From: Paraurantiacibacter namhicola
Lineage (GTDB): Bacteria; Pseudomonadota; Alphaproteobacteria; Sphingomonadales; Sphingomonadaceae
Assembly: GCF_001687545.1 (NCBI RefSeq)
Contig: NZ_CP016545.1
Coordinates: 2,465,001-2,529,000, forward strand
DNA length: 64,000 nt
Reading direction: 5' to 3'
Positions 1 through 64,000 of this stretch are shown in pieces (position 1 is the stretch's first letter; the number at the start of each line of letters is the position of its first letter). The translations under genes and the position numbers were made by a program. The notes beneath the pieces are model-generated. The model was not told where the DNA came from. It made no database searches and was given only the letters and a program-made list of their open reading frames with translations.

Positions 1-570
1 GACACTGGCGAACAGTTCGCCCACTCGCTCGTCCCAGCGCAGGCGGATCGGGCGCAGGCGAAAGCCGGGGCCGCTGTCGTCTTCGAAAAACTGGGCCAAG
101 AAAAGGCTTCCAGCTTCGTTCATGCGTGAAGTGCGCAGGCGGACCATCATGGCCGTTCGCACAGGTTGCCCGCGCAGTCCGGCGTTGATGTCTTTCAAGG
201 CCTGGCATGAGGCTTCCGATGCCCACTCCGGCAACGGCTCGCCGTCCGTCCAATCCCCCAGCCAGGAAGGCGCTTCGCCCATCACGCAGAGTTTCGGGCC
301 GCGGCGGAGTATCGCGACCTCGCCCCCCTCGTCGCTCTGCCGGGCGGGGTCTTCTCCGGACCAGCCGCCAAAATCTTCCCCGATCGTATTGTCGACTTCG
401 TCCAGCAGTCTGGTGACCTGGTCGAAATGTGCTTCCAGCCGGCCCGCGTCGGCATCGTCCAGCGTGCCAAGCTCCGATGCATCTTCCAAGAGGCCGACCA
501 GCCGCTCGGGACGTCCAACAACCGCATATGCTGCGCGGATCAGGTCTTCCGTGATTGGACTGTCAGACAT
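1..570 (-). CDS. Hypothetical protein, N-terminal part, cut by the window edge
   Basis: A reading frame opens at an ATG (570 to 568) and runs 190 codons without a stop to base 1, so the C-terminus lies outside the window. The protein begins MSDSPITEDLIRAAYAVVG. It is acidic, with no signal peptide or membrane segment in the visible part. Residues 20-65 look helical (repeated Leu with Asp/Glu), and residues around 85-190 look like a mixed alpha/beta sensory fold. Codon use and third-position GC match the neighbours, so I take it as a real gene although only overlapping frames are otherwise open here. The layout resembles the N-terminal half of a LuxR-type regulator, but the DNA-binding domain that would prove this is not visible. 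Function is not assigned. Confidence 0.6.
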   Translation of the reverse strand, partial: MSDSPITEDLIRAAYAVVGRPERLVGLLEDASELGTLDDADAGRLEAHFDQVTRLLDEVDNTIGEDFGGWSGEDPARQSDEGGEVAILRRGPKLCVMGEAPSWLGDWTDGEPLPEWASEASCQALKDINAGLRGQPVRTAMMVRLRTSRMNEAGSLFLAQFFEDDSGPGFRLRPIRLRWDERVGELFASV

Positions 571-630
571 TGTATTGTGATGAGCGCGGACGGCAGGGGC
601 ATCATTGACCCCTGCCGCCCTCTCGCGTGC

Positions 631-933
631 TTACTTCACGCAGTACTTGCCCGAGGCCTTCAGGCCGGACGGGCAGGAGCCCGAGCGGACTTCGGCGTAA
701 TCGTTCTTGCCGCCCAGGCAATAGCCGTTGGATGCCTTGAAGCCTGTGGGGCAGCTGCCGATCTTCACGATAGCGACGCTGCCATTGTTCGAAACGCAGT
801 CGCTGCCTGAAGCCTTGAAGCCGGTGGGGCAGGAACCGTCGCGCGGCACTTCGGTGGAGGAGGACTGCGCCATGGCGACAGGTGCGGTGCCGACACACAG
901 GGCGACGGCGGCGATGGCGGAAAACATACGCAT
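631..933 (-). CDS. Secreted protein made of three short Cys repeats
   Basis: A 100-residue protein starting MRMFSAIAAVAL. A Sec signal peptide covers about residues 1-22 with a likely cleavage after AMA. The mature part is three tandem units of about 20-25 residues, each with the core GSCPTGFKAS or GSCPSGLKAS and a second Cys 5-6 residues on. That gives six cysteines, probably three intra-repeat disulfides in the periplasm or outside. The start at 933 is supported by a GAAGGA ribosome site about 10 bases upstream; longer in-frame extensions lack the signal peptide at their N-terminus. I do not recognise a named family. A small adhesive, inhibitory or cell-surface peptide is possible, but nothing in the neighbourhood decides. 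Confidence 0.72.
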   Translation of the reverse strand: MRMFSAIAAVALCVGTAPVAMAQSSSTEVPRDGSCPTGFKASGSDCVSNNGSVAIVKIGSCPTGFKASNGYCLGGKNDYAEVRSGSCPSGLKASGKYCVK

Positions 934-1033
934 GATGGAAATATCCTTCGATGATGGATGAAGCCGGTGGGTGGCGCGACATACCTGCCGTCGTTTGGGG
1001 TCGCTGGCTGGAATGCCGCGCCATAGGATCGAA

Positions 1034-1056
1034 GCCTGCCCCTTCACGGGGCAGGC
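1034..1056. other. Perfect 9-bp stem-loop in the 934-1303 intergenic gap
   Basis: GCCTGCCCC pairs with GGGGCAGGC around a 5-base loop. There is no T-run on either side, so it is not a standard intrinsic terminator. It lies in the 370-base gap between the divergent Cys-repeat gene and the transglutaminase gene. Apart from this hairpin I see no gene or recognisable operator in the gap. Confidence 0.45.
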
Positions 1057-1303
1057 ACCGGGCATGGAGTCGGGAGCCAAAGCGTCCGAAATCGCGCTGC
1101 CAAAAATGCTGGCAGCTTCCTGTGGGACGCCGGCAATTGGCGCCCCGTCGGCAATCGAACTTCGCATTTGCTTAGACCCCCAAACGATCCTGCGGCCGGT
1201 TTAGTGGGGCGGATCAGCCGGGCGAATATCCCATATGGGCTATAAGGACCGATTTATTCTCTGGCCGCGCGAAACAAGCGCGCGGGCCGGGCGTATGCTT
1301 TGC

Positions 1304-2110
1304 ATGGCCACCAATATCGAAGTGACACTCGCCTTCCGGCTGGAGCAGCCGACGGACATCCTGCTGCAATTCGAGGCAGCGGACATTCCCGAGCAGCAGA
1401 TCCTGTCCGCCACATGCTCGCTGGACGAGGCAGATCACATGGCCCGCGTGCCTGCGCAGGACGATATCGGCCTTCGCATGTGGCTGAACGCCAACTGTCG
1501 ATACGATGTGCATTATGCCGCCAGCGTAGCGGTGGAGCGATTGCTGCCGGACATCGCCAGCCTGGCCCGGCTGGACTCGCACGACCTGCCCGGCGAGGCC
1601 GTGCAGTACCTATTCGACAGCCGCTACATCCCCGCCGACCGCTTCCAGAATTTCGTGACGGAGGAGTTCGGCAGCAGCACCGGCGGTGCGCAGGTCTTGG
1701 CCATGAGCGACTGGATCGGGTCGCACCTCAGCTATGTGCCCGGGGTCAGCAATGCCAACACCACCGGCATGGACACCTTCGTGGAGCGGCAGGGCGTGTG
1801 CCGCGATTATGCGCATGTGATGATCATGCTGGCCCGCGCGGCCGGCATCCCCGCCCGATATGTTAGCCTGTACGATCCCGGCGTGACCCCGCAGGACTTC
1901 CATGCCGTGGCAGAGGTCTTCCTGGCGGACCCGGGCGTGAAGGACGGCGGAGCATGGCACCTCGTCGATCCCACGGGCATGGCCGACCCGGCCCACAGCG
2001 TGAAGATCGGCGTCGGGCGCGATGCCGCTGATGTCAGCTTCCTGACCAGTTTCGGCAATTGCGAGATGCTTGAACAGAGCGTCAGCGTGACCCGCTCCGA
2101 AGATGAATAG
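1304..2110 (+). CDS. Transglutaminase-like family protein
   Basis: 268 residues from ATG 1304 (MATNIEVTLAFRLEQPTDIL). It has the layout of bacterial transglutaminase-like proteins: an N-terminal beta domain with the PTDILLQFEA segment (about residues 1-100), then the papain-like core. The catalytic triad is visible as Cys in GVCRDYAH, His in DFHAVAEV and Asp in HLVDPTGMA. Such proteins are probably proteases or amidases; the substrate is unknown. There is no signal peptide with this start. In-frame starts at 1235 and 1294 also exist; none has a strong ribosome site, and I chose 1304 because the family usually begins a few residues before this beta strand. It is unlinked by operon to zwf, with a 77-base gap downstream. 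Confidence 0.85.
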   Translation: MATNIEVTLAFRLEQPTDILLQFEAADIPEQQILSATCSLDEADHMARVPAQDDIGLRMWLNANCRYDVHYAASVAVERLLPDIASLARLDSHDLPGEAVQYLFDSRYIPADRFQNFVTEEFGSSTGGAQVLAMSDWIGSHLSYVPGVSNANTTGMDTFVERQGVCRDYAHVMIMLARAAGIPARYVSLYDPGVTPQDFHAVAEVFLADPGVKDGGAWHLVDPTGMADPAHSVKIGVGRDAADVSFLTSFGNCEMLEQSVSVTRSEDE

Positions 2111-2187
2111 CTATGCGGCACCCTTCCCTGCACGGTGAGGCGCTGATAGCCAGAAACAGACAAATGTTGTCCTGAGGGAGTATGGTA

Positions 2188-3621
2188 GTGAGCTTCAAGG
2201 CCAAGCGGCTGATCCTGTTCGGCGCAACCGGCGATCTCTCGCAGCGCATGCTCCTGCCATCCCTGTGCGCGCTGGACGCGGACGAACTGCTCGACCCGGA
2301 GCTGAAGATCATCGGTACAGCCCGCTCGCAGCTTTCCGACAGCGAGTTCCGTAACTTTGCGCGCGAGGCGGTGGAGAAATACCTCCCCAACGGGCGACGT
2401 GGGCGGATCGCGGATTTCATCAACCGGCTGAGTTACCACCCGGTCGACGTGACCACGCCCGAAGGGTTCAAGAACCTGGCGGAGAAGGCTGGCGGCGGGG
2501 AACAGCCCGTGGCCATCTTCCTCAGCACCGCGCCCAGCCTGTTCGAGCCCACGATCCAGGGCCTGCGCGATGCCGGGCTGGCGGGCGAGATGTCCCGCAT
2601 CAGCCTGGAAAAGCCGCTCGGCACCGACCTGCAGAGCAGCAAGGAAATCAACGATGCGGTCGCCAGCGCCTTCTCAGAAGACCGCATTTTCCGCATCGAC
2701 CACTACCTGGGCAAGGAGACCGTCCAGAACCTGATCGCCCTGCGCTTTGCCAACATCATGTTCGAACCGCTGTGGAACGCACAGCATATCGAGCATGTGC
2801 AGATTACCGTGGGCGAAACCGTGGGCTTGGAAAGCCGCGTCGATTTCTATGACGATGCCGGCGCCCTGCGCGACATGGTGCAGAACCACATGCTGCAATT
2901 GCTGGCGCTGGTGGCGATGGAGCCGCCCACGCATTTCTACGCCGATGCGGTGCGCGACGAGAAGGTGAAAGTGCTGCGCGCCCTGCGAAAGGTTTCCGCC
3001 AAGGAGATCGTGACCGGCCAGTACCGCGCGGGCGCGATCGACGGCAAATCCGTGCCCGGTTATGACGAGGAACTGGGCAAGGACAGCGACACCGAGACCT
3101 TCGTGGCGCTGAAGGCCCATATCGACAACTGGCGCTGGACGGGCGTGCCTTTCTACCTGCGCACCGGTAAGCGGCTGCCCGAACGCGTGACGGAGATCGT
3201 GGTGCAGTTCCGCTGCATTCCCTATTCCATCTTCACCAACGCCAAGACCGTGCCGAACAGGCTGGTCATCGGCATCCAGCCGGAAGAGAATATCTCCCTG
3301 TCCCTGATGGCCAAGGTGCCCGGGCTGGACCGTGACGGGATGCGGCTCCGCTCCGTACCGCTGGATATCGCCATGCCCGACGCTTTCGTCGGCGCGGCGC
3401 GGCGCATCGCATACGAACGCCTGCTGCTGGACCTGATCGAGGGCAACCAGACGCTGTTCGTGCGGCGCGACGAGGTGGAGGCCCAGTGGGACTGGATCGA
3501 TGCCATCCGGCAGACCTGGACCGAGGAAGGCCTGACGCCCAAGACCTATTCCGCCGGCACATGGGGGCCCAGCAGCGCCATCGCGCTGGCCGAACGCGAC
3601 GGAGTGACCTGGCATGACTGA
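2188..3621 (+). CDS. zwf: Glucose-6-phosphate 1-dehydrogenase
   Basis: Oxidises glucose 6-phosphate to 6-phosphogluconolactone with NAD(P)+, the first step of the cytosolic Entner-Doudoroff route. The N-terminal Rossmann motif is [17 protein letters not shown], and the substrate and catalytic signature is [13 protein letters not shown]. Length (477 aa) is normal. GTG 2188 is preferred because the ribosome site GAGGGAG (2174-2180) sits 7 bases before it; ATG 2182 would leave almost no spacing. The 3' end overlaps edd by 8 bases. It heads the operon zwf-edd-glk-eda-ppc-like. No 6-phosphogluconolactonase gene lies in the operon. Confidence 0.96.
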
Positions 3622-5440
3622 GCTTAATGACACGATCCACCGCGTCACCCAGCGCGTCATAGAGAAATCGCGCCCTCGGCGGCAGGCCTATCTGGACCTG
3701 ATTGCGCGCGAGGCGGACAACCGGCCGGACCGGGCCAGCGTGTCCTGCTCCAACCTCGCCCATGCCTATGCCGGGACACCGGAAGACCAGGCTGCGCTGG
3801 TCGCCGCCAAGGGGCCGAATATCGGCATTGTCACGTCGTACAATGACATGCTGTCCGCCCACCAGCCATACGGCCGGTACCCCGAACGCCTGAAGATCTA
3901 TGCCCGCGAAGTGGGCGCTACGGCGCAGGTGGCAGGCGCGACGCCGGCCATGTGCGATGGCGTGACGCAGGGGCAGGAAGGCATGGAGCTTTCGCTGTTC
4001 AGCCGCGACACCATCGCGCTCAGCACTGCGGTTGCGCTCAGCCACGCGATGTATGACGGCGTGGCCCTGCTGGGCATTTGCGACAAGATCGTGCCGGGCC
4101 TGCTGATGGGGGCGCTGCGCTTCGGGCACCTGCCCTGCGTCTTCGTGCCCAGTGGCCCCATGCCCAGCGGTATCGCCAACAAGGAAAAGCAGAAGACCCG
4201 CCAGCTTTATGCAGAAGGCAAGGTCGGGCGCGACGAACTGCTGGCCAGCGAAATGGGCAGCTATCACTCGCCCGGTACCTGCACGTTCTATGGCACGGCC
4301 AATTCCAATCAGATGATGATGGAAATGATGGGCCTGCACGTCCCCGGCTCGGCCTTCATCCAGCCGGGCACGAAGCTGCGCCAGGCGCTGGACCGGGCCG
4401 CCATGCATCGCACCGCCGCCATGCACCAGGATGGCGAGGATTACCGTCCGCTGGGCAAATGCGTGGATGAAAAGGCCATCGTCAACGCCGCTATCGGCCT
4501 GCTGGCCACGGGCGGCTCCACCAACCACGCCATCCACATCCCGGCCATGGCGCGCGCGGCGGGCATCAGCTTCGACTGGACGGATTTGTCCGAACTCAGC
4601 AGCGCGGTGCCGCTGATAACGCAGGTCTATCCCAACGGTTCGGGCGATGTGAACCACTTCCACGACGCGGGCGGCATGGGATATGTCATCGGCGCGCTGC
4701 TGGATGCCGGACTGTGCCACCGCGATATCCTGACCGTCAGCGACAGCGACCTGTCGAAATACGCGCAGGAACCGGGGCTGGCCGAGGATGACACGCTGGT
4801 CTGGCGCGATGTCGGCGAGAGCGGGGATGACACGATGCTGCGCCCTGCCAGCAACCCTTTCAAGCCCGATGGCGGCATGCGCCTGCTGGAAGGCAATCTG
4901 GGCCGCGCCTGCTTCAAGTCCAGCGCCGTTGAGCGCGATCGCTGGACGGTGGAGGCGCCGTGCCGCGTCTTCCAGACGCAGCATGACGTGGCAGAGGCGT
5001 TCAAGGCTGGCGAACTGGACCGCGACGTGGTCGTGGTCGTCCGCTTCCAGGGGCCGCGCGCCAACGGCATGCCGGAACTGCACAAGCTGACGCCGCCGCT
5101 GGGCGTGCTGCAGGACCGGGGATACAAGGTGGCGCTGGTCACCGATGGCCGCATGAGCGGGGCGAGCGGCAAGGTGCCCGCCGCCATCCATGTCACGCCA
5201 GAGGCGCTGGCGCATGATGGCGCATCCGGCCCGCTGGCCAAACTGCAAGATGGCGACATCGTGCGCGTCTGCGCCGCCACCGGCACGCTTTCCACCACCG
5301 CAGACCTGGATGCGCGCGAGGCAGCACCCGATCCCGCGCCGGACATGGGCATGGGCCGCGAACTCTTCGCATCCTTCCGCCTGCTGGCGGACGGCGCAGA
5401 ACAGGGCGCAAGCCCGATGCTGGCAGGAGCAGGACTTTGA
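3614..5440 (+). CDS. edd: 6-phosphogluconate dehydratase
   Basis: Converts 6-phosphogluconate to 2-keto-3-deoxy-6-phosphogluconate (KDPG) in the cytosol. The 608-residue length and the IlvD/EDD fold are typical. Fe-S cluster cysteines are seen in the segments [20 protein letters not shown] and [14 protein letters not shown], and the C-terminal barrel has the [14 protein letters not shown] signature. The start overlaps the zwf stop by 8 bases and its stop overlaps the glk start, which implies translational coupling along the operon. No oddities. Confidence 0.97.
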
Positions 5441-6417
5441 GCACGCAGATCGTCACCGTCGATATCGGCGGCACTCATGCCCGTTTCGCCATTGCGGACA
5501 TCGCCGGTGACGGCACGATCACGATGGAGGAGCCCACCACGCTCCACACCGAAGATCACGCCAGTTTCCAGACCGCGTGGGAGGATTTCCGCGAGCGCAA
5601 GGGCGGCGCGCTGCCCGATGGCGTGAGCATGGCGATTGCTGGCCCCACCGGCGGCGACGTGATCCGTTTCACGAACAATCCCTGGATCATCCGCCCCGCT
5701 CTGGTGGGAGAGAAGCTGGGCGTGGCGCATCACACCATCGTCAACGATTTCGAGGCGGTGGCCCACGCCGTCGCCCGCCTGCCGGAAGACTGCTTCACCC
5801 ATCTCGCCGGGCCGGAGGAGCCGCTCAGCCCCACCGGCCGCCTCAGCGTGCTCGGGCCGGGCACCGGGCTTGGCGTGGCGCATCTCTACCGCGAGCCGGA
5901 CGGGCGCTACCGCGTATCCGCGACCGAGGGCGGGCACATCGACTTCGCGCCGCTCGACCAGATCGAGGACGCGATCCTCGCCCGGCTGCGCAAACGCCAC
6001 ACGCGTGTGTCGGTCGAACGTGTCGTGGCAGGCCCCGCCATCAGCGACATCTACGAGACGCTGGCGGCGATGGAAAAGCGCGCGACGACCGAGAGCGACG
6101 ATATCGAAATCTGGACCAAGGGCATGAGCGGGGAAGACAGCCTGTGCGCTGCCGCCGTGGACCGGTTCTGCATGTCGCTGGGCAGCGTTGCGGGCGACAT
6201 TGCGCTCGCCCAAGGCGGCTTTGGCGGCGTGGTGATCGCCGGTGGCCTCGGCTTCCGCCTGCGCGACACGCTGGTCTCTTCCGGCTTTGCTGAGCGCTTT
6301 GCGGCGAAAGGCCGTTTTCAGTCGCTGATGGCAAAAATTCCCGTGAAGCTGATGGTCCACCCCCAGCCCGGCCTGTATGGTGCGGCTGCGGCCTATGCCT
6401 CGCAACACCTCAAATAG
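5437..6417 (+). CDS. glk: Glucokinase (ROK-independent bacterial Glk family)
   Basis: Phosphorylates glucose to glucose 6-phosphate with ATP and so feeds zwf. Motifs: ATP-binding [13 protein letters not shown] at residues 8-20, phosphate-binding [12 protein letters not shown], the substrate region [10 protein letters not shown], and the C-terminal [12 protein letters not shown]. 326 aa, normal length. The start is TTG 5437, overlapping the edd stop TGA, with AGGAGCAGGA just upstream. Placing glk between edd and eda is usual in sphingomonads. It implies that glucose enters unphosphorylated rather than through a sugar PTS. Confidence 0.95.
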
Positions 6418-6438
6418 AACGCAACGGAGATATCTCGC

Positions 6439-7053
6439 ATGAGCCGGATCGATGAAATCATGCGGACCGCCCCGGTCATACCCGTGCTGGTGGTGGAGGA
6501 TGTGGCCATGGCCCGTCCGCTCGCGGAGGCACTGGTGAAAGGCGGCCTGACGGTGCTGGAAGTGACGCTGCGCACAGACGCCGCACTCGATGTGATCCGC
6601 GAAATGAAGCAGGTCGAAGGCGCCATCGTGGGCGCAGGCACGGTCACCAATCCGCAGGAGCTGGAGCAGGCGATCGAGGCTGGCAGCGAGTTCATCGTCT
6701 CCCCTGGCCTCACCGAAACGCTGGGCCGCGCGGCGGTCGACAGCGGCATCCCCTTCCTGCCCGGCACGGCCAATGCAGGTGACATAATGCGCGGGCTGGA
6801 CCTGGGGCTGGACCGCTTCAAGTTTTTCCCCGCCACCGCAGCGGGCGGCATCCCCGCGCTGAAGTCCCTCGCCGCGCCGTTCCACAAGGTGCGCTTCTGC
6901 CCCACCGGCGGCATCACGGAAGATACCGCATCCGACTGGCTGGCGATGGACAGCGTGCTGTGCTGCGGCGGCAGCTGGCTCGTGCCCAAGGGCTCGCCCG
7001 ATTACGTCGCCATTGCCGAGGGCGCACGGCGCGCGGCGGCGCTGGCAGCATGA
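6439..7053 (+). CDS. eda: KDPG/KHG aldolase
   Basis: Cleaves KDPG into pyruvate and glyceraldehyde 3-phosphate, completing the Entner-Doudoroff route. A single (beta/alpha)8 domain of 204 aa. The Schiff-base lysine is Lys128 in [13 protein letters not shown], and the catalytic glutamate is in [11 protein letters not shown]. The phosphate-binding region is [11 protein letters not shown]. The start is 21 bases after the glk stop with GGAG upstream, and the last codons overlap the next start (ATGA). Confidence 0.96.
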
Positions 7054-9824
7054 CCAGCGTCGATGACCTGATCGCCCGCCTGCAGGAATTGCACCGGCAG
7101 ACCAAGTCCACGCCCCTGTTCAACCCGGTCTTCCAGCTGTCGCTCGACCTGTCGCGCAAGCTGGAAAGCGGCGAGATGTCGCTCGATAGCCTGACCGCGC
7201 TGGTGGACGAGCTGGAGTGCGAAAGCCTGCGCAGCCGCGCGCAGCAGCTCGACGCACTCCTCGGCCCCGTGGCGCTGGAAGCGAACGACAACGCTCTGGG
7301 GGCAAGCCTTGCGGCCGATGACTTCGCGGCATTCCGGAAGCGCTGGGAAAACCCGCTGCTGCATGCCGTCTTCACCGCGCACCCGACCTTCCTGCTCGAG
7401 CCCGAACAGCACGCGCAGGTTGCGGCGGCTGCCAGCCACGGCAGCGACCTGACCTGCCATGCCGGCGGCGCAGAGCGGCCGGCAATCACGTTGCAGTTCG
7501 AACACGAACGCGCCATGCGCGCCATCGCCAATGCGCAGGACGCGCGCGACCGGATCGTGGGCAATGTGCTGCGCCGCGCCAAGGACGCCTTCCCCGCCGA
7601 ATGGGACGGGCTGGAGCCCGAACCGGTCCGCTTCGCCACCTGGGTCGGTTACGACATGGACGGGCGAACCGATATCAAGTGGTTCACCTCCATCGGCTTC
7701 CGCCTGGCGGAAAAGGCACAGCGGCTGGCGCGCTATACGGCGCAGCTGGAAGGTGTCGACGACAGCCACGACCTGGTGCCGGAACTGCGTGCGGCAACCG
7801 CCTATGCGCAGGAACGGGCGAAGGATTTCCAGTCCGACCTGACCGATCCCGCCGCGCTGACGGTTGCGGCCAACCGCCTCACCGCAGCCGATCCGCGGCG
7901 CCTGCTGACGCTGAAGGACACGATCGCCCGGCTGGAAGCCGACGCGCGTGACAGCGATGACACGGACCGCGCCATCGGGCTGAAGACGCTCGCCGCCGCG
8001 ATGCGCAGCGATGGCCTGGGCATGGGCTGGATCCACTTCCGCGTTAATGCCAAGCAGCTGCACAATGCCATTCGCCGCCGCGTGGACCCTTCGGGCGAAA
8101 TCGACCTGGCCAGCAAGGGCGCCATGTCTCACCTGCGCCGCGCAATCGAGGATATCGAGCCGCTGCGTTCCAACTTCGCCGCCCTCGCCATCGAAAGCAG
8201 CACGGCGATCCGGCAATTCCTGGCCATGGCGCAGATCCTTGCCCATGTGGATTCAGACACGCCCATCCGCATGCTGGTGGCGGAATGCGAAGAGCCTGCA
8301 ACCATGCTCTCCGCGCTCTATTTCGCGAAGCTGTTCGGGATCGAGGACAAGGTCGATATCTCGCCCTTGTTCGAAACCGAAACCGCGCTGGAACATGGCG
8401 GGCGCTTCGTGGACGAGCTGCTGGCCGAGGACGCTTACCAGGCATACGCCAAGGCGCGCGGGCGCGTGGCGATCCAGACCGGTTTCTCCGATGCAGGGCG
8501 TTTCGTGGGGCAGGTTCCCGCCAGCCTCGCCATCGAGCGGCTGCAGGGCCGGCTGGCCGAAGCGATGCAGGAAAACGGCCTGGGCGACTGCGCCGCGCTG
8601 ATCTTCAACACCCATGGCGAAAGCATGGGCCGCGGCGCGCATCCCGCCGGCATGGAAGACCGGCTCACATGGCCGCTCTCCCCATGGGCCAAGCGGCGTT
8701 TCATGCGCAGCGGCATCCGGCTGGAGCCCGAGGTCAGCTTCCAGGGCGGCGACGGTTACCTGAAATTCGCCACGCCCGAATTGGCGTTCGCCACCCTCAC
8801 CCGCATCGCCGAACTGCGCCCGGCCGAAGCGGATCCGGACGCGCCGACCGACCCGTTCTATCGCCGCACGGACCTGAGCCTGGATTTCTACCGCGCGGTA
8901 AAAGAACACCAGCGCGACCACTTGGAAAGCCGGACTTACAGCCGCGCCATCACCGCCTTCGGCCTTGGCCTCCTCAATTCCACCGGCAGCCGCGTCAGCC
9001 GCCGCCAGAGCGATCTCAGCGCCGACCGCGAGATGAGCTTGCGCCAGATCCGCGCCATCCCGCACAATGCCATCCTGCAGCAGCTGGGTTACCCGGTGAA
9101 TATCATCGCCGGTATCGGCAGCGCGGCGGAAGGCAATTACGAGGAGCTGGGCGCGCTGCTGCAGGAGAGCGCGCGCGGCCGACAGATCATCCGCCTGGTG
9201 CGCGCGTCCAATGCGCTCGCCAGCATCAAGACGGTCGCGGCTTACGGCGAGCTTTTCAATTCCGCCTACTGGGCCAGCCGCACCTATCGCGGAACGGAAA
9301 ACAACATTTCCGAAGCCTGCGAGGCGCTGGCCGATTACCTGGTGAAAGATGATCGCAACGGAGTGTTTCGCCGCCTCGCCAGCCGCCTGCGCAGCGACGC
9401 GCTGAAGCTTCACCGCCTGCTGGATGTGATCCCCGACGAGGCCCCACGCGACGACCGCGAGCATGTGCGCCGCGTGATCGGGGCAGCGCAGGCTGTTCGC
9501 CTCGCCCTGCTGCAACACATGTTCATCAAGGCCGTCAGCATCCCGGCCTTCAGCCGCGCGAACGATATCAGCCGCGACGACGTGATCGAGATGGTTTTCA
9601 CCCTCCGCATCGACGATGCATTGGCGCAGCTTCGGCGCGCCTTCCCGGTGCATTTCCCGCGCATCGGCGACTTCGACCTGGACGAGCCGACCGACTATCC
9701 GGAAAGCGGGGATGCCGGTTATGCAGCACTTCGCGCCGAGTTCATCGATCCGATCGAGCGCGCCTATGGCCTGACCCTGCGCATCTCGACCGCGATTGCG
9801 AATGAATTCGGGGCGCATGGTTAG
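7050..9824 (+). CDS. Phosphoenolpyruvate carboxylase-like protein with altered active site
   Basis: 924 residues, start ATG 7050 overlapping the eda stop (ATGA). The overall order of PEP carboxylase landmarks is kept: VFTAHPT with His111, [25 protein letters not shown] with Asp481, HGESMGRGA at 522-530, STGSRVSRR and LRQIRAIP. Family knowledge: catalytic PEP carboxylases read GYSDSxKDGG and HGRGGxxGRGG and end RNTG. Here the Lys of the first motif is Arg, the glycine-rich loop is two residues shorter with its first Arg-Gly-Gly replaced, and the C-terminus ends FGAHG. It may be an anaplerotic carboxylase of a divergent clade or a non-catalytic or repurposed relative. Coupling to the Entner-Doudoroff genes suggests a role at the PEP/pyruvate node. 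Confidence 0.8.
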
Positions 9825-9912
9825 CGCGCGTTAACCGGTCGTGCGCCCGTGTCCCGCGGCGGGACGCAGGCGCTCGCAATCTTGGAAATCGGGCGTTCCG
9901 GCGCTTATAAGC

Positions 9913-10698
9913 ATGCCCATGAACGCAGGCATCAAATGGATTGTGGCGGCCACCCTTGGCGTCATCGCGGTTTTCGCGGCGCTGGCGATGGGTGGCAACG
10001 CCCTGGAAGCACGGGAGATGGATCCCGAACAGTGGCTCGATAGCAAGGATGTGCTTGGCGCGGCCGACACCAGCGTGACGGCCGGCGAGACGAGCACTGA
10101 TGTGCTCGAGAGCGACTTTGCCGGAGAGACGGCGGAGACCGCTGCCGAAACAAGCCGCGCAGAGGCCGATGGCGAGACGCGCTATATCTCGGAGCCGGTC
10201 GTGCAGGCCGTGCCGCCCCGCTCCGACCCGTTCGTCATCAAGTCGATCCTGCCGATCGAAGGCGCGATCAAGTACGGCGAATGGCACTGGGACGAGAGCC
10301 GCGCGCCCAAGACTGGCAAGCTGGTGATGACCGTGGACATCCAGGCCCGCGTAATCTCCGTCTTCCGCGACGGCCATGAAATCGGCGCCGCTGCCGCCCT
10401 GCTCGGCACGCCCCAGCACCCCACGCCCGTTGGCACTTTCCCGATCCTGACCAAGGAACGGCACAACGTGTCGGAGAAATACGACAATGCGCCCATGCCC
10501 TGGACGCTGCGACTGACCTGGGACGGCGTGGCCATCCACGGCGGCTCCACGGTGGAGCGCGGCTATGCCAGCCACGGCTGCGTCGCCGTGCCCGACGAAT
10601 TCGCCAGCCGCCTGTTCGATATCGCGAAGAAGGGCGACGTAGTGATCATCACCGACGGCAAGCGCGCCGGCATCGGGTCCAGCCTGAAATACGATTGA
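9913..10698 (+). CDS. L,D-transpeptidase (YkuD fold), envelope
   Basis: 262 residues from ATG 9913 (MPMNAGIKWIVAATLG). Residues 7-25 form a signal anchor, followed by an acidic, Ala/Thr-rich linker to about residue 100. The YkuD catalytic domain follows, with HGGSTVERG and SHGCVAVPDE; Cys223 is the nucleophile. Such enzymes form 3-3 peptidoglycan cross-links or attach proteins to peptidoglycan in the periplasm. It stands alone, convergent with tilS. No ribosome site is obvious before the start; in-frame ATG 9919 is an alternative. Confidence 0.9.
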   Translation: MPMNAGIKWIVAATLGVIAVFAALAMGGNALEAREMDPEQWLDSKDVLGAADTSVTAGETSTDVLESDFAGETAETAAETSRAEADGETRYISEPVVQAVPPRSDPFVIKSILPIEGAIKYGEWHWDESRAPKTGKLVMTVDIQARVISVFRDGHEIGAAAALLGTPQHPTPVGTFPILTKERHNVSEKYDNAPMPWTLRLTWDGVAIHGGSTVERGYASHGCVAVPDEFASRLFDIAKKGDVVIITDGKRAGIGSSLKYD

Positions 10699-10705
10699 GG
10701 CAGGC

Positions 10706-11662
10706 CTAGCGCGCGCCGCGCAGCGGCTCGCGCCCGAACACCCAGTCCTCGCCATCGACCTTTACGAGCACGCCGGCGAGATTGGCGTTTTCGCCTCGCT
10801 CGAGGCGCTCCAGCAAACGTGCTTCATCACCGCCATCGGGAGTGGCGCCGAAATGGCGCATGGCAAACCCGATGATGCGCAGCCGGACGGCCTTAGGTCC
10901 GAGCACGGCAAATCGAAGCGTGTCGCCATCCCGGCGGACCCGATCTTCCCAGACCTGTTCGCTTGCCCAAGAGACAGCTTTGTCCGCGTCACGCAGGTGA
11001 GAGGCGGAGCGGGTCACCATCTGCGGGTCCAGCCAGCCTTCCTCGGCCAAGGCCCGGCGCACGCGGACCCGTTGAAAGTCTGTGTTTTCATTCGAGGGGT
11101 CGGCGCAGGCAGCAACCCCCGCAGCCTCAAGAACGCGTGACAATTCCGCCCTCGTGAAGCCCAGCACGGGCCGCAGTAGTATTGTATCGGCCGAAGGACG
11201 CATTAGGCGCCGCTCCGCGATACCGCCGAGGCCGGTCACGCCCGCTCCGCGGTTCATGCGCATGACGACGGTTTCGGCCTGGTCATCCGCATGATGCGCG
11301 GTGGACACTGCTTCAAGCCCGCGATCTGCGGCCCAGTCGGCAAGCGCCTCGTACCGCGCCTCGCGAGCCCTCGCCTGCACATTCCCCTTGCCCACGTCGA
11401 CGCTCAGCACTGCGCAGGCGATCCCGCGCTCATCGCAAGCCCGCTGCACTAGCGCACACTCCTCGCGCGCCTCGGGCCTCAGGCCGTGATCGACGGTAGC
11501 GACTTCGAACCGGCCCGGGATGGCGGCATGAGCCAGCATCAGCATGGCCATGGAATCCGGCCCGCCGCTGACGGCCAGGCCAATTGGCCCTTCACCGCCC
11601 CATAATCGCTCCAAATCGCGCCGGAACCGCTCGACCAGTTCCGGATCGATCTTGTCACTCAC
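10706..11662 (-). CDS. tilS: tRNA(Ile)-lysidine synthase
   Basis: Attaches lysine to C34 of the CAU-anticodon tRNA-Ile so that it reads AUA; an essential cytosolic enzyme of the N-type ATP pyrophosphatase family. The PP-loop SGGPDS is at residues 32-37, and the STAHHADDQAET motif is present. 318 aa is the short form, with little of the C-terminal tRNA-binding extension seen in E. coli. The start is GTG 11662, overlapping the 3' end of the upstream cpoB-like gene by 8 bases, which implies coupling. This gene order is usual in sphingomonads. Confidence 0.95.
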   Translation of the reverse strand: MSDKIDPELVERFRRDLERLWGGEGPIGLAVSGGPDSMAMLMLAHAAIPGRFEVATVDHGLRPEAREECALVQRACDERGIACAVLSVDVGKGNVQARAREARYEALADWAADRGLEAVSTAHHADDQAETVVMRMNRGAGVTGLGGIAERRLMRPSADTILLRPVLGFTRAELSRVLEAAGVAACADPSNENTDFQRVRVRRALAEEGWLDPQMVTRSASHLRDADKAVSWASEQVWEDRVRRDGDTLRFAVLGPKAVRLRIIGFAMRHFGATPDGGDEARLLERLERGENANLAGVLVKVDGEDWVFGREPLRGAR

Positions 11663-12596
11663 AGGTGACGCGGCCGGTGTTCCGTTCGTACATGGACTGC
11701 AGGCGGCCGGTGGCCAGCGCCGGATATTTGTCGCCGAACTCGGCGAGCGCCAGGCAGGCGCGGGTCGTATCATCCAGCGCGATCATCGCTTCGGAAAGAT
11801 ACAGGAGGCTGTCCGGCGCGCGGGCCGCATTGGGGTCCGCCTGGTAATTCTCGAAGAAGAAGGTGGCTGCCGTGCGGGCCTGCCCGTCATCGAGATAGGC
11901 GCGGCCCAGCAGGTTGCGGCCATAGGTCGTGCGCCAGTGGTTGGGATACTTCTCCATGAACAGCGCCAGCTGCTGCTGCGCTTCGGGATAGAAGCCTGCG
12001 TCCCACAGGCGGAAGCCGTAGGAATATTCATCGTCGCCCGCATCGTCGCTCTGCGGTTTGGCGATGGCCTGCACGGCGGCGACGCGTTCGGGCGACGGAC
12101 CGGCCGCAGCGGGCGCGGGCGTCGGTGCCGGTGTGGGCGCGGGGGTGGCGGTGCTGGCACTTGGCGCAGGCGTCTCGGCCGTGCCCTGCGGAGGGACCAG
12201 CGCACCGGGCTGCTGCGCGGCCAGCTGGCGTTCGAGATAAGCGATGCGCGTTTCCATACCAGCCATCGCGTTTTCCTGCTGCTCCACCCGCGAAGTCAGC
12301 CGGGCGACCTGCGTTTCCAGCGAGTCCAGCCGCGTCAGGACATCGGTCAACGCGGTGGTGGAGGGCGTGCCGGGCTGCACCTGGCCGCGGGCCTGCCCGT
12401 CCGGCGTGATGACTTCGGGCGTGAAGAAGCGGCCATCGCCATTGGGGAAGACTTCGCGTTGCAGGGCGCGCACTTCGGCTTCCAGCTTGCGCAGCCGCGC
12501 CTCAGTATCCTGCGCTGCCGCAGGGGTTACGGAAAAGGCGCTGAGCGCGAAAACGCCGCCCGCCAGTGCCATTCGCGATGCTTGCCAAAGCGTCAT
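11655..12596 (-). CDS. CpoB/YbgF-like periplasmic TPR protein
   Basis: 313 residues with a signal peptide (about 1-29, cleavage after AAAQ). A coiled coil lies at about 33-60 and again at 85-125, where the LTRLDSLETQVARLTSRVEQ type heptads sit. A Pro/Ala/Thr-rich linker (about 135-170) leads to C-terminal TPR-like helices (about 185-310). Family knowledge: CpoB works with Tol-Pal and PBP1B during cell constriction. The tol-pal genes are not here, so the assignment rests on architecture alone. ATG 12596 follows a GGAGAA site at 7 bases. It is upstream of and overlaps tilS. Confidence 0.75.
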   Translation of the reverse strand: MTLWQASRMALAGGVFALSAFSVTPAAAQDTEARLRKLEAEVRALQREVFPNGDGRFFTPEVITPDGQARGQVQPGTPSTTALTDVLTRLDSLETQVARLTSRVEQQENAMAGMETRIAYLERQLAAQQPGALVPPQGTAETPAPSASTATPAPTPAPTPAPAAAGPSPERVAAVQAIAKPQSDDAGDDEYSYGFRLWDAGFYPEAQQQLALFMEKYPNHWRTTYGRNLLGRAYLDDGQARTAATFFFENYQADPNAARAPDSLLYLSEAMIALDDTTRACLALAEFGDKYPALATGRLQSMYERNTGRVTCE

Positions 12597-12743
12597 GAAA
12601 CAATTCTCCGTCCGGTAGGGTCTAGCAATTCCCGCACCATCGCCGCCGGGCGACAACGCAGGCTGAACACACGGGCATTTGTGCCAATGCGGGATTCGCT
12701 TGTCGAGGAGGGATTGCCCTTAAACTGTGGGCGATTGTCCCGC

Positions 12744-13595
12744 TTATTGCCCGGCTGGTGCCCCGGCGGCAGGCGCCGAGGTCGGAGCCGTACCGGGCGC
12801 TGCGGCAGGCGCAGCGTCACCGCGCGCCAGCAGCGCCGCTGCGCTGACAGGCACGTCGACCACGGTTTCCAGCTCCTCGCTGATCTTGGGCACGCTCTGC
12901 CCGCCTATGGTGATCGCAAGGATATCGGGCCGCCCGGTCACAAGCACCGGATCGACCGCATCGGCCGGCACGGTGAAACTGTCGCCATCCGTCATCAGGC
13001 TTTCATACAGCGTCTGGCCGTTCCCGTCCTTGACGCTGACCCAGGCATCGCCCTGCGCAGTGAAGACCACCGGGCCGGAGGTCGGCGCGCTTGCCGTAGG
13101 GCTGGCAGCAGCCTCGGGCGAGGCGGTCTGCTCGGCTTCGGGCTCGAGTATGCTGGGCAGCTCCCCTGCCGGCGTGAAGAAGGCGCGGGCGGCAAAGATC
13201 AGGCCCACGACAACCAGCACTAGGGCGAAGAGCGAAAACCACACCAGTCCGCGCGAGGGTGCGCGGCTCGGATCGCCGGGCTCGAAGGTCGCGGCGCGGC
13301 GGTCGGAGACTTCGCGCTCATCCTCGTCCAGTTCGGCGCGGACCATGGCGGTCACATCGTCCTGGTCGAGATCCACGAGTTTTGCATAGGTCCGGGCAAA
13401 GCCGGTGGCGTATGTCTTGCCCGGCATGTCCGAAAAACGGCCAGCTTCGATGGTCTCCAGGTGACGGATCGGAATGCGGGTCTGGGCAGCCACCTGCTCG
13501 ACCGAAAGGCCCTTCGCCTCGCGCGCGGCGGCAAGCTGCGCGCCAACGCCGACCGGTGCATCGCCTGCGAATTCTTCCGAAGTCTCGTCGCTCAT
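12744..13595 (-). CDS. RodZ-like HTH protein with one membrane span (DUF4115)
   Basis: 283 residues. The Cro/CI-type helix-turn-helix at about 17-80 (LAAAREAKGLSVEQVAAQT) is cytoplasmic. One transmembrane segment lies at about 117-138, followed by an Ala/Pro/Ser-rich linker and a periplasmic beta domain (about 185-265) of the DUF4115 type. Family knowledge: RodZ links MreB to the cell wall in rod-shaped cells. Start ATG 13595 follows GGGAC at 7 bases. Whether it acts in shape control or as a membrane regulator cannot be told from the sequence. Confidence 0.85.
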   Translation of the reverse strand: MSDETSEEFAGDAPVGVGAQLAAAREAKGLSVEQVAAQTRIPIRHLETIEAGRFSDMPGKTYATGFARTYAKLVDLDQDDVTAMVRAELDEDEREVSDRRAATFEPGDPSRAPSRGLVWFSLFALVLVVVGLIFAARAFFTPAGELPSILEPEAEQTASPEAAASPTASAPTSGPVVFTAQGDAWVSVKDGNGQTLYESLMTDGDSFTVPADAVDPVLVTGRPDILAITIGGQSVPKISEELETVVDVPVSAAALLARGDAAPAAAPGTAPTSAPAAGAPAGQ

Positions 13596-13705
13596 AAATG
13601 TCCCGTTTGGCGCTGCTGCGCCCCCGCGTCCCGTGCAGGGACACAAGAGCGGGCGCAGGCGTGGCAAGTCAAGGATTTTCACCGGTTTGCGGCCCGGTGG
13701 CCGGA

Positions 13706-15997
13706 TCAGTCCAGCTCGATCCCGTTATCGGCAGCCCATGCTGTCAATGCCTCGCGCATGCTGGGTGGCGGCGAGGAAAGCCAGCCGGTCATGGCCTGCG
13801 AGATCGCCTTGGTGTCCACCTGCCGGACCAGTTCCTTGATCTGGCCCACGGCCGCAGGCGTGATCGACAGGCGGCGATAGCCCAGCCCGATCAGGGCCAG
13901 CGCTTCCAGCCGCCTTCCGCCCATTTCGCCGCACACACCAAGGTCCACACGCGTCCCCACAACGCCCTTCGCGATCCTATCAAGGAAGCGCAGGATGGAT
14001 GGGCTCAGCCAGTCGTACCGCTCGGCCAGCACCGGGTTGGAGCGGTCGGCGGCAAACAGGAACTGCGTCAGGTCGTTCGTGCCGACGGATATGAAGGACA
14101 CCTTGTCCACCAGCAGGTCCATCATCTCGGCGAGCGAAGGGACCTCCAGCATGACGCCGTAATTGATGGCCTGGGGGAGCTTGTGCTTGCGATCCTTAAG
14201 GAAGGCCAGCTGCTCCTCGAACACGGCCTTCGCCGCATCGAATTCCCAGATTTCCGACACCATGGGGAACATGACGTTCAGTGTCTTGCCCGCCGCCCCG
14301 TCCAGCAGGGCGCGGGCCTGAACCTTCATCAGGCCTTCGCGCTCCAGCGCCAGGCGCAGCGCGCGCCAGCCCATGGCCGGGTTCTCGTCCTCGCGCGCAT
14401 TTTCGCTGTTGATGTAAGGCAGCGACTTGTCGCCGCCGATGTCCACGGTGCGGAAGATCACCGGCTTGTCCCCGGCGGCATCCAGCACGTCCTTGTACAG
14501 CCGGGTCTGCCGCTCCCGCTGCGGCAGGACGCTGGAAATCAGGAACTGGAATTCGGTGCGGAACAAGCCGATGCCGTCCGCGCCGGTCAGCGGCAGCATG
14601 GGCACATCGTCGCGCAGGCCGGCATTCATCATCACCTGAACGCGCTGCCCGTCGCGGGTGAAGGGCTCCACCTCGCGCAGGCGGGCGTAGGCGGCCTGCT
14701 TCTCGCGCCGCCGGGCGAAGCGCGCCTCGAACGCATCGAGCACGCCCTGCGTGGGGCGGATCGTCAGCTGCGCCTTGTCGCCATCGACCAGCAGCTCGTC
14801 ACCTTCGCGCACAAGTCCGCGCACATTGCGCACGCGGCCGATCACCGGCACGCCCATGGCCCGCGCCACGATCACGACATGCGCGGTCAGGCTGCCCTGT
14901 TCCAGCACCACGCCCTTCAGGCGGCGCTTGTCATATTCCAGCAGCTCTGCCGGGCCCAAATTCTTGGCGATAAGGATGGAATCCTCGCGCAGTCCGCTCG
15001 ATGCCGCCGTGCCCAGCTGGCCGGACACGATGCGCAGCAGGCGGTTCGCCAGGTCTTCCAAGTCGTGCATCCGGTCCGCCAGCAGCGGATCGTCGATCTC
15101 GCGCATGCGCATGCGGGTGCGCTGCTGCACGCGCTCGATGGCGGCCTCGGCGGTCAGGCCGCTGTCGATCGCCTCGTTGATGCGGCGGCCCCAGCCCTCG
15201 TCGTAAGCGAACATCTTGTAGGTCTGCAGGACTTCCTCATGCTCGCCGCCCGTGCCGAATTCGGCCTGGTTCGCCATGTGGTCGATCTGCTCGCGCATCT
15301 TGTCGAAGGCGAGGTAGACGCGCTGGCGCTCTGCTTCGGTATCCTCCGCAACGGTCTGGTCGATCTGCACGCGCGGTTGGTGGAAGACCGCCTTGCCCAG
15401 ACCCAGCCCCTTCACCAGCTGCAGCCCGTCCATGACGTCCTGCCCGGTGTGGTTGACTGTTTGTCCCGCAGAATCTTCCTCGTCCACCAGCCCGGCATTG
15501 TGGATCAGTTCCGCCAACACCATGGCGACGGTCTGTAGGGCCTCGACCTCCACCTCTTCATACTTGCGCGGCTCGACATGCTGGACGGTCAGGACCCCTA
15601 TCGCCCGCTCGCGCCGGACGATCGGCACACCTGCGAAAGAGTGGAATTTTTCCTCGCCCGTTTCGGGCACGTACTGGAATTCGGGGTGAGCTGCCGCCTC
15701 ATCCAGGTTCAGCGTCTCGATATTGGCGGCGATGGTCCCGGTAAGTCCCTCGCCCACGCCAAGCCGCGTGACGTGGATCGCGCTCTGGTTCAGGCCGCGG
15801 GTGGCGTAGAGCTCCAGCATACCTTCGCGCAGCAGGTAGATTGAGCACACCTCGCTATCCAGCGAGTCGCCGATGATCTGCACCACTTGGTTGAGCTTGC
15901 CCTGCGCATGGGTGCGCGCAGCCATAACCTCATGCAGGCGCGTGAGGATGGACCGGGCCGCAGTGGCGGCCGATGTCGGGGGTACTTTATCCGGCAT
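13706..15997 (-). CDS. ptsP: PEP-protein phosphotransferase PtsP (EI-Ntr)
   Basis: First component of the nitrogen PTS: autophosphorylates from PEP and passes phosphate to NPr (PtsO). 763 residues with an N-terminal GAF domain (about 20-160), then the EI domains. The phosphorylated histidine is His373 in TAHVVIVARAMG, and the PEP-binding barrel has DIGGDKSLPY, GLFRTEFQF and ISVGTNDLTQF. The GAF domain distinguishes it from the sugar-PTS EI and is known to sense glutamine and 2-oxoglutarate. No ptsO or ptsN lies nearby. Start ATG 15997. Confidence 0.96.
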   Translation of the reverse strand: MPDKVPPTSAATAARSILTRLHEVMAARTHAQGKLNQVVQIIGDSLDSEVCSIYLLREGMLELYATRGLNQSAIHVTRLGVGEGLTGTIAANIETLNLDEAAAHPEFQYVPETGEEKFHSFAGVPIVRRERAIGVLTVQHVEPRKYEEVEVEALQTVAMVLAELIHNAGLVDEEDSAGQTVNHTGQDVMDGLQLVKGLGLGKAVFHQPRVQIDQTVAEDTEAERQRVYLAFDKMREQIDHMANQAEFGTGGEHEEVLQTYKMFAYDEGWGRRINEAIDSGLTAEAAIERVQQRTRMRMREIDDPLLADRMHDLEDLANRLLRIVSGQLGTAASSGLREDSILIAKNLGPAELLEYDKRRLKGVVLEQGSLTAHVVIVARAMGVPVIGRVRNVRGLVREGDELLVDGDKAQLTIRPTQGVLDAFEARFARRREKQAAYARLREVEPFTRDGQRVQVMMNAGLRDDVPMLPLTGADGIGLFRTEFQFLISSVLPQRERQTRLYKDVLDAAGDKPVIFRTVDIGGDKSLPYINSENAREDENPAMGWRALRLALEREGLMKVQARALLDGAAGKTLNVMFPMVSEIWEFDAAKAVFEEQLAFLKDRKHKLPQAINYGVMLEVPSLAEMMDLLVDKVSFISVGTNDLTQFLFAADRSNPVLAERYDWLSPSILRFLDRIAKGVVGTRVDLGVCGEMGGRRLEALALIGLGYRRLSITPAAVGQIKELVRQVDTKAISQAMTGWLSSPPPSMREALTAWAADNGIELD

Positions 15998-16095
15998 GCG
16001 AACTGCCTATCGCATGGAAATGCTTTTGGAAATGTTGCCGCGCATCCGCCGCCCCTGCGCGGGCAGCGGAATGCGTTGCAATCAGGGGGCTTTCG

Positions 16096-16251
16096 TCAGC
16101 CTTGGGATATTTCCTGTTTCAGCATCAGCTTCTGCTTCTTCAGGGTCTGGATCGTCGCGCTGTCCGGTACGGGCCGGCTCATTTCGTCATGCAGCCTGGC
16201 ATCCAGCTTCGTGTGCTTTTCCTGCAATGCTTGCGTGTGCGACATTCCCAT
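16096..16251 (-). CDS. Small YdcH/DUF465-family protein
   Basis: 51 residues starting MGMSHTQALQEKHTKLD, highly charged and helical, with the YdcH/DUF465 pattern of an HxxLD helix followed by a Lys-rich helix (TLKKQKLMLKQEI). It probably forms a short helical hairpin. The start at 16251 is chosen because GGAG lies 8 bases upstream; a longer frame to 16308 adds an unrelated tail. Function of the family is unknown. A paralogue is transcribed divergently about 170 bases away. Confidence 0.8.
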   Translation of the reverse strand: MGMSHTQALQEKHTKLDARLHDEMSRPVPDSATIQTLKKQKLMLKQEISQG

Positions 16252-16418
16252 GAAGTCATCTCCTGTGCCTGTGGGGACATGCGTCCCGTAGAGTTGGCGG
16301 CGCGGCAATCCGCGACTCGCCGAGTCGCATCATGACCACACAATTGTCATCAAATCATGGATGGCGTAGTTCGGCAAACAGGCAGGAGCCGGGGCGTGGG
16401 AATCGAGCGACAAATGCG

Positions 16419-16616
16419 ATGACGGAAGACGAAATCCGCCGGAAGCTGGCAGTGCTGAAAACCGAACACCGGGATCTGGACGCTGCCATCGCGGCGCTGG
16501 GCGCCAATGACAATTCCGACCAGCTGCGCATTGCGCGCCTGAAGAAGCGCAAGCTGCAGCTGCGCGACCGCATCAGCGCGCTGGAAGATCTTTTGACGCC
16601 GGACATCATCGCCTGA
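16419..16616 (+). CDS. Small YdcH/DUF465-family protein, divergent paralogue
   Basis: 65 residues starting MTEDEIRRKLAVLKTEHRDLD. The same two-helix pattern as the neighbour, with the C-terminal LKKRKLQLRDRI helix matching its LKKQKLMLKQEI. Start ATG 16419 has only a weak ribosome site. The divergent arrangement suggests an old duplication with a shared control region of about 170 bases that contains no motif I can name. Confidence 0.75.
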   Translation: MTEDEIRRKLAVLKTEHRDLDAAIAALGANDNSDQLRIARLKKRKLQLRDRISALEDLLTPDIIA

Positions 16617-16745
16617 CGCAAACGCGCGGGCCGCGGCGGGGTCTTTCGTGCCCAATCGGGACAACATGGTTAAAATAGGGGAAACGCTGCAGCCCACCTA
16701 TTCAATACGTTAAAGCCCTGATGTAGCGCCTGTCGCATCAACGCG

Positions 16746-17225
16746 ATGAACCAGACAGCAAACCTCAACCGCACGATCGTGGACATGCTTTACGAAGAGG
16801 CGATGCTGCTGGCCGACGAGGCCCGCGACACGTTTCGCGACGCCGCGCAGGAACGCCGCCGGACAGGCACCCCGCTGCATGAGGACGAGGACCTGGAGCG
16901 CATCGCTCTGAGCTGCGAGGCGCTGCGGACCACCACGCGCATGATGCACGCCCTGTCATGGCTGCTGAACCAGCGCGCGCATTTCTGCGGCGAACTCACC
17001 GAGTTCCAGCTGCGCCGCCACGGCCGCCTTCCCCGCCACCAGCCGGATAGCGACCCGGCCCAGCTGGCCCTGCTGCCCGCGCATCTGCGCGACGTGGTGG
17101 AACGCACCCGCCGCTTCCACGCCCGCATCGCCCGGCTGGACCAGGCATGGCGCGACCATTTCGCCATGCACCCCGCCGCAATCCAGCGCCTGCGCGAACG
17201 CGTCGGCCTGGCAATGGCGGGCTGA
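16746..17225 (+). CDS. rcdA: RcdA-like regulator of CtrA degradation (DUF1465)
   Basis: 159 residues, all helical, with the DUF1465 pattern: LYEEAMLLADEARDTF near residue 15, a central RMMHALSWLLNQRA helix and a C-terminal basic, disordered-leaning tail. Family knowledge: in Caulobacter, RcdA is an adaptor that brings CtrA and other substrates to ClpXP during the cell cycle. The assignment is by pattern, at about the family length (177 aa in Caulobacter). The gene is convergent with glpK with 9 bases between them and no room for a separate terminator. The upstream 130-base gap has isolated TTAA halves but no TTAA-N7-TTAA CtrA box. Confidence 0.78.
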   Translation: MNQTANLNRTIVDMLYEEAMLLADEARDTFRDAAQERRRTGTPLHEDEDLERIALSCEALRTTTRMMHALSWLLNQRAHFCGELTEFQLRRHGRLPRHQPDSDPAQLALLPAHLRDVVERTRRFHARIARLDQAWRDHFAMHPAAIQRLRERVGLAMAG

Positions 17226-17234
17226 CGCAGGCAG

Positions 17235-18704
17235 TTAAAGCTTCGCCAGCGCGGCATCCCAGTTTTCGATCCGAGCGGACCGGACCGCATCGTCCATGGC
17301 CGGGCTGAACACCTGCCGGTCCCCGATCATGGCCGATGCCGCATCCCCAAGCGTGGCGTGGAGGCCCGCGCCGACAGCCGCCAGCATCGCCGCACCCAGC
17401 GCCGTCGTCTCCACGAAACCGGGGCGCTCTACCTGCAGGCCGGTGATGTCCGCGATGTCCTGCGCCAGCCAGTCATTGGCGATCATCCCGCCATCGACCT
17501 TCAGCAGCGCCCAGTCCGCGCCATCGGCGGCAAAAGCGGTGCGCAAATCCTGCGTCTGGTGGGCCATTGCCTCCAGCGCGGCGCGCACGATCTGCGCCTT
17601 GCCGGTTGCAAAGCTGAGGCCCGTGATGCTGGCGCGCGCATCGGCCAGCCAGTGCGGCGCGCCGAGGCCCGACAGCGCAGGCACAATCACCACGCCGCCG
17701 CTGTCATCCACGCTGCGCGCAAGGGCCTCGGTTTCCTTCGCGCTAGCGATCAGGCCCAGGCTGTCGCGCAGCCATTGCACCAGGCTGCCGGCCACGAAGA
17801 CGCTGCCTTCCAGCGCATAGGTCCGCGTCCCATCCAGCTGGCACAGCACCGTGCCTAGCAGGCGGTGGCGAGACATCGGCACCTCGCCACCCTTGTTCGT
17901 CAGCACGAATGCGCCCGTGCCGTAAGTGGCCTTGGTCTCGCCCGGTGAGAGGCATGCCTGCCCAATGGTGGCGGCCTGCTGGTCGCCAGCCATGCCGCAG
18001 ATCGGAATGCCTGATCCCAGCACGCTGGCCGTGGCCAGTTGTCCCGCGCAATCGACCACCTGCGGCAGCGCCGCGCGCGGTACGCCCAGCAGCGCCAGCA
18101 GCTCCTCGTCCCAATCGCCCGTTTCCAGCGAATAAAGCATCGTGCGGCTGGCATTGCTGGCATCGGTGATGTGCGCCGCGCCCGCGGTCAGCTTGAAGAC
18201 CAGCCAGCTTTCGACCGTGCCGAAGCGCAAGGTGCCAGCATCCGCCGCCCCGCGCACGGCCTCGTCATTGTCCAGCATCCAGCGCATCTTCGTGCCGCTG
18301 AAGTAGGGATCGAGCAGCAGGCCGGTCTTCTCCCGCACCAGCGCCTCATGCCCTGCATCGCGCAATTGCCTGCAGAACGGTTCCGTCCGGCGGTCCTGCC
18401 AGACGATGGCGCGGCTGAGCGGCTCCCCCGTCCCGGCGTCCCACGCCACCACAGTCTCGCGCTGGTTGGTGATGCCGATGGCCGCAACGGCCTGCGCGCC
18501 GCCTGCCGTTTCCACCATGGCCTGCGCGCAGGCGAGCGTGCGCTCCCAGATCTCGGCCGCGTCGTGTTCCACCCAGCCGGGCTGCGGGTAATGCTGCGTC
18601 AGCTCTCGCTGCTCTGTGCCCAGCAGGCTGCCGTCTGCCGCGAACAGCATTGCGCGGGTGGAGGTTGTGCCTTCGTCCAGGACGAGGATTGCTGGCGGTG
18701 TCAC
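17235..18704 (-). CDS. glpK: Glycerol kinase
   Basis: Phosphorylates glycerol to sn-glycerol 3-phosphate in the cytosol. 489 residues of the FGGY family: N-terminal LDEGTTSTRAMLF, the glycerol-binding NQRETVVAWD and WQDRRT segments, GMAGDQQAA and ATYGTGAFVL, and the C-terminal VDGGMIANDWL. Start GTG 18704 with GGAGAG upstream. There is no glpF or glpD beside it, so glycerol uptake and G3P oxidation must be encoded elsewhere. It is divergent from the MBL hydrolase with only 26 bases between the two starts. Confidence 0.96.
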   Translation of the reverse strand: MTPPAILVLDEGTTSTRAMLFAADGSLLGTEQRELTQHYPQPGWVEHDAAEIWERTLACAQAMVETAGGAQAVAAIGITNQRETVVAWDAGTGEPLSRAIVWQDRRTEPFCRQLRDAGHEALVREKTGLLLDPYFSGTKMRWMLDNDEAVRGAADAGTLRFGTVESWLVFKLTAGAAHITDASNASRTMLYSLETGDWDEELLALLGVPRAALPQVVDCAGQLATASVLGSGIPICGMAGDQQAATIGQACLSPGETKATYGTGAFVLTNKGGEVPMSRHRLLGTVLCQLDGTRTYALEGSVFVAGSLVQWLRDSLGLIASAKETEALARSVDDSGGVVIVPALSGLGAPHWLADARASITGLSFATGKAQIVRAALEAMAHQTQDLRTAFAADGADWALLKVDGGMIANDWLAQDIADITGLQVERPGFVETTALGAAMLAAVGAGLHATLGDAASAMIGDRQVFSPAMDDAVRSARIENWDAALAKL

Positions 18705-18730
18705 TTACATTCTCTCCCTTGTCGCGCCAT

Positions 18731-19615
18731 ATGGCCACCATGCAAGCGCCGCCGCAACCCTGGCCGACCGGCCTCGTGGAACAGCTGGAGCCGCTGGTCG
18801 CGCGCGTGCTGGCGCCAAACCCATCGCCCTTCACCTATACCGGCACGCAGACATACCTCGTCGGCGGGTCGGAAGGCATGGCGGTAATCGACCCTGGGCC
18901 GAACGACGGGCGGCATATCGAGGCTCTGCTTAGCGCCATCGGCGAGGCCGTGGTGACCGCAATCTGCTGCACCCACACCCACCGCGACCATTCGCCCGCC
19001 GCCGCGCCTCTGGCAGAGCGGACAGGCGCGCCCATCGTCGGCTGCGGCCAACTTGCGCTCGACACCAGCGGGGAGCCGCGCCTCGATGCCCCGTTCGACC
19101 GGGATTATGCGCCCGGCCGCGTGCTGGCGGATGGCGAGCAGGTGAGCGGGCCGGGCTGGACGCTGACGGCCGTGGCCACGCCTGGCCACACATCGAACCA
19201 CCTCTGCTTCGCGTTGGAGGAGAGCGGCGCGCTGTTCACCGGGGATCATGTGATGGGCTGGTCCACCAGCGTCGTCGTGCCGCCCGATGGCGACATGGCC
19301 GATTACATGGCCAGCCTGGACAAGCTGTATGCGCGCGAGGACCGCGTCTATTACCCGGCCCACGGCCCGGCGGTGGAAAAACCGCGCCAGCTGGTGCGCG
19401 GCATGGCCGGACACCGGCGCCAGCGCGAGCGGCAGATCCTGAAGCTGCTGGATGCCGAGGCGCGGCCGATCCGCGCGCTGGTGCCGGAAATGTACAAGGG
19501 CGTGGACGAACGGCTGTGGCCCGCCGCCGCGCAAAGCGTGCTGGCGCACCTGATCGATCTGGAACGGCAGGGCCGCGTGCAGCGTTCGGAGGATATATGG
19601 CAGACAATACGATAG
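18731..19615 (+). CDS. MBL-fold metallo-hydrolase (LACTB2-like)
   Basis: 294 residues. The zinc-binding motif is CTHTHRDHSPAA, followed by ATPGHTSNHLCF (third His), LFTGDHVMGW (bridging Asp) and YYPAHGPAV (last His), so both metal sites are complete. The C-terminal helical/winged region (about 230-294) matches LACTB2-like hydrolases, some of which act on RNA or thioesters; the substrate here is unknown. Start ATG 18731; ATG 18740 is possible. Its last 19 bases overlap the next gene, which suggests a transcription unit with DUF4230 and nadA. Confidence 0.88.
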   Translation: MATMQAPPQPWPTGLVEQLEPLVARVLAPNPSPFTYTGTQTYLVGGSEGMAVIDPGPNDGRHIEALLSAIGEAVVTAICCTHTHRDHSPAAAPLAERTGAPIVGCGQLALDTSGEPRLDAPFDRDYAPGRVLADGEQVSGPGWTLTAVATPGHTSNHLCFALEESGALFTGDHVMGWSTSVVVPPDGDMADYMASLDKLYAREDRVYYPAHGPAVEKPRQLVRGMAGHRRQRERQILKLLDAEARPIRALVPEMYKGVDERLWPAAAQSVLAHLIDLERQGRVQRSEDIWQTIR

Positions 19616-20292
19616 AGCGGGAAGATCGCTCGCTCCGCACCGATCCCGCACCGCATGACGATCGCTCGCTCGCCCGCGTGCAGGGCGTGCCGTGGCTGAT
19701 CGTCATACTGCTGCTGGCGGCGCTGGCTTTCGTTACGTGGAAGGCTTTCTTCGAACAGGAAGAGGGCGATCCAGTGGCAAGCGCCATGCTGGCCTTCGAA
19801 AAGCAGAACCAGCTCACGGTCTTCTCCAGCCGCTTCGAAGTGGTGGCCGAAAGCACCAATGAACGCGGCGTGCTGGGCGTGAACTTCCTGAAGGCGCGGC
19901 AGGCCATGATCGTGCCCGCCACGGTGGAATACCGCCTCGACCTGTCCAATGTCGGGCGCGACCGGATGCAATGGGACGCCGATAGCGAGACGCTCAACGT
20001 CGTCCTCCCGTCCATCAAGACCACCGTGCCCAATCTCGACGAGAAGAATGCGCGGCTGTTCACCGAAGGCAATTTCGTGACCGGCGGCGCTGCCGAGGCG
20101 CTGATCAAGAACAATTCCGCCGTGGCCGAGAAAAAGGCCAGCAACTTCGCCCGCAATCCGGAAATGCTGGACATGGCGCGCGCAGCGGCAAAGGATGCAA
20201 TCCGCCAGAACCTGGCTATACCGCTCTCGGTCGCCGGGTATGGCGATGTCACAGTCAACGTCCGCTTCGATGGGGAACGCGTGCTAGAATGA
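19597..20292 (+). CDS. DUF4230 membrane-anchored protein
   Basis: 231 residues from ATG 19597, preceded by a good GGAGGAT site inside the end of the MBL gene. One membrane span at about residues 28-48 (VPWLIVILLLAALAF) leaves a long extracytoplasmic domain. The segment from FEKQNQLTVFSSRF through IVPATVEYRLDLSNV fits the DUF4230 family, whose function is unknown. The stop overlaps the nadA start (ATGA). Co-transcription with an oxygen-sensitive Fe-S enzyme is suggestive only. Confidence 0.8.
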   Translation: MADNTIEREDRSLRTDPAPHDDRSLARVQGVPWLIVILLLAALAFVTWKAFFEQEEGDPVASAMLAFEKQNQLTVFSSRFEVVAESTNERGVLGVNFLKARQAMIVPATVEYRLDLSNVGRDRMQWDADSETLNVVLPSIKTTVPNLDEKNARLFTEGNFVTGGAAEALIKNNSAVAEKKASNFARNPEMLDMARAAAKDAIRQNLAIPLSVAGYGDVTVNVRFDGERVLE

Positions 20293-21275
20293 GTGTTGAG
20301 ACCAAACTTCCGACCGGCGCGGACCTGCGCGAAGAGATCGACCGCCTGCGCAAGGAGCGCAATGCGGTGATCCTGGCGCATTACTACCAGAAGCCCGAAT
20401 TGCAGGACCTGGCCGATTTCGTGGGTGACAGCCTGGAACTGAGCAAGAAAGCCGCCGAGACGGACGCCGAGGTGATCGCCTTCTGCGGCGTGAAGTTCAT
20501 GGCGGATACGGCCAAGATCCTCAGCCCCGAAAAGATCGTGGTGCTGCCGGACATGGATGCAGGGTGCAGCCTGGAAGACAGCTGCCCGCCTGACAAGTTC
20601 CGCGCCTTCCGCGAGAAGCACCCGGACCATATCGCGCTGACCTACATCAACTGCTCGACCGAGGTGAAGGCGCTGTCCGACGTGATCGTCACCAGCTCCA
20701 GCGCGGAGACGATCCTTTCGCAGATCCCCAAGGACCAGCCGATCATCTTCGGCCCGGATCGCCACCTTGGCGGCTATCTCAACCGCAAGTTCGACCGCGA
20801 GATGCTGCTATGGCCAGGCGTGTGCATCGTGCACGAAGCCTTCAGCGAGCGCGAGCTGCTGAAGCTGAAGGCCGAGCATCCCGAGGCGCCCATCGCCGCG
20901 CACCCGGAATGCCCGCCGCACATCATCGACCATGCGGACCACGTGGGCTCCACCAGCTCGATCCTGCAATTCGCCAAGACCTTCACCGGCGATACGCTGA
21001 TCGTGGCGACCGAACCGCATATCATCCACCAGATGGAAAAGGCGCTGCCGGAAAAGACCTTCCTCGGCGCGCCGGGTGCGGACGGCAACTGCAACTGCAA
21101 CATCTGCCCTTACATGGCGCTCAACACCATGGAGAAGCTCTACACCTGCCTGCGCGACCTGGAACCGCGCATCGAGATCGAGGAAGGCCTGCGCCTGAAG
21201 GCCAAGCATAGCCTCGACAAGATGCTGGAAATGGCCAGCGGCACCATCGGCAAGGGTGACCTGGGGCGGGCGTAA
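20289..21275 (+). CDS. nadA: Quinolinate synthase A
   Basis: Condenses iminoaspartate with dihydroxyacetone phosphate to quinolinate in de novo NAD synthesis; cytosolic, with a [4Fe-4S] cluster. 328 residues. Motifs: VILAHYYQKPE, DFVGDSLELS, CGVKFMADTAKIL, and the cysteines in DAGCSLEDSC, YINCSTEVK and NCNCNICPYMALN. nadB and nadC, often adjacent, are missing here. It is coupled to the DUF4230 gene by a 4-base overlap. Confidence 0.96.
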   Translation: MSVETKLPTGADLREEIDRLRKERNAVILAHYYQKPELQDLADFVGDSLELSKKAAETDAEVIAFCGVKFMADTAKILSPEKIVVLPDMDAGCSLEDSCPPDKFRAFREKHPDHIALTYINCSTEVKALSDVIVTSSSAETILSQIPKDQPIIFGPDRHLGGYLNRKFDREMLLWPGVCIVHEAFSERELLKLKAEHPEAPIAAHPECPPHIIDHADHVGSTSSILQFAKTFTGDTLIVATEPHIIHQMEKALPEKTFLGAPGADGNCNCNICPYMALNTMEKLYTCLRDLEPRIEIEEGLRLKAKHSLDKMLEMASGTIGKGDLGRA

Positions 21276-21296
21276 GCCGCCTTTCGAGCGACGAAC

Positions 21297-21599
21297 ATGA
21301 CCGACATGATCATGAAGAAGGCCAACCCGATCAAGCGGTTGCGGGCCAAGGGCTTCAACCGCAAGCGCGGATGGAAATTCGCGGGCGCCGTGGCGGAGCG
21401 GCAGGATCATCCCACCTGGCCAGTCGATTTCTGGCTGTACAAATGGGTCGAGACCGGGACCAGCACCGAACTGCGCGATCCTATCCATGGGCATCGGCGC
21501 ATGGTGCGCGTGTGGTTCGTGGAAGCGGACGGCGTGCGCCACGGCTTTGCGGCGGACGAATTGTCGAACGGCGTGTGGGGATTTTTCCTGCCAGCTTAG
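21297..21599 (+). CDS. Small hypothetical protein
   Basis: 100 residues, starting MTDMIMKKANPIKRLRAKGF, basic at the N-terminus, then a Trp-rich beta region (WKFAG, WPVDFWLYKWVET, VRVWFVE, GVWGFFLPA). No signal peptide or membrane span. Codon use is like the neighbours. It lies 21 bases after nadA and is convergent with blh. I do not recognise a family. Internal ATGs at codons 4 and 6 could also serve as start. Confidence 0.65.
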   Translation: MTDMIMKKANPIKRLRAKGFNRKRGWKFAGAVAERQDHPTWPVDFWLYKWVETGTSTELRDPIHGHRRMVRVWFVEADGVRHGFAADELSNGVWGFFLPA

Positions 21600-21606
21600 G
21601 CGCGGG

Positions 21607-22422
21607 TTATCGCTCCAGCCTTTCGGTCAGGATGTGCGGCGTCGCCATGCCGAAGGCGAGCGCGGCGGCCCACACCAGCGGCAGAATGCCGACAAGCACG
21701 AACGCTGCAATAGCGAGCGCGCCCAGCATGGCAGGGATCGCGGTCGGCGCGGCTGCCCGGATGACTTCGCTCCAGCCAAAACGGCGGGCCTGCGCGTGCT
21801 GCATGGGCCAGGCATGGCCCAAGAAGAAGGCGAGGCCCGTGGCGAGGACCGGGTGCAGCAGCGCGGTGGCGGCGACGCAGGCGATAAGCGACCAGCCATG
21901 CGGGCGCCTGCCCAGCGCGGCGATAGCCAGCACCAGTCCCGCGCCGCCTGCCACTGCCAGCACCAGCATCCACGGCTGCGGGATCGGCTGGCCCAGCAGG
22001 GCCGCGAAAATCTCTGCCGTGGCTTCACCTTGCCAAAGCGCGCTGCCGCCCACGGCGGTGAGCGCGTAGGCCCAGCGGGCAAGCCTGTCGCCGCCAGCCG
22101 AGTGCTGGAAGTGCCAGGCAGACAACAGCAGGAACAGCGTCAGTCCCGCCAGCGGCATTGCCAGGAACAGCGCTGCCACGGCCAGACCCGCCAGCACATA
22201 AGCGGCCGCATCGAGCAGGCGAAAGGCGCGCAGCGTGCCGGACTGGTGCTCCGCCGCGCCATGCGCGAAACCGGCGAGGAAGAAGCCGATGCCAAGCGCG
22301 ATAGCAGCGCCTGTCCCGGCCAATTGCGCCAGTGCGGCCAGTGACAGCAGGCCGAACGACAAGGCGGCCCCGCGCCCGAAAGCACGGAGCCGCCTGTCAT
22401 GATCGGCCGGAGCCGAGGCCAA
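21607..22422 (-). CDS. blh: Brp/Blh-type beta-carotene 15,15'-dioxygenase
   Basis: Splits beta-carotene into two retinals, the chromophore for the rhodopsin encoded just upstream. 271 residues, polytopic, with the family histidine motifs GFAHGAAEH, SAWHFQH and FLGHAWPMQH, and the C-terminal ATPHILTER. These histidines bind the iron. The start is TTG 22422, only 3 bases past the rhodopsin stop, with GGGGA 8 bases upstream; no in-frame ATG lies nearby. The rhodopsin-blh order and spacing mark a two-gene operon. No crt carotenoid genes lie in the window. Confidence 0.92.
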   Translation of the reverse strand: MASAPADHDRRLRAFGRGAALSFGLLSLAALAQLAGTGAAIALGIGFFLAGFAHGAAEHQSGTLRAFRLLDAAAYVLAGLAVAALFLAMPLAGLTLFLLLSAWHFQHSAGGDRLARWAYALTAVGGSALWQGEATAEIFAALLGQPIPQPWMLVLAVAGGAGLVLAIAALGRRPHGWSLIACVAATALLHPVLATGLAFFLGHAWPMQHAQARRFGWSEVIRAAAPTAIPAMLGALAIAAFVLVGILPLVWAAALAFGMATPHILTERLER

Positions 22423-22425
22423 GGA

Positions 22426-23304
22426 TCAGTCCCCGCGCTGCGAAGCGACCTTGGCACCAAGCGGGCTGGTCTCCAGCGCCTCTGCTGCCGGGACGTAGCC
22501 TTCCAGCGCGCTGCGACGCAGCAGGTAACGCGACAGGATGATGCCGTAGATCAGCTTCGTGGAAATATCCGCGATGCTGAAGAGCAGCTGGCGCACCACC
22601 ACGATATCGCCGGTGAAGCCCAGCTGCGGCAGGGCGTAAGCGATGGGATAGAGGCCCCAGGTCGCCAGGAAGTAATACCACAGGTTCTTGGGCCAGTTGA
22701 CCAGCTGCGGCGGGGAATTGGCGATGGCTGCGGTGATCACGCCGCGCACTTCGATGATCAGCCAGACGAAGAAGATCGTGGAGATGACGCCCCAGATATT
22801 CAGGCGGCTGAAGTCACCCGTCTCGCCGAACTGTCCGTAAAGGCCGGTCCAGATCATCAGCACGGCCGGGATGGACATGCGGATCGCGCGCTTGTGCAAA
22901 TCCGGTCGCGAAATCGCGAAAGCGATCGGCAGCTGTGTCAGCAGGATCGGGACGGTGATGGTCCAGTTGCCGTAGCGGAAGGCGTTGGTGAATATGCTTT
23001 CACCCTGCATCGGCACGTAGCTCGCGCCCACCAGAGTGTAGGCATCCTGCCAGGTGGTAAATTCGCGCAGCAGGCTGAGGCCGGCACTCGCCATGACGAT
23101 GGCGGACATGATCGGCACGATGCGATAGCGCGGAGCCAGCTGCATGCTGGTCATCAAGAAATACAGGATGAAGGCGAAGTGCGCGCCGTAGCTGACCATC
23201 AGGATCAGCGATCCCATGGTGTACTGGCCGCTGGTGAGGGTCACGAGATTTTCGATATTGCCGACCGCATTTGCTGCGACCTCCGGACTGACAGGTAACT
23301 GCAT
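22426..23304 (-). CDS. Microbial rhodopsin with N-T-Q motif, probable light-driven chloride pump
   Basis: 292 residues, seven membrane helices. The retinal Schiff-base lysine is Lys250, with counter-ion Asp246 four residues before it (SIADISTKLIYG). In helix C the sequence RYGNWTITVPILLTQ places Asn113, Thr117 and Gln124 where proteorhodopsin has Asp97, Thr101 and Glu108. Family knowledge: NTQ proteins of Fulvimarina pelagi and Nonlabens marinus are inward chloride pumps, while NDQ proteins pump sodium and DTE-type proteins pump protons. Losing both carboxylates argues against a proton pump. Arg110 is kept. Start ATG 23304 has GGGA 7 bases upstream; an in-frame ATG at 23358 would add 18 hydrophilic residues. 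It is followed by blh and is divergent from the DUF2254 pair. Confidence 0.92.
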   Translation of the reverse strand: MQLPVSPEVAANAVGNIENLVTLTSGQYTMGSLILMVSYGAHFAFILYFLMTSMQLAPRYRIVPIMSAIVMASAGLSLLREFTTWQDAYTLVGASYVPMQGESIFTNAFRYGNWTITVPILLTQLPIAFAISRPDLHKRAIRMSIPAVLMIWTGLYGQFGETGDFSRLNIWGVISTIFFVWLIIEVRGVITAAIANSPPQLVNWPKNLWYYFLATWGLYPIAYALPQLGFTGDIVVVRQLLFSIADISTKLIYGIILSRYLLRRSALEGYVPAAEALETSPLGAKVASQRGD

Positions 23305-23439
23305 GGCATTTTCCCAAGCGCGACCGTGTTGATCGGCCTGGTGCATGGTCGCCTGCATCCGCCGTTTGATGGCAACTAAAGATGCGCATGCACGTTTAGG
23401 TTCCCGATCCGACCATGATTTGAAGCAGGGAACAGGCCA

Positions 23440-24756
23440 GTGAAGGACGATATTTCAGGGCCTTACCTTGGGCGGCTGGGTTGGCTGGCGCACAGGATCT
23501 TCGCCAGCTATTGGCTGCTTCCCGCGGCCGGCGTGCTGCTGGCCTTACCGCTGGCGATCCTCGCAGTGACGCTGGACCGGCATGCCGGGACGGACTGGCT
23601 CTTGTCGAACGGGCTTAGCCCGGTCTCGACGGCGGATACGGCCAAGGACCTTGTCGGCGTCGCCATCGGTGTGAACGCGGCCTTCATCACGCTGTATTTC
23701 TCGCTGACACTGCTGGTGCTGACCGTGGCCAGCAGCAATCTGGGTGTGCGGCTGGTCGATCGCTGGCTGGACAAAGGGCTGGTGCGCGTATCGCTCGCCG
23801 GCCTCAGTTTCACGCTCGTCTTCTCGCTGGGCGCGATGGCGGCAATCGATGCGGACGCGCCGCTGTCCAGCCAGCCACTGGGCACGATCAGCGCGGTGAT
23901 AGCCCTGCAGGCGCTCAACGTCGTGATGCTGACCGTGGCGCTCCACGATCTGGGCCGCACCGTGTTCATCGACCGGTCGATCCACCATCTTGGGCGCGAA
24001 GCGGCGCAAGGGCCGGTGGCCATCGCGGCGACAGATCCATTCCACGGCGACTGGTCGCTGGGAATTGCCGCCCCGCGCGAAGGGTATGTGGAAGGTAACA
24101 ACCTGCATCATCTCAGCCGCCTGCTGGGCGAGGATGGCGGACGCGTGCGGATCTGCGCTGCGCCCGGCCAGCATGTGATGGAAGGCGAGCCGATCATGCT
24201 GCTGGAGCAGCGCCGCGACGATGAGCGCCAGTTGCTGAAAGTCCTGCCCATCGGAGACTTCCGCAGCGACGGCCAGGGCGCGGTCTTCCGGATCCGGCTG
24301 CTGGTGGAAATTGCTGCCCGCGCACTCTCCCCGGCAGTAAACGACTTCTACACCGCGATCGCTGCGGCGGACCGCATCGCCTCTGCCATGGCGGGCCAGT
24401 TCGGCAGCTGGGTCGATGAAGACATGATGCCGGCCTTCGCTGACGACCATCGCATAGAGCTTCCCGGACAGGATTTTCGCGGCTTGTTCGAGGATCCGCT
24501 CAACGCGTTTCGGCAGGCTGCCTGCCAGTATCCCTCCGTCACCATCCGCATGGTGGACAATTACCACCGCCTGATCGACCGCTGCGAAGGCGAAGGCCGC
24601 CCGGCGGGCCTGAGACGGTTCCTTGTGCAGATGGCGCAGGACCTTGCGGAACATGGCGAGGCCTCTGCGGGTTATGACTGCGACAGGGCGGATATTACGG
24701 CCGCCTTCAAGAAGATCGCCGGGCCGGAAGGCCGCAGAAGGGCCAACGCCGCATGA
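23440..24756 (+). CDS. DUF2254 membrane protein, first of a tandem pair
   Basis: 438 residues from GTG 23440. Four N-terminal membrane segments at about residues 22-44, 68-92, 112-134 and 142-165, then a soluble C-terminal domain (about 195-430). The conserved family segment RALSPAVNDFYTAIAAADRI lies near 290-310. DUF2254 proteins are predicted inner-membrane proteins of unknown function. The stop overlaps the next start (ATGA), so the two are coupled. Divergent from the rhodopsin operon across about 135 bases. Start choice is weak: the upstream GGAACAGG is a poor ribosome site. Confidence 0.8.
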   Translation: MKDDISGPYLGRLGWLAHRIFASYWLLPAAGVLLALPLAILAVTLDRHAGTDWLLSNGLSPVSTADTAKDLVGVAIGVNAAFITLYFSLTLLVLTVASSNLGVRLVDRWLDKGLVRVSLAGLSFTLVFSLGAMAAIDADAPLSSQPLGTISAVIALQALNVVMLTVALHDLGRTVFIDRSIHHLGREAAQGPVAIAATDPFHGDWSLGIAAPREGYVEGNNLHHLSRLLGEDGGRVRICAAPGQHVMEGEPIMLLEQRRDDERQLLKVLPIGDFRSDGQGAVFRIRLLVEIAARALSPAVNDFYTAIAAADRIASAMAGQFGSWVDEDMMPAFADDHRIELPGQDFRGLFEDPLNAFRQAACQYPSVTIRMVDNYHRLIDRCEGEGRPAGLRRFLVQMAQDLAEHGEASAGYDCDRADITAAFKKIAGPEGRRRANAA

Positions 24757-26075
24757 TCGCATCCCTGCGCAATTTCTGGTTCAAGGCGCGCGCCAGTTAC
24801 TGGTTCTGGCCTGCCCTGTTCTCACTGCTTGCGCTGGGGCTGGCCCTGACCACCGTCTGGCTGGACCGGACCGGGCAGGCTGCATTTCTGAACGATGTGG
24901 AATGGCTGCAACCTGCGCGGCCCGATGGTGCCAGCAACATGCTGACCGTGATCGCAGGATCGATGATCGGGGTCGCCTCGACGGTGTTCTCCATCACCAT
25001 CGCTGCCGTCGCTTATGCCAGCGGCAATTACGGCCCGCGCCTGCTGACCAATTTCATGGAGAACCGCGGCAACCAGCTGTCGCTCGGCGTCTTCATCGCC
25101 ACATTCGTCTTCGCCATCACCGTGCTGCGCTCCGTACGCGCGGAGGACGAGGCGGGCTTCCTTGAAACGCAAAGCAATGCGCTGCCCGGCTTCGTGCCGC
25201 AGCTGAGCCTGCTGACGGCTTATGTCCTGATGGGCATTTCCATCATGGTGCTGGTGTATTTCCTCAATCACGTGCCCAGCTCCATCCGCATCAACTCGGT
25301 GCTGGAAGGGATCGGGCGGCGGCTGATTGCTGACATCAAGGTGCTGTTCGATAGGCCAGCACGCGGCGAAGTCATGATGGAAGTGCCGGAAGGCCGCGCC
25401 GTCACGGCGACCGAGACGGGATATATCCAAGGCATCGACTACGAGCGCCTGCACCGCATTGCGGAAAAGGCTGGCGGCCACATCAAGCTGGCGGTCCGCA
25501 CCGGTGATTTCGTGCATCCGCGCATGCCGCTGGTGCAATGGTCAGACGATGACGGCCTCGACGATCTGCACGATACGGAGGTGCGTAAGTGCATGACGCT
25601 GGGCGGAATGCGCACGCCCGCGCAGGACCTTCACTTCCTGATAGACGAGCTGGTGGAGATAGGCCTTCGCGCGCTCTCCCCAGGCATCAACGACCCCTTC
25701 ACCGCGATCACCGTGCTGCATTGGCTGGGCGCCGCCACGGCGGAGCTTGGCCGCCGCAACCTCGACCGGGCGTTTGGCGACAATGACGATCCCGAGGAAG
25801 ACCGGATCTCGCTGCTGTCGGACGATTACGCCCACTTCCTAAACCGCGGCCTTGGCACGATGCGCAGCGCGGTCGCGACCAGTCCGCCCGCGACGATGGT
25901 GATGTTCGACGTGCTATCCAACGCTTCGACCACGCTGAATGACGAGACGCGCCACGCGCTTCTGATCAAGGAAGGCGAGCAATTGGTCGCGCAGGCACGC
26001 GAACACCTGTCCGGGCCGGACCTGCATGGGGTTGAGGCACGCCACCAGTCCTTCCTGCAGGCGATGGACGCCTGA
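24753..26075 (+). CDS. DUF2254 membrane protein, second of a tandem pair
   Basis: 440 residues, the same architecture as its upstream neighbour: four N-terminal membrane spans, then a cytoplasmic domain with RALSPGINDPFTAITVLHWL. The two copies align along their length but differ widely, so the duplication is old and a heteromeric complex is plausible (inference). The region YASGNYGPRLLTNFME after the second span is typical of the family. It starts with a 4-base overlap. It is convergent with the DUF885 gene, 19 bases apart. Confidence 0.85.
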   Translation: MIASLRNFWFKARASYWFWPALFSLLALGLALTTVWLDRTGQAAFLNDVEWLQPARPDGASNMLTVIAGSMIGVASTVFSITIAAVAYASGNYGPRLLTNFMENRGNQLSLGVFIATFVFAITVLRSVRAEDEAGFLETQSNALPGFVPQLSLLTAYVLMGISIMVLVYFLNHVPSSIRINSVLEGIGRRLIADIKVLFDRPARGEVMMEVPEGRAVTATETGYIQGIDYERLHRIAEKAGGHIKLAVRTGDFVHPRMPLVQWSDDDGLDDLHDTEVRKCMTLGGMRTPAQDLHFLIDELVEIGLRALSPGINDPFTAITVLHWLGAATAELGRRNLDRAFGDNDDPEEDRISLLSDDYAHFLNRGLGTMRSAVATSPPATMVMFDVLSNASTTLNDETRHALLIKEGEQLVAQAREHLSGPDLHGVEARHQSFLQAMDA

Positions 26076-26094
26076 GCCAGACCTTCGCGGGCGG

Positions 26095-27885
26095 CTATTC
26101 CACCGGCAGGTCGAAGATCAGCGCTCGGGCATATTTTACCGGCGGGCTGCCATGGCTCAGCACGGCGTCGTGATATGTCCGCTCGTTGAAGTCCGCGCCC
26201 CAGCGCTGTTCCGCTTCCTGTCGCAGGGCCACATGCTCGGCATAGCCGGTGAAATAGCTGAGAAGCTGCACCGATGAGAGGTTGGCGCGGACCCATTTGC
26301 CCGCTGCCTCGCGCTCCTGCTGGAAGGCGCCGACCATCATCAGGTCCATCGCCTCAGCGCGCGTCATGCCCTGCGTGTGGATGCCGATATCCAGCAGCGT
26401 GTTGGCAATGGCGCGAAGGCGGAACTTCAGCCCGTTCAGGATGAACAGCCGCCCCTCGCGCGTTTCCATCCCGCCAAGATAATCGTGCTCTGCCATCACG
26501 CGCTCGGAATAGACCGCCCAGCCTTCGATGAAGGGCCCGCTGGACAGCACGGCGCGCAGCGTCCCGGGGAAGCGGTTCGCATGATCCAGCTGCAAATAAT
26601 GGCCGGGCACGCCCTCGTGGATCGATAGCAGGTGGAGCATGGAGATGTTGTATTCGGACAGGAAGCTGGTCGCCTGTTCTTCCGTCCAGTCATCCGGCAC
26701 AGGCGACATGGCGTAGAAGGCAGGCAAGCTGCGCTCCAGCGGGCCCGGCGCGTCGAGATAGGCCACCGAATTGCCCTGCTGGAATACCGGCATAGTGATG
26801 ATTTCCACCGGCCCATCCGGCATGCGGACGAAGCCTTCCTTCTCAGTGAAGGCGGTGGCCTCCGCCAGCGTGCCGCGTGCCGCCTCTTCTAGGTTTCCGC
26901 GCTCCGGCCGGTCGGCATAGCTGATGGCGAGCGCGCACTGGATCGCCTCCTGCTGGCCTGGCACGTCGCATTCGGGGAAGGTGCGGGCGATAACCTCCAT
27001 CTGGCCCCGCGCCTCGGTGTAAGCGGCGCGCGCGCGGCCTTGCAGTTCGGCCACGCTCATATCCGTCTGCAGGGCAAAGGCCATCTTGGTGGCGTAACGA
27101 TCCGGGCCCAGCCGGAATTCGCCCTCTGCGCCCGGCACGACGACATCGTCCAGCCATGCCTGGTGCTCGGCCAGCGCCACCTTCAGCCCGGCCACCGCAT
27201 CATCGAAGCGGGTGCGCGATACGCCCGTGGCGACGACTTCCGGCAGCAGCACGGTTTCCACCAGCATCGATATGCCGGCATTCTGCTTCGCCACCGTTTC
27301 CGCATGGACCTTCGGCACGCGGCTTACGTCGATCTGCTGGCGGGCCGCGGCCAGGAATGCGGGCAGCTTCTCCATGCGCTGAACGATGCTGTCGAACCGC
27401 TCCGGCCAGGGCGCGAAGTCGCGTGCCACCAGCGTGTAGATGGAGGAGGAGGCGATGGAATGGTAATATTGCGGGTTCCAGGCCCAAGCCTGCAGCTCGT
27501 CCTCGCTGAAGGCGGAATAGGCGAGCGAGTTTTCCAGCAGGCGGTAATCGACCTGGTTCTGGCGGCTGAGCTGCGCGAAATCGATGGCAGTCATGCGGCG
27601 GCGCAGCACGTCGAACGCGGCGCGCGCCTCCGCCCGCCCATCGGCCGAGATGTCGGGAAGCTCGCCGTCGAAGCGGTGGTCGCCCAGGCTGGTGGCATAG
27701 ACCGGGTTGTAGCGCGCCAGCAGGTCCACATAGGTGCAGCCCAGCGCCTCGAACTGCGCATCCGCCGTCTCACCTGCGGGCTGGCAGTCCTTGTCCGCCG
27801 GTGTCGCAGCGATGGGGCGGCCCGTGTCCGCAAGCGGCGCGCAGGCCGCCAGCGCCATGGTGGTGGCAAGGAACATGGTGCGCAT
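26095..27885 (-). CDS. DUF885 family lipoprotein, metallopeptidase-like
   Basis: 596 residues. The N-terminal lipobox LAAC gives Cys15 as the acylated residue, so the protein is a periplasmic lipoprotein. The body is mostly helical, and the zinc-ligand motif HEGVPGHYLQ with a downstream Glu resembles M3-like or thermolysin-type gluzincin centres known in DUF885 proteins. Substrate is unknown; peptide hydrolysis is the usual guess. Start ATG 27885 is preceded by GGGGGAG at 9 bases. Not in an obvious operon with the EamA gene upstream (27 bases), though co-transcription is possible. Confidence 0.87.
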   Translation of the reverse strand: MRTMFLATTMALAACAPLADTGRPIAATPADKDCQPAGETADAQFEALGCTYVDLLARYNPVYATSLGDHRFDGELPDISADGRAEARAAFDVLRRRMTAIDFAQLSRQNQVDYRLLENSLAYSAFSEDELQAWAWNPQYYHSIASSSIYTLVARDFAPWPERFDSIVQRMEKLPAFLAAARQQIDVSRVPKVHAETVAKQNAGISMLVETVLLPEVVATGVSRTRFDDAVAGLKVALAEHQAWLDDVVVPGAEGEFRLGPDRYATKMAFALQTDMSVAELQGRARAAYTEARGQMEVIARTFPECDVPGQQEAIQCALAISYADRPERGNLEEAARGTLAEATAFTEKEGFVRMPDGPVEIITMPVFQQGNSVAYLDAPGPLERSLPAFYAMSPVPDDWTEEQATSFLSEYNISMLHLLSIHEGVPGHYLQLDHANRFPGTLRAVLSSGPFIEGWAVYSERVMAEHDYLGGMETREGRLFILNGLKFRLRAIANTLLDIGIHTQGMTRAEAMDLMMVGAFQQEREAAGKWVRANLSSVQLLSYFTGYAEHVALRQEAEQRWGADFNERTYHDAVLSHGSPPVKYARALIFDLPVE

Positions 27886-27912
27886 CTGGTCTTACTCCCC
27901 CTGTATGTCCGG

Positions 27913-28839
27913 TCAGGGGCTATCCGCGCTTGCCGGTTTTGTCGATGGCGCGCGCACGCGCGGCGTGCTGGACCGGGCAATCGCCAGCGCGGATCCCAGC
28001 AGCACCATGCCCGCTATGTCCAGCGGGACCAGCAGCTCCGCAAAGGCATACCAGCCCACCAGCGCCCCGATGGCAGGCTGTGTCAGCAGCGCGACGCCGA
28101 TGGCCAGCGGGGAGAAGTGACGCAGCGAATAGACCAGCAGCCCCTGGCCGATCAGCTGGCTGGAAAGCGCCAGGATCACCACCGGCGTCCAGTTGCCCGG
28201 CCACACCGGCTCGCCCCGCACCAGCGCCAGCGGCAGCAGGACACATGCCGCTGCGATGCTGGACCAGGTCAGCAGCGCCCAGCCGCCCAGCGTCCCGCGC
28301 TTGTCCTGCAGGATCAGCAGGTATCCAGCGTAAAGCAGGCCCGCGAGCAGGCAGAACAGGTCGCCTGCAAGGTTGGTGGCGGAAATGTCCATCGACCGGC
28401 CCAGCAGGATCGCCGCCCCTGCCAGCGCGGCAAGGATGGCCAGCGCCTCCCTGCCCTGCGGCCATGTCTTCAGGGCGATGAAGGTCCATGCCATCAGCAC
28501 CACGCTGCCCGCATTGCCGAACAGCGTGGCATTGGCCAGCCGCGTCATCTCTATGCCAATGTGCCAGCTGGCAAGGTCGAAAGCGAAGAAGGCACCGGCC
28601 GCCGCCAGTGCCAGCATCGTACCGCGGCCCAGCCCCGAAAGCTTCTGCCCGCTGCCCCTCGCCAGCAAGGCGAGGAATGGGATCGCCAAGAACAGCCGCC
28701 AGAATGCCGCGGACACCGGTCCGGTGTCTGCCAGCCGCACCAGCCAAGGGCCCATCGCCAGCGCCGCATTGCCTGCCAGCAGGGCCAGCAGCGGCAGCAG
28801 CGGCGCGGGCCCCGCGCTTTGGGTTGCTCTTTGCTCCAT
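27913..28839 (-). CDS. EamA-family (DMT) transporter
   Basis: 308 residues with about ten membrane helices in two EamA repeats (about 15-145 and 160-290). Typical segments are FWRLFLAIPFLALL and LANATLFGNAGSVVLM in the first half and SQLIGQGLLVYSLRH in the second. Family members export metabolites such as amino acids or purines; no substrate can be assigned here. Start ATG 28839. Divergent from the CitE-like gene; the 71-base gap holds a 6-bp inverted repeat. Confidence 0.9.
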   Translation of the reverse strand: MEQRATQSAGPAPLLPLLALLAGNAALAMGPWLVRLADTGPVSAAFWRLFLAIPFLALLARGSGQKLSGLGRGTMLALAAAGAFFAFDLASWHIGIEMTRLANATLFGNAGSVVLMAWTFIALKTWPQGREALAILAALAGAAILLGRSMDISATNLAGDLFCLLAGLLYAGYLLILQDKRGTLGGWALLTWSSIAAACVLLPLALVRGEPVWPGNWTPVVILALSSQLIGQGLLVYSLRHFSPLAIGVALLTQPAIGALVGWYAFAELLVPLDIAGMVLLGSALAIARSSTPRVRAPSTKPASADSP

Positions 28840-28910
28840 GCTTGCGCTTTAATGCTCCGGTAGCGATGTGTCGTGCACACATTGCGGCCACAGATAAAGG
28901 CGCGAGATTG

Positions 28911-29795
28911 ATGGCATTACGATCCTGGCTATTCGTACCCGGCGACAGCGAGACGAAGCTCGGCAAGGTTGCGACCTGCGGGGCCGATGTCGTCATCGTC
29001 GACCTGGAAGATGCGGTTGCGCCGCACCGCAAGGCTGATGCCCGCCCCATGGCGCAGGCCTGGCTGGATGCGCACCGCCACCGCGTGGTTGCGGGCGGGA
29101 TGAAGGAGCGCTGGGCCCGCATCAACGCGCTGGATACGCCGTACTGGCGCGAGGATTTGATTGCCGTGATGCCGGGCGCGCCCGATGGCATCATGGTCCC
29201 CAAGGCCGCCGGACCGGAGCAATTGCAGCAATTGTCCGCCGAGATTTACGAGCTGGAACAGCGCAACGGCATCCAGGTTAACACCACCCGCATCCTGCCG
29301 CTTGTGAGCGAAACGGCCCGCTCCGCGCTTGGCATCATCGCCTATCTGGAAAGCCCCCTGCCGCGCCTTGCGGGCTTGACGTGGGGCGCCGAAGACCTGT
29401 CCGCAGCCATCGGCGCCAGCCGCAAGCGGGACGAGCGCGGCGTCTGGACCGATGCCTTCCGCATGATCCGCGCGCAGGTGCTGCTGGCCGCGCATGCCCG
29501 CGACATCATGCCGATCGACACGCTGCATGCCGACTTCCGCGACGAAGCAGGGCTGGAGCGCGTGGCGCGCGAATCCTATGCCGATGGCTTTGCCGGCATG
29601 ATGGCCATCCACCCGGCGCAGGTGCCGATCATCAACGCAGCCTTCAGCCCGACGGCGAAGCAACTCGAGCAGGCCCAGGCCATCGTCGATGCCTTCTCCG
29701 CCCAGCCCGATGCAGGGACGTTGCAGGTTGATGGCAAGATGGTGGACCAGCCGCACCTGGCGCAGGCGCGCCGGTTGTTGGAAAGCGAACGCTAG
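28911..29795 (+). CDS. HpcH/HpaI aldolase / CitE-like CoA-ester lyase
   Basis: 294 residues, a TIM-barrel of the citrate-lyase beta family. Motifs: RSWLFVPGDSETKL at the N-terminus, DVVIVDLEDAV (Mg-binding Asp/Glu), RINALDT, GIMVPKAAGPEQL, WGAEDLSAAIG and GFAGMMAIHPAQVPIINAAF. Family members cleave or form malyl-, citramalyl- or related CoA esters, or act on 2-keto-acid aldols. There is no citrate lyase alpha or gamma subunit, so it is not part of a citrate lyase complex. Start ATG 28911. Convergent with a small lipoprotein gene 3 bases away. Confidence 0.9.
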   Translation: MALRSWLFVPGDSETKLGKVATCGADVVIVDLEDAVAPHRKADARPMAQAWLDAHRHRVVAGGMKERWARINALDTPYWREDLIAVMPGAPDGIMVPKAAGPEQLQQLSAEIYELEQRNGIQVNTTRILPLVSETARSALGIIAYLESPLPRLAGLTWGAEDLSAAIGASRKRDERGVWTDAFRMIRAQVLLAAHARDIMPIDTLHADFRDEAGLERVARESYADGFAGMMAIHPAQVPIINAAFSPTAKQLEQAQAIVDAFSAQPDAGTLQVDGKMVDQPHLAQARRLLESER

Positions 29796-29798
29796 GCC

Positions 29799-30050
29799 TT
29801 ACTCGGCGCCAGCCTCGCCTTCGGCTTCTTCGCCCTCATCGCTAGCCGAGTCCGAGCCGCCGCCGGAACGGCCCAGCAGGGGCGGCTGCGATTTCAGCTT
29901 CTCCAGCGCGATCATCTCGTCGCTGATCGTGCCTTCCACCACTTCGGCAGAGGCGGCCGCATCGCCGACCTCTTCAGGCGCATCGCCGCCGCAGGCAGCC
30001 AGCGCGAATGCAAGCGACGGGATTGCAGCAAGGCGAAGGGCGGTATTCAA
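29799..30050 (-). CDS. Small acidic lipoprotein
   Basis: 83 residues starting at TTG 30050 (NTALRLAAIPSLAFALAACGG). The lipobox LAAC is clear, so the mature protein would be lipid-anchored and acidic, ending in a Glu/Gly/Ala-rich tail with GRSGGGSDSASDEGE. The TTG start is supported by GGAG about 9 bases upstream, inside the lipB stop region, and by the signal peptide starting exactly there. Probably transcribed with lipB. No family recognised. Confidence 0.65.
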   Translation of the reverse strand: MNTALRLAAIPSLAFALAACGGDAPEEVGDAAASAEVVEGTISDEMIALEKLKSQPPLLGRSGGGSDSASDEGEEAEGEAGAE

Positions 30051-30054
30051 AACG

Positions 30055-30717
30055 TCAGTCTCCGTCGGATAGCCGGGCGAGGAACGCGCCGAACCGCGCC
30101 TGCATTGCCCTATCCCACTCCTCCGGCGCAAGTGTGATACCCAGCCGCGAGAGGCTGGTGACGCCGAATTCGGATATGCCGCAGGGCACGATGCCATCGA
30201 AATGGGTCAGGTCCGGGTCCAGGTTGACCGAAAAGCCGTGCATGGTGACCCAGCGCCGCACGCGCACCCCGATGGCCCCGATCTTAGCCTCGCGCCCATC
30301 CGCATCGCGGCACCAGATGCCCACGCGGTCGCACACGGACCAGCTTTCCACGCCGAAATCGCCGAGCGTTTCGATCACCCAGTCTTCCAGCGCGTGGACA
30401 AACCGGCGCACGTCGCGCCCGTGCCGCGTCAGGTCCAGCAGGATGTAGCCCACGCGCTGCCCCGGGCCGTGATAGGTGTATTTGCCGCCGCGGCCCGTAT
30501 CCACCACATCGAAGCGCGGATCGTTCAGGTCGGCCGGCTTCGCGCTCGTCCCGGCCGTGTAGACCGGCGGGTGCTCCAGCATCCATGCCAGCTCACCCGC
30601 AGTGCCTTCGCGGATTGCCGCATTGCGTGCCTCCTGCTCTGCCAGAGCCTCGCGATAAGGCACGGGCGCAGCGGAAACGCGCCATTCGATGCCGTCAAAG
30701 GAGTGGATGCCAGACAT
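30055..30717 (-). CDS. lipB: Octanoyl-[ACP]:protein N-octanoyltransferase
   Basis: Moves the octanoyl group from ACP to lipoyl domains, the first step of endogenous lipoate synthesis, in the cytosol. 220 residues. The signature [13 protein letters not shown] with upstream [11 protein letters not shown], the catalytic lysine in [10 protein letters not shown] and the catalytic cysteine in GIVPCGI are all present. lipA is not adjacent. Start ATG 30717; it is followed after 4 bases by the small lipoprotein gene. Confidence 0.95.
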
Positions 30718-30783
30718 TGGGCGATTGCCTGCAACGCGAAGGGCGGTTTATCAAGCTGCATCCGAACGAGAGGGGTTCAACCG

Positions 30784-31602
30784 ATGAAATTCGATATGGG
30801 TGCGGCCTGGCGCGATGCGACCACCATGATGGCCGGCAACAAAGAAGTCCTGCTGGTCGTGGCAGGCATCTTCTTCTTCCTGCCTGCGTTGGTGGTGGGC
30901 CTGATGGTCCCCAGCCTGACGGATATTTTGGGCAGCACGACCGATCCCGAAGCGATGCAGGAACAGCTTCTGGCACTCTATGCGGGCTATGGCTGGTTGT
31001 TCGTCCTAGCCGGTCTCGCACAGGTCGCCGGTTACATTGCACTGCTGGCTTTGCTGCGTGACGCGTCCCGTCCCACGGTGGGCGATGCCATCAAGGCAGG
31101 CCTGGTAGGCATGATCCCGGCCTTTGTCGGGTACATCCTGGCCTCTGTCCTCATCGGTCTCGTGCTGATGTTGCTCGTCGGCGCGGCTGCGCTGGCCGGT
31201 TCGACGGCGCTCACTGTGATCGTCAGCATTCTCGCATTGGTGATTGCGATCTACATGTATGTGAAGTTCTCGCTGCTGACGCCAGTCATCGCGCTGGAAG
31301 GCACTTACAACCCTATCAAGGCGCTGGCCCGCAGCTGGAAGCTGAGCAAGGGCAACTCCCTTCGCCTGTTCCTGTTCTACCTGCTGCTGTTCATCGTCTA
31401 CTTCATCGTGGCGATGGTGGTGGGGCTGGTCGTGGGCCTGCTGGTCTTCGCGCTTGGCGATACGCTGGGTCTGACGATCAATGCGATCCTTTCCGGCCTT
31501 ATCGGCGCCGGCTTCGCGATCATCTTCGTGTCGGTCCTGGCGGCGATCCACCGCCAGCTGGCAGGTCCGTCTGCCGGGGCGGTCAGCGAAACCTTCGAAT
31601 AA
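30784..31602 (+). CDS. Polytopic membrane protein, GlpQ-membrane-domain/YciC-like
   Basis: 272 residues from ATG 30784, preceded by GAGAGGGG at 8 bases. About six membrane helices, with long Val/Leu/Gly-rich spans at about 23-43, 68-90, 105-140, 150-175, 200-230 and 240-262. The segment YNPIKALARSWKLSKGNSLRL between spans matches the conserved loop of the membrane domain family that includes glycerophosphodiester phosphodiesterase membrane domains. No catalytic residues are seen. Divergent from lipB, and it ends at a strong hairpin. Confidence 0.75.
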   Translation: MKFDMGAAWRDATTMMAGNKEVLLVVAGIFFFLPALVVGLMVPSLTDILGSTTDPEAMQEQLLALYAGYGWLFVLAGLAQVAGYIALLALLRDASRPTVGDAIKAGLVGMIPAFVGYILASVLIGLVLMLLVGAAALAGSTALTVIVSILALVIAIYMYVKFSLLTPVIALEGTYNPIKALARSWKLSKGNSLRLFLFYLLLFIVYFIVAMVVGLVVGLLVFALGDTLGLTINAILSGLIGAGFAIIFVSVLAAIHRQLAGPSAGAVSETFE

Positions 31603-31617
31603 GCTGGAAAGCCGGCA

Positions 31618-31664
31618 ACATGAATACGGGCGCTGCGACTGCGGTCGCGGCGCCCGTTTCATGT
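31618..31664. terminator. Long bidirectional hairpin terminator
   Basis: The arms ACATGAA-ACGGGCGC-GCGAC and GTCGC-GCGCCCGT-TTCATGT pair almost end to end around a 4-base loop, with two single-base interruptions. It fills the gap between two convergent genes. T-rich flanks are short, so termination would rest mainly on stem strength. Confidence 0.7.
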
Positions 31665-31680
31665 CAGGATCGTCGCGGCG

Positions 31681-32316
31681 TCAGCCTGCGGGCTGCTTCC
31701 AGCCCCATGCCAGCAGGCACGGCGGGATGTTCCACCAGGTGAAACCGGTATCCACCCGCTCGAAATGCTGCGCCGTCAGGTCGCGTGCCGTGGTGGAGAA
31801 CTGGTAAGTCAGGAACGCGCCGCCGGGCCGCGTGACACGGTATGTGGCGGCAGCGATATTCTCGCCCACGCCTTCCGGCAGGGTCGAGAACGGCAGGCCC
31901 GACAGCACGTAATCCGCATGATCCTCGCCCAACGCCTTCACGATCGCCTCCACATCCTCCGCACTGCCAAGCACGGCGTGGAAACGGCTGTCGCGGATCT
32001 CGCGCTGGAGGTAGTCGATGAACAGCGGGTTGGTGTCGATCACCACCAGCATCCCGTCGCGTCCCAGCCGGTCCAGGACAGGGCGGCAGAAAGTGCCCAC
32101 GCCCGGCCCGTATTCCACGAAGACGCGGCAATTGTCCCAGTCGACCGGGGCCAGCATCTTGTCGATGGTGGAGCCCGATGAGGGGATAACGGAGCCGACC
32201 ATTCGGGGATGCTCCAGGAACCCGCGGAAGAAAACTCCCGCTGGGCCAAGCGCGCGCTTGATGCGGCCCTTTATGGTCTTCGCCGGGTTGTCTCCTGCCA
32301 GGTCATGTCCGTTCAT
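31681..32316 (-). CDS. Class I SAM methyltransferase, PmtA-like phospholipid methyltransferase
   Basis: 211 residues. Motif I is VFVEYGPGVGTF, followed by VIDTNPLFIDYL and the post-motif ADYVLSGLPFSTL. The N-terminal region FFRGFLEHPRMVGSVIPSS is the membrane-binding helix common to PmtA-type phosphatidylethanolamine N-methyltransferases and KsgA-like relatives. It may methylate phosphatidylethanolamine towards phosphatidylcholine at the inner membrane; a related lipid substrate is possible. Start ATG 32316. Convergent with the polytopic membrane protein. Confidence 0.78.
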   Translation of the reverse strand: MNGHDLAGDNPAKTIKGRIKRALGPAGVFFRGFLEHPRMVGSVIPSSGSTIDKMLAPVDWDNCRVFVEYGPGVGTFCRPVLDRLGRDGMLVVIDTNPLFIDYLQREIRDSRFHAVLGSAEDVEAIVKALGEDHADYVLSGLPFSTLPEGVGENIAAATYRVTRPGGAFLTYQFSTTARDLTAQHFERVDTGFTWWNIPPCLLAWGWKQPAG

Positions 32317-32393
32317 CTGCAGCTGCGATCCTTATTGGCGCCATGAGTGCGCATATGACTGGCGAGGGTTTCTGGCGGCCCTGTCACGCGGGG

Positions 32394-32738
32394 TCAGAGG
32401 ATTTCCTCGACCGTTTCCTTCGGGCGGCACAGGCGAACGCCCTTGTCGGTTTCCACCAGCGGGCGATTAATCAGGATCGGCGAGGCCGCCATGGCATCCA
32501 GCACCGTATCCGCATCGGCATCCGGCAGGCCGCGCTCCTCCGCGTCGGTGCCTCGCAGGCGCAGGCCCTCGGCAGGGGTCATCCCGGCATCCGCGAACAA
32601 TTGCGCCAGCTTGCCGCGCGAGGGCGGATTCTTGAGGTATTCGACCACCTCCACGTCCACGCCGTCACGCTCCTGCAGGATGGCCAGCGTGTTGCGCGAG
32701 GTTCCGCATTTCGGATTGTGCCAGATCGTGGCCTTCAT
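32394..32738 (-). CDS. arsC: Glutaredoxin-type arsenate reductase
   Basis: 114 residues. The thioredoxin-fold N-terminus carries Cys11 in NPKCGTSRNT, and the arginines that bind arsenate are seen in LRLRGTD and ILINRPLV. Family knowledge: reduces arsenate to arsenite with glutathione and glutaredoxin. No arsR, arsB or acr3 accompanies it, so some other redox role of the ArsC/Spx family cannot be excluded. Start ATG 32738 with GGAG at 7 bases. Divergent from the iron-receptor gene. Confidence 0.87.
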   Translation of the reverse strand: MKATIWHNPKCGTSRNTLAILQERDGVDVEVVEYLKNPPSRGKLAQLFADAGMTPAEGLRLRGTDAEERGLPDADADTVLDAMAASPILINRPLVETDKGVRLCRPKETVEEIL

Positions 32739-32819
32739 GCCCTGCTCCGTAGGAAATGGTCTCGGCCGCGACACTAGGCGGAGATTTTTTTGCGGCAACC
32801 CTGCATTCTCTGTTGTCAT

Positions 32820-32864
32820 TGCAAATCATTCGCAATAAGACTGCTCTTGCGAGTCATTCGCAGA
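32820..32864 (+). promoter_or_regulatory. Two Fur-like boxes upstream of the siderophore receptor
   Basis: Two copies of a related 15-base element, TGCAAATCATTCGCA (32820-32834) and TGCGAGTCATTCGCA (32848-32862), lie 28 bases apart and end 43 bases before the receptor start. The motif resembles alphaproteobacterial Fur/Irr-type sites (TGCnAATCATTCGCA-like). Iron-dependent repression of the receptor gene is the obvious reading, but the assignment is by pattern only. Confidence 0.55.
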
Positions 32865-32904
32865 ATTATTCCGTTCCAGAATTTGACCAGTGTTGGGATC
32901 GTCC

Positions 32905-34992
32905 GTGTCAGCCTTCTCCAAGTCGCTTCGCGTCGCCGCGTTCACTACCGCAGCCTGCATCCCGCAAGTCGCCCTCGCCAATATCGAGGTGGACGCCGAC
33001 CGCGATTATCTGCCGACCGAAATCGTCGTGACGGGGTCTTTGGACGGCTATTCCGAAGATGATGGTTCCACCGGGACCAAGACGCCGACCCCGCTGGTCG
33101 ACGTGCCGCAGACCATCGCCGTTATCGGGCAGGACCAGATCGAGGACCAGAACCTGCGCCAGCTGGGCGAGGCGCTCCGCTATGTCCCCGGCATTTCCAT
33201 CGAAACCGGCGAAGGACACCGCGATGCCGTGTTTATTCGTGGGCAGGAAACCACCGCCGATTTCTATATCGACGGCATCCGCGACGATGCGCAGTATTAT
33301 CGCCCGCTCTACAACGTCGAACGGGTAGAGGTGCTGAAAGGCCCCAACGCGCTGATCTTCGGGCGCGGAGCGGGCGGCGGCGCCATCAACCGCGTGGCCA
33401 AGATCGCGGATCCCTACGGCCTGACCCTTGCCGGCAATGCCAGCGTGGACAGCTTCGGCGGCTTCGCCTTTGCGGCCGATGTCGGCACGCCGCTGGCCGA
33501 AGGCATCGGCCTGCGTCTCAATGCCACCTACGAACAGTTCGACGGGGCGCGCGACGTGTTCGAAGGCGAATTCTTCGGTATCGCCCCCACGCTGACAGCC
33601 GAATTCGGCGACACGCAGGTCAGCGCATTTTACGTGCATGACGAGGATGACCGCGTCACCGACCGCGGCCTGCCCTCGCTCGGCACCGGTCCGATCCAGG
33701 GCTATGACAAGACCTTCTTTGGCGATCCCGATTACAACCGCGCCACGGCCAACGTGGACATTGCGCGGCTACGGGTGGACCACAAACTGTCCGACGCGGT
33801 CAGCATCAACGGCACGCTGCAATATGCCGATTACGACAAGTATTACGGCAATATCGTGCCGACCGGCGCGACGGCCACCACCGTTACCCTGTCAGGATAC
33901 GACAATTCCACCGACCGGCAGAACCTGATCGGGCAGGCGAACCTTGTCGCGGAATTCCAGACCGGCGAAGTCGGCCATACCTTGCTGCTGGGTGTGGAGG
34001 CGATGGGCCAGGAATCGATCGATGGCCGCAACCGCGTGCTGTTTGCAGGCGGGGCCACCAGCACAACCGTGCCGCTTGGCCGCACCATCAGCGTGCCCGC
34101 CTTCACCACCACCTTCCAGCGAGAGCGCAATTCGGACCTCACGACCCTGTCCTTCTACGCGCAGGAGCAGCTCGACTTCGGCCCGCTGCAGCTGATTGCG
34201 GGCGTACGCTACGACCGGTTCGAGCTCGACACTTTCGATGTCGGCTCCAGCACCGCCCTATCGCGCACCGACGAGAAGTGGAGCCCGCGCGTCGGCCTGG
34301 TGTTCGAGCCGCTGGAGCATGTCTCGCTTTACGCCAGCTATTCGCAGAGCTTTCTGCCGCAATCGGGCGACCAGTTCACCGTCCTGAGCAGCACGACCGC
34401 ACTGCTGGAGCCGGAGAGCTTCGACAATTACGAGATCGGCGTGAAGTGGGCCCCGCGCCCCAACCTGCTGATCACCGGCGCCGCCTTCCGGCTCGACCGG
34501 TCCAATACGCAGGCCACCGATCCGCTCAATCCCGGCGCAGTCGTCCTGACCGGCGCGAGCCGCGTGCAGGGTATCGAACTGAGCGTGACGGGACGCCTGA
34601 CCGACAATTTCGATATCAGCGGCGGTTACACGTATCTCGACGGCGAGGTGCGCGAAGATACGACCAGCGCGGTCGCGGGAACGCGGCTGGAACAGCTGCC
34701 CGAACACCAGGTTTCGCTTTGGGGTCGCTATAAGCTGACCGACCGGCTGGCGATCGGCACGGGCGTGATTCACCAGTCCTCCCAGCTCGTGCCCATCGGC
34801 GGCCCGGTTCGCCTGCCCGCCTATACCCGCGTCGACGCCGGCCTGTTCTACGACGCGACGGACACGATTGCGGTCCAGCTGAATGTCGAGAACCTGCTGG
34901 ACGAAGATTACTATCCCGCCGCGCACGGGCCGAACAACATCCAGCCCGGCGATCCACTGAACGCCACGCTGACCGTCCGGATGAAGCTGTAA
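32905..34992 (+). CDS. TonB-dependent siderophore receptor
   Basis: 695 residues from GTG 32905 (GGGA about 8 bases upstream); GTG 32890 would add five residues. Signal peptide at about 1-27 (cleaved near ALA). A TonB box-like EIVVTGS segment is followed by the plug domain (about 60-165) with VPQTIAVIGQDQI, ALRYVPGIS and VEVLKGPNALIFGRGAGGGAINRV, typical of the FhuA/FhuE/Fiu siderophore subfamily. The 22-strand barrel ends in aromatic/hydrophobic VRMKL. It imports ferric siderophores across the outer membrane. Tandem Fur-like boxes precede it. No siderophore synthesis or ABC genes are near. Confidence 0.93.
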   Translation: MSAFSKSLRVAAFTTAACIPQVALANIEVDADRDYLPTEIVVTGSLDGYSEDDGSTGTKTPTPLVDVPQTIAVIGQDQIEDQNLRQLGEALRYVPGISIETGEGHRDAVFIRGQETTADFYIDGIRDDAQYYRPLYNVERVEVLKGPNALIFGRGAGGGAINRVAKIADPYGLTLAGNASVDSFGGFAFAADVGTPLAEGIGLRLNATYEQFDGARDVFEGEFFGIAPTLTAEFGDTQVSAFYVHDEDDRVTDRGLPSLGTGPIQGYDKTFFGDPDYNRATANVDIARLRVDHKLSDAVSINGTLQYADYDKYYGNIVPTGATATTVTLSGYDNSTDRQNLIGQANLVAEFQTGEVGHTLLLGVEAMGQESIDGRNRVLFAGGATSTTVPLGRTISVPAFTTTFQRERNSDLTTLSFYAQEQLDFGPLQLIAGVRYDRFELDTFDVGSSTALSRTDEKWSPRVGLVFEPLEHVSLYASYSQSFLPQSGDQFTVLSSTTALLEPESFDNYEIGVKWAPRPNLLITGAAFRLDRSNTQATDPLNPGAVVLTGASRVQGIELSVTGRLTDNFDISGGYTYLDGEVREDTTSAVAGTRLEQLPEHQVSLWGRYKLTDRLAIGTGVIHQSSQLVPIGGPVRLPAYTRVDAGLFYDATDTIAVQLNVENLLDEDYYPAAHGPNNIQPGDPLNATLTVRMKL

Positions 34993-35005
34993 CCGGCTGG
35001 CAGGC

Positions 35006-35572
35006 TCAATCGCCGGCGGGATCGCCTTCCGCCGCCGATCCATCACTCAGCGCAGGAACGGCGCGCGCCGCATCGCCGGGCTCGATACCCGGCGCTGGCG
35101 CGGCGCTGATCCGCTCGCGCCGCATGGATACGCGCCCTGCCCGCTGCACGGCCTTCACCAGCCGGGGATAGACCCCGCAGCGGCACAGATTGGGGATCGC
35201 TTCGGCAATATCCTCTTCCGAGGGTGAGGGACTCTTCCGGATCAGCGCCGCCGCAGCCATGGCGATACCGGGCGTGCAGAAACCGCACTGGATCGCCTGC
35301 TCCGCCACCAGCGCCTGCTGTACGGGGTGGGACCGGTCGTAGCTTAGCCCTTCGATGGTCACGATCTCGCGCCCTTCGGCTTCGGCGATGGTGACCAGGC
35401 AGCTGCGCAGCGCCTCGCCATCCACCAGCACCATGCAGGCGCCGCAATCGCCCACGCCGCAGCCATATTTCGTGCCCGTCAGGTTCGCCGCATCGCGCAG
35501 CGCATGCAGCAGCGGCGTCTGCGGATCGAGCGCGAACCGGATAGGCCGGCCGTTAACGGTCATGGCTGTCAT
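35006..35572 (-). CDS. [2Fe-2S] small subunit of a molybdenum hydroxylase, orphan
   Basis: 188 residues. Both [2Fe-2S] centres of the CoxS/IorA/XdhC-small family are present: the plant-type set in YGCGVGDCGACMV with a later Cys in LRSC, and the second set CGFCTPG and LCRCGVYPR. Family knowledge: this subunit passes electrons from a molybdopterin large subunit that hydroxylates N-heterocycles or aldehydes. No large subunit is beside it on either side, and the C-terminal 35 residues are a poorly conserved tail. A molybdate transporter lies about 3 kb away. Starts at 35572 and 35563 are both possible. Divergent from the MATE gene. Confidence 0.88.
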   Translation of the reverse strand: MTAMTVNGRPIRFALDPQTPLLHALRDAANLTGTKYGCGVGDCGACMVLVDGEALRSCLVTIAEAEGREIVTIEGLSYDRSHPVQQALVAEQAIQCGFCTPGIAMAAAALIRKSPSPSEEDIAEAIPNLCRCGVYPRLVKAVQRAGRVSMRRERISAAPAPGIEPGDAARAVPALSDGSAAEGDPAGD

Positions 35573-35666
35573 GATGTGGCTGTATCGCGCAGCCGCAGCC
35601 TTTTCCAGCGGGCGCGCTTTTTGCGCTGCGGAGAAACCTTCCGGCACGGCGGCGCGTTGGTGGGCG

Positions 35667-37031
35667 ATGGCGGACGAGGCAAGACTCACAACAGGCAGCA
35701 TCAGCGGCCATCTGGTGAAGCAGACCGCGCCCATCATACTGGGCGTGGCGGCCATCATGTCCGTGGGCATCATCGATGCCTATTTTGTCGGCCAGCTGGG
35801 CGAAGAGCCGCTGGCCGCAATCAGCTTCATCTTCCCCGTCACCACCGCGCTATCCAGCCTTGGCGTGGGCATCATCGCGGGCGTCAGCTCCGTCGTCAGC
35901 CGCGCCCTGGGCGAAGGCGACACCGACAAGGCGAAGCGGCGCGGCAACCTGGGCGTTGTGCTGGGCCTGGCTGTGGGCCTGGTCGTGGCAGGCCTGCTTT
36001 ACCTGCTTCGCGGCCCGCTGTTCGAACTGATGCAGGCGAATGAGGCAACTCTTCCGCTGATAGATAGTTACATGGTCATATACGCGCTGGGCTTCCCGCT
36101 GCTCGTGACCATGATGGGCATGAACGGCGTGCTGCGCGGACAGGGCGCAGCCAAGCGCGCGACCGCCATTTTGCTGAGTTTCTCCGTCGCCAACTGGATC
36201 CTGGATCCCCTGTTAATCAATGGCGGCTTCGGTATCGAGGGCATGGGGATCGCCGGCGCGGCCTGGGCGACTGTCATTGGCTGGGGCATCGGGCTCGCCG
36301 TGGCCTTCGGCTGCATGCAATCGAGCCAGATCCCCGTCGAGCCATCGCGCCTGAACAGCTGCAAGCTCGGCACGGCCAGCTGGTCGCTCGCCCGGGTTGC
36401 GGGGCCAGCGGCCTTCTCCAATTCGATCAATCCCATCGGCCTGTCGGTCCTGACCGCCTTCCTTGCCGCAGAGGGGCAGGACGCGGTGGCGGGCTATGGC
36501 GCGGGCGGCCGCCTGCAGACCTTCGCCGTCGTGCCGCTGCTGGCGCTGTCCAGCTCCATCGGCGCAATCGTGGGGCAGAACTGGGGCGCAGGACAGGAAG
36601 ACCGGGCGCGCGCCGCACTGGTGCAGGCGGGATTATTCTGCATCGGCTACGGCCTGCTGGCCGGCCTTGCGCTGTTCATGTTCCGCGATTTCTTCGCCGG
36701 GATGTTCAGCGAGAGCGAGGCCGTGCGCGAACAGACCGCGCGCTATCTCGAGCTCGCCGTGTGGGGCTATGCCGGATACGGCGTGCTTATCGTCGTGAAC
36801 GGCGCGCTCAACGCCATAGACCGCGCAACCACCGCGCTGCTGCTGAGCGGCGGGCGCGTGCTGCTGGTGATGGTCCCCTTCGCCGCACTGCTGCAGCCCA
36901 CCATGGGCGCCGATGCGATCTACCTGGCGGAACTGGCCTGCAACATCGCGGGCGCGCTGGCGGCCTGTGCCATCCTGTATTTCCTGTTCAAGATGCGACC
37001 AAGCAATGTGTCGCAGGCGGCTGCGACGTGA
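35667..37031 (+). CDS. MATE family efflux transporter
   Basis: 454 residues with twelve membrane helices in two homologous halves. Typical segments are APIILGVAAIMSVGIIDAYFVG, GVLRGQGAAKRA and ANWILDPLLI in the first half and LSSSIGAIVGQNWGAGQ and VNGALNAIDR in the second. Such proteins expel cationic compounds using a sodium or proton gradient across the inner membrane. Start ATG 35667, with a weak GGTGGGC upstream. Followed after 25 bases by the gabD-like gene, perhaps as one unit. Confidence 0.9.
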   Translation: MADEARLTTGSISGHLVKQTAPIILGVAAIMSVGIIDAYFVGQLGEEPLAAISFIFPVTTALSSLGVGIIAGVSSVVSRALGEGDTDKAKRRGNLGVVLGLAVGLVVAGLLYLLRGPLFELMQANEATLPLIDSYMVIYALGFPLLVTMMGMNGVLRGQGAAKRATAILLSFSVANWILDPLLINGGFGIEGMGIAGAAWATVIGWGIGLAVAFGCMQSSQIPVEPSRLNSCKLGTASWSLARVAGPAAFSNSINPIGLSVLTAFLAAEGQDAVAGYGAGGRLQTFAVVPLLALSSSIGAIVGQNWGAGQEDRARAALVQAGLFCIGYGLLAGLALFMFRDFFAGMFSESEAVREQTARYLELAVWGYAGYGVLIVVNGALNAIDRATTALLLSGGRVLLVMVPFAALLQPTMGADAIYLAELACNIAGALAACAILYFLFKMRPSNVSQAAAT

Positions 37032-37056
37032 CCGCCTGCGCAATCGGAGAGACCCC

Positions 37057-38517
37057 ATGACGACCCGCGGCAAGCTCGACAACCAGGACCTCTGGGTCAC
37101 CGGAAACCTGATCGGCGGGGAGTGGATTTCGGCATCCGGGGATGCGCTTGAGGTGGACGATCCCTTCACGCTGGAGGTGATTGCCGAAGTCCCGAATTGC
37201 GGCGCGGAGGAGACCGGGCGCGCGATCGAAGCGGCTTCCGATGCCTTTCCCGGCTGGGCAGACCGTACCGCCAGCGAGCGCGGCGAAATCCTGCATGACT
37301 GGTACCGCCTGATCATGGAAAACCGCGACGACCTGGCGCGCATCATGGTGCTGGAAAACGGCAAGGCCTGGTCCGACGCCACAAGTGAGGTGGAATATGG
37401 CGCAGGCTTCCTGAAATTCTTCGCGCAGGAAGCCACCCGCATGCTGGGCGAGATCATCCCCGCCAACACGCCCGGACGCCGCCTGCTGGCCACGCGCGAA
37501 CCGGTGGGCGTATGCGCCGCCATCACGCCGTGGAATTTCCCGCTGGCCATGCTGACCCGCAAGGTGGGCCCGGCGCTGGCTGCCGGATGCACCATGGTGG
37601 CAAAGCCCGCCGCAGCAACGCCGATCACCGCGCTCGCCTTCGCAAAGCTGGGCCAGAAGGCCGGTGTGCCGGACGGCGTGTTCAATATCGTGACTGGCGA
37701 CGCGAAGGCGATCGGCGGGGCGATGACCGAGGCGTTCGCGGTTCGAAAGCTCAGCTTCACCGGCTCCACGGGTGTGGGCGTCAAGCTCTACGAGCAATGC
37801 GCTGCGACGATGAAGAAGACGAGCCTGGAGCTGGGCGGCAATGCCCCCTTCATCGTATTCGACGATGCCGATTTGGAAACCGCGGTCGAGTCCGCGAAGA
37901 CCGCCAAGTTCCGCAACAGTGGCCAAACCTGCATCGCCGCCAACCGCTTCCTGGTGCAGGCCGGGATCCATGACGAATTCGTGGAGGCCTTCGGAAAGGT
38001 CGTGGGCGACATGCAGGCCGGTGACGGCTTCGAAGACAGCTCCGACATCGGCCCGCTGATCGACAAGGACGGCAAGGACAAGGTGGAAGAGCATCGCCAG
38101 AATGCGCTCGACAATGGCGCGCGCGTAGTGGCCGGCGGTGGATCCGGCGACGGGCGCATTGTCCACCCAACCCTGCTGGCGGACGTATCCCCCGACATGC
38201 AGATTTCGTGCGAGGAAACCTTCGGTCCGGTCGCCGCCGTCATGAAATTCGATACGGTGGACGAAGGTATCCGCCTGGCAAACGACACCGAATTCGGCCT
38301 TGCATCCTATTTTTGCTCCCGCAATCCTGCCACGATCGCGCGCGTCGGGCGGGAACTGGAATATGGCATGGTTGGCGTGAACACCGGGCTGATCTCGACC
38401 CCGCACGCCCCGTTTGGCGGGGTAAAGATGTCGGGTCTTGGCCGCGAAGGATCGCACCACGGCATAGAGGAATATCTGCACGTCAAATATCTGTGCGAAG
38501 CGGGCCTCGATAACTGA
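37057..38517 (+). CDS. gabD: NAD(P)-dependent succinate-semialdehyde dehydrogenase-like aldehyde dehydrogenase
   Basis: 486 residues. The cofactor motif is ITPWNFPLAM and FTGSTGVG, the catalytic Glu is in LELGGNAPFIVF, and the catalytic Cys is in NSGQTCIAANRFLV; the family also keeps CEETFGPVAAV near the end. Oxidises succinate semialdehyde to succinate in 4-aminobutyrate and related breakdown. The exact substrate is inferred from similarity to GabD. Start ATG 37057 has GGAGAGACCCC upstream. No 4-aminobutyrate transaminase is nearby. Confidence 0.88.
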   Translation: MTTRGKLDNQDLWVTGNLIGGEWISASGDALEVDDPFTLEVIAEVPNCGAEETGRAIEAASDAFPGWADRTASERGEILHDWYRLIMENRDDLARIMVLENGKAWSDATSEVEYGAGFLKFFAQEATRMLGEIIPANTPGRRLLATREPVGVCAAITPWNFPLAMLTRKVGPALAAGCTMVAKPAAATPITALAFAKLGQKAGVPDGVFNIVTGDAKAIGGAMTEAFAVRKLSFTGSTGVGVKLYEQCAATMKKTSLELGGNAPFIVFDDADLETAVESAKTAKFRNSGQTCIAANRFLVQAGIHDEFVEAFGKVVGDMQAGDGFEDSSDIGPLIDKDGKDKVEEHRQNALDNGARVVAGGGSGDGRIVHPTLLADVSPDMQISCEETFGPVAAVMKFDTVDEGIRLANDTEFGLASYFCSRNPATIARVGRELEYGMVGVNTGLISTPHAPFGGVKMSGLGREGSHHGIEEYLHVKYLCEAGLDN

Positions 38518-38566
38518 GCCGTTTCTCGCGCTGGACCGCATAGCGGCCAGTCGATAGGGCTGCGCC

Positions 38567-39316
38567 ATGCGCGCGCTTTACGCATTCCTGCTCCTGGCCT
38601 GCCTGCTGGTGACGGCATGCAGCGACAATGATGCACGCGGCGACGCGCCCGTGATCCTGGCCGCCGCGAGTCTGCAGGAAGTGCTGGACGAAGCGGCAGA
38701 TGCCTATGCCGCCGGGGGCAATCGCCGGCCCGTCCTCTCCTTTTCCGGCACGCCGTCCATCGCGCGGCAGGTGCTGGAAGGCAGCCCGGCAGACGCCGTG
38801 GTGCTGGCGGACACGCTGTGGATGGACCGGCTGGTCGAAGAAGGCCGCGTTACTGCGGGCGATGTCAGCGTGATTGCCGGCAACGGCCTGGTCCTGGTGG
38901 CTGCTCCCGACGAGGAGGGCCAGCTTGCGCCGCCATCGGACCTGCGCCCCTTCCTCGCCATCGCGGACCCCGACACCGTCCCTGCCGGCCGCTACGCCAA
39001 GGCGGCGCTGCAGGCTGCCGGCATGTGGCAGGTGGCGGAGGGCCGCATGGTGGTGACGGACAATGTGCGCAGCGTGCTGGCACTGGTGGAGCGCGGCGAG
39101 GTCCCGCTGGGCGTGGTCTATACAACGGACATGCTTGCCAGCGGCAAAGTGCGCGAGGTCATGGCTTTCCCGCCCGGCTCCCATCCCCCCATCCGCTATC
39201 CGGCGGCCATGATCGCGGGTTCGGACAACGCCGCAGCGCGCGGTTTCCTGGCCTTCCTTGCGTCCGCCGACGGGCAGGCCATCTTTGCCAAGCACGGTTT
39301 TGCGCCCGCGCCATGA
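38567..39316 (+). CDS. modA: Molybdate ABC transporter substrate-binding lipoprotein
   Basis: 249 residues with a lipobox (LVTACSD), so it is a lipid-anchored periplasmic protein that binds molybdate or tungstate. Family segments: ILAAASLQEVLDEAA, FSFSGTPSIARQVLEG, ADAVVLADTLWMDRL and the C-terminal FLAFLASADGQAIFAKHGF. The first gene of modABC; its stop overlaps the modB start (ATGATG). No ModE regulator or Mo-box is visible upstream. Confidence 0.93.
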   Translation: MRALYAFLLLACLLVTACSDNDARGDAPVILAAASLQEVLDEAADAYAAGGNRRPVLSFSGTPSIARQVLEGSPADAVVLADTLWMDRLVEEGRVTAGDVSVIAGNGLVLVAAPDEEGQLAPPSDLRPFLAIADPDTVPAGRYAKAALQAAGMWQVAEGRMVVTDNVRSVLALVERGEVPLGVVYTTDMLASGKVREVMAFPPGSHPPIRYPAAMIAGSDNAAARGFLAFLASADGQAIFAKHGFAPAP

Positions 39317-40008
39317 TGCTGAGCGGCGGTGAATGGGCGATCATCGGCCTGTCGTTGAAGGTGGCGATCGCCGCCGTCGCGGTGACGCTGCCCATCGCCT
39401 ATGCCCTCGCGTGGCTGCTGGCGCGTAGGCAGTTTCGGGGCAAGCTGCTGCTGGATGCGGCGGTGCACCTGCCGCTGGTCGTCCCGCCCGTCGTCACGGG
39501 TTGGCTGCTGCTGGTGGCGTTCGGCCGCAATGGTCCCGTCGGGCGCGTGCTGGAGGACTGGTTCGGCGTGACGCTGGTGTTCAGCTGGACCGGCGCGGCG
39601 CTTGCCGCGGGCGTCATGGCCCTGCCGCTGATGGTCCGCGCCATGCGCCTGTCGATAGAGGCGGTGGACCGGCGGCTGGTCGATGCCGCGCGCACGCTCG
39701 GCTCCAGCCCGTGGGCGGCATTCCGCCGCATCACCCTACCGCTCAGCCTTCCGGGAATATTTGCGGGGATCATGCTGGGTTTTGCCCGCGCATTGGGGGA
39801 ATTCGGCGCAACGATCACCTTTGCCGCCAATATCCCGGGACAGACCCGTACCCTGCCCCTGGCAATCTATACCGCGCTGCAATCGCCGGGCGGGGAAGCC
39901 ATGGTCACGCGCCTCGCGCTGGTCAGCGTGGCGCTTTCAATCATTGCCATCGTCGCATCGGAATACCTCGTGCGCCGCGCATCGGGGGAGCGCGCGCATG
40001 CGCTTTGA
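39313..40008 (+). CDS. modB: Molybdate ABC transporter permease
   Basis: 231 residues with five to six membrane helices. The cytoplasmic EAA loop reads DAARTLGSSPWAAFRRITLPL, with GFARALGEFGATITF after it, both standard for ModB. Forms the inner-membrane channel for molybdate with ModC. Starts with a 4-base overlap on modA and overlaps modC by 11 bases. Confidence 0.95.
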   Translation: MMLSGGEWAIIGLSLKVAIAAVAVTLPIAYALAWLLARRQFRGKLLLDAAVHLPLVVPPVVTGWLLLVAFGRNGPVGRVLEDWFGVTLVFSWTGAALAAGVMALPLMVRAMRLSIEAVDRRLVDAARTLGSSPWAAFRRITLPLSLPGIFAGIMLGFARALGEFGATITFAANIPGQTRTLPLAIYTALQSPGGEAMVTRLALVSVALSIIAIVASEYLVRRASGERAHAL

Positions 40009-40621
40009 CTGCGATTTCAGCTTCTGTGTGGGTGAAGGCTCGCGCCGCCTCGTGCTGAAGAGCGACGCCCGGCTGGTGGCGCTGACTGGCCCCTCAGGCG
40101 TGGGCAAGACGACGGCGCTGCATTGCATCGCCGGACTTCGCCAGCCGCTCGGGGGGCATATCCGCATCGGAGGGCGCGCGCTGGACGGCCTTGCGCCCGA
40201 GCAGCGCCGCGCAGGCGTGGTATTCCAGGACCTGCGGCTGTTCGATCACATGAGCGTGGCCGCAAACCTCGCTTTCGGCGCGCGGCCCGAAGCTGGAGAC
40301 GCCGCCAACCTTGCCGATATTTCCGATATGCTCGGCCTTGGCGGCCTGCTGGATCGATATCCGGCCAATCTGTCGGGCGGCGAGGCACGGCGTGTCGCAC
40401 TGGCACGGGCCATCCTCTCGAACCCCGATTTCCTGCTGCTGGACGAGCCGATGTCATCGCTCGACGCAGCGCGGGCGGACAGGATCGCCGGGCTGATCGA
40501 GCGGCTGCGAGACGAGCTGGACATCCCCATCCTGCTGGTCAGCCATTCGGACAGCGAAGTCGCCCGGCTCGCCAGCGAAAGTGTCACGCTGTCCGCCAGC
40601 GGCGATATGACTGCCAGCTAG
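39998..40621 (+). CDS. modC: Molybdate ABC transporter ATP-binding protein
   Basis: 207 residues: Walker A GPSGVGKTT near residue 30, Q-loop VVFQDLRLF, signature LSGGEARRVALARA, Walker B FLLLDEPMSSLD and the switch histidine in VSHSDSEV. It is shorter than classical ModC (about 350 aa) because the C-terminal molybdate-binding MOP/TOBE domain is absent, as in other compact ModC proteins. Starts inside the end of modB. Cofactor supply for molybdoenzymes such as the hydroxylase subunit nearby is the likely purpose. Confidence 0.92.
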   Translation: MRFDCDFSFCVGEGSRRLVLKSDARLVALTGPSGVGKTTALHCIAGLRQPLGGHIRIGGRALDGLAPEQRRAGVVFQDLRLFDHMSVAANLAFGARPEAGDAANLADISDMLGLGGLLDRYPANLSGGEARRVALARAILSNPDFLLLDEPMSSLDAARADRIAGLIERLRDELDIPILLVSHSDSEVARLASESVTLSASGDMTAS

Positions 40622-40665
40622 CGCGCATTGTGCGACCGGCACCGCGCGCCTAACCTCCCGAATCG

Positions 40666-42816
40666 ATGAGCACGCTGCCCGAACCCCTGAATGACGATAC
40701 GCCGGTGGATGCCCCGCAGGACCGGTATTTCAACCGCGAACTGAGCTGGCTGGCCTTCAACGACAGGGTGCTGGAAGAGGCCTGCAACGAGCATTACCCG
40801 CTTCTGGAGCGGCTGCGCTTCCTGTCGATCAGCGCCAACAATCTCGATGAGTTCATGATGATCCGCGTTGCTGGCCTGATCGGCATGGTGCAGCGCCGGA
40901 TCGACACGCCCAGCATCGACGGACGCACGCCGAACCAGCAGCTGGCCGCCGTGCGCGAGGCGGTGGACGAGCTTTCCGAACGCCAACAGGCCGTGTGGCG
41001 CGGCCTGCACGAAATGCTGGATGCGGCCGGCATCCATGTTGCCGACGAAAGCTATATGGACAAGCAGGGCGTCGCCTGGGCGAAGGAGTATTTCGTCGAG
41101 GAGATCATGCCGATCCTCACGCCGCAGGCGATCGATCCGGCCCATCCCTTCCCCTTCGTGCAGAACGAAGGACTGGGCGTGCTATTCAACCTGACGCGCG
41201 AGCGCGACGGCGGACAGGTGATCGAGATGGTGCTGATCCCACCTGCCCTGCCGCGCTTCGTGCGCATGCCGGGTGAGACTGCGGTCTACCTCCCCATCGA
41301 AACGCTGGTGTGCCGCCACGCGGACCGGCTGTTTCCGGGCTTCAAGGTGGAGGGCGATGGCGCGTTCCGCATCCTGCGCGACAGCGATATCGAGATCGAG
41401 GAAGAGGCCGAGGACCTAGTCCGGACATTCCGCAGCGCGATCCAGCGGAGGCGCCGCGGGCAGGTCATCCAGCTGGAAATCCAGGACGATTGCGATCCGG
41501 TGGCGGAGGCGCTGCTGCGCGACCAGCTGGAAATCCACGAAGCCAATGTGGTGAAGACCGGCGGCCTGATCGGCATGTCCGACCTCGAGCAGGTGGTGGA
41601 GGAAGACAGGCCCGAAATGAAGTTCGAGGCTTATTCACCGCGCTATCCCGAACGCATCATGGAGCATGACGGCGATTGCTTTGCCGCGATCCGCGAAAAG
41701 GACATCGTGATCCACCACCCCTACGAAAGTTTCGAGGTGGTGGTGGACTTCATCCGGCAGGCCGCTGCCGATCCGGACGTGGTGGCCATCAAGCAGACGC
41801 TGTACCGCGCGGGCAACCAGTCCGCCATCATCAGCGCCCTGATCGCCGCGGCCGAGGCCGGCAAGTCCGTCACCGCGGTGGTCGAGATCAAGGCGCGCTT
41901 CGACGAGGAGCAGAACCTGATGTGGGCCGGCAAGCTGGAACGCGCCGGCGTGCAGGTGATCTACGGCTTCGTGGACTGGAAGACCCACGCCAAGGTTGCG
42001 CTGGTGATCCGCCGCGAGGAGAGCGAATACCGCACCTATTGCCACTTCGGCACCGGCAATTATCACCCGGTCACAACCAAGATCTACACCGATCTCAGCT
42101 TCTTCACCGCCGACCCGAAGATGGGCCGCGACGGCGCGCGCCTGTTCAACTTCATCACCGGCTACGTCGAACCGCGCAAGGTGAAGCACCTGGCCATCTC
42201 GCCTCTGAACCTGCGCGAGGAACTGGTGAGCCTGATCGACACGGAAATCGCAAATGCGCAGGCAGGGAAGCCGTCCGGCATCTGGCTGAAAATGAACCAG
42301 CTGACCGATGATGGCATGATCGAGAAGCTGTACGAGGCCAGCAATGCCGGTGTGGAAGTGCAGGTGGTGTGCCGCGGCATCTGCTCCCTGCGGCCGGGCG
42401 TGCCCGGCATGTCCGAGAACATCCAGGTCAAGTCGATCATCGGCCGTTTCCTGGAACACAGCCGAGTCTTCGCCTTTGCCAATGGCGAGCGCCTGCCGAA
42501 TGCAAAGGCAAAGGTCTTTATCGCCAGCGCGGACTGGATGAGCCGCAACCTCAATCGCCGGGTGGAAGTGCTGGTCCCGATCCGCAACCGCACGGTCCAC
42601 CGCCAGATGCTGGAACAGGTTCTGCTGGCCAACCTCCTGGACACCGAACAGAGCTGGGCGCTGCATCCGGACGGGTCCTATTCCCGCCTGCCAGCGGGCG
42701 ACAAGCCTTTCAATTGCCACCAATATTTCATGACGAACCCATCACTTTCCGGCCGCGGGGGTTCGCTGGAAGCAGGCCGCGTGCCGACGCTTTCACTGCG
42801 CAAAGGGGCTGTATGA
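40666..42816 (+). CDS. ppk1: Polyphosphate kinase 1
   Basis: Reversibly transfers the terminal phosphate of ATP to polyphosphate; membrane-associated. 716 residues with the four PPK1 domains: N-terminal RYFNRELSWLAFNDRVLEEA, the head domain, and the two phospholipase-D-like catalytic domains. The phosphorylated histidine is His460 in YCHFGTGNYHPVT, and the second catalytic region is AKVFIASADWMSRNL. Its stop overlaps the ppx start by 4 bases, so synthesis and breakdown enzymes are made together. Confidence 0.96.
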   Translation: MSTLPEPLNDDTPVDAPQDRYFNRELSWLAFNDRVLEEACNEHYPLLERLRFLSISANNLDEFMMIRVAGLIGMVQRRIDTPSIDGRTPNQQLAAVREAVDELSERQQAVWRGLHEMLDAAGIHVADESYMDKQGVAWAKEYFVEEIMPILTPQAIDPAHPFPFVQNEGLGVLFNLTRERDGGQVIEMVLIPPALPRFVRMPGETAVYLPIETLVCRHADRLFPGFKVEGDGAFRILRDSDIEIEEEAEDLVRTFRSAIQRRRRGQVIQLEIQDDCDPVAEALLRDQLEIHEANVVKTGGLIGMSDLEQVVEEDRPEMKFEAYSPRYPERIMEHDGDCFAAIREKDIVIHHPYESFEVVVDFIRQAAADPDVVAIKQTLYRAGNQSAIISALIAAAEAGKSVTAVVEIKARFDEEQNLMWAGKLERAGVQVIYGFVDWKTHAKVALVIRREESEYRTYCHFGTGNYHPVTTKIYTDLSFFTADPKMGRDGARLFNFITGYVEPRKVKHLAISPLNLREELVSLIDTEIANAQAGKPSGIWLKMNQLTDDGMIEKLYEASNAGVEVQVVCRGICSLRPGVPGMSENIQVKSIIGRFLEHSRVFAFANGERLPNAKAKVFIASADWMSRNLNRRVEVLVPIRNRTVHRQMLEQVLLANLLDTEQSWALHPDGSYSRLPAGDKPFNCHQYFMTNPSLSGRGGSLEAGRVPTLSLRKGAV

Positions 42817-44312
42817 CCAATCGATCCGGTTCGCGGACCGACCGCTTCGACGACCGTCCGGACAGGGCCGTCATCGACATCGGATCCAACACCGTCCGCA
42901 TGGTGCTGTTCACCGGATCGCAGCGCTGCCCGGAGCAATGGCTGAACGAAAAGGTGAGCGCGCGGCTGGGCAGCGAACTGTCCGAAACCGGCTGCATGCC
43001 GGAAGACCGGATGGACATGGCGATTGCGGAGCTGCGCCGATACGTCCGCCTGCTGGACGATTTGGGTATCTCCGATGTCACCACGGTCGCAACAGCGGCT
43101 CCGCGCGAAGCCGAGAACGGAGAGGATTTCCTGGACCGGGTGCGCGAGCTGGGGCTGGCACCGCGTGTGCTGACTGGCGAGGAAGAAGGCCGCGCCTCCG
43201 CCCATGGTGTGCTGTCTGCCTTCCCCCATGCCTCCGGCGTGGTGGCGGACCTTGGCGGCGGCAGCCTGGAACTGGTGCGTGTCGATGACGGCGAAGTGGG
43301 CGAAGCAGTCAGCCTGCCTCTGGGCACCCTGCGCCTGGCACGCCTGCGCGAAAGCGAAGCGGGGCTGAAGGCGTCGGTCGACGCCATGCTGGCGGAGGCG
43401 GGCTATTCGGGCGAGGAGAACCGCACGCTTTACCTGGTCGGCGGTACATGGCGCGCGATGGCCCATTTCGCGCTAAAAACCTTTCGCTTCCCGCTGACCG
43501 ATCCGCACGGCGTTGCCCTGCCGGCAAAAGAGGCGATGGTGCTGGCCAAGAAAGTCTCGCGCATGGATTCAGGCGAGCTTGCCAGCCTGTCCGCGATCAC
43601 ATCGACGCGCGCGGAAGCGATGCCGGATGCAGCCATCCTTTTGCGGCGACTGCTGAAGGCCATCGGACCGAACAAGCTGGTCTTTTCCAGTTGGGGCCTG
43701 CGCGAAGGGCTGCTTTACGAGAGGCTGGGCCGCGCGGACATGGTGCAGGATCCGCTGGTCTCGAGCGCCGACCGGTACTCGGCGCGGCGCGGCGTCGGGG
43801 CGAGCAAGGCAGTGCTGATCGCTGCGTGGACGGCAGACGCCGTGGGACATTTCGCCAAGATACCGGGCGGCGAGCGCCTGCGCCTGGCGGCCGCCATGCT
43901 TGCGCTGGCGACCGCGCGGCTGGAGCCGAACCTGCGCGCCCGGCATGCTTATGACTGGGCAATCGACAAGCGCTGGATCGGGCTCGACCCGTCGGGCCGC
44001 GCGCAGCTGGCAGCTGCCCTGCTGGCAGCATGCGGTGAGACCTCGTGGCCGGAGCAGCTGGACGCACTGGCCTCGCAGGAGGACCTGAAGGAAGCCGCCG
44101 CATGGGGCCTTGCCATCCGCCTGTGCCGCAAGGTCGGCGCGGGTACGCGGCAGTCGCTGCTTGGCACCAAGCTGGTCTGCGAACCCGATATCGTCCGCCT
44201 TCGCTTCGATCCGGCGCTTGCCATGCTGGCGACCCCGCAGATCGAGGGCGAACTGAAGGCGCTGGCGAAATGGCTGGGCCGCGATTGGGAAATGACAACC
44301 TCAGCCGAATAG
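42813..44312 (+). CDS. ppx: Ppx/GppA family exopolyphosphatase
   Basis: 499 residues of the ASKHA fold. AVIDIGSNTVRMVLF is the N-terminal phosphate loop, ATAAPREAENG and LTGEEEGRASAHG are the second, with ADLGGGSLELVRV the third conserved motif. The C-terminal half (about 300-499) is helical, as in full-length Ppx/GppA. Removes terminal phosphates from polyphosphate or hydrolyses pppGpp. Coupled to ppk1; ends at an intrinsic terminator. Confidence 0.93.
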   Translation: MTNRSGSRTDRFDDRPDRAVIDIGSNTVRMVLFTGSQRCPEQWLNEKVSARLGSELSETGCMPEDRMDMAIAELRRYVRLLDDLGISDVTTVATAAPREAENGEDFLDRVRELGLAPRVLTGEEEGRASAHGVLSAFPHASGVVADLGGGSLELVRVDDGEVGEAVSLPLGTLRLARLRESEAGLKASVDAMLAEAGYSGEENRTLYLVGGTWRAMAHFALKTFRFPLTDPHGVALPAKEAMVLAKKVSRMDSGELASLSAITSTRAEAMPDAAILLRRLLKAIGPNKLVFSSWGLREGLLYERLGRADMVQDPLVSSADRYSARRGVGASKAVLIAAWTADAVGHFAKIPGGERLRLAAAMLALATARLEPNLRARHAYDWAIDKRWIGLDPSGRAQLAAALLAACGETSWPEQLDALASQEDLKEAAAWGLAIRLCRKVGAGTRQSLLGTKLVCEPDIVRLRFDPALAMLATPQIEGELKALAKWLGRDWEMTTSAE

Positions 44313-44352
44313 GGCGGCAACCTCACCACTTCTGCATCGCCGCAAAGCAAAA

Positions 44353-44384
44353 GGGCCCCCGCATCGCTGCGGAGGCCCTTTCTT
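44353..44384 (+). terminator. Intrinsic terminator after ppk1-ppx, probably bidirectional
   Basis: GGGCCCCCGC pairs with GCGGAGGCCC around a short loop, followed by TTTCTTTAT on this strand and TTTTGCTTTGC on the other. It sits between ppx and the convergent TonB receptor gene and can serve both. Confidence 0.85.
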
Positions 44385-44403
44385 TATGCAGTATCCTGCC
44401 GCG

Positions 44404-47400
44404 TCAGAAGTCAAAGCGGACGAGGAAGCTGAAGCGGCGATCGTTCCGGTAAGCGGAGCGGATCACCCGCGTGCCGTCGAAATCGATGACCGAGCTGGTC
44501 TGCGTCACTTCGTCGAGCAGGTTCACGCCCTGGACGCCGACCTTGATGTTGTCGGTGACGTCATAGAAGATCGACGCGTCCAGCTGGCCCGTGGCTTCAC
44601 CGTAGATCGGCGAGAACGGGAAGATCACGTCGCGCGGCGTCTGCAGGAACTCGCTGCGCCAGTTATACGCGGCACGGGCAGAGAAGCCGTACTTTTCGTA
44701 GAACAGCACGGCGTTGACCGTGTGCTTGGAGATGCCCGGCTGGGGCAGGTCGCCAAACACGTCGCCGGAACTGGCGAAGTCCTTCGAGTCCACATAGGTG
44801 TAGGTCAGCTGCGTGCCGAGGCCGCTCAGCGGGCCGGGGAGGAAGTCCCAGGCATGCTGGTAAGCGACTTCAACGCCGCGCAGCTTGGCCTCGCCGAAGT
44901 TAATCGGGCCGTTGACCTCGACTTCGGTGGTCGCACCGCTGGGGCTGGTGAATGTCCGCACCGAAGGACCGAAACCGAACAGGTTCGAGAAGTCCTTCTG
45001 GAACAACGCCATGGTCAGCGAGCCGACGTCAGCGAAATACCATTCCGCCGAGAAGTCGTAATTCCAGGCTTCGACCGGGCGGAGCAGGCGGTTGCCGGTG
45101 AAGATCTGGAACAGCGGACCGTCGGCCAGGCCGCCGGCCTGCGCCAGGTCGACCGTGTTGTCCGAGATGGAGCCGCCGGTGCGGAAGGACGAAAGGTCCG
45201 GCCGCGAGATGCCCTTGGAAACTGCCACGCGGAACAGGATGCCGTTGCCGATATCCAGTTTGGCGTTGAAGCTGGGCAGCCAGTTGGAGAACTCGATCGT
45301 CTCGTCATCGTTCAGGTTTTCGCCGGTAAAGACCGCCGCATATTCCTGAAGCCTGTTGGCCGGCAGCGAGCAGAAGCCCGGGACAGCCGGGTTATTCGGC
45401 TGGTTCGCGAAGGGCACGCAGTACGCCTGCAATTCTGCAGCCGTATATTGTCCGTCACTGTTGGCATCCACGTTGGGATCGATCGTCGGGAAGGTGATTT
45501 CGCCTTCGCTATCGATATCGGTCTGCACATAGCGCACGCCGATGTTACCCGTAAGCTCCCAGCCGTTGTTGAAGTAATGGCCGAAGTCCATGCGGGCATA
45601 GAGCGCAGTCGTGTTCTCATCCACGTCGGAGATTTCGCCGGGCAGGTAAGATGTGCCGGGGACCAGGCCCTGACGATTGTAGACCGGGCCCCAGATGTTG
45701 GAATCGACAGCCGGCGCGAAGGTGGAGATCGCGTTGGCGCGGCCTTCCACGGTGCCGTTGAAGTATTCCTCGATCAGGTTGTCGCCGCCAAAGAAGTATG
45801 CCGAACCGTCGCCATAGGGAACGGGGGCAGCACCACGCTGGAAGTTGTCGCCGAACGGGTTGTAGAGGTTCGCCGAGCCCGGGAAATCAAAGATGTACGC
45901 GCCGCCGCAACCGAAGGCCTGCGGATCGCCGCAGTTCCAGTTGCCATTACGCCGACCCCATTCCGCACTGAGGTTACCCCAGTTCGCGAAGTTCTGGCTG
46001 CGCGTTACGCGGTTGCGGTCACCCCAGCGGGCACCGAAACGGGCCTTGCGGAAGAAACCTTCATCGCTGACATCGTATTCGGCATCGAAACGTAGGCTGG
46101 TGAGGCTGCCTTCATTGCGAACCTGGTTGTCGATCAGGAACCAGTAAAGCGTACGCGCCGGATCGTTGAAGTAGTTGGGCGTGCCAACGCTGCTGGACGG
46201 CAGGAATTCGATCTGCGGCGTATCGCCGGTGTTGTCGATCCGCACGTCGCCGAAGCTCTTGGTCACGGCAATCACACCGTTTTCCTGGCGGTCGGACGAA
46301 ATGTGCTGCGCTTCGAAGTTGAACCGCAGGCGGTCCGTCACAGCCAGGTCGACATCGATGGAGATATCGTCCGTGCGGGCTTGGTCTTCCCGCTGGAAGC
46401 GCAGGAATTCGATCGGGATGCCCGGGCCGATGTTGTTGGTCAGCGTACCGGTCTGGAAGACACCGTTCGAATCGAAGGTCAGGTTCGAACCAGCGGCCGG
46501 AACGGCGAAGAACACTTCATCGTTCACCAGCGCAAGCGCAGCAAACTCATTCAGCTTGCCATCGACTTCGGCCTGCAGATATTCGATCGTGACGAGCGCC
46601 GCGCCGTCAGTGCTTTCCCACTGCAGCACGCCGGAGAATGCCTTACGGTCACGCTCCAGGTTCGTGGTGCGCACACCGCCGCCCTTCGGGACGATGACGG
46701 AATTGGCCGGCGGGAAGTTGCTGGCGTTGAAGTTCGGGTTGCCGGAATAACCGCCCGAACCGACATTGACGACGCGCAGGCAGCCCGCGGTCAGCGATGC
46801 GTCGCGGTAGCACGGGTCAGTCAGCTGCGAGGCATCGGTCCGCGTGACCAGTTCCTGCTGCGCATAACCGATCTGAACGCCGAAACGGCCCACGGGGGTT
46901 TCGCCGCTGTAGGACAGGAGCGTGGAGAAGCCGGGCGACCATTCTTCCGCGAGGTCGCCGACATTGTACTCAAACGTACCGGCAATCTTGAAACCGTCCG
47001 TATCGAGCGGCTTGCGGGTGACGAGGTTGACCGTACCGGAGATACCGCCGTCGATCATGTCGGCCGTGGTGTTCTTGTACACCTCGACGCGGCCGAGAAG
47101 TTCGGGCGACACGTCGTTGAAGGAAAGCGAGCGGCCGCCGTTTGCGGAGAAGATATCGCGGCCGTTCAGCTCGGAACGCACGAAGGCGAGGCCGCGGATG
47201 ATGACGCCGGAGCCTTCGACCGAGAAACGGTCGGGGTCGTCGCGCTGCTCGAAACGGGAGATGTTGACGCCGGGAACGCGCTGCAGGGCTTCTGCGACGG
47301 AGCGGTCGGGCAGAGCGCCGATGTCTTCCGCGCTGATGACGTCGACCACGGTGTCCGCGTCGCGCTTCACATCCTGCGCCGTGTTGAGCGAGGCGCGGAA

Positions 47401-47589
47401 GCCGGTGACGATGATGACGTTGTCGTCGTCTTCCACGCTTTCCGGCGTACCGGCGGGGAATTCCTGGTCTTCACTGACGTCCTGCGCGAACGCGGCGGGC
47501 GAGAGCGCCAGCGAAAGGGCCAGGCCCGACACCGTGGCCAGCGCACCTGCGCGGCCGGAACGCGAATCGCTCTTTTTCCTGAAATTCAT
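44404..47589 (-). CDS. Large TonB-dependent receptor (Caulobacter/Xanthomonas type)
   Basis: 1061 residues. Signal peptide at about 1-35, then the TonB-box region VIIVTGFRASLNTAQD and a plug domain with VDVISAEDIGALPDRSVAEALQRVPGV split by RGLAFVRSELNGR and VEVYKNTTADMIDGGI. The long beta-barrel ends in SFLVRFDF, with the C-terminal Phe needed for assembly. This subfamily (TIGR01782 type) commonly imports oligosaccharides, often beside a halogenase-like flavoprotein, as here. ATG 47589 follows GGGAGGAAG at 8 bases. Two LacI-type operators lie in the divergent control region. Confidence 0.93.
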   Translation of the reverse strand: MNFRKKSDSRSGRAGALATVSGLALSLALSPAAFAQDVSEDQEFPAGTPESVEDDDNVIIVTGFRASLNTAQDVKRDADTVVDVISAEDIGALPDRSVAEALQRVPGVNISRFEQRDDPDRFSVEGSGVIIRGLAFVRSELNGRDIFSANGGRSLSFNDVSPELLGRVEVYKNTTADMIDGGISGTVNLVTRKPLDTDGFKIAGTFEYNVGDLAEEWSPGFSTLLSYSGETPVGRFGVQIGYAQQELVTRTDASQLTDPCYRDASLTAGCLRVVNVGSGGYSGNPNFNASNFPPANSVIVPKGGGVRTTNLERDRKAFSGVLQWESTDGAALVTIEYLQAEVDGKLNEFAALALVNDEVFFAVPAAGSNLTFDSNGVFQTGTLTNNIGPGIPIEFLRFQREDQARTDDISIDVDLAVTDRLRFNFEAQHISSDRQENGVIAVTKSFGDVRIDNTGDTPQIEFLPSSSVGTPNYFNDPARTLYWFLIDNQVRNEGSLTSLRFDAEYDVSDEGFFRKARFGARWGDRNRVTRSQNFANWGNLSAEWGRRNGNWNCGDPQAFGCGGAYIFDFPGSANLYNPFGDNFQRGAAPVPYGDGSAYFFGGDNLIEEYFNGTVEGRANAISTFAPAVDSNIWGPVYNRQGLVPGTSYLPGEISDVDENTTALYARMDFGHYFNNGWELTGNIGVRYVQTDIDSEGEITFPTIDPNVDANSDGQYTAAELQAYCVPFANQPNNPAVPGFCSLPANRLQEYAAVFTGENLNDDETIEFSNWLPSFNAKLDIGNGILFRVAVSKGISRPDLSSFRTGGSISDNTVDLAQAGGLADGPLFQIFTGNRLLRPVEAWNYDFSAEWYFADVGSLTMALFQKDFSNLFGFGPSVRTFTSPSGATTEVEVNGPINFGEAKLRGVEVAYQHAWDFLPGPLSGLGTQLTYTYVDSKDFASSGDVFGDLPQPGISKHTVNAVLFYEKYGFSARAAYNWRSEFLQTPRDVIFPFSPIYGEATGQLDASIFYDVTDNIKVGVQGVNLLDEVTQTSSVIDFDGTRVIRSAYRNDRRFSFLVRFDF

Positions 47590-47650
47590 CAAACTTCCTC
47601 CCAATTGCAGGCGCAGTTCACCCACACTTCTGAGTGTCCGTTACCCATCA

Positions 47651-47688
47651 TTGTGAACGCTCACAAGGCAAAAAATGAGCGTTCACAA
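47651..47688. promoter_or_regulatory. Two LacI-type operators in the divergent promoter
   Basis: Site 1, TTGTGAACGCTCACAA (47651-47666), is palindromic in its outer six bases on each side around a central CG. Site 2 (47673-47688) contains TGAGCGTTCACAA, the exact reverse complement of 13 bases of site 1, again around a central CG. The centres are 22 bp apart, two helical turns. Even palindromes with central CG are typical of LacI-family repressors. The regulator gene is not in the window. Confidence 0.68.
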
Positions 47689-47763
47689 TTGCGCATTTGC
47701 AGCGTAGGAAAAGTGCAACACTTCCGCCGCGGCGCGGTTCAATCGGAACGGACAGGGCAATCC

Positions 47764-49275
47764 ATGGCAATCGAGAAGATCGTAATCGTCGGCGGTGGCA
47801 CGGCCGGCTGGATGGCCGCTGCGGCCCTCTCGCGCCTGATCGAAGGCAGTTCGCTCAGCGTCACGCTGATCGAATCCGAACAGATCGGGACGGTCGGCGT
47901 GGGAGAGGCCACAATCCCGCCCTTCGTCGACTTCAACCGCCAGCTGGAGATCGACGAGCGCGAGCTGCTGTCGATGATCAACGGCACGTTCAAGCTGGGC
48001 ATCCAGTTCGTGAACTGGGGCCAGGTGGGTGACAGCTACATCCACCCCTTCGGCGATTACGGCTACCAGATCGACGGCGTACCCTTCCATCACCTGTGGC
48101 ACCGGATGCAGGCGCTGGGCGACAAGCGCCCGATCCAGGTCTTCAATGCCGAGACCATGGCCGCGTTCTTCGGCAAGTTCGCGCCCACGCCGGAGAACCA
48201 GCTTGAAGACCTGCCGCCGGTCAACTTTGCCTATCACATCGATGCCGGCGCCTACGCCCGCTTCCTGCGCCGCTATGCCGAGAAGCGCGGTGCCGTCCGG
48301 CTGGAAGGCCGCATCGAGGATACCGCACTCGACGCCGAGACCGGCTTCGTCACCTCCGTCACCATGGATAATGGCGAGACCGTGGAAGGCGATTTCTTCG
48401 TCGACTGTTCAGGCTTCCGCGGCCTGCTGATCGAGCAGGCGCTGGAGACGGGATACGAGGACTGGTCCCACTGGCTGCCTTGCGACCGCGCCGTGGCCCT
48501 GCCCTGCAACCGCGACGATGGCAGCCCGCCTGCCCCCTTCACCCGCGCCACGGCCCATTCCGCCGGCTGGCAATGGCAGGTCCCGCTGCAGCACCGCAAC
48601 GGCAATGGCCATGTCTATTGCAGCACCCACATGGGCGATGACGAAGCGCATGCGATCCTGACTTCGAACCTTGCGGGCAAACCGACGGCGGACCCGAATT
48701 TCCTCCGCTTCACCACCGGGCGGCGCAAGAAGTTCTGGAACAAGAATGTCGTGGCCCTGGGGCTGGCCGGTGGCTTCATGGAGCCGCTGGAGTCCACCTC
48801 CATCCACCTGATCAACACCGGGGTGACCAAGCTGATGGCGCTGCTGTCACTCAGCGGCGTCACGCAGGCACAGGAAGACGCCTTCAACCGGCTTACGGGC
48901 AAGGAATACGACCGGATCCGCGATTTCCTGATCCTGCATTACCACCGCACGGACCGGACCGATTCCGATTTCTGGAATTACGTGCGCACGATGGATGTGC
49001 CGGACACGCTGAAAGAGAAGATGAGCCTGTTCCAATCCATGGGTCAGGTCTTCCGCGAGGATGACGAGCTGTTCACGCAGACCAGCTGGGCCGCGGTGAT
49101 GCTGGGCCAGGGGCTGAAGATGCAGGGCCACAGCGCCACCGCAGACGCGCTGGACCTCAACGCACTGAAGCCCGAGATCGATGGCATCGAGCAGTCCATC
49201 CGCTTTCTGGTGCAGAACATGCCCGCGCACGGCGAGTTCCTGGCGCGTTACTGCCCGGCATCCGCCGCTGCGTGA
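47764..49275 (+). CDS. Tryptophan-halogenase family flavoprotein
   Basis: 503 residues. FAD-binding VIVGGGTAGWMAAAAL at the N-terminus; the catalytic lysine corresponding to Lys79 of PrnA is Lys77 in INGTFKLGIQFVNW; GWQWQVPL matches the WxWxIP motif; and the catalytic glutamate lies in EPLESTSIH. All known halogenase residues are therefore kept. Family knowledge: these use FADH2, oxygen and chloride or bromide to halogenate tryptophan or other indoles. In this genomic setting, next to a TonB receptor, the real substrate is unproven and may be a sugar-linked or imported compound. It is divergent from the receptor and shares its operators. Confidence 0.88.
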   Translation: MAIEKIVIVGGGTAGWMAAAALSRLIEGSSLSVTLIESEQIGTVGVGEATIPPFVDFNRQLEIDERELLSMINGTFKLGIQFVNWGQVGDSYIHPFGDYGYQIDGVPFHHLWHRMQALGDKRPIQVFNAETMAAFFGKFAPTPENQLEDLPPVNFAYHIDAGAYARFLRRYAEKRGAVRLEGRIEDTALDAETGFVTSVTMDNGETVEGDFFVDCSGFRGLLIEQALETGYEDWSHWLPCDRAVALPCNRDDGSPPAPFTRATAHSAGWQWQVPLQHRNGNGHVYCSTHMGDDEAHAILTSNLAGKPTADPNFLRFTTGRRKKFWNKNVVALGLAGGFMEPLESTSIHLINTGVTKLMALLSLSGVTQAQEDAFNRLTGKEYDRIRDFLILHYHRTDRTDSDFWNYVRTMDVPDTLKEKMSLFQSMGQVFREDDELFTQTSWAAVMLGQGLKMQGHSATADALDLNALKPEIDGIEQSIRFLVQNMPAHGEFLARYCPASAAA

Positions 49276-49291
49276 CCTGATCTTTGGGAAG

Positions 49292-49367
49292 TGGTGCCGC
49301 TTAGAGGATTCGAACCTCTGACCCCATCATTACGAATGATGTGCTCTACCAACTGAGCTAAAGCGGC
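49292..49367 (-). tRNA. tRNA-Thr (anticodon CGT)
   Basis: 76 bases including an encoded CCA. The acceptor stem GCCGCTT/AAGCGGC, D-arm, anticodon stem CATCA/TGATG with loop TTCGTAA, and T-arm AGAGG-TTCGAAT-CCTCT are complete. The anticodon CGT reads ACG codons. Confidence 0.95.
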
Positions 49368-49425
49368 GCCCGTGAGGCCCGTTATCGCGTGCGGTGGCCG
49401 CTTGCAATTGCCGGACTTCAAAAAA

Positions 49426-49499
49426 TGGAGGCCCGAGCCGGAATCGAACCGGCGTGCAAGGATTTGCAGTCCTCTGCGTAACCACTCCGCCATCGGGCC
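49426..49499 (-). tRNA. tRNA-Cys (anticodon GCA)
   Basis: 74 bases including an encoded CCA. Acceptor GGCCCGA/TCGGGCC with discriminator T, anticodon stem GAGGA/TCCTT with loop CTGCAAA, and T-arm GCCGG-TTCGATT-CCGGC. It lies 59 bases from tRNA-Thr on the same strand, so the two may form one transcript. Confidence 0.95.
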
Positions 49500-49589
49500 T
49501 CACCCTGCCTGACGACAGGAAGTGCGCCCCTAGCGAATGCGGGAATGGAGGGCAACGCGATTCTTGCCGCGCCATGGCGGGCCAGGCGA

Positions 49590-50411
49590 TCAGCCCGCGT
49601 CGGAGCTGGCCGGCTGGAGCCCCTGGGTGCGAAGATAGGCATCCAGCCTGTCCTCGCCGGACCTGCTGCCATGTGCCGCATCCCGCAGCATGAAGGGACC
49701 GTGAGCGCCGGGCTCCAGCCGGTAACCCCCGCGCGGATCTGTAACCACGATGCCGCTGCAGTCATTGGCGGCCAGCTTCGATCGCAGGCGGGCCACGTGG
49801 ACTTCCACGCTGTTCGTTTCCGGAATGTGGTTGAGCCGCCAGACATCGCGCAGCAATTGCTCGCGAGTCACCGGCTCCCCCGGATCATCGGCCAGCCGCC
49901 ACAATACGCCGAATTCGCGGGGGTGGAGCCTCAGCCAGTTGGCTCCCGATCGCGCGTCGCGGTGGAACAGGTCCAGCGTGAGCGGCCCGATTTCGCGCCA
50001 GCGCGGCAGCATGTCGAACATGTCCGCCACGCGCGCGGCGCGTACGGCAAGTTCGCTCGATCCGGTGGCGGCAGGCAGCGCCTCGGCGCAGCCCAACTTG
50101 ATCAGCGCGGCGCGCGTTGCCGGTTCTTCCGCGCCCAGCATGATCATGCGCCAGGCCGGCTGGTCCGCTTCGGCGATGGCGATGCCTTCGGACGCGGCAA
50201 GCGGGCGCAGGTCGCACAGCAGGACATGCTTGCAGGTGGCGCGCGCGCCGTGATGGCCGCGGCACAATTGCCAGCCATGCGACCGCAAATCCCATTCAGG
50301 AGGCGGATCGGCCGGCCGGCCAATCCATCCAAACCATCTCAAAACGTCACTCCGCCCCGCTGCAGGCTGCAAAGGACCAGCCTTGGCGCAGGGATGCAAG
50401 CTGGCAATCAC
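49590..50411 (-). CDS. Winged-helix (OmpR/PhoB-type) regulator with receiver-like N-domain
   Basis: 273 residues from GTG 50411. The C-terminal OmpR/PhoB DNA-binding domain lies at about 145-245, with FGVLWRLADDPGEPVTREQLL, the recognition helix region NSVEVHVARLRSKL and the wing TDPRGGYRL. Residues about 60-135 have the beta/alpha spacing of a receiver (HVLLCDL, RMIMLG, GCAEALP) but lack the usual acidic pair, Thr/Ser switch and Lys. It may be a phosphorylation-independent regulator. The Ala/Arg-rich tail continues to residue 273. The start is uncertain because no strong ribosome site is seen. No histidine kinase is adjacent. Confidence 0.78.
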   Translation of the reverse strand: MIASLHPCAKAGPLQPAAGRSDVLRWFGWIGRPADPPPEWDLRSHGWQLCRGHHGARATCKHVLLCDLRPLAASEGIAIAEADQPAWRMIMLGAEEPATRAALIKLGCAEALPAATGSSELAVRAARVADMFDMLPRWREIGPLTLDLFHRDARSGANWLRLHPREFGVLWRLADDPGEPVTREQLLRDVWRLNHIPETNSVEVHVARLRSKLAANDCSGIVVTDPRGGYRLEPGAHGPFMLRDAAHGSRSGEDRLDAYLRTQGLQPASSDAG

Positions 50412-50488
50412 CCTGATGGTCGATTGCGGGACGGTTACAAGGACTTACCTTCGCGCGGGCAAAGCCGCAGCCAGGCTGGATATGCTGC

Positions 50489-51679
50489 CTATTCCGCGCC
50501 GCCCGGGCCGGACAGGAACCGCTTGATGTTACGTGCAGCCTGGCGAAGGCGCTGCTCGTTTTCCACCATGGCAATGCGCACATGTCCCTCGCCGCGCTCG
50601 CCAAAGCCGACGCCCGCAGCAACGGCAACGCCCGCTTCGGTCAGCAGCCGTTTGGAGAACTCCAGGCTGCCCATATGCGCCATCTGTTCGGGCAGCGGGG
50701 CCCAGGTGAACATGGATGCGGCGGGCAGCGGGATCGGCCAGCCAGCGCGGGTGAAGCTTTCCACCATCACGTCGCGCCGTTTCTGGTAGAGGTCGCGGTT
50801 GCGCTGCACCACGTCCTCCGGCCCGTTGAGCGCGGCGCAGGCGGCGGCCTGGATGGGCGTAAAGGCGCCGTAGTCCAGATAGCTCTTCACCCGCGTCAGC
50901 GCGGCGACCATCCGCCGGTTGCCGACACAGAAACCCATGCGCCATCCGGCCATGGAGAAGGTCTTGGACAGGCTGGTAAACTCCACCGCCACGTCCTTCG
51001 CGCCCTTCACCTGCAGGATGGAGGGCGTCGGCTTCCCGTCGAAATACAGTTCCGAATAGGCGAGGTCGGACAGCACCATCACCTTGTTGTCGCGCGCCCA
51101 GTCCACCAGCCGTTCGTAGAATGCCAGGTCCACCACTTCGGCCGTGGGGTTGGACGGGTAATTCACGATCAGCACGGTGGGGCGCGGCACGGTGTAGGCC
51201 ATGGCCGCTTCCAGCGCGCGCCAGTAGTCCTCGTTCGGGGTGACCGGCACGGAGCGGATCGTCGCGCCCGCCACGATGAAACCGAAGGTGTGGATCGGGT
51301 AGGACGGGTTCGGCGCCAGCACCACATCCCCCGGCGCGCTGATCGCGGTGGCCAGGCTGGCCAGGCCTTCCTTCGAACCCATGGTGACGACAACCTCGCC
51401 GTCCGGGTCCAGGTCGACGCCGAAGCGCCGCGCGTAATAATCGGCCTGCGCCTTGCGCAGCCCCGGTATGCCGCGCGACTGGGAATAGCCGTGCGCATTT
51501 GGCTTTCGTGCCACCTCGCACAATTTGTCGATCACATAATCGGGCGGCGGCAGGTCGGGATTGCCCATGCCAAGGTCGATGATGTCCTGCCCCGCCTGCC
51601 GTGCAGCATGCCGCATCGCGTTCACTTCCGCGATCACATACGGCGGCAGGCGCTTCATGCGGTAGAATTCTTCGTCCAT
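50489..51679 (-). CDS. Class I/II PLP-dependent aminotransferase, AlaC/DapL-like
   Basis: 396 residues. The PLP lysine is in FTSLSKTFSMAGWRMGF; other fold-type I landmarks are DLGMGNPDLPPP, MGSKEGLASLA, NYPSNPTAEV and VMVLSDLAYSELYFDG. The closest named groups are alanine transaminase AlaC and LL-diaminopimelate aminotransferase. Alanine or another keto acid is the likely amino acceptor, but specificity cannot be read from the sequence. Start ATG 51679; an in-frame ATG at 51658 may be the true start because GAGGGAC lies very close to 51679. Confidence 0.9.
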   Translation of the reverse strand: MDEEFYRMKRLPPYVIAEVNAMRHAARQAGQDIIDLGMGNPDLPPPDYVIDKLCEVARKPNAHGYSQSRGIPGLRKAQADYYARRFGVDLDPDGEVVVTMGSKEGLASLATAISAPGDVVLAPNPSYPIHTFGFIVAGATIRSVPVTPNEDYWRALEAAMAYTVPRPTVLIVNYPSNPTAEVVDLAFYERLVDWARDNKVMVLSDLAYSELYFDGKPTPSILQVKGAKDVAVEFTSLSKTFSMAGWRMGFCVGNRRMVAALTRVKSYLDYGAFTPIQAAACAALNGPEDVVQRNRDLYQKRRDVMVESFTRAGWPIPLPAASMFTWAPLPEQMAHMGSLEFSKRLLTEAGVAVAAGVGFGERGEGHVRIAMVENEQRLRQAARNIKRFLSGPGGAE

Positions 51680-51807
51680 GTCCCTCGGCCAATCACAGCA
51701 GGTTCGCGGCCGTTACTGCCGGTTTCCTTTGGTCCGCGCAATGCGCGCTGGAAGCAGCGGCAACAAAATGGTCCTGACAATTTCTTCGCATGCGCTAAGC
51801 TGCGGCC

Positions 51808-53679
51808 ATGGCAAAGCAGGATGACAGCTCGCAAGACGTGGCCAATATCTTCACGGAGATGCTGCGGATCCAGGGGGAAGTGGCGCGGCAGGCCTTCGGC
51901 ACCGCGCTGCCCGGCTATGACGGGCTGGTCCCCGACCAGGAGCAGATCGACGAATGGGGCAAATCCACGCTGCGCATCCAGAAGATGTGGCTCGATGCGG
52001 GCGGGCGGGAAGATGACAGCCCCCTGCCCCTGATGGCGGACCCCGCCAGCTGGTTCGACACTATGCAGAAGCTGGCACAGGCGAATCCGCTGCTCGATCC
52101 CGATCGCCAGCAGGCCATGATGGCCGAAGGGCTGGAGCTTTGGGAGCGGGTGCTGGGCGGATACGGCATCGGCCCCAAGGCTGGCGGCGAGGAACCCTCC
52201 GAACTGCCGCGCAAGGATCGCCGCTTTGCCGATCCCGCCTGGCGCGAGCAGCCTGTCTATGCCCTGATGCACCAGACTTACCTGCTGCTGGCAGAGCGCA
52301 TCCAGCAGGCGGTGGACGGCCTGCAGGGCATGGAAGAGGAAGAGCGTGAGCAGCTGCGCTTCGCCACCCGGTCCGTGCTGGAGGCGATGAGCCCGGCCAA
52401 TTTCCCGCTGACCAACCCTGTGGTGCTGGAACGCACGCTGGACACGCAGGGCCGCAACCTTGTGACGGGGATGGAGCGGCTGGCGGGCGACATCGAGCGC
52501 GGCCAGCTGACCCATACGGATTCCAGCGCCTTCACGCTTGGCAAGAACATCGCGGTGACGCCCGGCAAGGTTGTGCACGAGACGCCGATGTACCAGCTGA
52601 TCCAGTATTCGCCGGCGACGGACGAGGTGTACCAGACGCCGCTGGTGATCTTCCCGCCATGGATCAACCGCTTCTACATCCTGGACCTGAACCCCAAGAA
52701 AAGCTTCGTGCGCTGGGCGGTCGAGCAGGGGCTGACCGTCTTCATGGTCAGTTGGAAGAGCGCCGACGAGAGCATGGCGGATGTCGAGTGGGACGATTAC
52801 ATCCGCGCCCAGATCGATGCGATCGACCATGTCCGCGCGCGCCTGAAAGTGCCCGCCGTCCACACCATCGGCTATTGCGTCGCGGGCACGACGCTGGCGG
52901 CGACGCTGGCGATCCTGGCGCGGCGCGGCGAGGCGGACAAGGTCGCCAGCGCCACCTTCTTCACCGCGCAGGTCGATTTCGAGCAGGCGGGCGAGCTGAA
53001 GCACTTTGTCGACGATACGAAGCTGGAAATGATCCGGCAGGCCAGCCAGGGCGGATACCTTGACGGACGCTACATGGCCGCCACCTTCAACCTGCTGCGC
53101 GGGTCGGACCTGATCTGGAACACGATGGTGCAGCATTACCTGCTTGGCGAGGATTATCCCGCCTTCGACCTGCTGCACTGGAACGGGGATGTCACCAACC
53201 TGCCCGCCAAGTGGCACAGCCAGTACCTGCGCGATTTGTATCGCGACAACCGGCTGGTCGTGCCCGACGCGCTGGTGGCGGATGGCACCAGCATCGACCT
53301 CAACCTGATCGAGACCCCAGCCTATGTGCAGGCTGGCCGCGAGGACCACATCGCCCCGCCGGAAAGCGTGTGGAAGCTGGGCCAGGTGCTGAACGGGCCG
53401 GTGCGCTTCGTTCTGGCCGGCAGCGGGCATATCGCCGGCGTGGTCAATCCGCCGGGTTCGGGTAAGTACCAGTACTGGATCAACGATGGTGAGCCGGGCA
53501 GCCTGGACGAGTTCCGCGAAGGCGCAGTCGAACACCCCGGAAGCTGGTGGACTGACTGGATCGCCTGGATCGAGCAGCAAGCCCCCAAGCGCATCAAGGC
53601 GACCGGGAAACGCAAGCCCGGATCGGGCCGCGACAAGGTGATAGAGGATGCACCGGGCCGCTACGTAGCCACCCGATAA
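51808..53679 (+). CDS. phaC: Class I poly(3-hydroxyalkanoate) synthase
   Basis: Polymerises hydroxyacyl-CoA into PHA at granule surfaces. 623 residues. The lipase-like box IGYCVAGTT carries Cys357; the catalytic Asp and His are in REDHIAPPESVW and GSGHIAGVVNPP. The N-terminal region (about 1-200) matches class I enzymes that work without PhaE. phaA and phaB are not beside it. The phasin gene and its operators follow downstream. Confidence 0.94.
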   Translation: MAKQDDSSQDVANIFTEMLRIQGEVARQAFGTALPGYDGLVPDQEQIDEWGKSTLRIQKMWLDAGGREDDSPLPLMADPASWFDTMQKLAQANPLLDPDRQQAMMAEGLELWERVLGGYGIGPKAGGEEPSELPRKDRRFADPAWREQPVYALMHQTYLLLAERIQQAVDGLQGMEEEEREQLRFATRSVLEAMSPANFPLTNPVVLERTLDTQGRNLVTGMERLAGDIERGQLTHTDSSAFTLGKNIAVTPGKVVHETPMYQLIQYSPATDEVYQTPLVIFPPWINRFYILDLNPKKSFVRWAVEQGLTVFMVSWKSADESMADVEWDDYIRAQIDAIDHVRARLKVPAVHTIGYCVAGTTLAATLAILARRGEADKVASATFFTAQVDFEQAGELKHFVDDTKLEMIRQASQGGYLDGRYMAATFNLLRGSDLIWNTMVQHYLLGEDYPAFDLLHWNGDVTNLPAKWHSQYLRDLYRDNRLVVPDALVADGTSIDLNLIETPAYVQAGREDHIAPPESVWKLGQVLNGPVRFVLAGSGHIAGVVNPPGSGKYQYWINDGEPGSLDEFREGAVEHPGSWWTDWIAWIEQQAPKRIKATGKRKPGSGRDKVIEDAPGRYVATR

Positions 53680-53742
53680 TCGCCTTAGCCAGTTGAAAAA
53701 CCGCCGAAATCTGTCCTGGCGCGACGAGCCGTGCACCAATTA

Positions 53743-53804
53743 TGTTGCACTGCACAAAAACGCTTGACTTCGCAGCTGCAACATCTAAATTGTGCAGTGC
53801 AACA
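53743..53804 (+). promoter_or_regulatory. Phasin promoter with PhaR-like TGC-rich inverted repeat
   Basis: TGTTGCACTGCACAA (53743-53757) and its exact reverse complement TTGTGCAGTGCAACA (53790-53804) flank a promoter with TTGACT (53764-53769), 16 bases, and TAAATT (53786-53791). A third TGC-rich element, CGCAGCTGCAACA, lies between the boxes. PhaR, the PHA-granule repressor of phasin genes, binds such TGC-rich sites. Binding here would cover both promoter elements. No phaR gene is in the window. Confidence 0.68.
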
Positions 53805-53845
53805 AAAGCCGTCCCGATGACGGGTTGCCGAAAGCGAGGTTCAGA

Positions 53846-54640
53846 ATGGCAGATGCCGTGGACAATGCAGAGAAAGCCTACGCGGAAGCTTCCGCCGAAG
53901 CCAAGCCCGTAGCGAAGCCCGCTGCGGCGAAGGCCGATGCCAAGGCATCGCCGGAGCCGAAGAAGGCGGAGCCCAAGACGAAGGCTGCGACCGAGAAGGC
54001 CGCGCCGAAGACCAAGGCCGTGGCCAAGAAGCCCGCGCCGAAGAAGGCCGCCGCCAAGGCGCCGAAAAAGAAAACCACGCGTGTCGGGGTCACATCCGCC
54101 GCGAAGAGAAAAGCCCGCGTCGCGGGGCGCAAGCCGGCCGCAAAGCCGATCGCCGCCCAGGTGGACGCAAAATCACTTAACGAATTGAAGGAAAAGATCA
54201 TGGCCAAGAAGACCGAAGATTTCACCAAGACGATGACCACCGCGATGACCGAAATGCAGGATCGCGCGAAGTCCGCTTACGAAAAGAGCACCGAGTTCGC
54301 CGGCGAAGCCACCGAATTTGCCAAGGGCAATGTCGAAGCCGTCGTCGAAAGCGGCAAGATCCTGTCCGGCGGCATGCAGGACATGGGCGCTACCGTGGTT
54401 GCCGAAGCCAAGTCGGCTTACAAAACCATGACCGCCGACATGAAGGAAATGGCCGCCGTGAAGAGCCCGACGGACCTCTTCCAGCTGCAGGGTGCCATCC
54501 TGCGTCGTAACTTCGACGCAATGGTCCAGGCTTCTTCCAAGAACACGGAAGCTGCGATGAAGCTGGCCAACGATGCCTTCGCGCCGATCTCCGCCCGCGC
54601 CAACGTCGCAGCGGACAAGCTGGCCAAGGTCGCTGCCTAA
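53846..54640 (+). CDS. Phasin (PHA granule-associated protein) with Lys/Ala/Pro-rich N-terminus
   Basis: 264 residues from ATG 53846, with GAGG at 7 bases. Residues 1-110 are rich in Lys, Ala and Pro (KKPAPKKAAAKAPKKKTT), like histone H1 or PhaF-type DNA-binding tails. Residues about 125-264 form the phasin-2 helical domain (QDRAKSAYEKSTEFAGEATEF, FQLQGAILRRNFDAM). Phasins coat PHA granules; a basic tail could link granules to the nucleoid. It lies downstream of phaC and the TGC-rich operators. A terminator follows. Confidence 0.87.
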   Translation: MADAVDNAEKAYAEASAEAKPVAKPAAAKADAKASPEPKKAEPKTKAATEKAAPKTKAVAKKPAPKKAAAKAPKKKTTRVGVTSAAKRKARVAGRKPAAKPIAAQVDAKSLNELKEKIMAKKTEDFTKTMTTAMTEMQDRAKSAYEKSTEFAGEATEFAKGNVEAVVESGKILSGGMQDMGATVVAEAKSAYKTMTADMKEMAAVKSPTDLFQLQGAILRRNFDAMVQASSKNTEAAMKLANDAFAPISARANVAADKLAKVAA

Positions 54641-54697
54641 GCGACCTACGGTTTAGCCGGGGATACCTCTCTCCTCCTCTTCCCCGGCGAATGATGC

Positions 54698-54737
54698 GGG
54701 CCGGAAGCGTGAATGCGCTTCCGGCCCGTTATCGTTT
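54698..54737 (+). terminator. Terminator after the phasin gene
   Basis: GGGCCGGAAGCG pairs perfectly with CGCTTCCGGCCC around a short loop, followed by GTTATCGTTT. Strong stem, moderate T-richness. Confidence 0.72.
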
Positions 54738-54890
54738 CCGGCCCGGCGGCCAGGCCTTTCATCCATCAAGATGACGGATGGTCGCTTTGCCCCTTGAAGC
54801 CTGCCCGCGCGATACGATATTCGCCCTTCGATGAGCGTTCCCCTGCCCCTTCCAGTTAACCGGCCGCACCGTGCACGCCCCTTCCCGCCC

Positions 54891-55232
54891 ATGGCGGCCG
54901 ATGACGGCGTGAAGAAGGGCGATGACGATGCCGGCGATACGGAAACCGGCATCGCCACCAAGACCCGCGCCAAGCCGAAGAAGCCTAGCCAGTACAAGGT
55001 GCTGCTGCTGAACGACGATTACACGCCGATGGAATTCGTGGTGGTCGTGCTGAAGAAGTTCTTCCGCATGGACATGGAACAGGCCACGCGCGTCATGCTC
55101 CACGTACACCAGCGCGGTGTGGGCGTGTGCGGCATCTTCCCCTACGAAATCGCCGAAACCAAGGTGAACCAGGTGATGGATTGCGCGCGGGAAAACCAGC
55201 ACCCGCTGCAATGCACGCTGGAAAAGGCCTGA
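54891..55232 (+). CDS. clpS: ATP-dependent Clp protease adaptor ClpS
   Basis: 113 residues from ATG 54891, chosen because the ClpS family starts with a short acidic arm ([15 protein letters not shown]) before the core; an in-frame ATG at 54831 would add a Pro/Arg-rich extension with no clearer ribosome site. The core has [16 protein letters not shown] and the N-degron pocket residues, with [15 protein letters not shown]. ClpS delivers N-end-rule substrates to ClpA. clpA is not next to it here. Confidence 0.93.
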
Positions 55233-55294
55233 CAATTCGGGTCCCTTCGGGCTAAGGCCGCCGGATTGATCGATCTTCGGCTGCGCGAGACCTC

Positions 55295-56527
55295 GTGACT
55301 TTCATCACCAAGACAGACCGGTACATCTTCAAGCTGGTGCTTGTGCCGATGATCAGCGTCTTCGTTATCGCGGCCTCGCTGCTGCTGCTCGACAAGATGC
55401 TGCGGCTGTTCGAATTCGTTTCCAGCGAAGGCGGGCCCGTCGGCGTCGTCTTCAAGATGCTGCTGAACCTGATCCCGGAATATTCCACGCTGGCCATCCC
55501 GCTCGGCCTGCTGCTGGGCATCCTGCTGGCCTTCCGCAAGCTTGCCACCAGCAGCGAGATCGACGTGATGCGCGCCGTTGGCTGGGGCTATGGCCGCCTG
55601 CTGCGCGTGCCTTACCTCATCACCCTGTTCCTGGTGGCGGTGAATTTCGCCATCGTCGGCTACCTCTCGCCGCTGGCGCGCTACACCTATTCGGAGCTGG
55701 AGTACGAGCTGCAGTCCGGCGCGCTGGGGGCCAGCATCAAGGTGGGCGAATTCGTCAGTCTGGAAGACCAGATCGCCCTGCGTATCGAGGCGAGCGAGGA
55801 CGAGGGGCGCGAGCTGCGCGGCATCTTCGTTCGGCTGGGCGCATCGGACGGGCAGGTGCTGTCCATCTCTGCGCGCGAAGGGCGCTTCCTGGCCAACCGG
55901 GAAGATCGCAACACCATCATCCTGCGGCTGGCCGATGGCACGATCATCCATGACGATCCCGGCCAGGTGCCGCGCGTGCTGAGCTTCAGCCAGCATGACC
56001 TGCCGATCGACCTGCCCGCCATCGAACGCTTCCGCGAGCGCGGACAGGTGGGCGACCGCCGCGAGTTTATCCTGCCGGAACTGGTGCGCGTCGGCTGGGC
56101 GGACAGCACGACCGAGGTCGAACGCGATGCCACGCTAGCAAACCTCAACTTCCGGTTGGTGGAGGTGGTTATGATGTTCCTGCTGCCGCTGCTGGCGGTG
56201 GCGCTGGCCATCCCTCCCAAGCGATCGACCAGCGCACTGGGCGTGTTCGTGGCGATCGTGATGGTCGTGGCCTATCACAAGATCAACCAGTACGGCGAAG
56301 GCGTGGCTGAGCTTGGCCGCGTGAATCCGTACCTCGCCTTATGGGGGCCGTTCGTGGTCTTCGCGGGCATCATCGTGTGGATGTACCACCAGGTCGCCCA
56401 TGTGCCGGGCGGACAGGCCATCGGCGCGCTGGAAGCTTTCTATGGCAAGACGGCAAAGCGGCTCGGCCGCCTGCTGAAACGGGGCCGGCCACGCGCCGCG
56501 CAGGAGGAGGCCGCCGGTGTTGTTTGA
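55295..56527 (+). CDS. lptF: LPS export permease LptF
   Basis: 410 residues from GTG 55295. Three membrane helices at the N-terminus (about 12-32, 58-80, 100-125), a periplasmic beta-jellyroll domain (about 135-275), then three more helices (about 285-305, 310-330, 345-365), as in LptF/LptG. With LptG and LptB it powers extraction of LPS or lipooligosaccharide from the inner membrane. Overlaps lptG by 11 bases. The basic C-terminal tail is unremarkable. Confidence 0.94.
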   Translation: MTFITKTDRYIFKLVLVPMISVFVIAASLLLLDKMLRLFEFVSSEGGPVGVVFKMLLNLIPEYSTLAIPLGLLLGILLAFRKLATSSEIDVMRAVGWGYGRLLRVPYLITLFLVAVNFAIVGYLSPLARYTYSELEYELQSGALGASIKVGEFVSLEDQIALRIEASEDEGRELRGIFVRLGASDGQVLSISAREGRFLANREDRNTIILRLADGTIIHDDPGQVPRVLSFSQHDLPIDLPAIERFRERGQVGDRREFILPELVRVGWADSTTEVERDATLANLNFRLVEVVMMFLLPLLAVALAIPPKRSTSALGVFVAIVMVVAYHKINQYGEGVAELGRVNPYLALWGPFVVFAGIIVWMYHQVAHVPGGQAIGALEAFYGKTAKRLGRLLKRGRPRAAQEEAAGVV

Positions 56528-57617
56528 CTTCTTCCCGTCGCGAAAGCTGACCTGGTACCTGGCGAAGACCTTCATCACGCGCATCCTGGCGATGCTGGTG
56601 ATGCTGGTGCTGGTGCTGCTGGCACTGGACCTGCTTTCCAAGACCGGGGACATCCTGGCCTATGAGGGCAATGGGCAGGCCGAACTGCTGCGTTATGCCG
56701 GGTACCGGATGCCGCAGCTGGTCGCGCGCTTCATGCCTTATTCCGTGCTGCTCGCCACAATCATCACCTTGGCGACACTGAACCAGAACAGCGAGGTGAC
56801 GGCGATGAAGGCCGCCGGGCTTTCCGCGCACCAGATCCTGGCGCCGCTATTGCTGACGGCGCTGGTGGTCGCGGGCTTCTCCTTCGTGTTCAACGAGCGT
56901 GTGGTGACGCGCGTAACGTCGGACCTGCAGACATGGCAGGGCGTCGATTACGGACCGATGCCCAAGGAGAGCGGGACGCGCACCAATGTCTACCTGACGG
57001 ACGGCCAGAACGTGCTGATGGCGCGCACGGTATCGGGTAGCGGGGCGCAGACGCTGATGCGCGATGTCACCTTCTACCAGCGGGACGAAGCGGGAATGAT
57101 CCGCCAGCGCATGCAGGCCGACAGCGCAAGCTATGCCGGCAACGGCTGGCGGCTGGAAAACCCGCGCAGCTTCGATGTGGCCCGCGCGTCCGAACGCGCG
57201 CTGGAGGGCGATGTGGTGGTCGCGCCGGAACTGGGCCTCGACGAAGTGGCGCTGGGCAAGATCAATCCCGATGCAGAAACGCTGAGCGAACTGTCAGCCT
57301 CCATCGCCGCGCTGAAGGCCACAGGTCGCCGTACGGCGGAACTGGAAGGCAAATGGTGGCACAAGATCTCCGGCCCGCTCTCCGCCGTGCTGATGCCCTT
57401 GCTGGGCGCGGTTGCAGGCTTCGGCCTAGCGCGGTCCGGCCAGCTGTTTGCGCGCGCCGTGATCGGCATGTCGCTCGGCTTTGCCTATTTCGTGGTCGAC
57501 AATGCGGCGCTGGCGATGGGTAGCTTCGGCGGATACCCGCCCCTGCTCGCAGCCTGGGCGCCTTTCTTCCTGTTCTTCCTGATCGGCGAGACCGTGCTGA
57601 TCCGTACGGAGGAATAA
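56517..57617 (+). CDS. lptG: LPS export permease LptG
   Basis: 366 residues from GTG 56517, overlapping lptF. The same six-helix plus jellyroll layout: RKLTWYLAKTFITRILAML at the N-terminus, the coupling region LNQNSEVTAMKAAGLSAHQIL and C-terminal helices ending before residue 366. Partner of LptF. The lptB ATPase is not in the window. The sequence after its stop starts a long inverted repeat. Confidence 0.94.
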   Translation: MLFDFFPSRKLTWYLAKTFITRILAMLVMLVLVLLALDLLSKTGDILAYEGNGQAELLRYAGYRMPQLVARFMPYSVLLATIITLATLNQNSEVTAMKAAGLSAHQILAPLLLTALVVAGFSFVFNERVVTRVTSDLQTWQGVDYGPMPKESGTRTNVYLTDGQNVLMARTVSGSGAQTLMRDVTFYQRDEAGMIRQRMQADSASYAGNGWRLENPRSFDVARASERALEGDVVVAPELGLDEVALGKINPDAETLSELSASIAALKATGRRTAELEGKWWHKISGPLSAVLMPLLGAVAGFGLARSGQLFARAVIGMSLGFAYFVVDNAALAMGSFGGYPPLLAAWAPFFLFFLIGETVLIRTEE

Positions 57618-57681
57618 GGCAAAATATGGCGCAATTGAGGCAGATTTGCCTTATTGCCATTTTCCTGCCACATTTTGCCTT
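57616..57681. repeat. Imperfect 15-bp inverted repeat in the lptG-lipoprotein gap
   Basis: AAGGCAAAATATGGC (57616-57630) and GCCACATTTTGCCTT (57667-57681) are reverse complements except for one base, 36 bases apart. The first arm begins within the lptG stop codon. An inner GGCAGATTTGCC can form its own small hairpin followed by TTATT. It may be a terminator/attenuator or an operator for the lipoprotein gene. Confidence 0.5.
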
Positions 57682-57734
57682 GCCGGCTCGCCCTACCGAG
57701 TCGCATTGGGGATAATCCCCGCAAGGAGAGTGAT

Positions 57735-58028
57735 ATGAAAAAGATCCTGATTTCCGCCCTCGTCGCCACCTCCGCACTCGGCCTGGCCGCTTGCGACCCC
57801 AACGCTGCTGACGACACCGTCGTGACCGATGGCGCCGACACCACCTCCGTCGATGACGGCACGGCTGCGGTCGAGCCGGTCGAAGGCGACGCGCCTGCCG
57901 TGACGACCGACGGCGAGACCGACAGTGTCACCGTGGGTGAAGACGGCGTGGAAGCCAATATCGGCGACACGCAGGTCTCCGTCGATGCCGATGGCACGGC
58001 CAACGCCACGATCGCTGCCGACAAGTAA
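57735..58028 (+). CDS. Small acidic Thr/Asp-rich lipoprotein
   Basis: 97 residues from ATG 57735, with an excellent ribosome site (AAGGAGAG). Lipobox LGLAAC gives an acylated Cys20. The mature part is very acidic and rich in Asp, Thr, Val and Gly with loose repeats (DTVVTDGADTT, VTTDGETDSVTVGEDG) and almost no positive charges. Likely an outer-membrane or surface lipoprotein, perhaps cation binding. No family recognised. A 13-base palindrome GGGGATAATCCCC lies just before the ribosome site. Confidence 0.8.
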   Translation: MKKILISALVATSALGLAACDPNAADDTVVTDGADTTSVDDGTAAVEPVEGDAPAVTTDGETDSVTVGEDGVEANIGDTQVSVDADGTANATIAADK

Positions 58029-58058
58029 GCAGCGGGGCGCCGCGGCGCCTGCCAAATG

Positions 58059-58095
58059 AAAAGCCCCCGGGCCATAACGGTCCGGGGGCTTTTTC
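58059..58095. terminator. Bidirectional intrinsic terminator
   Basis: AAAAGCCCCCGG pairs with CCGGGGGCTTTTT around GCCATAACGGT-type loop bases, with T-runs on both strands. It separates the lipoprotein gene from the convergent desaturase gene. Confidence 0.9.
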
Positions 58096-58117
58096 ATGCC
58101 TGCAATGAACGGCCGTG

Positions 58118-59212
58118 TCAGCGGCGCATGGTTGACCGGCCGATGCGCGCCACCAGCGGCAGCATGCCCTTGTGGCTTGCACCGTGTAATGTGTCCGCTC
58201 CGTCCACGAAGTGTCCGCGCAGGCGGCGATGCGCCTCACCCAGCGAGTGATAGGGCATGGACGGCATCAGATGGTGCAGCGCGTGATAGCGCAGGCCGAC
58301 CGGCGCCCACAGCTCCGCGAAGGGTGACGGCGGCGGCACGTTGACGCTGTCGAGATATTGCGCGGTGACCGTCATGGCCTCGCCCTCGTTCTCCCAAAGG
58401 TGCGCGACGAGCGTGCGTAGCTGGTTGAACACCGCCACCACGCTGAACACGGCCAGCGCGATCAGCAGCGGCCGCCAGCCAAAGGCAAAGACGCTGCCGA
58501 TCAGGGCCCATGACCAGGCAAAGCATGCCGCTTCCTGCAGCATGAAGCGTTTGCGGGCTTCACCCGTCTCTGCGCGGCGGCGAAACGCGGGGTTGATGGC
58601 GAGCGCGGAAAAGCGCGCCCAGCTCTGCTGGCGCACCCATGGAACGACCAGCCCCAGCGGCGTCAATATCGCGAAGCGGAACAGCAGGGCCGGCGGTGCC
58701 AGCAGCGAGATCAGCAGGAAGGCCGGCAAGCTCCACGGCTTCATCAGCGCCAGCGGCAAATACTCCGGATCTTCCGCAGTGCCATAACGCGTGCGCTGGT
58801 GATGGATGGTGTGCACATTCTCGTACATGAAACTAGGCGTCAGCATCGGCACGCCCACCAGCGCATTCCACGCAGTCCGGAAGCCGGGCAACGCATTGCG
58901 GTGGAGGTGCGAGATTTCGTGGATGAACAGCAGCGCACGGTACAGCGCCAGCACGGCCACCACCGCGCTGCCCAGCGCCAGCCAGCCATTTTCCAGCAGG
59001 ATCGCACCTGCCAGCGCGGCATAGCCCAGCAGCGCGCTGCCGATCATGTCCGGCCAGTAGATATCGGCGCGCGCCTGCGTGATGTCACGCGTCAGCTCCG
59101 CCGCCTTGCGCATCAGCACCTTGTCGTCCGCAATGTCCTGCAGCCGCGCGCGCACGGCAGCGCCGCCAAGCGGGTTCGCCGTTTCGCCGGAGGCAGGGGA
59201 TTGAGAGGCCAT
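58118..59212 (-). CDS. Membrane fatty acid desaturase
   Basis: 364 residues. The three histidine boxes of membrane di-iron desaturases are HEISH, HTIHHQ and HALHH, in that order, with membrane helices around residues 60-105 and 165-225 and 235-260. It introduces double bonds into acyl chains or carotenoid-like substrates at the inner membrane; the exact substrate is not given by the sequence. ATG 59212 (MASQSP) with GGAAAA 8 bases upstream is preferred over TTG 59227. Confidence 0.88.
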   Translation of the reverse strand: MASQSPASGETANPLGGAAVRARLQDIADDKVLMRKAAELTRDITQARADIYWPDMIGSALLGYAALAGAILLENGWLALGSAVVAVLALYRALLFIHEISHLHRNALPGFRTAWNALVGVPMLTPSFMYENVHTIHHQRTRYGTAEDPEYLPLALMKPWSLPAFLLISLLAPPALLFRFAILTPLGLVVPWVRQQSWARFSALAINPAFRRRAETGEARKRFMLQEAACFAWSWALIGSVFAFGWRPLLIALAVFSVVAVFNQLRTLVAHLWENEGEAMTVTAQYLDSVNVPPPSPFAELWAPVGLRYHALHHLMPSMPYHSLGEAHRRLRGHFVDGADTLHGASHKGMLPLVARIGRSTMRR

Positions 59213-59341
59213 GGTGTGGTTTTCCAAGGGGTTGGGCGGGTGACCGCCGCCATTCTATGGCAGCGCGGCGGACGCGGTCCGCTTGACAAAATGCCGAAAG
59301 CGCATTGAGGGCTAACGGCAGCTGAACGAGGAACTACCTGA

Positions 59342-60499
59342 GTGTCGGATACGGAAATAGAGATCGTAGCGGTCCCCGGCAAGGCCACGCTGGATGAGTT
59401 TATCGATGTCTCTTATCGATTGAACGCAGACGATCCCAATTGGGTGCCCCCCCTTCGCAGCGAAGCCAGGGAGCTGCTGACCCCGGGCAAGAACCCGTTT
59501 CACGACCATGCGCGGCTGCAATATTTCCTCGCACGGCGCGGCGGGCGGGCCGTCGGCCGCATCTCCGCCCATATCGACGAATTCGCCCTGGCCCAGCCGC
59601 CCGAACAGGGCATGGGCCCTGGCACCGGCAACTGGGGCCTGCTGGAAGCGGAAGACGAAGGCATTGCCAAGGCGCTGATCGCCAAGGCCGAGGACTGGCT
59701 GCGCGAACGCGGCATGACGCGCGTGCTCGCCCCCATCAGCCTGTCGGTCTGGGAAGAGCCGGGCCTGCTGGTGCAGGGCCATGACCATCCGCCCACCGTG
59801 ATGATGGGGCATGACCGCAGCCAGTACCAGCCGTGGATCGAGGGCACCGGCTATGAGAAGGCGAAATCGCTCTTCACTTACGAGCTCGACATCACGAAGA
59901 AATTCCCGCCCATCGTGCAGCGCATCATCGCGTCGGGCGAGAGAAACGAGCGGATCACCATCCGCCCGATCGACATGGCCAATTACCAGCGCGACACGGC
60001 CATCGTGATCGATATCTTGAACGAAGCATGGTCGAAGAACTGGGGCTTCGTGCCCTTCAGCGAGCGCGAGAAGGCCTACGCGGCCAAGAAGCAGAAGCCG
60101 CTGATCCGCCCTGACCTGAACATGATTGCGGAGCTGGACGGTGAGCCCGTCGCCTTCATGATGACGATCCCCGATCTCAACGAGAAGCTTATCGGCATGC
60201 GCGGCAAGCTGTTCCCCTTCAATTGGGCAAAGCTGCTTTGGTGGCTGCGCAAGCCGCAGGTCCGCACCATGCGCGTGCCGCTGATGGGCGTGAAGAAGCG
60301 GTTGCAGAACTCGCGCATGGCCAGCCAGCTGGCCTTCATGATGATCGAACAGATACGGCAGAACTCCGTCGCCAATTACGGCGCCACCCGCGGCGAGATC
60401 GGCTGGATCCTGGACGACAACAAGGGGATGATCGCCATCGCCGATACGCTGCAGACGCAGGTAAATCGCGAATACGTGATCTACGAAAGGTCGCTGTAG
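59342..60499 (+). CDS. GNAT-like protein of about 385 residues
   Basis: 385 residues from GTG 59342, with GAGGA about 10 bases before. Residues about 5-190 include DDPNWVPPLRSEARELL and GRISAHIDEF; residues about 200-345 resemble a GNAT fold (RPIDMANYQRDTAIVIDILNEAW, NMIAELDGEPVAFMM). Family members are sometimes annotated as N-acetyltransferases or peptidogalycan bridge-like enzymes, but the acetyl-CoA motif Q/RxxGxG/A is not evident. It lies just upstream of the stress-response locus, with a 91-base gap. Substrate unknown. Confidence 0.72.
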   Translation: MSDTEIEIVAVPGKATLDEFIDVSYRLNADDPNWVPPLRSEARELLTPGKNPFHDHARLQYFLARRGGRAVGRISAHIDEFALAQPPEQGMGPGTGNWGLLEAEDEGIAKALIAKAEDWLRERGMTRVLAPISLSVWEEPGLLVQGHDHPPTVMMGHDRSQYQPWIEGTGYEKAKSLFTYELDITKKFPPIVQRIIASGERNERITIRPIDMANYQRDTAIVIDILNEAWSKNWGFVPFSEREKAYAAKKQKPLIRPDLNMIAELDGEPVAFMMTIPDLNEKLIGMRGKLFPFNWAKLLWWLRKPQVRTMRVPLMGVKKRLQNSRMASQLAFMMIEQIRQNSVANYGATRGEIGWILDDNKGMIAIADTLQTQVNREYVIYERSL

Positions 60500-60519
60500 G
60501 ACTCGCTAGGCGCGCACCG

Positions 60520-60544
60520 GGAACGGAGCGGCGCAGCTGCCGTT
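60520..60544 (+). promoter_or_regulatory. EcfG-type general stress promoter of the response-regulator gene
   Basis: GGAAC (60520-60524), 16 bases, CGTT (60541-60544) exactly match the alphaproteobacterial EcfG consensus (GGAAC-N16/17-CGTT). It ends 46 bases before the start of the single-domain response regulator. Confidence 0.75.
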
Positions 60545-60590
60545 ATAACGCAATGGCGGCAGCATCGGGCGGGCCGCCCTTGGGGCATCC

Positions 60591-60998
60591 ATGGCACGCA
60601 GCAAGAAACCTGACCTCGGCCGGATCCTGGTTGTGGAGGATGACGCCATCCTCGCGACCGCGATCGAGGCGGCGCTGATGGACCATGGCGCGCGCGAAGT
60701 CGCCGTCTGCCCCAGCCTTTCCTGCACTATGGGTGAACTTGAGAAAGGCCGCATCGACGGCATCGTGCTGGACGTCCACCTGACGGACCGTGACGACGGC
60801 TGGGCGCTGGCCGAGCTGGTCAGCGTGTTGGGTACGCGCAAGCCGCGCATCGTTTTCTCCACCGGCAGTCCCGAAGACATCCCGCAAGACATCGCGGCCA
60901 TGGGTATCGTGATGGAAAAGCCCTACGACCCGGATGACCTGGCAGCCTGCTTCGCAAAGAAGCCGCGCGGCCTGCTTGGCGCGCTGCGCCGCAAGTAA
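60591..60998 (+). CDS. Single-domain response regulator
   Basis: 135 residues, one receiver domain and no output domain. The acidic pair is in VVEDDAIL, the phosphorylated residue is Asp61 in IVLDVHLTD, the switch Thr is in VFSTGSPEDI and the conserved Lys is in MEKPYDPDD. Placement beside phyR and behind an EcfG promoter suggests a feedback or branch component of the general stress response, like SdrG or LovR in related genera (inference). Start ATG 60591 with GGGG before it. Confidence 0.88.
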   Translation: MARSKKPDLGRILVVEDDAILATAIEAALMDHGAREVAVCPSLSCTMGELEKGRIDGIVLDVHLTDRDDGWALAELVSVLGTRKPRIVFSTGSPEDIPQDIAAMGIVMEKPYDPDDLAACFAKKPRGLLGALRRK

Positions 60999-61074
60999 TC
61001 ACAGACTGAGAGTCCCGACCGGCTGCGCGATCCGGCGTGCGCAGGCGCGCGTCCAAGCATCTGGAAGCGCCATG

Positions 61075-61114
61075 AAAAAAGGGCCTCCGCTCTCCTTATG
61101 GAGAACGAAGGCCC
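61075..61114 (-). terminator. Terminator-like hairpin reading towards lower coordinates
   Basis: GGGCCT..AGGCCC and inner TCTCC/GGAGA pairs form an imperfect stem, followed on the minus strand by TTTTTT. On the plus strand there is no T-run. Between 60999 and 61371 there is no convincing coding gene on either strand, so this signal has no known minus-strand gene to end. A T7 run at 61212-61218 may be a second, weak plus-strand signal. The rest of the gap holds the phyR promoter at its right end. Confidence 0.5.
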
Positions 61115-61317
61115 TTCGGGATCGTATCACCAGCCGCTTGGACGGGAGGGGGGTCTCGGCGGTGACAGTGATAGAATGTCCGGCCTGCAAACGGGTTCCC
61201 GCTGCCCGATTATTTTTTTCAGCGGCCCTTTTGCGACAGATAAGACCGGCTGTTGAACAAAGCCTGTTACCGCCGATTGCCCGCCGCGCTGGCCAAGGCG
61301 CAATCGAATTGCCATGG

Positions 61318-61342
61318 GGAACCGGCAACGTCCGCATGCGTT
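61318..61342 (+). promoter_or_regulatory. EcfG-type general stress promoter of phyR
   Basis: GGAAC (61318-61322), 16 bases, CGTT (61339-61342). It ends 29 bases before the phyR ATG, giving a leader of about 20-25 bases. It implies that PhyR boosts its own synthesis through EcfG. Confidence 0.8.
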
Positions 61343-61371
61343 CATCACGCGCCAATAACGGAAGGGGTTTT

Positions 61372-62169
61372 ATGTCCATCGGGGCCGAAGTCGCAACACA
61401 CCTGCCATTCCTCCGTCGCTATGCACGCGCCCTCACCGGCTCGCAGCAGACCGGCGATGCCTTTGTCCACCAGACGCTGGAAGCCGCGCTGGCGGACGAT
61501 GAATTGTCCGAAAGCCTGAAGGGTGGCCGTGTGCCGCTGTACAAGGCCTTTAATGCCATCTGGTCCAGCGCTTACATGGAAGTGGACGGCGGCAACGCCG
61601 AAAGCGCCAGCGACCACGAAGGTGCCGCGCAGGATCACCTGCGCCGGATCACCCCGGTCAACCGCCAGGCCCTGCTGCTGACGACCGTGGAGGATTTCTC
61701 CAATGCCGAAGCCGGACAGATCATGGGCGTCGGCGCCGACGACGTGCGAGAGCTCGTCCGCGAGGCGATCGAGGAGATCGACCGCGAGAATTCCACCAGC
61801 GTCCTGATCATCGAGGACGAGCCGCTGATCTCAATGCAGCTGGAAGACCTCGTGCGTTCGCTGGGGCACGAAATCTGCGGCACCGCCGCCACGCGCACCC
61901 AAGCGCAGGAAGTCGTCGCCAAGGAACGTCCCGGCCTGGTGCTGGCCGATATCCAGTTGGCCGACGGTTCGTCCGGCCTGGACGCGGTCGACGATATCCT
62001 TGCCATCGACAGCATGCCGGTGATCTTCATCACGGCCTATCCGGAACGCCTGCTGACCGGCGACCGTCCTGAGCCGACCTATCTGGTCACCAAGCCATTC
62101 CAGGAAGAAACGGTGCGCGCGGCGATCAGCCAGGCCCTGTTCTTCAATTCCAGCCGCCCGATCGACTGA
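61372..62169 (+). CDS. phyR: PhyR general stress response anti-anti-sigma regulator
   Basis: 265 residues. The N-terminal sigma-like region (sigma2-like about 10-60, sigma4-like about 85-140) precedes a receiver domain (about 140-260). The acidic pair is in LIIEDEPLISM, the phosphorylated residue is Asp193 in VLADIQLADGSSG, and the switch region is VIFITAYPERL with the Lys in VTKPFQEE. Family knowledge: phosphorylated PhyR binds NepR and frees the sigma factor EcfG. Start ATG 61372 has GGAAGGGG before it. nepR and ecfG are missing from this side. It is convergent with the HWE kinase and shares a bidirectional terminator with it. Confidence 0.96.
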   Translation: MSIGAEVATHLPFLRRYARALTGSQQTGDAFVHQTLEAALADDELSESLKGGRVPLYKAFNAIWSSAYMEVDGGNAESASDHEGAAQDHLRRITPVNRQALLLTTVEDFSNAEAGQIMGVGADDVRELVREAIEEIDRENSTSVLIIEDEPLISMQLEDLVRSLGHEICGTAATRTQAQEVVAKERPGLVLADIQLADGSSGLDAVDDILAIDSMPVIFITAYPERLLTGDRPEPTYLVTKPFQEETVRAAISQALFFNSSRPID

Positions 62170-62194
62170 CCGGCGGCCATACAGTCAGAATGCC

Positions 62195-62228
62195 AAAAGG
62201 GCCGGGGAGCGATCCCCGGCCCTTTTTC
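62195..62228. terminator. Bidirectional intrinsic terminator between phyR and the kinase gene
   Basis: AAAAGGGCCGGGG pairs with CCCCGGCCCTTTTT around a 6-base loop, with A-run and T-run on either side. It serves both convergent genes. Confidence 0.92.
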
Positions 62229-62241
62229 GTTGTGCCCGCAA

Positions 62242-63903
62242 TCAGATGTCCCGGTGGGCAGAGCGCAATCTGAAGTCGCTTCCCTGGCGCACAGGAATGA
62301 CCATCTCGCAGCGCACCCCGGCAGGATCGAATTCGATCGTTACCGGGCTGCCCAGTTCGTGCGCTACGATCTTCTCGATCAGGTCCAGCCCGAAGCCGCG
62401 CTGCCTCGATTGCGGCACAGCGGGGCCGTTGCTTTCCTGCCAGACCAGCTTTGCGCGATCTTCCGCAACCGGCTCCCAAGCTACCTCCACGCGCCCGCCA
62501 TGCTGGCTCAGCGCGCCGTATTTGGCAGCGTTGGTCGCCAACTCATGCAGCGCAAGACCCAGCGAAAGCGCGTCGTTGGGTGCCAGTTCCGTCAGCGGGC
62601 CGCTGGCCATGACCGTGCCTTCCTCAGACTTGGCATAAGGTGCCGTTTCCGCAGCCACGACATTGGCAATCGGTGTCGATCCCCAGTCGGACTTGGTGAG
62701 CAGGTCATGCGTGGCCGACAGGGCCCGGATCCGCCCTTCCAGGCTCTCGGCATATTCATCCAAATTGCTGGAGCGCCTTCGTGTCAGTGTCATGATGGAA
62801 AGGACATTCGCCAGCGTGTTCTTCACCCGGTGATTCAGCTCGCGGGTCAGCGAATTGCGGATCGAGTTCTGCTCGGCATAGAAATTCAGCGCCGCCTCGT
62901 CCTCGCTCGCCTGCTGGGTCAGCATCCGCACGAGCAGCATTAGCAGGCTTGCCACCAGCATCCCGAATATGAGCGTAAGCATGGCCGGGCCCGACAGAGC
63001 CGCTGCATCGGGCGCCCTCACCTGCAGCAGCCAGTTCTGGCCTGCCACTTCTATATTTCGCGAGACGTACTGCCCCTCGCCCTCGACGCGGTCTGTCCCG
63101 GCAAGGAAGTCCTTGTCGTCTGGGTTGCCGTCATAAAGCCGCACTTCGGAGACGCCGGCAGCTTCCAGCTCCAGCACGCTTTCCAGGAAGTCGCCGGCAT
63201 TGAACGGGCTGTAGACGAAACCGTCGAGCTCGCGGCTGCCATCGACGATGCTGAAGACAGGCATGTAGAAGATGAAGCCGGGTTCGGGGCGGCGGCCGTC
63301 CTGCAGCAGAACGAGCTTGCCGCTGGCGGTCGGGCGTACCGTGCGCGCAGCTTCGTCCATCGCGGCCCGGCGCGTCGCTTCGGAATACATGTCATACCCG
63401 CTCGCGCGCCGGTTTCGTTCGGTGTCGGGGTAAAGATAAAGCACCGGGACGGCGAAGTCGGCGCCTGATCGCATTTCAGGGCTGATCTGCGGCTCGCCGG
63501 GCAATTCCGCGGCGATCTTGCGATTGAATTCGAAGCGCTCGGCAGGGCTAACAACCGGCGCCCAGCCAATGCCTTCCGAACCGCGGTAATCGGCATCCAG
63601 CCTCAATTCGGAAACGAAATCCCGGAAACGCGCCGGCGTGACTTCGTCCAGCGAGGCGACAAGCGCGGCGCCGGCGCGCAGGTACGATGTGCTGGCATTG
63701 ACCCGGCGTTCCACGGCCGACGCGATGGCATCCGCGCGCGCTTCCAGCTCCAGCCGCTCGGTCTCGGCCGTGCTGCGCTGGATGGCCACGACGGACAGCA
63801 ATGTAGCAAGGATAACCAGCGCGAAAATCGCGACCGGCATCGCTCGTGGGTATTTGACCAGCCAGCGGCGGGTCTTCCCTGGTGACCTTTCGGTCTTGCT
63901 CAC
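62242..63903 (-). CDS. Membrane CHASE-domain HWE histidine kinase (PhyK-like)
   Basis: 553 residues from GTG 63903, with AAGGTGAG upstream; a longer frame to 63981 adds a poorly conserved arm. TM1 at about 22-43, a periplasmic CHASE-type sensor (about 45-310, with EGIGWAPVVSPAERFEF), TM2 at about 312-336, then the kinase. The phosphorylated His358 is in ELNHRVKNTLANV, the N-box is LALHELATNAAKYGALS and the WxE motif is VWQESNGP, which define the HWE family. Family knowledge: HWE kinases such as PhyK, PhyP or GsrK phosphorylate PhyR. The location next to phyR supports that role. The input signal is unknown. Confidence 0.9.
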   Translation of the reverse strand: MSKTERSPGKTRRWLVKYPRAMPVAIFALVILATLLSVVAIQRSTAETERLELEARADAIASAVERRVNASTSYLRAGAALVASLDEVTPARFRDFVSELRLDADYRGSEGIGWAPVVSPAERFEFNRKIAAELPGEPQISPEMRSGADFAVPVLYLYPDTERNRRASGYDMYSEATRRAAMDEAARTVRPTASGKLVLLQDGRRPEPGFIFYMPVFSIVDGSRELDGFVYSPFNAGDFLESVLELEAAGVSEVRLYDGNPDDKDFLAGTDRVEGEGQYVSRNIEVAGQNWLLQVRAPDAAALSGPAMLTLIFGMLVASLLMLLVRMLTQQASEDEAALNFYAEQNSIRNSLTRELNHRVKNTLANVLSIMTLTRRRSSNLDEYAESLEGRIRALSATHDLLTKSDWGSTPIANVVAAETAPYAKSEEGTVMASGPLTELAPNDALSLGLALHELATNAAKYGALSQHGGRVEVAWEPVAEDRAKLVWQESNGPAVPQSRQRGFGLDLIEKIVAHELGSPVTIEFDPAGVRCEMVIPVRQGSDFRLRSAHRDI

Positions 63904-63993
63904 TTGCTCACCTTCGGCTTGCGCCGGTCTGAATTTCTGTGCGCCGGGACAGGATCGGGTCGCGCTTCGGGTCCGGTGCACTTGTTGTATCGG

Positions 63994-64000
63994 GGAACCG
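63994..64000 (+). promoter_or_regulatory. Possible EcfG -35 element at the right edge
   Basis: GGAAC at 63994-63998 on the plus strand, divergent from the kinase gene. The -10 half would lie outside the window, so this is only half a match. Confidence 0.25.

Follow-up and report, generated by a model that had tools for sequence, protein, structure and literature searches.

The window, the whole stretch of 64,000 nucleotides analysed here, lies on the single contig of 2,591,679 bases that makes up its genome (G000), and contains, in this order, nadA, a 100-aa ORF with no Pfam match, blh, a rhodopsin gene, the divergent DUF2254a and DUF2254b genes, DUF885 and EamA (Table 1). The interval assigned to the rhodopsin in the initial annotation (22426-23304) was correct, with the gene on the minus strand, where the 292-aa reading frame is uninterrupted from 23304 down to 22426; translation of the plus-strand frame across the same interval gave no rhodopsin. 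A longer ORF for the same gene has its ATG at 23358, and the start at 23304 was preferred on the grounds that related genes have, by eye, a similar spacing between their start codons and a conserved NIEN segment.

Table 1. Position and strand of the features at the rhodopsin locus (window coordinates)
Feature	Position	Strand	Details
blh/brp-type beta-carotene 15,15'-dioxygenase	21607..22422	minus	271 aa, TTG start; Pfam BCD
NTQ rhodopsin (ClR type)	22426..23304	minus (23304 -> 22426)	292 aa; R110, N113, T117, Q124, D246, K250
Conserved element GGAACCTAAACGTGCATGCGCATCTTTAGTTGC, 33 bp	23372..23404	minus	67 nt 5' of rhodopsin ATG; candidate promoter or operator
DUF2254a membrane protein	23440..24756	plus, divergent from rhodopsin	Pfam DUF2254 6.2e-53
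DUF2254b membrane protein	24753-26075	plus	tandem with DUF2254a

The rhodopsin matched the Pfam profile Bac_rhodopsin (PF01036) with an E-value of 1.7e-28 and a score of 100.1 bits against a cut-off of 24.6. Its helix C (residues 110-124) reads RYGNWTITVPILLTQ and places N113, T117 and Q124 at BR positions 85, 89 and 96, and the retinal lysine K250 is kept together with the Arg/Asp pair R110/D246. Minus-strand translation and alignment reproduced the residue numbers first given for N113, T117, Q124, D246 and K250, and the NTQ triad described with them is no chance reading, since R-N-T-Q-D-K was present in every extracted homologue of at least 60% identity; the next sequences below that level were the NDQ protein L085 and DTE proteins (motif reading excluded L052, L053, L058, L074 and the partial PF01036 matches of the family sample). 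An archaeal-type halorhodopsin was ruled out, the motif being N-T-Q and not TSA. An AlphaFold model based on 32 aligned sequences showed seven helices, with a mean pLDDT of 90.8 and a pTM of 0.86, and a fold search of the PDB with this model returned NM-R3/ClR at ranks 1-16, ErNaR at ranks 17-19 and KR2 next. A sequence search of the PDB gave ClR as the best match (E 5.2e-52, 180.5 bits) and ErNaR as the second, with a score close to that of NM-R3 (E 4.8e-49, 170.8 bits).

A tblastn scan of species genomes identified 19 loci with relatives at 74-82% identity, whose hosts are Erythrobacter, Qipengyuania, Aurantiacibacter, Parapontixanthobacter, Actirhodobacter, Citromicrobium, Sphingomonas baiyangensis and Fulvimarina pelagi HTCC2506. 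The F. pelagi NTQ rhodopsin (L024) was 71-74% identical to the window protein (74% by tblastn, 72% and 71% in other comparisons), and is presumed to be the published FR from its organism and motif rather than from an accession match. Beyond these relatives, 16 of 385 genomes in a sample of the class had a match, all except the window's own at no more than 30% identity, and a plasmid search returned four records, all below 60% identity, the closest being from Jannaschia sp. M317 (50.8% identity, with three pieces covering 43% of the query). A maximum-likelihood tree was constructed from 81 rows, six of them references and KR2 absent. Left out of it were L001 and L027 as duplicates of the window, L021 and L110 for their short frames, loci L031-L049, and further copies of identical sequences. 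The window protein paired with L104 (99/72), and this pair formed a 95/89 group with F. pelagi, L009 and L018. The F. pelagi rhodopsin therein lies inside an otherwise sphingomonad NTQ clade, which suggests that the NTQ gene may have been transferred. All NTQ rows and the NM-R3 ClR were joined at 95/76; the NM-R3 branch is long (2.42) and the join is of a kind flagged by the tool, and for this reason the motif and the F. pelagi homologue carry more weight in the case for a chloride pump than the NM-R3 join does. ErNaR and L085 (NDQ) were separate at 100/97, and the DTE proton pumps fell in another clade. The comparison with FR, NM-R3, NDQ and DTE rhodopsins that had been proposed as a check of the anion-pump reading therefore placed the window protein with F. 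pelagi, outside the clades of sodium and proton pumps.

These results bear directly on whether the protein could be a proton pump whose motif is unusual, or could move protons when chloride is absent. It belongs to the same fold family as the proton pumps (PF01036), and DTE pumps are present in the same bacterial family; however, both proton-path carboxylates are replaced (N113 and Q124), and the DTE sequences of the family are only 24-29% identical to the window protein and are placed in a different clade, so that proton pumping is improbable in the extreme.

In order to compare the chloride site, 26 positions of NM-R3 were taken from the available text of PMC4999514. The window protein is identical at 19 of these (including N98, W99, T102, R95, D231, K235, Q109, N92, Q143, E146, R223 and Q224) and differs at seven: F15Y, K46R, A50V, S91T, T228S, S234T and an Ile to Leu change at 242, a position for which PMC4999514 names Thr, so that the numbering used here is possibly off by one. 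NM-R3 has just two direct chloride ligands, N98 and T102, which correspond to N113 and T117; the entry-cavity residues N92, Y96, Q143, E146 and R223 are identical (N107, Y111, Q158, E161 and R238), as are K235, R95 and D231 (K250, R110 and D246). At the level of residue identity, aromatics occupy all three positions of the 3 omega motif (Y28/W85/Y96, compared with F15/W72/Y83 in NM-R3). Overall, the window protein resembles NM-R3/ClR (PDB 5g28, 5b2n and 9jow) in fold (TM 0.86/0.95 for the best entry), in its direct chloride ligands and in the 3 omega aromatics, but shares 39-40% identity with it in the fold alignment and differs at the seven positions listed above. According to the part of PMC4999514 available, pumping fell by half or more in most NM-R3 mutants of N98 and T102, and chloride pumping was abolished in T102D.

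The last of these mutants also weighs against an NDQ-type sodium pump (NaR), which would move sodium outward and has Asp at the middle position of the motif. Such a pump is suggested by the ErNaR chains being the second-best solved relatives by sequence, by the 31-33% identity of the NDQ protein L085, and by N, Q and N92/Q143/R223-type residues that are common to NTQ and NDQ pumps; ErNaR itself (Erythrobacter sp. HL-111, PDB 8qle) is of the same rhodopsin group and has the N and Q of the triad. However, the required Asp, present in ErNaR, is Thr117 in the window protein, the effect of T102D (PMC4999514, as far as its available text goes) indicates that this position strongly divides the two kinds of pump, and the tree groups the window protein with the NTQ protein of F. 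pelagi and keeps ErNaR and L085 apart, making outward sodium transport very unlikely.

Taken from sequence comparison, the window rhodopsin is very probably an NTQ/ClR-family pump that moves chloride (halide) inward, driven by light. The reading as a light-driven anion pump in the initial annotation is thus supported by the tree, by the 71-74% identical F. pelagi homologue and by the retention of both NM-R3 chloride ligands. By analogy with FR and the solved NM-R3, chloride would enter from the outside and be bound by N113 and T117 next to the protonated Schiff base; following photoisomerisation it would be released to the cytoplasm past Q124, the residue that replaces the proton donor. Gly172 aligned to G178 of GR, which we take to be the fenestration position for a carotenoid antenna. 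An antenna of this type on the window rhodopsin is possible and, if present, would not be new; PDB 9jow is, according to its title, a myxol-bound NM-R3 structure, and a literature search for the carotenoid antenna brought up nothing on the subject.

NTQ pumps are already known, also in this order of bacteria, and the window protein adds one ordinary member. In the accessible text of PMC4585134, FR is described as an NTQ chloride pump with a chloride-dependent colour change, and ClRs are reported from Citromicrobium bathyomarinum, Citromicrobium sp. JLT1363 and Sphingopyxis baekryungensis. The Citromicrobium and Sphingopyxis ClRs are NTQ pumps from the same order as the window, the comparison with Citromicrobium having been made through a MAG copy (L022, 77-79% identity) and not through the published ClR accessions. 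The F. pelagi gene is like that of the window in its motif, its identity of 71-74%, the blh directly downstream and its place in the 95/89 group, but has an ABC1-kinase gene upstream instead of DUF2254, and the upstream element is unmatched. Four NTQ rhodopsins absorb at 518-534 nm, with that of Sphingopyxis baekryungensis at 518 nm (PMC7979833, available part), and the consulted portion of PMC4831467 lists NTQ isolates and links Leu or Met at the tuning position to green absorption; by analogy with these published pumps, and with Leu121 at the tuning position, the window rhodopsin is probably green (about 515-535 nm). The hint that a chloride pump would be unexpected in these heterotrophs is weakened by the published Citromicrobium, Sphingopyxis and Fulvimarina pumps and by the NTQ genes, identified by motif, in 23 of the 397 genomes sampled from the window's family (57 of the 397 have a PF01036 match).

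The blh gene begins 3 nt past the rhodopsin stop codon, and the two are probably on the same transcript. The blh protein passed the cut-off of Pfam BCD (38.6 bits against 28) and scored 61.8 bits with NCBIfam TIGR03753, below the cut-off of 95.25; H54, H104, H203 and H263 are invariant among 25 aligned blh proteins. Phytoene synthase-like, crtI-family and CrtY genes are located near 964-968 kb of the genome, with the crtI-family and CrtY models and Pfam SQS_PSY scoring above their cut-offs and the phytoene synthase scoring 291.9 with NCBIfam CrtB, below the cut-off of 480. Retinal is probably produced by the downstream blh from beta-carotene that the crtB-, crtI- and crtY-type genes at this distant locus supply. 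A decayed NTQ rhodopsin was found in the relative G026 (L112, 5452-5849 and 5861-6684) beside a blh whose matches lie in two frames, the rhodopsin remnant comprising residues 3-77 and 232-291 with an internal deletion and a change of frame. Pump and retinal enzyme are decaying jointly in this relative, as would be consistent with one function.

The decayed copy in G026 also raises the alternative that the window gene no longer works, or that its product is a chloride-binding light sensor. Against this, the window copy is intact, every chloride-site residue is kept, blh is adjacent and no transducer gene was found among the ten neighbours scanned, and both readings are highly improbable.

DUF2254a is defined here as matches of at least 49% identity (the next matches being at 35-39%). 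Of the 18 named loci that are informative, 17 have it next to the rhodopsin, F. pelagi being without it and L012 too short to judge, and it lies divergently beside the ClR-blh pair in 13 of 14 sampled genomes, the window included, and elsewhere in G740; the two sets overlap, with L009/L111, L015/L100, L021/L110, L022/L108 and L023/L098 being, by their length, the same contigs. A DUF2254 match of the 35-39% class is located beside the NTQ gene L086 in G735. A Fisher test of ClR-blh against DUF2254a (14, 0 / 9, 374) gave 3.7e-20, counting genomes as independent, which they are not. In five distinct genomes (L018, L021 (= L110), L022 (= L108), L106 and L107) DUF2254a, rhodopsin and blh occur together, with nadA and DUF2254b absent from the available stretches, suggesting that DUF2254a, rhodopsin and blh are able to move as one set. 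DUF2254a stays with the ClR-blh pair at different places in the genome as well.

DUF2254a also occurs without an intact NTQ gene (9 of 397 genomes, at 49-56% identity). The ninth of these is G026, and the other eight have the order nadA, DUF2254a, DUF2254b, in which no rhodopsin remnants were detected beyond two matches of 20-24 residues (E ~0.5) in L134. In three of these eight, L127, L130 and L132 (G534, G549 and G465), about 2.2 kb separates nadA from DUF2254a, where others carry blh and rhodopsin. A second NTQ clade of 60-66% identity (L087, L090, L092, L093, L094, L096, L097, L099 and L101) is also found at the nadA locus. Its genes (e.g. L087, L090 and L093) have nadA on one side and DUF2254b on the other, and no blh or DUF2254a was detected at these loci; four genomes (G504, G717, G740 and G780) have both NTQ types. 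DUF2254a as an obligatory partner was not supported, F. pelagi and the 60-66% NTQ group having no neighbouring copy and the nine genomes above having DUF2254a but no intact NTQ gene. The predicted fold of DUF2254a is confident (pLDDT 90.2), and a Foldseek search against the PDB gave no match at E <= 0.001. In the literature, as far as the available texts go, DUF2254 appears in work on protein knots (PMC11184937) and in a Salmonella domain screen. A functional link between DUF2254a and the ClR-blh pair is put forward here as a hypothesis.

Alignment of the intergenic stretches showed that the conserved upstream element consists of a GGAAC-CTAAC-N13-TTTGGTTGC-like sequence, an imperfect inverted repeat of the GGAACCTAAC-N13-TTTGGTTGC type. 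A loose pattern for the element matched the window as well as 25 of the 45 NTQ loci searched (23 of 40 with five doubled contigs taken once), always upstream of the rhodopsin, this pattern having been drawn from the same loci in which it was counted and these loci sharing ancestry rather than being independent events. The pattern was unmatched at, among others, L009, L015, L018, L023 and L024, and in all eight rhodopsin-less DUF2254 loci. An EcfG-type promoter, the consensus of which we take to be GGAAC-N16/17-CGTT, was dropped as a reading of the element, the spacing being 21. A genome-wide regulon was not supported with this definition of the pattern: there is a single match in the window's genome, and the 43 matches in 352 genomes of the family include 10 at NTQ loci, compared with about 69 matches (hand count) for a reversed-pattern control. 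Overall the loose pattern does not exceed chance frequency, away from NTQ loci it is background, and position alone speaks for the element.

A profile search of the window's genome gave one PF01036 match, the window rhodopsin, and no Photo_RC match for a photosynthetic reaction centre; a heliorhodopsin search had no match in any genome, controls included, and is hence uninformative. As neither a further PF01036 rhodopsin nor a reaction centre was found, the organism would take in light energy only as inward anion movement, as membrane potential and chloride gradient. Among the 23 NTQ genomes of the family, 14 have no PF01036 match listed beyond the NTQ gene, and seven of these 14, the window's genome included, are also without a Photo_RC match, a figure that assumes that the PF01036 and Photo_RC searches drew the same 397 genomes, the Photo_RC-negative genomes not all being listed. 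Other NTQ genomes carry additional rhodopsins. L043, L044, L045 and L046 have Asp-Thr in helix C and, in helix G, Pro instead of Asp ahead of the retinal Lys, and presumably resemble xenorhodopsins; their genomes (G468, G492, G508 and G019) also have an NTQ pump. The genome of the NDQ sodium-pump gene L085 (G688), which is close to ErNaR, has an NTQ pump as well.

It is conceivable, if rather doubtful, that the chloride pump is the sole phototrophic machine in a dedicated module with its retinal enzyme, a divergent DUF2254a partner and an operator of its own, in which DUF2254a would, for example, deal with the anion taken up or with the membrane potential that builds up as a result. Such a module, if true, would open a light-driven membrane potential to study without a light-driven proton pump.

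The first descriptions of NTQ pumps date back about a decade, and the use of the window rhodopsin lies in its setting, a one-contig genome of 2.59 Mb with one PF01036 rhodopsin and no reaction centre found. In Nonlabens sp. YIK11, a chloride pump is present beside a proton pump and a sodium pump in one cell (PMC4831467, in the part consulted), and the contribution of the chloride pump itself is hard to see there because of the other two. In the window's genome and the six further sampled genomes of the family, effects of light on growth, ATP or survival could be attributed to the anion pump alone, and such genomes bear on what bacterial chloride pumps are for.
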